Below are positions 1 through 24,136 of a stretch of DNA of 24,136 bases, one piece after another. The position numbers and the translations under genes are program-made. Origin of the DNA: a virus; IMG/VR virus record IMGVR_UViG_3300034095_000642, positions 1-24,136 of that record. The stretch is one strand, 5' to 3'. Every line of letters begins with the position of its first letter. The first letter of the stretch is position 1. Under the pieces are notes generated by a model, which searched no databases, was not told the DNA's origin, and saw nothing but the letters and a program-made list of their open reading frames with translations.

Positions 1-85
1 CAAAACTAATTGGATCAGTCCAGATGTTTTTAACTTTAATTGTTTTTGGTTTTACTTCTTTTACTACTTCTTTTGTTGTAGCCAT
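1..85 (-). CDS. N-terminus of an unidentified virion-region protein (partial)
   Basis: An ATG at 83-85 opens a reading frame that runs off the left edge of the window, leaving 28 visible residues that begin MATTKEVVKEVKPKTIKVKN. The start is supported by GAGG seven bases upstream. The visible part is rich in Lys, Val and Thr and shows no recognisable domain. It lies just after the capsid gene and its terminator, so it is probably the next head or tail-completion gene of the leftward structural block. Because a terminator separates it from the capsid gene, it would need read-through or its own promoter. The identity cannot be settled from this fragment. Confidence 0.6.
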   Translation of the reverse strand, partial: MATTKEVVKEVKPKTIKVKNIWTDPISF

Positions 86-100
86 GTTTATTCCTCAGAT

Positions 101-129
101 AAAAGAAAGCCCACCTATTACAGTGGGCT
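101..129 (-). terminator. Rho-independent terminator after the major capsid gene
   Basis: On the minus strand AGCCCAC and GTGGGCT (108-114 and 123-129) form a 7-bp GC-rich stem with an 8-base loop, followed at once by TTTCTTTT. It lies just beyond the capsid stop codon. It probably ends most leftward head-gene transcription or sets a step-down before the next gene. Confidence 0.8.
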
Positions 130-136
130 ATCAATA

Positions 137-1198
137 TTAAGCAGTTACAGCAGATGCAATGGTAATATCACCAATGATCGCATGTGACTTCTCAGTGTTG
201 CATATCAATGTCCAGTCAACAGACATTTGACGGTTTTCTGCAAGACCAGTTTTAGCTAATTCTTCAGTTCTGTAGCCTTTTAAATAAGACATAGCCAAGT
301 ATGAAGGATCAAGGATAAATACGTCAGCAGATACGCCAGAAGAAGCATAAACACCAGTTGTAGAACCAGCTGTACCAGTGTAAGGAATTTGTAAACGGTT
401 TGGAACTAATTTCAAAGTACCAAAGTCAGTTACAAATACGTTTACAGCACCCATTGCAGTTGCAGCAGAAGCAGATTTACCTTGATCTGACATCAATGTT
501 GCTACACGAGCAGAAGAAGTAAATAAATACTCGCTGAATCTACGAATAACACCAGGTACTGACATCATGATAGTTGGATCGCCACCTTGTGAGTAAACAG
601 ATTGAACTGCATCACGCACAAGAGTTTCAGTCAATGCTCTAGCAGTACCATAAGTACGTTTTAGAGTTACACCTGAAGATTGGAAGCCACCAACTGCACC
701 AGTTGCACCAGCAGAAAAGTTAGTAGTCAACCAAGATGGTAAACCACCAGCGTTACCAGCAGCAGAGCCAGTGTCAGCAAAAGAAGCTTGGTTAGTCAAT
801 GCAATAGCTTCAACATCACGCCTTAGTTCTTGTTGTCTACGCATCATTTGGTAGCTCAACTCTTTAGTGCGACCAATCACATCAGAAGAATCTGCTCTGA
901 AAGATGTACGAACAACTTTAGTAGAAATTTGGTGATGGTTACCAACACGCAAACCAGTAACAGTGTTGTTACCTGAAGCATCTGAACCGTCAATAACCGC
1001 ATTGGTTAAGTTAGGTGCAGCAAGTGCATCAGTTGTCCATTCTTTATATGGATTTGAAGAAGTTTCAGTTCCAACTGCATCTGTAAATGGTAATGGGATT
1101 TTAGAAATATCCCAGATTTGGTTCATGACATCTTCACGGATTAAACCGCCACGAACAACACCTTTAAGTGTTGCTGCATCTAAGTTAGCTGTACTCAT
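137..1198 (-). CDS. Major capsid protein (DUF5309-like, HK97 fold)
   Basis: The 353-residue product would form the icosahedral shell. The segment around residues 95-140, with an Arg/Gln-rich helix followed by RRDVEAIALTNQAS, and the WTxICNTEKSHAIIGDI-type C-terminal strand match my memory of the DUF5309 family of phage capsid proteins; no search was run. The length is usual for an HK97-fold capsid protein without a decoration domain. The ATG is preceded by AAAGGG at good spacing. Its position directly after an acidic scaffold-like gene and before a strong terminator is the classic place for a capsid gene. The family assignment is from recognition; the structural role is well supported by context. 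Confidence 0.9.
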   Translation of the reverse strand: MSTANLDAATLKGVVRGGLIREDVMNQIWDISKIPLPFTDAVGTETSSNPYKEWTTDALAAPNLTNAVIDGSDASGNNTVTGLRVGNHHQISTKVVRTSFRADSSDVIGRTKELSYQMMRRQQELRRDVEAIALTNQASFADTGSAAGNAGGLPSWLTTNFSAGATGAVGGFQSSGVTLKRTYGTARALTETLVRDAVQSVYSQGGDPTIMMSVPGVIRRFSEYLFTSSARVATLMSDQGKSASAATAMGAVNVFVTDFGTLKLVPNRLQIPYTGTAGSTTGVYASSGVSADVFILDPSYLAMSYLKGYRTEELAKTGLAENRQMSVDWTLICNTEKSHAIIGDITIASAVTA

Positions 1199-1218
1199 TT
1201 CGATACCCTTTTAAAAAA

Positions 1219-2304
1219 TTAATTATATAATCCACCGAGCAACTCTGCTACGGCATCAGTTTCAGCATTTCTTCTTTGATAACCTTGTGAAGATTTTGCA
1301 ATCTTTGTTAGTTTATCAAGTTTAGTAACTGATTTGGTTGTTTTTCCTGAGCTTTTTTGATACTTAGGTAAATTAACATCAAGTTTAGTTTTAACATTCT
1401 TTATGCTTGAACGATATTTCATGGCATCTTTTACCACTTCTAACATTCTAGCATCTTGTATTCCACCAAACTCTTCTGGTGTAAAACCATAAGCATCTGC
1501 TACAAAATCAGTCATATCTGTTAAAGCTTTTTTGAATACTTCAGGTTTTGCCCATGAAGGATTTTTCTCTAAAACTTTATCAGCTTGAGCCTTAATATAC
1601 TCTTGTTGAATAGCCTGTTGTTCTGCGGTCATTTGTTGACCAATGCCCTGCATTTCATTATTTACTGCACTTGAAATTTGTTCAATCTCACTGTTTCGTA
1701 AATTGAAATCTTGAACCATAGCTGCATATTCACCAGGATTATCAACTCTGAGTCTATTCCAATCAACATCTTTATAACTACCCATCAAGGTATCTTTAAG
1801 ATGCTGTGTTAGCTTATTAACTGTTTCAATCTTTCCAAGATACTCGCCAGCAACAGCGTTCTTAATGCTATCAAAATCTCGCCTTTCATCAGCAAGTTGT
1901 TTTGATTTATTAGTATTGCTCTTGTTGCTTTGGTATCCAGCAATCAAGTCTTTAACTCCAACTGTACTTACCTTTCCATCAACCTTTACATTGATTCCAG
2001 CTAAGTTACCTTCTTCATCAAGGACTACATTTTTTTCATCAATGCCAAGTGTATTTGCCCAAGTGACATCTTCATCAGAATCAGTTTCTTCAACATCATC
2101 TGTTTCCTCATTATCTGCTTCTTCCGTATCTTGGGTAGAATCGTCTGGTTGGGTATCATCCTCCTCTGATTCTTCAATTACTGGCTTCTTAACAGATTCT
2201 TTTTCTGGTTCACCTGATAACAGGTTAGCAATTTGATCCACCATATTTACGCTTCCAGCTTCGCTTGATAGCTCTGCCGTTGAAGTAGTATCTTGGTCTG
2301 ACAT
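1219..2304 (-). CDS. Capsid assembly scaffold protein (putative)
   Basis: The 361-residue protein has a very acidic, low-complexity N-terminal third (about residues 40-80 are almost all Asp, Glu, Thr and Ser). A charged helical middle (about 125-250) follows, then a basic C-terminus rich in Lys and Ser. Acidic/helical proteins with a positively charged tail, placed between portal and capsid genes, are typically internal scaffolds that guide procapsid assembly and leave before DNA packaging. No enzymatic motif is visible, and in particular no protease serine/histidine arrangement. AAGGA precedes the ATG, and the SD overlaps the end of the upstream gene. Scaffold sequences diverge quickly, so the call rests mainly on position and composition. 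Confidence 0.75.
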   Translation of the reverse strand: MSDQDTTSTAELSSEAGSVNMVDQIANLLSGEPEKESVKKPVIEESEEDDTQPDDSTQDTEEADNEETDDVEETDSDEDVTWANTLGIDEKNVVLDEEGNLAGINVKVDGKVSTVGVKDLIAGYQSNKSNTNKSKQLADERRDFDSIKNAVAGEYLGKIETVNKLTQHLKDTLMGSYKDVDWNRLRVDNPGEYAAMVQDFNLRNSEIEQISSAVNNEMQGIGQQMTAEQQAIQQEYIKAQADKVLEKNPSWAKPEVFKKALTDMTDFVADAYGFTPEEFGGIQDARMLEVVKDAMKYRSSIKNVKTKLDVNLPKYQKSSGKTTKSVTKLDKLTKIAKSSQGYQRRNAETDAVAELLGGLYN

Positions 2305-2306
2305 TT

Positions 2307-2543
2307 TTAATTTCCTTTTTGTAGTTGAGCTAGTCGCCCAGTTTCTATATCTGAAGTTATATCATTCTCAATAATTTGTAATGCCTTTTGTTGAGCCTTT
2401 ATCAATTTTAAACTTTCTATATCATCTGTAAACAAAAACTGCCTGTATAAGTCTGCATTTTTCTTAATAATATAATCAGCCAAGTAATTTGAGTAAGCTC
2501 TGCTTGCTCTATTACCTAACTCTATCTCATCTTCAACCGTCAT
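2307..2543 (-). CDS. Small conserved-looking protein between portal and scaffold
   Basis: This is a 78-residue helical, charged protein beginning MTVEDEIELGNRASRAYSNY, with no domain I recognise. Two in-frame ATGs lie further upstream (2567 and 2576), but neither has a ribosome site. The ATG at 2543 has AGGA nine bases before it, so I chose that one. It overlaps the end of the portal gene by 11 bases and is followed three bases later by the scaffold gene, so the three are translated together. By position it may be an accessory head-assembly factor, but nothing in the sequence shows its function. Confidence 0.7.
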   Translation of the reverse strand: MTVEDEIELGNRASRAYSNYLADYIIKKNADLYRQFLFTDDIESLKLIKAQQKALQIIENDITSDIETGRLAQLQKGN

Positions 2544-4689
2544 ACATATTGTTCCTGTTCTGCTCATAATTAACATCTTGAGATGTATTTGATGATGATT
2601 CCAACTCTGTTAATTTAAGTGCTGTTTGAGCATACAACTGGTCATACTTAAACTTTATATCTTCTAAATCTTTTTCAGCTATCTGAACAGCCTTAGCTTT
2701 GTCTAATTCAGCCTTTAACTGCTCCAACTGAATCTGAAATGATTGTTTTTCCATTTCACGTTGATGCTTACCTAACTCAACCTGACCTTTGATAGCTACA
2801 TTTTGCATCTGCGCTTCTGCTGTAGTAGTTGCTGATTTAGCCAGCTCTGCTTGCATACGCATTTGCTCAAGTTGTGCCTGTTGCGCTTCCTGCTGTTGTT
2901 GCTGTTGTGTTTGTTGCGCTTGTTGTGCTGCTTGCTGACCTTCTGGACTTGATGGATCAACAAAATATTTATTAGCAGAGTCTAATCCTGAGAACTTACA
3001 GAAGTCATCTATAGTGGCATATATCTTGTTAGAATTAGTAAGCGTTTGATTTGGCATACTCATAATCTTTTCTTGCAGTAACTGAACCTGTTGTATGGCT
3101 GCAAGTTTTGCTCTAGTATCACCAGTTCCAGTTCCAACTCTTACTGAACTTCTTGTTCTTTCTTCCCATTCTGCTGGATTTACCTTTACCCATTGCCCAC
3201 GAAACTTAAAGTCTTGTACTGTATCAACGTGCATGGTAACAAGATCACGAATCTTATTGCATAAAGGTTTAATACCAGTTTCACAAATAACACGAATGAT
3301 TAAGCCGACCAATTCTTCTTTGGCGTTCATCATACGCTCAACACCTTGTGAGCCAACTGCGTTACCAATGTTTTCAGGTGAAGCAGTTCCATCGCCAGAT
3401 ACACCGGTACGTCCGGCTTTAACTTCATCAAGATACTGCATCATGGTAAAAGCAGCATCTCCAATGGCAGGTGTTTGCAATGGCATTATTGCATCTGTTC
3501 TTTTTACACGGATTAAACCACCAGGTCTTGATACTAAAAGATCATCAAGATTAACCTGACCTTCAAGCACAACATTACGTTGGTTATTTTGCAAATACAT
3601 GTTATCCATAATATTACGGATAATTGCGGTCTTATTGTCTTGGATAGACTTCAGACGGTCAAATATAGATAGACCTTGAAACTTATGCGACATCAAGATA
3701 GCGGTAGTTGATATCCAAGGAACACTATCTATTTCTTCTTTGTTTAAGATAACAGTAGGAGTTTCAACACCAGCCACTGTAATCTTCATTAACTCAGCTA
3801 TTCCATCACCATTGACATCAAGCTTTAGATAACACTCAGTAACCTCTACTAATCTGTTAGCATCATCTGAACTTAATACAGATGGAACTTGTGTTGGTTC
3901 ATTCTGGTAGTTAAACCTGTAAGCAGACCTTAATAGATCAGAACTTACTAAGTTTTCAATATCTTCGTCCTTGTACCCTTCTTCCCTTAAGTCAGATATA
4001 GTTTTGTTGACTATATGACATGTGAATCTAGCATTAACTAAGCTAATGCTGTTGTGCTGTGTATTAACCCTAAACTCTTCAGGCGCTACAGGATCAATAC
4101 AAATCTTTCCACATTTCTCAGTGACCTTAATCTTTGCACTGTATGTAGTAGGTTCTTGTTCTAATGGATTTTCTGATTGACTTTCATCTTCAGTTAATTC
4201 CAATATCTCACTATCTTCATCCAACAGAGCAACAGCTAACTGATCTTCTGTTAATCCTGAATAGTTGTATGTGGTTATCTTTTCATCATCTTCATAATAA
4301 ACTTTTAACATTCCATTGCGTTGCATAAGTGCATCTTTCACAAATTGATGGATTAAAGTAAACCCATCATTTTGCTTCATCAATACATCATATACATATT
4401 CTGATTCAATTTGCGCCTGTAATTCATCTCCTTCATTGACAGGATCAAAAACCACCACCTCATTATTCTGAGTAAATGATTTCATAATCTGAGGCATTAT
4501 CCACTCAATAGCATCAGCAACATCTGTTGATACCAATGAGCTACGCCCTTCCTGTTCATTACCTAATGGAAGCCCAAGATAATATCTTAAAGGTTCTTGT
4601 AATGCAGAAGATGAAGTTGTCGTAATATCGGCATTAGCCATTTCATTTTGGATAATTGCCAATATTTCTGAATCAGTCATTTTTGCCAT
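2533..4689 (-). CDS. Portal protein (P22-like)
   Basis: This 718-residue protein would form the dodecameric ring at one capsid vertex through which DNA enters and leaves. The length is close to that of P22 portal. Residues around 355-400 (IQDNKTAIIRNIMDNMYLQN and the following LDDLLVSRPGGLIRVK) are typical of the P22-type portal family. The C-terminal 150 residues are a long Gln-rich coiled coil, starting with a CAA/CAG-repeat-encoded poly-Gln stretch, and resemble the helical barrel of P22 portal. AAGG eight bases before the ATG lies inside the preceding tiny gene, whose stop codon is one base upstream. Position after the large terminase and before scaffold and capsid is the standard head-gene order. 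Confidence 0.92.
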   Translation of the reverse strand: MAKMTDSEILAIIQNEMANADITTTSSSALQEPLRYYLGLPLGNEQEGRSSLVSTDVADAIEWIMPQIMKSFTQNNEVVVFDPVNEGDELQAQIESEYVYDVLMKQNDGFTLIHQFVKDALMQRNGMLKVYYEDDEKITTYNYSGLTEDQLAVALLDEDSEILELTEDESQSENPLEQEPTTYSAKIKVTEKCGKICIDPVAPEEFRVNTQHNSISLVNARFTCHIVNKTISDLREEGYKDEDIENLVSSDLLRSAYRFNYQNEPTQVPSVLSSDDANRLVEVTECYLKLDVNGDGIAELMKITVAGVETPTVILNKEEIDSVPWISTTAILMSHKFQGLSIFDRLKSIQDNKTAIIRNIMDNMYLQNNQRNVVLEGQVNLDDLLVSRPGGLIRVKRTDAIMPLQTPAIGDAAFTMMQYLDEVKAGRTGVSGDGTASPENIGNAVGSQGVERMMNAKEELVGLIIRVICETGIKPLCNKIRDLVTMHVDTVQDFKFRGQWVKVNPAEWEERTRSSVRVGTGTGDTRAKLAAIQQVQLLQEKIMSMPNQTLTNSNKIYATIDDFCKFSGLDSANKYFVDPSSPEGQQAAQQAQQTQQQQQQEAQQAQLEQMRMQAELAKSATTTAEAQMQNVAIKGQVELGKHQREMEKQSFQIQLEQLKAELDKAKAVQIAEKDLEDIKFKYDQLYAQTALKLTELESSSNTSQDVNYEQNRNNMYDG

Positions 4690-4690
4690 C

Positions 4691-4756
4691 TTAGCAGCCT
4701 TTTTTCTTACCAGGCATCATTGGAGATGGAGCTTTTTTTGATTTAGACTTAGCCAT
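4691..4756 (-). CDS. 21-residue basic peptide between terminase and portal
   Basis: A 21-codon frame reads MAKSKSKKAPSPMMPGKKKG plus a final Cys. It has its own strong ribosome site (AGAGG, 7 bases) and fits exactly between the large terminase stop and the portal ATG (TAA-G-ATG). Eight of 21 residues are Lys. Its 3' end contains the portal SD, so it may act as a leader cistron that couples portal translation, as a DNA- or virion-binding peptide, or both. Short Lys/Pro/Gly/Met peptides in head operons are seen in other phages, but I know of no assigned function. Confidence 0.6.
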   Translation of the reverse strand: MAKSKSKKAPSPMMPGKKKGC

Positions 4757-4772
4757 TTTTAATCCTCTGTTG

Positions 4773-6038
4773 TTAAATTATACCGCTTTGTATATATGAA
4801 TAATCTAATGATCCAGAACTCCAAGAGTCATTAGTCATATTCTGTTCAGCCATTGCAAGATACCTAAAACAATCTGCACCATGAGAGCTATCATCATGTA
4901 AAGGCGCACCGAATGTACCTGTACTTTGATTTTGTGTACGTCTATATCGTTTGATCTGGTTAAGTAGTTCAGATGCTTTGTTATCAATCCAAACTCTACC
5001 AAACATCATCCTTGCCATCTTAATTCCTTCTTCTATATCTTCACGACCTAGAACATTAACAGTACGACCTAACGCCATTAATATTTCTTCAGTAGACTTT
5101 CCAGACTTAAAATCTCTACTACGTCCATCATGAGGAATATAGTCCGTGCCATAATTGTAACCTTTTGTATTCAATTCAGCAATGTAACTATCTAAAGTAC
5201 GATGTGAATCTTCAATATAATCAATAATCCTTACTTCACCAGAACCTGATCTCTGCACCATCATTATAGACATTGAATCGTTCCAACCTAAATCCCATAC
5301 TGTATGAACTTTTAGTAGTGGATCGTATGGAGCATTGCCTAGTCTTTTTTCAATATGAAGTTTAGTTATCTCATTAACGTAAATAGCACCTTCAACGGCA
5401 GGACGACATTCTCCATCCCAGACTGTCTTATATCCTTCAGGATCACGTTTTAACCAGTTTATTCTTTCCTTTTCAAGTTCCTCTGGAAACCAAGGATTAT
5501 CAGAATAGTTGCATTTTATAACAACAGCTTCTTCATTATCTGTCAATACAAATCTAACATACGTTTCATCAGTGTCTAGTTCTGGATTGAATGTTATCCA
5601 TATTTCACTATTTGGTTTTCTAATAGTTGGTATTAAAACATCCCATGATTTCTTAGTACAAACCTGAGCTTCTTCAACCCAACATATATCAACACCTTCA
5701 AAAGACTTTAGGTTTGTAATTCCTTGTTGACGAATACCTGCAAAACTAAACTCAGAACCATTAATCCCGATTATCTTTGTTTCAAGCACTGTAAACATAT
5801 GCTGTAAACCAAGTATATCAATCTGATCCTTAAGCAACTTATGTACTGATTCTTGTATGGACTTCTGTGTTTCACGAGCGCAAAGAACTCTTATCGGTTC
5901 ATTAACAGACTTAATGATTAATGCTCTTGCAACACTCCAACTTTTTCCTGAGCCACGTCCACCATAAATGACTTTATATCGTTTTGGCTTAAATATATCT
6001 TTAAGACTTGGAGGAAACTTTGCCTTAATCGTCGCCAA
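4773..6038 (-). CDS. terL: Terminase large subunit (PBSX/Terminase_3 type)
   Basis: The 421-residue protein is the ATP-driven DNA packaging motor and headful or cos nuclease. Walker A is GGRGSGKS at residues 26-33. Walker B with catalytic acid is VDICWVEEA at about 116-124, and the coupling motif TFNPELD is near 149. The RNase H-like nuclease domain follows, with its first acid in VWDLGWND, a second acidic region in DYIPHDGRSRDF, and the terminal HDDSSHGADCFRY. The start is TTG, not ATG: GAGG lies six bases before it, and no other in-frame start precedes the Walker A motif. The gene overlaps the small-terminase gene by 14 bases, which suggests coupled translation. Confidence 0.95.
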   Translation of the reverse strand: MATIKAKFPPSLKDIFKPKRYKVIYGGRGSGKSWSVARALIIKSVNEPIRVLCARETQKSIQESVHKLLKDQIDILGLQHMFTVLETKIIGINGSEFSFAGIRQQGITNLKSFEGVDICWVEEAQVCTKKSWDVLIPTIRKPNSEIWITFNPELDTDETYVRFVLTDNEEAVVIKCNYSDNPWFPEELEKERINWLKRDPEGYKTVWDGECRPAVEGAIYVNEITKLHIEKRLGNAPYDPLLKVHTVWDLGWNDSMSIMMVQRSGSGEVRIIDYIEDSHRTLDSYIAELNTKGYNYGTDYIPHDGRSRDFKSGKSTEEILMALGRTVNVLGREDIEEGIKMARMMFGRVWIDNKASELLNQIKRYRRTQNQSTGTFGAPLHDDSSHGADCFRYLAMAEQNMTNDSWSSGSLDYSYIQSGII

Positions 6039-6321
6039 ATGAAACCTCTATCCTGTGGACTATTGCTCCACCATCTGCGCCAGTTACAGTATTGTCACTT
6101 CTTGCTAACTTTGGAACATGATATTCAATAACACTTTGAAATAACTGAAACGCACGCTCTGGATTTGTTTCAGCAACTTGGTCAAGCCATCCTGTTAATC
6201 TGTGAGCATTTCCATCAACAAAATCTGCAATAGCTTGTCTTGCTTGTACAGTTGCAACATTTTGTACGCCCTTTTGACGACCACCTGTTTTTTCTCCACC
6301 TGCTTTTCCTAATGTTGCCAT
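6025..6321 (-). CDS. Terminase small subunit (putative DNA recognition)
   Basis: The 98-residue protein starts MATLGKAGGEKTGGRQKGVQ. It has a basic Gly/Lys-rich N-terminus (GGRQKGVQN) followed by a helical part, ARQAIADFVDGNAHRLTGWL, then FQSVIEYHVPKLARS. This pattern is seen in small proteins upstream of the large terminase in many phages, taken to be DNA-recognition small subunits. A TTG-initiated extension to 6390 is possible but has no SD. The ATG at 6321 has AAGGAG 25 bases away, with a hairpin between them that closes the gap to 8 bases (see separate entry). It overlaps terL. The role is inferred from position and resemblance. Confidence 0.8.
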   Translation of the reverse strand: MATLGKAGGEKTGGRQKGVQNVATVQARQAIADFVDGNAHRLTGWLDQVAETNPERAFQLFQSVIEYHVPKLARSDNTVTGADGGAIVHRIEVSFGDD

Positions 6322-6352
6322 ATCTAATTTTGTCTTTTTTAGACAACTCCTT
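6322..6352 (-). promoter_or_regulatory. Hairpin-spaced ribosome binding site of the small terminase gene
   Basis: In the mRNA, AAGGAG (6347-6352) is followed directly by TTGTCT-AAAAA-AGACAA (6330-6346), a 6-bp hairpin, then AATTAGAT and the ATG at 6321. Linear spacing is 25 bases, too long for efficient initiation. With the hairpin folded it is 8 bases. T4 gene 25 is a known precedent for a hairpin that brings a distant SD close to its start. Confidence 0.55.
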
Positions 6353-6368
6353 ATCTTAAAATTAGTTA

Positions 6369-6497
6369 TTAAAAATACTGAGATTTCCAATTAATAAACG
6401 CCACCTTTGGTGACTCACCATAAGCAACTCTATCAGCACTATAGCACTTCCAGTAATTGCCAATCCATTTAATCTTTGGTTTTGTAGCTTTGTTCAT
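6369..6497 (-). CDS. 42-residue conserved-looking phage protein
   Basis: The product starts MNKATKPKIKWIGNYWKCYS and ends VAFINWKSQYF. The pattern of an aromatic strand (WIGNYWKCYS), a Gly-rich turn (VAYGESP) and a helix with Trp is one I recognise from many unannotated small phage proteins, where it reads as a compact beta-beta-alpha domain. Its function is unknown. AGG lies ten bases upstream of the ATG, and a second AAGG lies closer. It overlaps the preceding 28-residue frame and lies just ahead of the small terminase. Confidence 0.65.
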   Translation of the reverse strand: MNKATKPKIKWIGNYWKCYSADRVAYGESPKVAFINWKSQYF

Positions 6498-6555
6498 CTG
6501 CCTTAAACCTCATTACTTTTTTCTTTCTATTCTTATTACTTGTTTTTAACGCCAT
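6469..6555 (-). CDS. 28-residue basic peptide
   Basis: The frame encodes MALKTSNKNRKKKVMRFKAD and eight more residues. AAGG lies nine bases before the ATG. It begins six bases after the previous stop and overlaps the next gene. Ten of its 28 residues are Lys or Arg, so nucleic-acid binding is possible. It could also be only a translational relay between neighbours. There is no recognised family. Confidence 0.45.
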   Translation of the reverse strand: MALKTSNKNRKKKVMRFKADEQSYKTKD

Positions 6556-6561
6556 TAATTA

Positions 6562-6726
6562 TTACCTTGTATGTACTGGCATATCATTCTCAATATACCT
6601 TTTTTCATTACAGTTTTTACCATAACACCATTTTTGTTTCAAGCTATACAGCATCATCCAATTTGTATGTTTACATATCGCAATTTGTTTTGGCGCACTA
6701 AATAAGTTAATTGGTGGAAATCTCAT
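6562..6726 (-). CDS. 54-residue Cys/His-containing small phage protein
   Basis: It starts MRFPPINLFSAPKQIAICKH. One CKH followed by WCYGKNC later in the chain gives three Cys and one His spaced like a small zinc-binding knuckle. It overlaps the upstream gene by ATGA, and AGGA lies nine bases before the start. I recall similar MRFPPINLF-type small proteins from phages, without assigned function. A metal-binding fold is inferred from the Cys/His spacing only. Confidence 0.6.
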   Translation of the reverse strand: MRFPPINLFSAPKQIAICKHTNWMMLYSLKQKWCYGKNCNEKRYIENDMPVHTR

Positions 6727-6947
6727 TTTAGTTCATCCTCTTCCATCATATCCTGCCAACGTCCTAAAGTATCAATAGCTTCTTGCACATCTTGTTCAAT
6801 ATCCTTTGCTCCTCTATCACCAGCGCACAACAGTTTCTTAATTGCATGTTGCAGACATGGATCAGTAACACCGTACAATGAAAGCACACGGTAAACATCA
6901 ACAGCATTTAAATGAACAGTATTTTTAAAATAATGATTGTGCTTCAT
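6723..6947 (-). CDS. 74-residue conserved phage protein of unknown function
   Basis: It begins MKHNHYFKNTVHLNAVDVYR and continues with a helical region, LQHAIKKLLCAGDRGAKD, and a C-terminal acidic helix. The MKHxHYFK..LxxxDVYRVL...GVTxPxLQHAIKKLLxAGxRGAKD pattern is familiar from many phage genomes, where it remains hypothetical. GAGG five bases before the ATG and TAATG overlap with the upstream 45-residue frame make the start secure. A role in replication is sometimes suggested from its neighbours, but nothing here proves it. Confidence 0.75.
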   Translation of the reverse strand: MKHNHYFKNTVHLNAVDVYRVLSLYGVTDPCLQHAIKKLLCAGDRGAKDIEQDVQEAIDTLGRWQDMMEEDELK

Positions 6948-7084
6948 TACAGCCTCATCACAAAGACAAAAGCCTTTATCCTGCTCATAGTATTAAGAGC
7001 TTCTAAAAACGCTTCTAATTGCGCTTCAGTTGGCATTTTATTCATTTTATCTGCCATGTCATAAAAGTATTCAACATCATCCAT
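6947..7084 (-). CDS. 45-residue hypothetical protein
   Basis: The frame encodes a mostly helical peptide, MDDVEYFYDMADKMNKMPTE and then a Leu/Ala helix ending FVFVMRL. Its stop overlaps the start of the next gene as TAATG, the same packing seen throughout this block. The SD is only moderate (GAGAAG). There is no recognised family. Confidence 0.55.
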   Translation of the reverse strand: MDDVEYFYDMADKMNKMPTEAQLEAFLEALNTMSRIKAFVFVMRL

Positions 7085-7130
7085 CAGTTCTTCTCATTAT
7101 TAAATATAAACCATATAAAATTGCAATCAT
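7077..7130 (-). CDS. Possible 17-residue hydrophobic micro-peptide
   Basis: MIAILYGLYLIMRRTDG starts at an ATGA overlap with the preceding small membrane gene, and its stop lies just inside the next gene. It has no clear SD of its own. It may be a translational relay only, and is listed because it fills the one gap in an otherwise continuous chain of overlapping frames. Confidence 0.25.
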   Translation of the reverse strand: MIAILYGLYLIMRRTDG

Positions 7131-7231
7131 CTTTTAAACACCAACTTAACAATGCCCACTAACAATATAAAAAAATATACCACCAATACAAACGGTAATA
7201 AATACCACGACATTGCGTAATCTTTCTTCAT
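7127..7231 (-). CDS. 34-residue single-span membrane protein
   Basis: MKKDYAMSWYLLPFVLVVYF continues with FILLVGIVKLVFKR, giving about 22 hydrophobic residues between a short charged N-terminus and a Lys/Arg C-terminus, so one transmembrane helix is likely. AAGGA lies eight bases before the ATG, and the start overlaps the upstream stop as ATGA. It overlaps a longer 62-codon TTG-initiated frame (7146-7334) that has no usable SD. I judge this shorter frame to be the real one. It could be a small holin-like or membrane-altering peptide, but no evidence decides that. Confidence 0.5.
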   Translation of the reverse strand: MKKDYAMSWYLLPFVLVVYFFILLVGIVKLVFKR

Positions 7232-7377
7232 AACTCCAATCCTTCACGTTCTTGTTGAAATCTACCTTCATGTAAAACCACCTCGCTATTAATCTTAATT
7301 GCTTTTGCTTGTACTGTTCCAAAAACTTCTTCAACCTCTTTTATAAACTCTAAAACTTCTTCCATCATATCAACCAT
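7228..7377 (-). CDS. 49-residue acidic hypothetical protein
   Basis: The frame begins MVDMMEEVLEFIKEVEEVFG, an acidic amphipathic helix, and ends GLEL just before the membrane-peptide start (ATGA overlap). Three in-frame ATGs at 7377, 7368 and 7365 are possible. GGA sits eight bases before the 7368 start. There is no known family. It is the first gene after the structured gap at 7378-7487. Confidence 0.5.
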   Translation of the reverse strand: MVDMMEEVLEFIKEVEEVFGTVQAKAIKINSEVVLHEGRFQQEREGLEL

Positions 7378-7385
7378 CCAAATGT

Positions 7386-7488
7386 ATCATCCACCATCCC
7401 CCCCTATAGGGGGGGGGATTGGATGGATGATTTAGTTCATTCGCATCCATCCATGGATCATCCATTAAATTATATGGATGGATGATTT
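7386..7488. repeat. Iteron-like GGATGAT cluster, possible replication origin
   Basis: GGATGGATGATTT occurs as a 13-bp direct repeat at 7421-7433 and 7476-7488. Inverted partial copies lie at 7444-7454 (CATCCATCCAT), 7457-7465 (ATCATCCAT) and 7386-7392 (ATCATCC). On the minus strand these can fold into several 8-bp hairpins. Short repeats beside the primase-helicase gene are a reasonable place for an origin or a protein-binding site; this is inference. Confidence 0.45.
7398..7417. repeat. C7-TATA-G9 palindrome
   Basis: Seven C, TATA and nine G give an 18-bp perfect palindrome (7398-7415) with two extra G. This is an extreme local GC spike in an AT-rich genome. It could form a very stable hairpin or cruciform, and the G run is prone to length variation. 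Confidence 0.9.
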
Positions 7489-9365
7489 TAAATAAGCCAC
7501 CAATAATCACCACTATTTCCTATAAGTTGTTTTTTTATTAAAGATTTTGTAACCCTGTCAAAATCTCTTGAACGAGTGTTAGCTTTCTTAAATTCATCAG
7601 CAAAAAAAGGTTGCCACTTATCTTGATGAACAGTTAAATAATACTCTCCATCCGCTCTTAAAACAGCGTCTTTTTTTCCATTAACCTCTAATGCTTCAAC
7701 TAAAGAATCAATTGCTTTTTGTTGATTTAATGTTATTTCTTTATCCTTTTTAGCTACACCTTGATACTCTAAATAAACACTGGTGACTTGTTTATCATCA
7801 TCTTCATCATAAAATACTTCACCTTCTAACTCTACTTCTTTAATGACAAAACTCATATCAGTACCAAAGCCAAAATCTTTTGACTTAGTGCAGGAAAAAG
7901 TAATTGCATCTCCATTCTTAGTGACACAAAACTCTGCGTCCATTGCAGCTTTAATTGATGATGACCCTCTTGATCTTCCTTTATCGCCATGTCCACTATG
8001 GTGAACAGTTACAATCGCAGCATCTAAACGTCTAGCAAGTAATTCTATAGACTTAAAATACAATGCCATATCTTCAGAGCTGTTTTCATCTCCAACCATA
8101 TTCCTGTGCAACGTATCAATAATAATAATATCAGGTTTAAAATCTAACTCTGCTACTATTTTTAATATTTCATCAGCTTCTTTACTATCTAATAGATTAA
8201 TGGATCGTCTGCTCAATCTAATATTCTTTGGTGGTTCTCCATATTTTTGTGATAATGCTTTAAAACGCATTGAAGCACCACGCAAACCTTCACCCATAAT
8301 GATTAAAGTTTTAAGCTCTTCTTTTATCTTATGACCATGCCAGTTTCTACCTGTTGCAGCACAAAATGCCCAATCCATAGCAAATAAACTTTTACCTGCA
8401 CCTGACTCACCAAAAAGAAGATTCATTGAGCCACGCTCAAGTATTCCCTTAATTAACCAATTAGGCTTCTTTATGCTTGCCATCATATCTTCAATGGTGA
8501 TGAACAAACCTTCCTGCTTTACTTTTCCAAATACAATGTCACGAACTGCATCAATTCCTTTTTCTGACATCATATCGTTGAAGTCACCATCAATAGTTGG
8601 CAATACAATATCAACTCCACATTCTTTTGCTTTGCTCATACCAATACCAGAACTATCATTGTCTGCACAAATAACTATTTTCTTACCAATGTACTGGCTT
8701 GCAATCATTTGCGTTACTGGCTTAAGATTTCCAGCATTAAATGCTATACATACAGCAAGATTGGTGGCTTGGTTTAAACTATCCGCAGTTGCAAATCCTT
8801 CTGCAACTAAAAGAGTTTCAGACTCAGAAGGATCACCAATCCAACAATGACCTCCAAGCATCTTTCCACCAGAATGAAACCTTTTAGCACCATCACTAAA
8901 TATTGATTGTACAGACTGTATTTCTCCGTCTGCACCATATACAGGTATTATTAACTTTCCTCCAAACATACGAGCCATATTTGGACGTATGCCTTTATTG
9001 GTAAGATAATCATGACTTACAACCGGAACAGCATTATCAAATAAAATCTGCGCTTCCTTTGCTGCTACATAATAAGATGCATCACGTTCAGCTATTGCTT
9101 TTCGTTTTGCTTCCTCAAATTGCTGACGCATGGCTTCTTGTTCGTGTATATCTGGAACATAATCACGTTTCTCATGCCATTGGTGTTGCTCTCCACTACG
9201 CCAACACCCAAATACAGCACCACGAGCATCATCAAATACATGAACCCAACCTGACCTATCATTTCTTTTTCCGTTGGTTGAAAATCTTGTAACTTTACCA
9301 ACTGCTATGCTAGATGGTGGTTCATAACCTACAGCTCTGATTGCATCACATAATTCAGGCAACAT
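7488..9365 (-). CDS. Toprim primase / RepA-like hexameric helicase
   Basis: This 625-residue replication protein primes and unwinds phage DNA. The first 100 residues include an aromatic, Cys-poor region. A Toprim domain follows: catalytic Glu in LLVAEGFATA (about 185-195) and the acidic pair in VICADNDSSG (about 232-241). The helicase is of the RepA/AAA_25 type: Walker A FGESGAGKS (about 318-326), Walker B IIIIDT (about 413-418), and a VTVHHSGHGDKGRSRGSSS segment typical of RepA-like phage helicases. The C-terminal 90 residues look like a winged-helix end. A GTG at 9377 would add four residues. I chose the ATG at 9365, but its SD is weak, so coupling to the overlapping HTH gene is likely. Confidence 0.88.
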   Translation of the reverse strand: MLPELCDAIRAVGYEPPSSIAVGKVTRFSTNGKRNDRSGWVHVFDDARGAVFGCWRSGEQHQWHEKRDYVPDIHEQEAMRQQFEEAKRKAIAERDASYYVAAKEAQILFDNAVPVVSHDYLTNKGIRPNMARMFGGKLIIPVYGADGEIQSVQSIFSDGAKRFHSGGKMLGGHCWIGDPSESETLLVAEGFATADSLNQATNLAVCIAFNAGNLKPVTQMIASQYIGKKIVICADNDSSGIGMSKAKECGVDIVLPTIDGDFNDMMSEKGIDAVRDIVFGKVKQEGLFITIEDMMASIKKPNWLIKGILERGSMNLLFGESGAGKSLFAMDWAFCAATGRNWHGHKIKEELKTLIIMGEGLRGASMRFKALSQKYGEPPKNIRLSRRSINLLDSKEADEILKIVAELDFKPDIIIIDTLHRNMVGDENSSEDMALYFKSIELLARRLDAAIVTVHHSGHGDKGRSRGSSSIKAAMDAEFCVTKNGDAITFSCTKSKDFGFGTDMSFVIKEVELEGEVFYDEDDDKQVTSVYLEYQGVAKKDKEITLNQQKAIDSLVEALEVNGKKDAVLRADGEYYLTVHQDKWQPFFADEFKKANTRSRDFDRVTKSLIKKQLIGNSGDYWWLI

Positions 9366-9525
9366 TGAAATAGTCACTCAGTCTTTTAATTAAATCATAG
9401 GGAATAATCTTCAATTTATTATTGGCAAACTTCCACAATACATTATATTTAATTCCAGTATTCTTTGATAAATAAGTTAAGTTTAAAGGTTGCAGTTTAT
9501 TAATTATTTCTTCTGGTGTGAACAT
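9355..9525 (-). CDS. 56-residue helix-turn-helix protein (Cro/repressor-like candidate)
   Basis: The protein MFTPEEIINKLQPLNLTYLS continues KNTGIKYNVLWKFANNK and ends DLIKRLSDYF plus three residues. The order Leu-x-x-Leu-Ser-x-x-TGI-(5)-Leu-W-K, then a helix and DLIxxLSDYF, is the layout of a minimal HTH_3-like domain as in small Cro or CI-like regulators. GGGA precedes the ATG. It is the first gene leftward of the divergent control region and overlaps the start of the primase-helicase gene by 11 bases. It is the natural candidate to bind the inverted repeat there and choose between the two operons. It is also possible that it only regulates copy of the leftward operon. Confidence 0.7.
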   Translation of the reverse strand: MFTPEEIINKLQPLNLTYLSKNTGIKYNVLWKFANNKLKIIPYDLIKRLSDYFNVA

Positions 9526-9565
9526 TATTTTTTTCCCTTTGTTAAAAATTATTTTGTTTTAGGTG

Positions 9566-9593
9566 TTGCAATTCTAAATTATTTAAGTAAAAT
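9566..9593 (+). promoter_or_regulatory. Rightward sigma70-like promoter
   Basis: TTGCAA (-35) and TAAAAT (-10) are separated by 16 bases, and transcription would start near 9600. This would drive the rightward recombination operon. The boxes match consensus in 4 of 6 and 5 of 6 positions. Confidence 0.6.
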
Positions 9594-9599
9594 GTGCAA
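9571..9599 (-). promoter_or_regulatory. Leftward sigma70-like promoter
   Basis: On the minus strand TTGCAC (9599-9594) and TAGAAT (9576-9571) are separated by 17 bases, with 4 of 6 and 5 of 6 consensus matches. It shares nearly all its DNA with the rightward promoter, so polymerase could occupy only one at a time. Confidence 0.6.
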
Positions 9600-9638
9600 C
9601 GGAATTAGAGAAAAAGATTTTTAACAAAGGAGAAAACC

Positions 9639-10397
9639 ATGAGCATACTAAGCTCTATTGCTAAACCAGATGATCGTTCGATTATCTGCACTATAACAGG
9701 TGATGCAGGATTGGGTAAAACCAGTTTAGCTGCCACATTTCCAAAACCTATATTTATTCGTGCTGAAGATGGCTTACAAGCCATACCAACAGCAACAAGA
9801 CCTGATGCTTTTCCATTATTATCAAATGTAGATATGTTGTGGGAACAATTAACAGCATTAATCAAGGAAGATCATGATTATAAAACATTGGTTATTGATA
9901 GCGTCACTCAGCTTGATAATTTGTTCACAAATCACATTGTTGATACTGATCCTAAAAAGCCACGAACCATTGCACAAGCATTGGGCGGTTATGGTGCTGG
10001 CTTCCAAGCGTTATCAAGTTTGCATGGCAGGGTTCGCAAAGCTGCTGGCATACTTAATGAAGTCAAGGGTATGAATATAGTATTTATAGCTCATTCTGAA
10101 ACAGAAACTATTGAGTTGCCAGATCAAGATCCATACACACGTTATAACATCCGTATGCAAAAAAAGTCTGTAAGTCATTATACTGATAATACAGATTTGG
10201 TGGGTTATCTTAAGCTTGAAACTCATACATTTGGGGATGGTGAACGCAAAAAAGCCATAAGTGATGGCACGCGAATACTGGTAACATATGCCTCCGCTGC
10301 AAATATATCTAAGAATCGCTATGGAATTAGTGAGGACTTATTGGTTGTAAACGGAACAAACCCACTTTTAACTTTAATACCAAGCATCGGAGCATAA
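9639..10397 (+). CDS. RecA-like ATPase, Sak4-type recombination protein
   Basis: The 252-residue protein has Walker A GDAGLGKTS at residues 21-29, followed by PIFIRAEDGL and a Walker B strand TLVIDSVTQLDNL at about 85-97. A later IVFIAHSE strand is typical of the phage P-loop family that includes Sak4 single-strand annealing/RecA-core proteins (AAA_24-like). It would work with an SSB-like partner to anneal or exchange strands. The SD is AAGGAG, six bases from the ATG. It is the first gene of the rightward operon, followed after four bases by a DUF669 gene and then a YqaJ exonuclease, the usual company of Sak4. Confidence 0.82.
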   Translation: MSILSSIAKPDDRSIICTITGDAGLGKTSLAATFPKPIFIRAEDGLQAIPTATRPDAFPLLSNVDMLWEQLTALIKEDHDYKTLVIDSVTQLDNLFTNHIVDTDPKKPRTIAQALGGYGAGFQALSSLHGRVRKAAGILNEVKGMNIVFIAHSETETIELPDQDPYTRYNIRMQKKSVSHYTDNTDLVGYLKLETHTFGDGERKKAISDGTRILVTYASAANISKNRYGISEDLLVVNGTNPLLTLIPSIGA

Positions 10398-10401
10398 ACA
10401 A

Positions 10402-10911
10402 ATGGCAAATTTTTGGACTACAAGCGACAACGAAACAATTAAAACAACTGGTGAATTTACGTCTGTTAGCGTGATTGAAAACATACCTGATAACACTACA
10501 TGTCTTGCCATGATTGATGAAGCAGGATTGGCAGAATATCAAGGTGATGAATATATAAGTCTAAGATGGGTAATAGCTGAACCTGCTATTTATAAAGGAC
10601 GTAAGATATTTCAAAAGGTTCGTGTATTTGATCCTGATACTAAAAAATCAGACAAAGCTAAAAAGATGTTGGCTGCTATTGATGCAAACTGCGGTGGTAA
10701 GTTAGCACAGTCTGATGAATCCCCAAATGACACGGCAATGGCTAAAGCACTTCTTAACAAACCAATGTTGATAAAAGTAATGGTTTGGGATTTAGAAGGA
10801 AGAACTGGTAATTGGGTGGCTTCTGTAGCTCCACGCAAAGGTGCTACACAAGTTAAAGAAGAAAAGTCAGCAGAACCCAGTGTTGTTGATATTGATTCAA
10901 TTCCCTGGTAA
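10402..10911 (+). CDS. DUF669-family single-stranded DNA binding-like protein
   Basis: The 169-residue protein starts MANFWTTSDNETIKTTGEFT. The next part (LAMIDEAGLAEYQGDEYISL and the following RWVIAEPAIYKGRKIFQKVRVFD) reads as an OB-fold-like beta barrel and matches the DUF669 phage family as I know it. A low-complexity tail ends in acidic residues and a final Asp-Ser-Ile-Pro-Trp, like the acidic/hydrophobic tip of SSB proteins that recruits partner enzymes. GGAG lies nine bases before the ATG. Placement between a Sak4-like ATPase and a YqaJ exonuclease fits a role as their SSB. Evidence is by family memory and context. Confidence 0.8.
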   Translation: MANFWTTSDNETIKTTGEFTSVSVIENIPDNTTCLAMIDEAGLAEYQGDEYISLRWVIAEPAIYKGRKIFQKVRVFDPDTKKSDKAKKMLAAIDANCGGKLAQSDESPNDTAMAKALLNKPMLIKVMVWDLEGRTGNWVASVAPRKGATQVKEEKSAEPSVVDIDSIPW

Positions 10912-10938
10912 ATAACTAACGCACATGGATGTGTATTT

Positions 10939-10969
10939 TTAACTATAACTATAAGAGTAAATAACAATG
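10939..10969 (+). promoter_or_regulatory. Repeated leader element, copy 1
   Basis: TTAACTATAACTATAAGAG lies at 10939-10957, the start of a 31-base block that includes the exonuclease ATG and matches copy 2 at 16583 in 26 of 31 positions. It is preceded by a weak hairpin (10921-10934) and a T run. AACTATAA resembles the initiation end of SP6/T7-class promoters, though no such polymerase is in the window. It may instead be a conserved translation leader. Confidence 0.45.
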
Positions 10970-11830
10970 GAACAACAAAGAACAGAAGAATGGTTTAAAA
11001 AAAGAAATGGTCGTGTAACTGGATCAAGTGTCGGTGCAATCTTAGGGTTATCTCCCTTCATGAAACGTGAAGATGTTATGCGTAATATGGTGCGTCAATA
11101 TCATGGCTACCCAAGTGAGTTTACCGGTAATGTTGCGACTAGCTATGGAACGTATAACGAACCCAATGCTTTAGCTGATTACGAATTGAAGTTTAATACA
11201 AAAGTCGTAGAAACTGGTTTTCATACTTATGAAGAATGGCTTGGAGCATCGCCAGATGGATTAATAGATGAAGATGGATTGATAGAAGTTAAATGTCCAT
11301 ATGGTTTGCGTGATAAAAACCCACCAGAGTTTAAAAGCATAGACTACCAAACGCATTATTGGATGCAAATACAAATACAGTTGCTAGTAACTGGTCGTGA
11401 ATGGTGTCATTTCTACCAATGGTCAGCACATGGTTACATGCTTGAAACAGTGCAATTTAATCCATTAGCTATTGAAGAATATTTACCAAAATTAAAAGAC
11501 TTCTACAATGAATATCTTGTTGAGCGTGAACTACCACAAGCACAAAAGTATTTAGAAGAAAAACGCAAACAAGTTAGGTGTGAAGGTCAAGTTGATCGTT
11601 ACTTAATGATTGCAGATCAGATAAAAGAACTTGAAGCAGAAAAGAAACGATTGCTAGATGAAATAGTTAAGTTAGCTGATGGCAAAGATAGTGAAATTAA
11701 TGGTCACAAACTAACTAAAGTTACCAAATCTGGTTCTATATCTTATGCTAAAGCAGTTAAAGAACTTTTACCAGATGTTGATCTTTCTGATTACACTAGT
11801 GATCCAATTAGTTATTGGAGATTAACATGA
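10967..11830 (+). CDS. YqaJ-type viral exonuclease (recombinase nuclease)
   Basis: The 287-residue protein resects DNA ends to give single strands for the annealing protein. The N-terminal signature is EEWFKKRNGRVTGSSVGAIL with LGLSPF following. The PD-(D/E)XK core is GASPDGLIDEDGLIEVKCPYG, whose Asp is at about 97 and Glu-x-Lys at about 107-109. A helix with an earlier acid (NEPNALADYE) and QTHYWMQIQIQLLVTGREW follow, all as in the YqaJ family. The C-terminal third contains a coiled coil (KELEAEKKRLLDEIVKLADG). Its last codons contain GGAG, which serves as SD for the next gene, and its TGA overlaps that gene's ATG. Confidence 0.92.
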   Translation: MEQQRTEEWFKKRNGRVTGSSVGAILGLSPFMKREDVMRNMVRQYHGYPSEFTGNVATSYGTYNEPNALADYELKFNTKVVETGFHTYEEWLGASPDGLIDEDGLIEVKCPYGLRDKNPPEFKSIDYQTHYWMQIQIQLLVTGREWCHFYQWSAHGYMLETVQFNPLAIEEYLPKLKDFYNEYLVERELPQAQKYLEEKRKQVRCEGQVDRYLMIADQIKELEAEKKRLLDEIVKLADGKDSEINGHKLTKVTKSGSISYAKAVKELLPDVDLSDYTSDPISYWRLT

Positions 11831-12489
11831 GTGAATTAATTGAAATATTAATAAAAAGTATAAATGAACTTGATTTAGAAAAAAAAATAATTGCAATAAA
11901 TGAAGTTAGAGAAAAAATACATTTAATAAGTCCTTTTAAAAATGAACCTGTTGATTTTGTTAAATGGGTTAAAAATGAAAATGTATATCAAAATGATTAC
12001 AATCCAAATAGTGTTGCTCCACCGGAAATGGAATTACTTAGATTATCTATTTCAGAAGATGGATATACACAACCTATAGTTTCTATGCCTGATGAAAGTG
12101 AAAAATATGAAGTTATTGACGGTTTTCACAGACATAGAGTTGGAAAAGAATGTAAAGACATACAAGAAAAAATACTTGGATATCTTCCTATTGTACAAAT
12201 AAGAGAAGATCAAAAAGATAAAACAGACAGAATGGCATCAACCATTAGGCATAACAGAGCAAGAGGAAAACATAAAGTTGAATCTATGTCTGACATTGTT
12301 ATTGAGCTTAGCAGAAGAAACTGGTCTGATGAAAAAATAGCTAAAAATCTTGGAATGGATTCTGATGAAGTTTTAAGATTAAAACAAATAAGCGGATTAG
12401 CTGAAATGTTTTTAGATGAAGATTTTTCTGAAGCATGGGATGTTGTTTTTGATGACGATAATGATTTTGAAGGATTAGAAGATGAATAG
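11827..12489 (+). CDS. ParB-like (IbrB-type) protein of a three-gene cassette
   Basis: The 220-residue protein starts MSELIEILIKSINELDLEKK. A ParB/Srx-like core follows: YNPNSVAPPEMELLRLSISE, QPIVSMPDE, and the signature YEVIDGFHRHRVGKE, in which DGFHRHR corresponds to the nucleotide-binding DGxHR motif. A helix-turn-helix (NWSDEKIAKNLGMDSDEVLR) and an acidic tail complete it. The layout matches IbrB, the ParB-related partner of IbrA in E. coli phage islands, more than plasmid-partition ParB. GGAG lies six bases before the ATG, and a TTG four codons upstream is less likely. Composition is AT-richer than flanking genes, and Arg is mostly AGA. Whether it binds DNA, hydrolyses CTP/ATP or acts as a nuclease is not visible. 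Confidence 0.75.
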   Translation: MSELIEILIKSINELDLEKKIIAINEVREKIHLISPFKNEPVDFVKWVKNENVYQNDYNPNSVAPPEMELLRLSISEDGYTQPIVSMPDESEKYEVIDGFHRHRVGKECKDIQEKILGYLPIVQIREDQKDKTDRMASTIRHNRARGKHKVESMSDIVIELSRRNWSDEKIAKNLGMDSDEVLRLKQISGLAEMFLDEDFSEAWDVVFDDDNDFEGLEDE

Positions 12490-12907
12490 AATTTATCATA
12501 CTTGGGAAAAATGGGAATGTTATCCAGCTGGGTTTTATGAAAACAAACCTAAAGACAAAGCATTATCAGATGGTGATTGCAAAAAAAAATATGCTGAATT
12601 TTTAAGCGATATTCCAATGTTTGAAGCAGCAATGCAATCAATATTATTAGAATGGAAAAATTCATGTGAGCATTATTTATCAAATGAAAAAATGAATAGA
12701 ATTGCATGGCTTGGTCAAGCATCAATGTGTTATGCAACTGGAATACCATCAAAATTTTGTGGAGGATTTTATTTTTTATCAGAAGAACAGCAAAATTTAG
12801 CAAATTTAAGTGCATTAAAATTTTTAAATAAATGGTTGAAAAAACACGGTGAAGATGAATTATCTCTTGACCAAGCACAATCTAAAACAGAAGCGAACTT
12901 ATACTAA
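12482..12907 (+). CDS. Middle protein of the IbrB/IbrA-like cassette, unknown function
   Basis: The 141-residue protein starts MNRIYHTWEKWECYPAGFYE. It has no domain I can name. It is dense in residues that often mark conserved sites: CYPAGFYE, a SCEHYLSNEKMNRIAWLGQA segment, SMCYATGIPSKFCGGF, and a C-terminal NLANLSALKFLNKWLKKHGE helix. Four Cys and several Trp and His could form a metal or cofactor site. AAGGA lies seven bases before the ATG. The gene overlaps the ParB-like gene by 8 bases and the PP-loop gene by one, so all three are translated as a unit. I recall similar proteins beside IbrA/IbrB-like genes in other phages, which suggests a fixed partner, but that needs a search. Confidence 0.65.
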   Translation: MNRIYHTWEKWECYPAGFYENKPKDKALSDGDCKKKYAEFLSDIPMFEAAMQSILLEWKNSCEHYLSNEKMNRIAWLGQASMCYATGIPSKFCGGFYFLSEEQQNLANLSALKFLNKWLKKHGEDELSLDQAQSKTEANLY

Positions 12908-14100
12908 TGAAAAGATTACTAGGAATTAATGTTTTTGAAGCAGCTCAACAAAGAATAAATTATTCTTTTGATAATTTTGAAAAAGTTTATTTATCTTTTT
13001 CAGGAGGAAAAGATAGTAGCGTTATGTTCCATCTAACAATGATGGAAGCAAAAAAAAGAAATAAAAAAGTAGGAATATTAATTATTGATCTTGAAGCTCA
13101 ATATAAATCTACTATTGAGCATATAGAAGAGATGGTTGCTATGTATAAAGATAATATTGATCTTCATTGGTTATGCTTTCCATTATTATTAAGAAATGCA
13201 GTAACAGTTTTTGAGCCAAGATGGACTGCATGGGATGAAGAAAAAAAAGATATATGGGTAAGGCAAAAGCCAAAACTTGCTGCTAAATGTGAAGATTATC
13301 CTTTTTATCAACCAAATATGGAATTTGAAGAATTAACTGTTTTGTTTGGATTATGGTATGCACAAGGAAAAACATGCGCTGGATTAATTGGGATAAGAGC
13401 AGATGAAAGTTTAAATAGATATAGAACTGTTACTGTATTTGATAAAAAAATGCATGGAAATAATAGATATACAACTTATATAGGCGACAATTTGTTTAAT
13501 GTTTATCCAATTTATGATTGGAAAACAGAAGATATATGGAGATTTCATTCTAAGTTTAAAAACTTATCAAGCAATAAAATATATGACCATATGCACAAAG
13601 CTGGTGTTCCAATAAGCCAACAAAGACTTTGTCAGCCTTATGGAGATGATCAAAAAAAAGGATTATGGTTGTATCACATCCTTGAGCCTGAAACTTGGTT
13701 TAAATTAATAGCTAGAGTAAATGGAGCTAATTCAGGCGCACTTTATGTTCAAGAATCAGGCAATATAACTGGAAGCAATAAAATATCTAAACCTGAAAAT
13801 CATACTTGGAAAAGTTTTTGTAATTTATTATTAAAGTCTTTGCCTAAAAAAAATAGAGATCATTATATAAAGCGATTTAGAGTTTTTATTAAAGGATGGA
13901 AACTAAGAGGATATGATGAAATACCTGATTTTGCTCCAAAGACTCTTGAAGATAAACAATGGGCTCCATCATATAGAAGATTATGCAAAGTTTTGTTAAG
14001 AAATGATTATTGGTGCAAAGGTCTTGGATTAACTCAACCAAAAAGTGACGCTTATGGAAAGTACTTACAATTAAAAAAACAAAAAATAGTTGGCTTTTAA
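12907..14100 (+). CDS. PP-loop (PAPS reductase-family) protein, IbrA-like
   Basis: The 397-residue protein has the PP-loop SFSGGKDSSVMFHL (SGGKDSS at residues 32-38), which binds ATP to adenylate a substrate. LIIDLEAQYKSTIEHIEEM, GIRADESLNRYRT and VYPIYDWKTEDIWRF follow, a set shared with IbrA-type/DUF3440 phosphoadenosine-phosphosulfate-reductase-like proteins. It lacks the C-terminal ECGLH motif of assimilatory CysH, and its length is much greater, so a metabolic sulfate-reduction role is unlikely. Several Cys (LAAKCEDYPF, GKTCAGLIG, QRLCQPYGDD) might hold an Fe-S cluster as in DndC. Almost every Arg codon is AGA, and G+C in sampled lines is near 25-30%, below the neighbours. The reaction is unknown. 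Confidence 0.8.
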   Translation: MKRLLGINVFEAAQQRINYSFDNFEKVYLSFSGGKDSSVMFHLTMMEAKKRNKKVGILIIDLEAQYKSTIEHIEEMVAMYKDNIDLHWLCFPLLLRNAVTVFEPRWTAWDEEKKDIWVRQKPKLAAKCEDYPFYQPNMEFEELTVLFGLWYAQGKTCAGLIGIRADESLNRYRTVTVFDKKMHGNNRYTTYIGDNLFNVYPIYDWKTEDIWRFHSKFKNLSSNKIYDHMHKAGVPISQQRLCQPYGDDQKKGLWLYHILEPETWFKLIARVNGANSGALYVQESGNITGSNKISKPENHTWKSFCNLLLKSLPKKNRDHYIKRFRVFIKGWKLRGYDEIPDFAPKTLEDKQWAPSYRRLCKVLLRNDYWCKGLGLTQPKSDAYGKYLQLKKQKIVGF

Positions 14101-14101
14101 A

Positions 14102-15880
14102 ATGAAACTCCGACCATACCAACAACAAGCACATGATGCAGCTATAGATTGGATAAAGAAATGTACTGATCCATGCGTATTAGAATTGCCAACAGGAAGT
14201 GGCAAATCTTTAATTGTTGCAGCAATAGCAAATACACTACACCAAGTTAGTAGTGGTAAACATATATTGTGTCTTGTCCCATCAAAAGAGTTACTGGAGC
14301 AGAATGCAGAAAAGTACCGAGATACTGGCAATCAATGCAGTTTGTTTAGTGCCAGTGTTGGTGAAACTTGTTTAAAACATCCAGTAGTGTTTGGCACACC
14401 TGTTAGCGTCAAGAATAAGATTCATCGTTTTGGAGCTAAATTTTGTGCGGTTGTACTTGATGAAGCGCACCGTATAACACCAACAGTTAAGAGTATTATT
14501 GAGTCTTTAGTTGCTTGTAATCCTAATCTGCGTGTAATAGGTCTTAGTGCTACCCCATACAGACTTGGTGATGGCTATATATATAGAATGGATGAGCATG
14601 GTAATGCGCATGGAAATGATAAAACTAAGAACCCTTATTTTACTGCAAGAGTATTTACTGTTTATGCCAGAGATTTAATACAGCAAGGATACTTAACAAA
14701 ACCTGTTATTGGTGCAATTAATTCAGGTCATTATGAAACTCTGGAAATGCAACTTAATAGCATGGGTAAGTTTGCAAAAGCAGATGTTGATAGAGCTTAT
14801 CATGGACAAGGAAGGCTTACCAGTGCGATTGTAGGCGATATTGTATCGCAAGCAGTAGATAGGCAAGGTGTAATGATTTTTTCTGCGACAGTGCAACATG
14901 CTCACGAGGTTATGCAGTCTTTACCACCAAGTTTATCTTGCATAGTGACAGGAGAAACACCAAAGAAGGAACGAGAAGAAATACTGCGAAAATTCAAATC
15001 TAAGCAATTAAAATATTTAGTCAATGTGTCAGTCTTAACCACTGGTTTTGATGCTCCACACGTTGATTTAATAGCTATTTTAAGAGCTACAGAGTCAGTT
15101 AGTTTGCTTCAACAAATAATTGGCAGAGGATTGCGTATTGATAACAATAAACATGATTGTTTAATATTAGATTATGCTGAAAATATAAGCAGACATTGTC
15201 CTGATGGTGACTTATTTAATCCAGAGATAGAAGCATCAGGTGATTACGGAGCTGGTGAACCAATAAAAGCTAGATGTCCACAGTGCAATGCTAACAATGA
15301 GTTTGCTCCTGTTCCTAATGAAGCAAGTCATAAAATTGATGATTTTGGTTATTTTACTGATCTTGAAGGAATACGACTAGAAACAGAATATGGAGAGATG
15401 CCAGCGCATTATGGAAGAAGATGTTTTGGTGAGGTATTTAATAAAACTATTAAAAAGTTGGTTAGATGTTCTTATCGCTGGACGTTTAAACCGTGTCCAC
15501 ATTGTGAAGAAGAAAATGATATTGCAGCGAGATATTGTTGTAGTTGCAAAGGAGAATTGATTGATCCCAATGAAAAGTTAATTGCTGACTTTCAAATGAA
15601 AAAGAAAGATCCTTACTCTATGCAAACAGATAATGTTATTGACATGAAAGTACGACCAACTATTAGCAAAGCTGGAAATGAATGTTTAAGAGTTGATTTC
15701 ATAACCGAGTATAGGTCATTCCCAGTATGGTTTACCATGAAGATGCAGAGTAGCTATGATGCATTTATGAGGTTTACTGATGGAGGGTTTACAACGCCAA
15801 ATACTATCACTTATAAAAAGAGTGGTGATTTCTTTAGGATATACGATTACAACAGGACAGCTGATGAAGTTCCACAATGA
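14102..15880 (+). CDS. Superfamily 2 DEAH-box helicase with zinc-ribbon insert
   Basis: The 592-residue protein translocates on DNA and probably unwinds recombination or replication intermediates. Motifs from the ATG at 14102: Q-like RPYQQQA at 4-10, Walker A LPTGSGKS at 29-36, DEAH at 120-123, SATP at 149-152, motif V TTGFDAPHVD near 320, and motif VI QQIIGRGLR near 345. A C-terminal region has CPQC and, later, CPHC and CCSC pairs, likely one or two zinc ribbons. The final part (KVRPTISKAGNECLRVDFIT) reads as a small beta domain. The ATG follows the previous TAA by one base and has almost no SD. A TTG at 14090 is an alternative. Its natural SD may have been displaced by the cassette upstream. 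Confidence 0.88.
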   Translation: MKLRPYQQQAHDAAIDWIKKCTDPCVLELPTGSGKSLIVAAIANTLHQVSSGKHILCLVPSKELLEQNAEKYRDTGNQCSLFSASVGETCLKHPVVFGTPVSVKNKIHRFGAKFCAVVLDEAHRITPTVKSIIESLVACNPNLRVIGLSATPYRLGDGYIYRMDEHGNAHGNDKTKNPYFTARVFTVYARDLIQQGYLTKPVIGAINSGHYETLEMQLNSMGKFAKADVDRAYHGQGRLTSAIVGDIVSQAVDRQGVMIFSATVQHAHEVMQSLPPSLSCIVTGETPKKEREEILRKFKSKQLKYLVNVSVLTTGFDAPHVDLIAILRATESVSLLQQIIGRGLRIDNNKHDCLILDYAENISRHCPDGDLFNPEIEASGDYGAGEPIKARCPQCNANNEFAPVPNEASHKIDDFGYFTDLEGIRLETEYGEMPAHYGRRCFGEVFNKTIKKLVRCSYRWTFKPCPHCEEENDIAARYCCSCKGELIDPNEKLIADFQMKKKDPYSMQTDNVIDMKVRPTISKAGNECLRVDFITEYRSFPVWFTMKMQSSYDAFMRFTDGGFTTPNTITYKKSGDFFRIYDYNRTADEVPQ

Positions 15881-16286
15881 TATAAAAGTTTTTGGAAGTA
15901 CTGAGTTTAGAGGCGAATGTCCTTCTGAAGCTTCTGAAGCAGTAACATTCTTTGCAAAGTTAAGGAGAGAATATCCAGATAGTTATGGAAAGATTGCTAC
16001 GCACATTAGGAATGAAGGTTTAAGAACCTTTTACCAAGCGACTAAACAAAAGAGTGAAGGCATGGTAAAAGGCGCACCAGATATTATTATTCCAGCAAGC
16101 ATTGCGTTCGTCTGTGAATTAAAACGTCAAGATCATACACGGTCAAAATGGCAAGATGGACAGCAAGAATACCTGCTGGAAGCCCAGAAACAGGGAGCTT
16201 TTGTCTGTATTGGTTTGGGTTATGTTGGAGCATATGAAGCATTTATTTATTGGAAAGATAAAAAATATTTGCAATTTGATAAATAA
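15864..16286 (+). CDS. VRR-NUC nuclease
   Basis: This 140-residue PD-(D/E)XK enzyme of the VRR-NUC family is expected to cut branched or structured DNA such as Holliday junctions. The core is GMVKGAPDIIIPASIAFVCE with LKRQDHTRSKWQDGQQEYLL next. The Gly-x-Pro-Asp, Glu-Leu-Lys and the downstream Gln-x-x-x-Leu helix then GAFVCIGLGY are the family landmarks. A longer frame starts at 15780, but AGGA six bases before the ATG at 15864 picks that start. It overlaps the helicase gene by 17 bases, consistent with the two working on the same DNA intermediates. Confidence 0.88.
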   Translation: MKFHNDIKVFGSTEFRGECPSEASEAVTFFAKLRREYPDSYGKIATHIRNEGLRTFYQATKQKSEGMVKGAPDIIIPASIAFVCELKRQDHTRSKWQDGQQEYLLEAQKQGAFVCIGLGYVGAYEAFIYWKDKKYLQFDK

Positions 16287-16333
16287 TTATTTAATCTATG
16301 CCCAACTTAACAAGAAATACAAAGGGTAATGAG

Positions 16334-16549
16334 ATGATTAAATTTGAAATTGGTAAAACTTATAAAAATCGTTCAATCTGTGATTCAAATATGTTTTTTG
16401 AAATTACTGTTATTTCGCGCACTGAAAAAACCATTAAAGCAACTGTTGATGGTGCAGTTAAAACCTTACGACCTGCAATTTATAACGAATGTGAATTTGT
16501 AAAGCCTTGGGGTTCTTATTCTATGTGTCCAATTATTAAAGCAAATTAA
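16334..16549 (+). CDS. 71-residue conserved small protein
   Basis: The product starts MIKFEIGKTYKNRSICDSNM and ends PWGSYSMCPIIKAN. The pattern of IGKTYxxRSICD, a central beta-rich FEITVISRTEKTIKATVDG and the terminal YSMxPII is one I have met in many phages and plasmids as an unnamed small beta-sheet protein. AAGGG lies seven bases before this ATG. An ATG 36 bases upstream in the same frame has no SD. No function is known to me. Confidence 0.7.
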   Translation: MIKFEIGKTYKNRSICDSNMFFEITVISRTEKTIKATVDGAVKTLRPAIYNECEFVKPWGSYSMCPIIKAN

Positions 16550-16565
16550 CATATAACCAACCACC

Positions 16566-16581
16566 GCCTCAAGGACGAGGC
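16566..16581 (+). promoter_or_regulatory. Hairpin ahead of the repeated leader
   Basis: GCCTC (16566-16570) pairs with GAGGC (16577-16581) around a 6-base loop. No T run follows, so it is not an intrinsic terminator. It immediately precedes leader copy 2, as a weaker hairpin precedes copy 1. An RNA-processing or stability role is possible. Confidence 0.4.
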
Positions 16582-16582
16582 A

Positions 16583-16613
16583 TTAACTACAACTATAAAA
16601 GGTAAAAACAATG
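16583..16613 (+). promoter_or_regulatory. Repeated leader element, copy 2
   Basis: TTAACTACAACTATAAAAGG begins a 31-base block ending in the ATG of the membrane protein, the counterpart of the element at 10939-10969. It includes AAAGG at SD distance. Confidence 0.45.
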
Positions 16614-16835
16614 AACAAAAACACAATAATAGCAATAGCAATAACAGCATCTTTTATATCTGGTGGAGTAGCAATTAGCAAGTTTTCTGCTAATGATTCA
16701 AACATAATCCACAAAACCCGTAGCGGTAGCTTCATTATCCAAAAGAATATAAAAGGTGAAGAACAAATTTACCAAGTTCTTGAGTTGCCAAGCAACGTCA
16801 CATCTTTTGTAACACCAAACAAAGGTGATTTCTAA
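16611..16835 (+). CDS. 74-residue membrane-anchored protein
   Basis: MNKNTIIAIAITASFISGGV then AISKFSAND gives a Lys-containing N-terminus and a hydrophobic helix at about residues 5-23, either an uncleaved anchor or a signal peptide with possible cleavage after residue 21. The rest is polar and beta-rich (GSFIIQKNIKGEEQIYQVLE). It has no known domain. AAAGG in the leader provides the SD, and its stop overlaps the next start. It would place a small domain in the periplasm. Confidence 0.6.
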   Translation: MNKNTIIAIAITASFISGGVAISKFSANDSNIIHKTRSGSFIIQKNIKGEEQIYQVLELPSNVTSFVTPNKGDF

Positions 16836-17125
16836 TGGAACAAGTTAGATATTTAGCGAACCTTATAGACAGAGAAGATTATCAATATTTAATTGGTGTA
16901 TTTAATGATGACTCTGGATGCTCTGTTAAGATTTTTATAAATGATAATAACTCAGCTGAAAAAATTATATTTTTTGATGACCAAGTTGTATCTGTAGAAA
17001 AATTTATAACTAAAGTAGATTTTAAGAATCTAATAAATTGGGAATTGAATTCAAAACTAGAAATTAAGAATCTTTTAGATAAATTAATTCCTGAAGGGAA
17101 GCAGCCACTCGCCCTGCTTAGGTAG
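16835..17125 (+). CDS. 96-residue hypothetical protein
   Basis: It begins MEQVRYLANLIDREDYQYLI. The middle reads as alternating beta strands (SVKIFINDNN, KIIFFDDQVVS) and the end as helix. No family is recognised. The strong SD AAGGTGA lies inside the previous gene, with a TAATG overlap. Its last five codons lie inside the terminator hairpin, so translation to the end could affect termination. Confidence 0.6.
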   Translation: MEQVRYLANLIDREDYQYLIGVFNDDSGCSVKIFINDNNSAEKIIFFDDQVVSVEKFITKVDFKNLINWELNSKLEIKNLLDKLIPEGKQPLALLR

Positions 17126-17137
17126 GGCATTTTTTTG
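17111..17137 (+). terminator. Rho-independent terminator overlapping a gene end
   Basis: GCCCTGC (17111-17117) pairs with GTAGGGC (17122-17128), including one G-T pair, around TTAG, and is followed by A and seven or more T. It closes the first part of the rightward operon. The hairpin includes the stop codon of the upstream gene. Confidence 0.8.
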
Positions 17138-17146
17138 GATAAGATT

Positions 17147-17260
17147 ATGAAAGATTATAAAAATAAACCAGTACACACATTCACCAGACATCAAGAAATA
17201 CAAATTTGGTGTTTATTGGCAGCAGGATTTATATTAGCTCTGGAGGCATGGTTACAATGA
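17147..17260 (+). CDS. 37-residue small membrane protein
   Basis: The frame starts MKDYKNKPVHTFTRHQEIQI and continues with a hydrophobic segment, WCLLAAGFILALEAWLQ, probably one membrane span with a charged cytoplasmic N-terminus. GGA lies seven bases before the ATG, and the stop overlaps the next start as ATGA. It follows directly after the terminator. A role is not assignable. Confidence 0.45.
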   Translation: MKDYKNKPVHTFTRHQEIQIWCLLAAGFILALEAWLQ

Positions 17261-17703
17261 CACCAGAAGAACGAAAAGAGAAGCAACGACTAAGAATGTT
17301 GGAGTATTACCATAAGAATAAGAAATATATCAATGAACGTGTTAGAGCTAAACAGAGAGCTAAAAAATTGAATATTGTTGTTACAGTAAGTCAAAATAAC
17401 ATTACTAAGAAAGAGATAATGAAATTAATTGGTGTTACTGCACTTGTACTGGATAGAATTAGTAAAGAACCAAAATATTGTATGCCTAAACATATAGCAA
17501 CCTATATTGATGGAACGGTTTTATATAACCGAGATGAAATTATGGAATGGCTACCCTATGCAAGAGAATCCTGTGCATTTATGAAAAAACCTAAGCCAAT
17601 TAAATTAACTGGAATGGCGGCACAGATCGTCCAATTCATGCACCGCAGTAAAAAAATGGAGTTGTATTGCAACGAAATTAGACGAAGGAGAAACAATGTC
17701 TAG
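17257..17703 (+). CDS. 148-residue DNA-binding-like protein (winged-HTH candidate)
   Basis: It has a basic N-terminus, MTPEERKEKQRLRMLEYYHK, about 40 residues with many Lys and Arg. A region at 50-100 follows (TKKEIMKLIGVTALVLDRIS, then MPKHIATYIDGTVLYNRDEI and MEWLP) with the pattern of excisionase/MerR-like winged helices: helix-turn-helix, a variable wing, then a strand giving the site its 'YNRDEIMEWL' end. The C-terminus is again basic. Longer frames start at 17206 and 17248. The ATG at 17257 overlaps the upstream stop, and GGAGG lies ten bases before it. It is probably a phage transcription regulator. Confidence 0.6.
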   Translation: MTPEERKEKQRLRMLEYYHKNKKYINERVRAKQRAKKLNIVVTVSQNNITKKEIMKLIGVTALVLDRISKEPKYCMPKHIATYIDGTVLYNRDEIMEWLPYARESCAFMKKPKPIKLTGMAAQIVQFMHRSKKMELYCNEIRRRRNNV

Positions 17704-17962
17704 ACAGCTTGACTTCGCATTAATGATAAAAGTGTTATATATGAGAGGTCATACATTGTCTGATATAGCTAGAAAGACAGGTACATCAGTAAATACATTA
17801 TCAACCGCAAAACAAGAAACTAAAGCACCTCCAGCAGGATGGCTAGAAGGCATCGCAATGCTAGATTACTGGCTTAAAGCGACAGGCGAACCCCCACCAC
17901 GAATAGGTGATTACATTGAACTTGGAGAATATTGTGAAGATGAAATATCCACTACCGAATGA
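17696..17962 (+). CDS. 88-residue helix-turn-helix protein
   Basis: The sequence MSRQLDFALMIKVLYMRGHT then LSDIARKTGTSVNTLSTAKQE is a clear HTH (helices at about 20-27 and 31-40), followed by PAGWLEGIAMLDYWLKATGE and a short acidic tail. It fits small phage regulators that bind one operator as dimers. AAGGAG lies five bases before the ATG, and it overlaps the previous gene by 8 bases, so two DNA-binding proteins are made together. Confidence 0.65.
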   Translation: MSRQLDFALMIKVLYMRGHTLSDIARKTGTSVNTLSTAKQETKAPPAGWLEGIAMLDYWLKATGEPPPRIGDYIELGEYCEDEISTTE

Positions 17963-18134
17963 AAATGCACGTTGCTTAGGAAGCAACTGCGACAAAAAAG
18001 AAAACTGCTCCAGATACCTTAGCATTGAAGTAGATACAAAAGATTTCATGTGGCATGGCGACTTCAAGAAAGAACTAAAACAAATGGAATGTGACCTTTT
18101 TATTGATTTTAGAGGCAATTATTATGAGCATTGA
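17940..18134 (+). CDS. 64-residue Cys-rich protein
   Basis: It begins MKYPLPNENARCLGSNCDKK. Cys 12, 17, 23 and 51 with spacing C-x4-C-x5-C suggest a small zinc-binding fold. It is of the type often seen next to regulatory genes in phages, without assigned function. The ATG overlaps the previous gene, a weak GAAG is the only SD, and coupling is likely. A longer frame from 17907 lacks support. Confidence 0.6.
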   Translation: MKYPLPNENARCLGSNCDKKENCSRYLSIEVDTKDFMWHGDFKKELKQMECDLFIDFRGNYYEH

Positions 18135-18639
18135 GAGAGAATTGTTAGAAAGAGTAGTATCTGGAGATGATGATGGTGATTTTTTTATCAGTTATGATCT
18201 ATACAAAGAGATTTATGAATTTCTCGTTCACCCTGAGCAATCTGAGCAAGAGCCTGTGACAGATAAGCCAACTGAAACAGCTATGGCTGTTATGCCTAAC
18301 GGTGTTTGCGTTAGTAATGTATATGATGCTTATGAAGAAGGCAGAAAGTCTGTAATGTCTGAGCAAGAGCCTGTGGTTAAAATTACCAGTATTCACGCAG
18401 ACGGCGAGAATTTACCAGTGGCTATAACAGGGGTAGTGCTAAGTGATGCGGTTAATATTTGGGACTTACCTATAAAAAATAACGACCTTCTTTTTCTAGC
18501 ACCACCAAAACGTGAGCCTTTGAGTGATGAAGAAATAAAAATGAAGTGGAATAGATTGCCTACCAATACTAAAGACCCAATTATCAGGTTTGCTAGAGCA
18601 ATAGAAAAAGCACACGGTATAACTGGAGGTGGGGAATGA
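18124..18639 (+). CDS. Tandem accessory protein 1 (GDDDGDFF / EQEP family)
   Basis: This 171-residue protein starts MSIERELLERVVSGDDDGDF. Its N-terminal 45 residues and C-terminal segment (KREPLSDEEI, later FARAIEKAHGITGGGE) are shared with the next gene, while the middle differs. Linkers with SEQEPV occur twice inside it and are encoded by an 18-base direct repeat (about 18239 and 18359). This modular look is like Ea22/DUF551-type lambdoid accessory proteins that vary by recombination. An ATG overlap with the previous gene sets the start. Its last codons, GGAGGTGGG, also serve as the SD of the next gene. The function is unknown. Confidence 0.7.
   Translation: MSIERELLERVVSGDDDGDFFISYDLYKEIYEFLVHPEQSEQEPVTDKPTETAMAVMPNGVCVSNVYDAYEEGRKSVMSEQEPVVKITSIHADGENLPVAITGVVLSDAVNIWDLPIKNNDLLFLAPPKREPLSDEEIKMKWNRLPTNTKDPIIRFARAIEKAHGITGGGE
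18239..18528 (+). repeat. Direct repeats in tandem accessory genes
   Basis: TCTGAGCAAGAGCCTGTG appears at about 18240 and 18359, with a near copy at about 18756. AAACGTGAGCCTTTGAGT appears at about 18509 and again near 18966 in the paralogue. These encode EQEPV and KREPLS linkers and would allow recombination that swaps the variable middles. Confidence 0.7.
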
Positions 18640-19094
18640 GTAAAGAAAGAGAGTTGTTGCAAAGAGTCATAGCTGGAGATGATGACGGTGATTTTTTTAT
18701 TAGCCACAGACTATACAAAGATATTGAAACATTCCTCGCCCAACCTGAGCAGACTGAGCAAGAGCCTGAATTTAACTTTAATTTAGAACGAATGAAGGGT
18801 GCAATAGAATCACCAATATCAGATGTTACGGTAGAGGATTTAATGAAGCAAACTGAGCAAGATGTTTATCAAAAGTTATTGAGAATTGAAGATGGCATTA
18901 CGGTAGAGATACTTCCTTCTGAATTGTGGCTAGATGGATACAAAGCTGGAAAAAGAGCTATGCAAAAACGTGAGCCTTTGAGTATTGAAGAGATACATAA
19001 TGGCTTAGATGGTAATAATGGTTATGATGATAGATTTGTGGATGGAGTTCGTTTTGCAGAAAAACATAACGGTATTGGAGGTGGGAATGAGTAA
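18636..19094 (+). CDS. Tandem accessory protein 2 (paralogue of the preceding gene)
   Basis: The 152-residue product starts MSKERELLQRVIAGDDDGDF and is clearly related to the protein just upstream over the first 45 residues and again at KREPLSIEEI and the HNGIGGGNE end. The centre, LWLDGYKAGKRAMQ, is a YxxGxxxA-type helix seen in many small phage proteins. GGAGG six bases before the ATG lies in the Gly codons that end the previous gene. It is a duplicated gene with a divergent middle. The function is unknown. Confidence 0.7.
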   Translation: MSKERELLQRVIAGDDDGDFFISHRLYKDIETFLAQPEQTEQEPEFNFNLERMKGAIESPISDVTVEDLMKQTEQDVYQKLLRIEDGITVEILPSELWLDGYKAGKRAMQKREPLSIEEIHNGLDGNNGYDDRFVDGVRFAEKHNGIGGGNE

Positions 19095-19299
19095 AGAAAT
19101 AAATGATCTTAAGCAACAAATAATGTGGCTACAGAATAAAAATGCTTCACTTATAAATAGACAAGAAGCCCTCCGCGACCATTTTGCAGGACTTGCAATG
19201 CAGGGATTTTTATCACTTAATAAATTTAATACAGATATGATTGTTAAGTTGTCTTACGACATGGCAGACGCAATGTTAGCAGAGAGGGGGAAGAAATGA
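19087..19299 (+). CDS. 70-residue phage accessory protein
   Basis: It begins MSKEINDLKQQIMWLQNKNA, a coiled coil, and ends DHFAGLAMQGFLSLNKFNTD followed by a helix with YDMADAMLAERGKK. The DxFAGxAMxG...YxxADAMLAER pattern occurs in many phages as a small protein of unknown role. GGAGG five bases upstream lies inside the Gly-rich end of the preceding gene, repeating the junction seen at 18636. A longer frame from 19009 only overlaps the previous gene. Confidence 0.7.
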   Translation: MSKEINDLKQQIMWLQNKNASLINRQEALRDHFAGLAMQGFLSLNKFNTDMIVKLSYDMADAMLAERGKK

Positions 19300-19439
19300 T
19301 AAGTGAAAAAGAAATAGAAGAATATATTGATTCAATACGTTCATCATCATTTAGTGAGGAATACTACTCAGCAGAATGGGAAGAAGGTTTTGAAGATGGT
19401 GTTAAATGGGCAGAAAAACAACTGGAGAATAAACAATGA
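19296..19439 (+). CDS. 47-residue acidic hypothetical protein
   Basis: The frame encodes MISEKEIEEYIDSIRSSSFS, then a helix, WEEGFEDGVKWAEKQ, close in pattern to the YxxGxxxGxxxA helices of the neighbours. ATGA overlap at the start, and another ATGA overlap at the end, fit the chain. The SD GGGGG lies six bases before the ATG. Confidence 0.6.
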   Translation: MISEKEIEEYIDSIRSSSFSEEYYSAEWEEGFEDGVKWAEKQLENKQ

Positions 19440-19537
19440 GTAAAGGGTCAGCACCACGTCCTATAAATGATAGGAAAAAGTTTGAAGAAAACTGGGATAA
19501 GATATTTGGAGATAAAAAGAAAGAGGAAAAGAAATGA
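19436..19537 (+). CDS. 33-residue SAPRP small phage protein
   Basis: MSKGSAPRPINDRKKFEENW then DKIFGDKKKEEKK. The SAPRP(x)n-F-x-x-x-W-D-x-I-F-G pattern is common in phage genomes as a very short protein, function unknown. The ATGA overlap with the previous stop and GGAG upstream support translation. Confidence 0.7.
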   Translation: MSKGSAPRPINDRKKFEENWDKIFGDKKKEEKK

Positions 19538-19782
19538 AAAACTTACTTTTAATATTGCTGTTAATACCAACTATAGTTCTTGCTTGTGATGATGATAATG
19601 GATATCAATTAGCAGAAGAAGCAAGAACAAGTAGGATAACTAACGAACTACGCCAACAGCGTCAACATGCGGATTATAACGCTTATGTGAATGAACTTAA
19701 TCAAGAGTGGCAAATACGTCAAGAAAGAACAAATGCTCTGCAAACACAAATGATACTACTTGATGGACAGTTCAGACGTTAA
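19534..19782 (+). CDS. Small lipoprotein with helical, Gln-rich domain
   Basis: MKNLLLILLLIPTIVLAC is a signal peptide with a Cys at residue 18 after Val-Leu-Ala, an acceptable lipobox. Asp at position +2 would favour inner-membrane retention in enterobacteria. The remaining 64 residues are charged and helical with many Gln and Arg (RITNELRQQRQHADYNAYVN). GAGG lies seven bases before the ATG. It is the last gene of the rightward operon. It could be a superinfection-exclusion or spanin-like lipoprotein, though it lacks the Pro-rich pattern of Rz1. It is 82 residues long. Confidence 0.65.
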   Translation: MKNLLLILLLIPTIVLACDDDNGYQLAEEARTSRITNELRQQRQHADYNAYVNELNQEWQIRQERTNALQTQMILLDGQFRR

Positions 19783-19812
19783 TAAAAAAAGGGAGTTGGT
19801 AAAACAGCTCCC
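19781..19812 (-). terminator. Rho-independent terminator of the leftward internal-virion block
   Basis: On the minus strand GGGAGCTG pairs with CAACTCCC (19812-19805 with 19798-19791; one G-T pair) around TTTTAC and is followed by seven T. It faces the end of the rightward operon and probably prevents antisense transcription into it. Confidence 0.82.
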
Positions 19813-19828
19813 AAGCTACGAGCGCAAA

Positions 19829-19966
19829 CTATTTTTTTCTTTTAGCCTTATCAGCTTTAACAAACTCTTGAGCAACTTCAACTGGTATCTTGACTTTCTT
19901 TGCAAACTTAGGATTATGTGCTGCTGCTTGCATTAACTTTTCTTGTGCTTTTGATTTCGATGGCAT
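19829..19966 (-). CDS. 45-residue Lys/Ala-rich small phage protein
   Basis: MPSKSKAQEKLMQAAAHNPK continues FAKKVKIPVEVAQEFVKADK and ends KAKRKK. The MPSxSxAQxxxMxAAAHNPxFAKKVxIPxxVxxEFxxADK pattern is familiar from many phages, usually among structural genes, with no assigned role. It starts by TAATG overlap with the ADP-ribosyltransferase-like gene and ends just before the terminator. Its basic, compact helices suggest DNA or virion association. Confidence 0.75.
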   Translation of the reverse strand: MPSKSKAQEKLMQAAAHNPKFAKKVKIPVEVAQEFVKADKAKRKK

Positions 19967-20907
19967 TATTTGTTCTCCGAGTTTTTGTTTTCATTGTTAA
20001 ATAATAAAGCACCTAGTAATCCACTGGCTAATAAACTAGAACTGTTTTTCCTTAGTGGATCAAATGCTGCGAAACGTGAGCGGACATTATCTTGATAATC
20101 TGTTACATAATGTTCTCTTTCTGGTAAATCAGGAACCATATCTAAATTATCGCCATTTAAATGCTTATAATAAGCTCTAGCTGGTGGTTGAGTCTGAATA
20201 ATACTATCTTTATCCATTGCTTTTAATCGTTGACCAAGCATTCTGTCATTATCAGCATCTAATATGTCATAAATATTTCCTGTTTTTTTAGGATTAAATG
20301 ATTTAGATGTGTTTACAGCTAAAGGATATACTGTTGCTCCAATATTTTCTGTTGCATACCTGTCTGCTTCAGGGAAATAATTTGTTGCATATACGCCCGG
20401 TCCCATTGCTCCAATATCGGATGGCACTAACTCTTGTATATTAGGCGATGGGCTTCCATGCGCCCAATTAAAGTCCAAATTGTTTTTATAAGCTTGTCTT
20501 TCAGGATTAGCCATTGCATTAGCAACATTATACCTTTGCAACTGTGGCGTTTCCATTGCTAAACCATTAGCTTCATATTGAGCCATTTCTTTTGGCGATA
20601 ACTTACCTGTAGATAGGTATTTTTTAAGCAAGTCAGCATTAAGATTATCTTTAATAGGATTAGGTATCTTAGTACCCAACGCCATACCGCTCATACCCAT
20701 ACCATTTCCTAAAGCCCATTCAGCTAACTTCTTGCTGTATTCTTGGCTTTTAGCATCTTGAGTATTAGTAAACTGTGGTGGAACAAGATTTTCAAGTCCT
20801 TTAGTAACATTTGATGCTACAGCCGTGTACTTTGGATTATTGTTAAACAACTGACCATAATCTTGTCCAGCAGATTTTAAACTATTAACTATTTCCTCTA
20901 ATGTCAT
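19966..20907 (-). CDS. ADP-ribosyltransferase-like internal virion protein
   Basis: The centre of this 313-residue protein, FNWAHGSPSPNIQEL then GPGVYATNYFPEADRYA and VYPLAVNTSKSF, reads as an ADP-ribosyltransferase fold: His in HGS (residue 150), Tyr-Ala-Thr in the GxYxT motif (173-175) and an A-x-x-YA helix. The C-terminal segment NVRSRFAAFDPLRKNSS is typical of this family in phage virion proteins. The first 60 residues are helical and a hydrophobic stretch, LLASGLLGALLF, is near the end. If ejected with the DNA it could modify a host target on entry; the target cannot be told. AAGGAG precedes the ATG. Catalytic Glu or Asp is not obvious from sequence alone. Confidence 0.7.
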   Translation of the reverse strand: MTLEEIVNSLKSAGQDYGQLFNNNPKYTAVASNVTKGLENLVPPQFTNTQDAKSQEYSKKLAEWALGNGMGMSGMALGTKIPNPIKDNLNADLLKKYLSTGKLSPKEMAQYEANGLAMETPQLQRYNVANAMANPERQAYKNNLDFNWAHGSPSPNIQELVPSDIGAMGPGVYATNYFPEADRYATENIGATVYPLAVNTSKSFNPKKTGNIYDILDADNDRMLGQRLKAMDKDSIIQTQPPARAYYKHLNGDNLDMVPDLPEREHYVTDYQDNVRSRFAAFDPLRKNSSSLLASGLLGALLFNNENKNSENK

Positions 20908-20919
20908 TGGCGATTCTCC

Positions 20920-22914
20920 TTATTTATTTTGATATTGTGTTAATGCGCCATACAGAGCATTACGACCAGCAGCCGATTTCATATCAGTAGTTGGAGATAA
21001 TTTATATTTTCGCATCAACATGGCTGCATATGCAGGGTCTAGTTCTGCTTTAGCTAATATGTCAGCAATCTCACCAGTTCTACCAGTAACATTTGATAAT
21101 CCCCTTGTTACTGGACGTAAAATATTAGATAAGATGCCAGGCTGATCTTTAACATCAGAACCAAGTAATGCTCTAGTAACATCATCAGAAATTAATTCAT
21201 TCATTTTAAGGTTCTGCGTGGTGTTTGATCCTTTAGCCATGCCCATGCTTCCCCTTGTTCCTGCGGCTGCTGCTCTTTGTGCATTTTCAAAAATAACTTG
21301 CTGATTAGGTGATAACTTACTTATTGCTTTTTCATTAAGAATTTGAGTTCTTAAGTTAGCAGCAGATAATGGAAATACCTCTTCTTGAATACCTGTTCTA
21401 TTACTAATAATTGGTGTTTTATTAGTTGCTTGGTTAATCATTTTTTCAGCTTGTTTAGATTGATTAAGTTGTCTTACACCAATAGCTTGTGTTTTTAAGA
21501 ATTTACCAAATTCTGATTCAGTATTTGTTAATGATTTTGCTAGTTCTGTTTTTACATTATTCAAAGCTGTTCCTGATTTTGCAATTTGCATTGAAGCAGG
21601 ATCATCATATTTGCCACGCAAAGCATCATCAATATACTGTTTAAAATTATAAACTTCATTAAACCCAACATCTCCTTCAGGTATTTTTTCTTTAATACTT
21701 TGTAATGCACCTTCAATAGCTGGATTTCCTTTGTTCTTAAGTAGTGCGTTATCAATAGAATTTATTACATTATCAATATTAGTTGGTAAGTTTCTATCTC
21801 TCATAGGTTTAGAAACAGTATTAACAACATCATATAGATAATCTTGTTTTTTAGTTATACTTGCATCAGAACCAATAGCTCTATTAACATAGTCTTTTAA
21901 TGATTTGGCATTGTTAAATAAACGCTCACTTAATATTGTGGATGAATTAGGATCATTTTCAACAAACCTTGCCAATGCAGATATGCCAGCGTTTCCTGCA
22001 ATATCTGATGTTTTTGGTTGAAAGCCAGCAATAGGTTTAACACCCTGCACGCCACCAGTTTCTAATAAATTAGCAACAGTACCAGCTTCAGCACCAGCTT
22101 GACGATTTAATAACCTACCTGCCAATGGTTCTAATGCGCCAAAACTACTTTGTCCTGTCCTTAATACCGCTCTCGATGTTGGAGCAGCCATTCCTAATAC
22201 GCTACCAGCTCCAAGTCCAGTCAACATTCCAAAAAGACTTTGCTCCCATTCTGGCAATCCTTTTTCTTTTGCCTTTTCAGTAGCATATTTGGATAAACCA
22301 GCAGTTATTGCAGTTGCTTTTGGAGCATTAGACCCAATCATTGTAGCTGCCATTGATGGAATGGATTTAATTTTGCTTAACATTCCTAATGGAACAGCAA
22401 ATCCAGATATAGTTCTTGCAACTTCCATTGGAATTGCTTGCTCATTAGTAGGTTGTGGCAATCCTAAATAATCAGCTAACTTAGTACCATACTGTTGAGT
22501 ATTTATACTTTCTGGTGGTGTTAATGGAGTTACAACTTTATTTTCAGGCATGCCAATATTGCCTAAAGCACTAATTGCATTATAAATACCAGCAGGAGCT
22601 CCAGCGACACCCTCTAACATAGCACGTCCACCAAGACCAAACATAGATGATTTAGGTTTGTTTTCTTGTGCAGTTGGTGTGCTAGCAACAGTTTTTAATG
22701 GCAGATCATACTTATCAGGAGATACCCATCCTTTACCATTCCAAACATTACCGCCTAATGTATCACCAGCCTGTAGGTTTGATTCTTCAATCTGCTTTCC
22801 ACTATAATCAGTTCCTTGTGCTGCTAATTCTTTTGCAAATTTTGTGGCATACTCTGTATCGCCTCTTTGTTGCGCTAGATAAAATGCTTTTTGTAAATCG
22901 CCATAGGAACTCAT
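20920..22914 (-). CDS. Large internal virion / DNA ejection-like protein
   Basis: The 664-residue protein has an N-terminal helical stretch, YLAQQRGDTEYATKFAKELA, seen in phage internal proteins. A Gly/Ala-rich, hydrophobic region at about 95-250 follows (GLGGRAMLEGVAGAPAGIYN; SLFGMLTGLGAGSVLGMAAP), which could cross or coat a membrane. A long polar helical C-terminal half completes it. No peptidoglycan hydrolase or other enzyme motif is visible. In P22- and T7-like phages, proteins of this size and composition sit in the capsid and form the channel for DNA entry. AGGGGA precedes the ATG, which overlaps the previous stop as ATGA. The role is inferred from context and composition. Confidence 0.6.
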   Translation of the reverse strand: MSSYGDLQKAFYLAQQRGDTEYATKFAKELAAQGTDYSGKQIEESNLQAGDTLGGNVWNGKGWVSPDKYDLPLKTVASTPTAQENKPKSSMFGLGGRAMLEGVAGAPAGIYNAISALGNIGMPENKVVTPLTPPESINTQQYGTKLADYLGLPQPTNEQAIPMEVARTISGFAVPLGMLSKIKSIPSMAATMIGSNAPKATAITAGLSKYATEKAKEKGLPEWEQSLFGMLTGLGAGSVLGMAAPTSRAVLRTGQSSFGALEPLAGRLLNRQAGAEAGTVANLLETGGVQGVKPIAGFQPKTSDIAGNAGISALARFVENDPNSSTILSERLFNNAKSLKDYVNRAIGSDASITKKQDYLYDVVNTVSKPMRDRNLPTNIDNVINSIDNALLKNKGNPAIEGALQSIKEKIPEGDVGFNEVYNFKQYIDDALRGKYDDPASMQIAKSGTALNNVKTELAKSLTNTESEFGKFLKTQAIGVRQLNQSKQAEKMINQATNKTPIISNRTGIQEEVFPLSAANLRTQILNEKAISKLSPNQQVIFENAQRAAAAGTRGSMGMAKGSNTTQNLKMNELISDDVTRALLGSDVKDQPGILSNILRPVTRGLSNVTGRTGEIADILAKAELDPAYAAMLMRKYKLSPTTDMKSAAGRNALYGALTQYQNK

Positions 22915-24092
22915 GGTTTTTCCCCTATTGATTTTAAATAATCAGTATGCGATAAATTAGAATTTCCTGTTGATGATGGAGAATATGATCCATAATCTTT
23001 TGGATAAAATTCTTTAGGTATTCCAAGCAACAATCCTTCTATTGCAGTTTTTCTTGCTGCAGCCTTTTGATCTAATAATTCCTGTGGATCATTTGGTCTT
23101 GGAAAATATTGTCTTTCTCCAGTTGAAAATTCAGTATCCCCAATAACAGCTCCAGATTCAGGTCTTAATACAGAATTAAGAAGTTGGAGTTGAGCTTGCA
23201 AAACCTTTTGATCGTTTGTATCTAAATTAGCATAAGCTAAATCATCTACAAATGGCACATTTTCTAAAAATCTTGCAGCTTTTACAGCTGCTGGACTGTA
23301 ATTAGTACCAACTTCAGACAAAATCTTATCTGCTTTTATCATTCTTGTAGCAAAGTCTAAATCTTTTCGTTGCCAATCTTTTAATTCAACTGGTGCAGGA
23401 GCAGATTTTACAATGTTTATTCCACCAGATTGATTAACTTGTGCAACATCTGCTTCAGGTATTCCAGCTTGTTGTTTTTGTTCTTTAGTTAATAAGTTAC
23501 CCATAGCACCAGTAGCACCAGTATTAATATTAATACCACCATCTGCTTTGTACGGTTCGCCAACTGGTACAGGTTGATTATTATCATCAAGATAAAAATT
23601 AACTTTGTAACCAGGCTTATTTGGTGCGCCCATTGAATGAAGTGTTGGTTTAGCTTGTGGTTTTGACAAATTAGTCATCATATCAAAGCCTTGAGCTGCT
23701 AAAACCTTATCAGGAAGACCAGCAAGACCAATAGCAAAATCTTCTAAACTTCCACCTCCACGCAATCCAGTTCCTTTAGTTGGCATTACTGCACCCCTAA
23801 ATGGTATTGGAATGTTATTACCTGGTGTGCCTTTAGTGCCAATTAACTCCTGCAACTTTGCAAAAGAATCTTCCTGTTGCTTTTCTTGTCGTCTATTAGC
23901 AGAAACTTGAGCAATCTCACTTAAACTAGGAGGATTCCAGTATTGTGCTTGCTCAGGAACTTTTGCAACAGGTTGGTTGTTACTTTGCATTAGATATGAA
24001 AGCATCTCGCCAAGACCTGAGCTTGAATTTTGTTGAGGTTGTTGTCGCTGGACAATATCACCTCTTAACATATCAACAATATTAAATGCCAC
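22911..24092 (-). CDS. Virion structural / ejection-region protein
   Basis: The 393-residue protein is Gln/Pro/Gly-rich in the first half and helical in the second. The section VELKDWQRKDLDFATRMIKA, then FVDDLAYANLDTNDQKVLQA and QLLNSVLRPESGAVIGDTEF followed by YFPRPNDPQELLDQKAAAR, is a domain I recall from many phage internal virion proteins with the RPESGAxIxxxEF...YFPxPxD signature. The start is GTG with GGAGG six bases upstream, one of the best SD sites in the window. It overlaps the next gene by ATGA. Confidence 0.68.
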   Translation of the reverse strand: MAFNIVDMLRGDIVQRQQPQQNSSSGLGEMLSYLMQSNNQPVAKVPEQAQYWNPPSLSEIAQVSANRRQEKQQEDSFAKLQELIGTKGTPGNNIPIPFRGAVMPTKGTGLRGGGSLEDFAIGLAGLPDKVLAAQGFDMMTNLSKPQAKPTLHSMGAPNKPGYKVNFYLDDNNQPVPVGEPYKADGGININTGATGAMGNLLTKEQKQQAGIPEADVAQVNQSGGINIVKSAPAPVELKDWQRKDLDFATRMIKADKILSEVGTNYSPAAVKAARFLENVPFVDDLAYANLDTNDQKVLQAQLQLLNSVLRPESGAVIGDTEFSTGERQYFPRPNDPQELLDQKAAARKTAIEGLLLGIPKEFYPKDYGSYSPSSTGNSNLSHTDYLKSIGEKP

Positions 24093-24136
24093 TACGCACC
24101 TCCCATTAATCTTCTAAATAATGACATCATATCTTC
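24092..24136 (-). CDS. C-terminus of a virion-region protein (partial)
   Basis: The last 14 codons of a frame entering from the right edge read EDMMSLFRRLMGGA and stop at 24092-24094. Its final codons contain the GGAGG site of the next gene, and its stop overlaps that GTG. The short hydrophobic-basic ending is common in phage structural proteins, but identity cannot be given. Confidence 0.65.
   Translation of the reverse strand, partial: EDMMSLFRRLMGGA

Follow-up and report, generated by a model that had tools for sequence, protein, structure and literature searches.

Among described systems, the closest to the locus reported here are two gene pairs of Escherichia coli, IbrA/IbrB of ECOR-9 and YbdN/YbdM of K-12. 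IbrA and IbrB are activators of prophage genes, according to a passage in PMC10434257 that cites Sandt 2002, and deletion of citR leads to higher transcription of ybdNM (PMC9068703). Phage homologues of PAPS reductase may act outside sulfur metabolism, as one study has put forward (PMC11437467). ParB-superfamily proteins are known as companions of DNA-modification enzymes, namely DndB with DndC (PMC10853773) and DpdB with DpdA (PMC12839542). A proposal that IbrA/IbrB modify DNA was not found in the open-licence literature.

The locus lies in an IMG/VR virus record of 24,136 bases, analysed at its full length and referred to below as the window. It consists of three genes, here called B, M and A, which overlap head to tail in that order, and the start of B also overlaps the end of the preceding YqaJ gene (ATGA) (Table 1). 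The families of A and B are already known: they are the same two as in IbrA/IbrB and YbdN/YbdM, which are likewise adjacent and overlapping (L086). The E. coli pairs differ in that they have no M gene, follow the order A then B, and are chromosomal and core in E. coli. The Dnd system resembles the locus in combining an enzyme of the PP-loop/PAPS-reductase fold (DndC) with a ParB-superfamily partner (DndB), but DndC carries a 4Fe-4S cluster and a Cys dyad and requires DndD/DndE and a desulfurase, whereas A is without family-wide cysteines. In the Dpd system, the ParB-like ATPase DpdB stands beside an enzyme that alters DNA bases, and a DpdA-like/QueD pair is found at the same junction as our cassette in L140; the difference is that DpdA is a transglycosylase of the TGT fold and A a PP-loop enzyme. 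Mom of phage Mu and orphan phage DNA methyltransferases share the YqaJ–helicase junction with the cassette, and although the enzymes are unrelated, their DNA-modifying activity is known or predicted. The M family, the fusion of B with M, the version of the cassette that includes an ectoine-synthase-type gene (EctC) and the exchange of cargo at the site appear to be undescribed in the open-licence literature.

Table 1. Features of the cargo site and its borders in the window.
Feature	Position	Strand	Basis or remark
YqaJ/lambda-exonuclease-type recombinase	10967..11830	+	PF09588 2e-21; left border of cargo site
B: IbrB/YbdM-like ParB/Srx-superfamily protein with HTH, 220 aa, motif DGFHRHR	11827..12489	+	PF02195 6e-6, PHROG 2159 2e-70
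M: predicted all-helical protein, 141 aa, new phage-specific family as judged by searches	12482..12907	+	Family-search negatives, B-M fusion, predicted structure
A: IbrA/YbdN-like PP-loop enzyme with DUF3440, 397 aa	12907..14100	+	PF11922 4e-34, PF01507 1e-14
Right junction: 3' end of A, TTGGCTTTTAAAATG	14090..14104	+	Repeats empty-site YqaJ tail and helicase start (L110, L117, L120)
RadD-like SF2 helicase	14102..15880 (ATG at 14102)	+	NF053632 2e-150; right border of cargo site

An earlier note on this DNA had described three tightly overlapping genes between a YqaJ exonuclease and an SF2 helicase, AT-richer than their neighbours in sampled lines and with AGA for nearly every arginine codon of the PP-loop gene, and had read them as transferred cargo. 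Their coordinates and families were confirmed, and the region 11827-14100 does differ in composition from its flanks. Its GC content is 29.0% against 35.4% for the whole record, GC3 is 12-16% in the cassette genes against about 21-27% in the flanking genes, and AGA makes up 31 of the 34 arginine codons of the cassette, compared with 3 of 14 in YqaJ and 14 of 31 in the helicase. Only 5 of the 2187 sliding 2274-bp windows of the record are as low in GC, and the minimum, at 11621, overlaps the cassette. The GC content of the cassette is below that of its flanks in 49 of 61 loci, by a mean of -4.2 points, the loci not being independent. Since the AT-bias recurs across cassette loci, part of it may be intrinsic and not just a trace of recent transfer.

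Relatives of the window were gathered through YqaJ, and ten of these contigs carry an empty site, in which there is no gap between YqaJ and the helicase (nine contigs) or one of 5 bp (one contig). In L120 the empty site reads ...AGTTATTGGCTTTTAAAATGAAACTCC..., while in the window the left border is ...AGTTATTGG followed by AGATTAACATGAGTGAA, and the right border AATAGTTGG followed by CTTTTAAAATGAAACTCC. Comparison of these borders with the empty site of L120 shows that the insertion is flush, the end of A restoring the tail of YqaJ and the start of the helicase. L119 holds a decayed copy, in which a 10-bp repeat of B and A (GCATGGGATG) has recombined and M and the PP-loop have been lost in frame. 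The cassette is a discrete portable insert with an empty counterpart. These precise empty sites in close relatives, and the occurrence of the same triad in otherwise unrelated contexts, bear out the earlier view of transferred cargo. DNA comparison returned no closest cultured phage.

When M was used to scan 2.9 million viral contigs, 80 loci were obtained. B adjoins M upstream in 79 of the 80 and A adjoins it downstream in 79 of the 80, both exceptions being contig ends, so that M is always found with A and B, in line with the cassette that the earlier note had proposed. Over 51 loci, the shared neighbours are B/M in 51 and A in 49, and the next commonest is a helicase, in 11. In 47 loci (45 viral, and two MAG contigs), B and M form a single reading frame, with M fused at the C-terminus of B; mapping this fusion onto the tree of A takes at least three changes, one of them forced by well-supported branches. 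Correlated distance matrices were also obtained for B, M and A (Mantel r 0.63-0.85, 0 of 2000 permutations). The three genes act as a single functional unit. It is important to note that M is not an obligatory partner for A and B. The two occur without it in E. coli YbdN/YbdM and in phages of Streptococcus, Lactobacillus, Flavobacterium, Mycobacterium (Athena type), Bacillus, Arthrobacter and Rhizobium, and on the tree of A the M-bearing proteins are scattered, each close to M-less kin. The suggestion that M is simply the "missing component" of an IbrA/IbrB system does not hold, as pairs without it are common and include the core YbdN/YbdM of E. coli.

B matches YbdM by HMM with an E-value of 7e-91 and is a member of the ParB-like subfamily found beside A. 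The predicted structure of a natural B-M fusion matches KorB/Noc/ParB, SbnI, SerK and Srx (sulfiredoxin), and among PADLOC models B gives a weak Csm2 match. A role as a PRTRC or plasmid-partition ParB was considered and rejected, the scores being 21 bits for TIGR03734 (cut-off 279) and 20 for TIGR00180 (cut-off 58); no ParA partner was seen between the borders of the cassette site. An annotated "DNA methyltransferase" beside IbrA in Rhizobium phage RHph_I4 turned out to match the B-type ParB profile and was dropped as evidence.

Searches of Pfam, PHROGs, NCBIfam and PADLOC place M in no family, Pfam gives no convincing match for any of 49 M homologues, and a PDB sequence search, with the single sequence and with a profile, gave no match. 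Within the predicted structure of the natural B-M fusion, the M domain is helical, mostly with pLDDT above 92; when this structure was searched in the PDB and BFVD, all matches within the 50 rows listed appeared to fall on the ParB side, and ones to M may rank lower. Residues H5, E11, W57, S60, E62, N71 and W117 are invariant. The earlier description of M as Cys/Trp-rich stands in a milder form, with 5 Cys and 5 Trp in 141 residues. Of about 85,000 bacterial and archaeal genomes, 5 contain M, and these are MAG contigs without exception; M was found in no plasmids and occurs in six cultured-phage records. Because it is nearly absent from cellular genomes, was found in no plasmid and is present in phage records, M is, on the evidence of these searches, a new and phage-specific protein family.

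A groups with YbdN by HMM and contains both the PF01507 PP-loop and PF11922. Its PP-loop is intact and of the ATP-pyrophosphatase type (SGGKDS), the CysH counterpart being SSSFGIQ, and the motifs GxRxxESxxR and P-I-x-D-W are invariant. The closest solved fold is that of the PAPS reductase CysH, followed by CysD, TtuA and NcsA. From CysH, A differs by its other PP-loop, its C-terminal DUF3440 extension and the lack of a catalytic Cys: the motif ECGLH (searched as CG[ILMV]H), which E. coli CysH has at 239, was found in 0 of 98 A proteins. With ECGLH missing from all 98 and SGGKDS missing from CysH, A does not qualify as a PAPS reductase on its motifs.

What the cassette may do is best approached through the genes that take its place. 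At the YqaJ–helicase junction (junction 1), 56 contigs were compared. Ten are empty, 7 contain B-M-A, 11 contain a second version of the cassette and 1 the decayed copy; a further 10 contain HNH genes, 10 a phrog_799 DNA methyltransferase, 2 a phrog_757 DNA methyltransferase and 1 both methyltransferases; the remainder consists of 1 with Mom (PF25680 2e-43), 1 with QueD and a DpdA-like queuine transglycosylase together with HNH (L140), and 2 with an unidentified 339-aa protein. The second version has the order A, an ectoine-synthase-type cupin (PF06339 2e-44), B, M, and a stand-alone A C-terminal domain. Mom and the DNA methyltransferases are found in the sister phages L116, L118, L141 and L146-L158. 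All identified cargo at junction 1 besides HNH genes and the cassette consists of DNA-modifying enzymes, of four unrelated kinds. At junction 2, in a second lineage, the cassette (L054/L055/L162/L166) is replaced by an N6_N4 DNA methylase in L163 and by a YspA/SLOG gene in L160/L161. At junction 3, between HNH and terminase in a third lineage, 58 contigs are empty and 6 contain the cassette. A helicase fused to an N6_N4 methylase occurs there in 4, a different PP-loop "PAPS reductase" (phrog_424) in 6 and a radical-SAM protein in 5. The cassette is therefore swapped with DNA-modifying enzymes at three junctions. Fusion of A to an N6_N4 DNA methylase (PHROG 67 2e-51) was seen once, in L066. The N6_N4 methylase domain is present in just 2 of 128 sampled neighbouring proteins, one of which is very probably the L066 fusion itself. 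Because the swap partners at junction 1 modify DNA and the methylase is rare among neighbours, the exchange is the main argument for the function of the cassette. What the exchange demonstrates is a common cargo niche, not an identical function, since the junctions also accommodate HNH, radical-SAM and YspA/SLOG genes and two unidentified ones.

Taking together the linkage of the unit, the exchange with modifying enzymes, the A–methylase fusion in L066 and the intact SGGKDS loop, we consider it likely that B-M-A is a transferable phage DNA-modification (anti-restriction) cassette, which probably marks the phage's own DNA and shields it against host defences. The modification role suggested in the earlier note thus gains support from the cargo exchange and the fusion. 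In the mechanism that we envisage, A would use its ATP-pyrophosphatase loop to adenylate a group on the DNA, either base or phosphate, at which a nucleophile would then be installed. B, with its ParB/Srx fold and HTH, would bind DNA and NTP and bring A to its target, a role modelled on the ParB-like DndB and DpdB as companions of the Dnd and Dpd modification enzymes. M would be a helical subunit attached to B and would tune specificity for the substrate or for a partner, and the cupin of the longer version hints at further processing of the installed group. The resulting mark would guard the phage DNA against nucleases of the host. Two observations count against this reading. IbrA/IbrB have been described in E. 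coli as activators of prophage genes, and the K-12 pair YbdN/YbdM is core and chromosomal, which is odd for an anti-restriction system: of 5426 complete E. coli genomes, 5382 carry YbdN. A more specific and distinctly tentative possibility is that the cassette represents a new class of DNA hypermodification. Here a PP-loop enzyme free of Fe-S cluster and catalytic Cys would adenylate a base in DNA, as TilS adenylates one in tRNA, and couple a non-sulfur group to it; a clamp of the ParB type, with M as its subunit, would direct the enzyme, and in the longer version the ectoine-synthase cupin would cyclise the attached group.

If instead A were DndC-like, it would place sulfur into the DNA backbone; B would then take the part of a DndB-like regulator, and the host IscS would supply the sulfur. 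The parallel with DndC/DndB had been drawn in the earlier note, and it holds in so far as DndC also has a ParB-like companion and A falls in the same PP-loop group, with weak matches to the PADLOC profiles of DndC (3.5e-7) and BrxP (2.3e-3). It is weakened by the family-wide pattern of the cysteines that an Fe-S cluster would need. Within the window-type clade of A, C90 and C242 are invariant and C370 nearly so; across the family no conserved cysteine was found, C90 being Ala in YbdN and in the M-bearing L085 and C242 being Ala in the Gaia type, and CxxC occurs in 2 of 98 A proteins. In view of this clade-level but not family-wide conservation, a DndC-like Fe-S enzyme appears unlikely for the A family as a whole but conceivable for the window-type clade. 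DndD, DndE and a desulfurase are absent from the 25 commonest of the 76 Pfam families among 128 neighbouring ORFs, in records that are fragments. We regard a phosphorothioate system as improbable.

A primary role of B-M-A in co-activating transcription of phage genes, as described for IbrA/IbrB and the eib genes, is also unlikely. The ParB/KorB-like DNA-binding architecture of B would suit such a role, as would the IbrAB phenotype in the passage cited above, but the intact PP-loop and the GxRxxESxxR residues would be left unexplained, as would the swaps with Mom, methylases and DpdA and the A–methylase fusion; moreover, eib activation could itself result from DNA modification. Variable phage sites are frequent carriers of defence genes. 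The cassette could accordingly be read as a phage-borne defence system, either for superinfection exclusion or with a nucleotide-targeting effector, and ParB/Srx proteins have been proposed as effectors (PMC10853773). This seems quite improbable, given that PADLOC models yield nothing beyond the weak matches already mentioned, that the identified non-HNH cargo at junction 1 marks or protects DNA and does not kill, and that M is nearly absent from bacterial genomes. That A is a PAPS reductase raising host sulfate assimilation, which is the usual annotation of such phage genes and agrees with its closest solved fold, is rejected as very unlikely on account of the missing catalytic Cys and the type of its PP-loop, and the constant ParB and M partners and the swaps with DNA-modification genes would be unexpected for an assimilation enzyme.

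Phage genes annotated as "PAPS reductase" or "cysH" that lie beside a ParB gene are often assigned to sulfur metabolism. For such IbrA/IbrB-type genes, the exchange with Mom, DNA methylases and DpdA points toward DNA modification instead. This reading is directly testable in E. coli, where ybdN/ybdM are core and up-regulated in the citR deletion, and in mycobacteriophage Gaia. If it is true, phage counter-defence would gain from the cassette a new chemistry and, in M, a new protein family, and some of the viral cysH genes would have to be reread.

The second version of the system, in which the IbrA/YbdN-like PP-loop enzyme (A) is accompanied by an ectoine-synthase-type cupin, the IbrB/YbdM-like ParB-type protein (B), the phage-specific protein M and a further 75-aa copy of the C-terminal domain of A, was found at locus L104, in L083 and in mycobacteriophage Gaia (L084), whose annotation gives the cupin and B as a single multidomain protein. 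Contig L066 carries a B-M fusion together with a fusion of A to a DNA methylase. In phages Taranis, PJN03, Athena, Kovu, 031MP004 and RHph_I4 (L091-L096), the A proteins are shorter and lie alongside at least two ParB-like genes, in many cases beside the terminase; in RHph_I4, the ParB profile matches a neighbouring gene annotated as a DNA methyltransferase.

Features in loci and phage records compared with the window
Feature	Position	Detail
Second version of the system	L104:3222-6001	A, cupin, B, M, 75-aa stand-alone copy of A C-terminal domain
Natural IbrA-methylase fusion	L066:6427-8529	N6_N4-type DNA methylase
B/A chimera	L119:6849-8345	in-frame deletion via 10-bp repeat GCATGGGATG
Intein-like insertion in RadD-like helicase	L124:3600-4934	immediately after VVLDE (DEAH box)
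DUF3440 genes	OR851112.1 and OR848903.1	2.8 and 3.2 kb; labelled 'Salmonella phage' and 'Listeria phage'
339-aa protein	L111:5829-6899 and L128:6843-7877	YqaJ/helicase junction
PP-loop protein of a different kind	L213:1972-2832	phrog_424; HNH/terminase junction, third lineage
Radical-SAM protein	L188:1700-2668	phrog_9298; HNH/terminase junction, third lineage

The chimera in L119 is a decaying cassette, from which the deletion removed M and the PP-loop while the reading frame was kept. The two very short DUF3440-bearing records are possibly host DNA. In L124, the boundary of the helicase insertion reads ...VVLDE|CFTGETLISTPSGKKRIDEI...

Other cargo occupies the exchange junctions. The 339-aa protein, which had no match in Pfam or PHROG and by eye resembles a glycosyltransferase, is possibly a further DNA-modifying enzyme, and the phrog_424 and phrog_9298 proteins are candidates for more DNA-modification chemistry.
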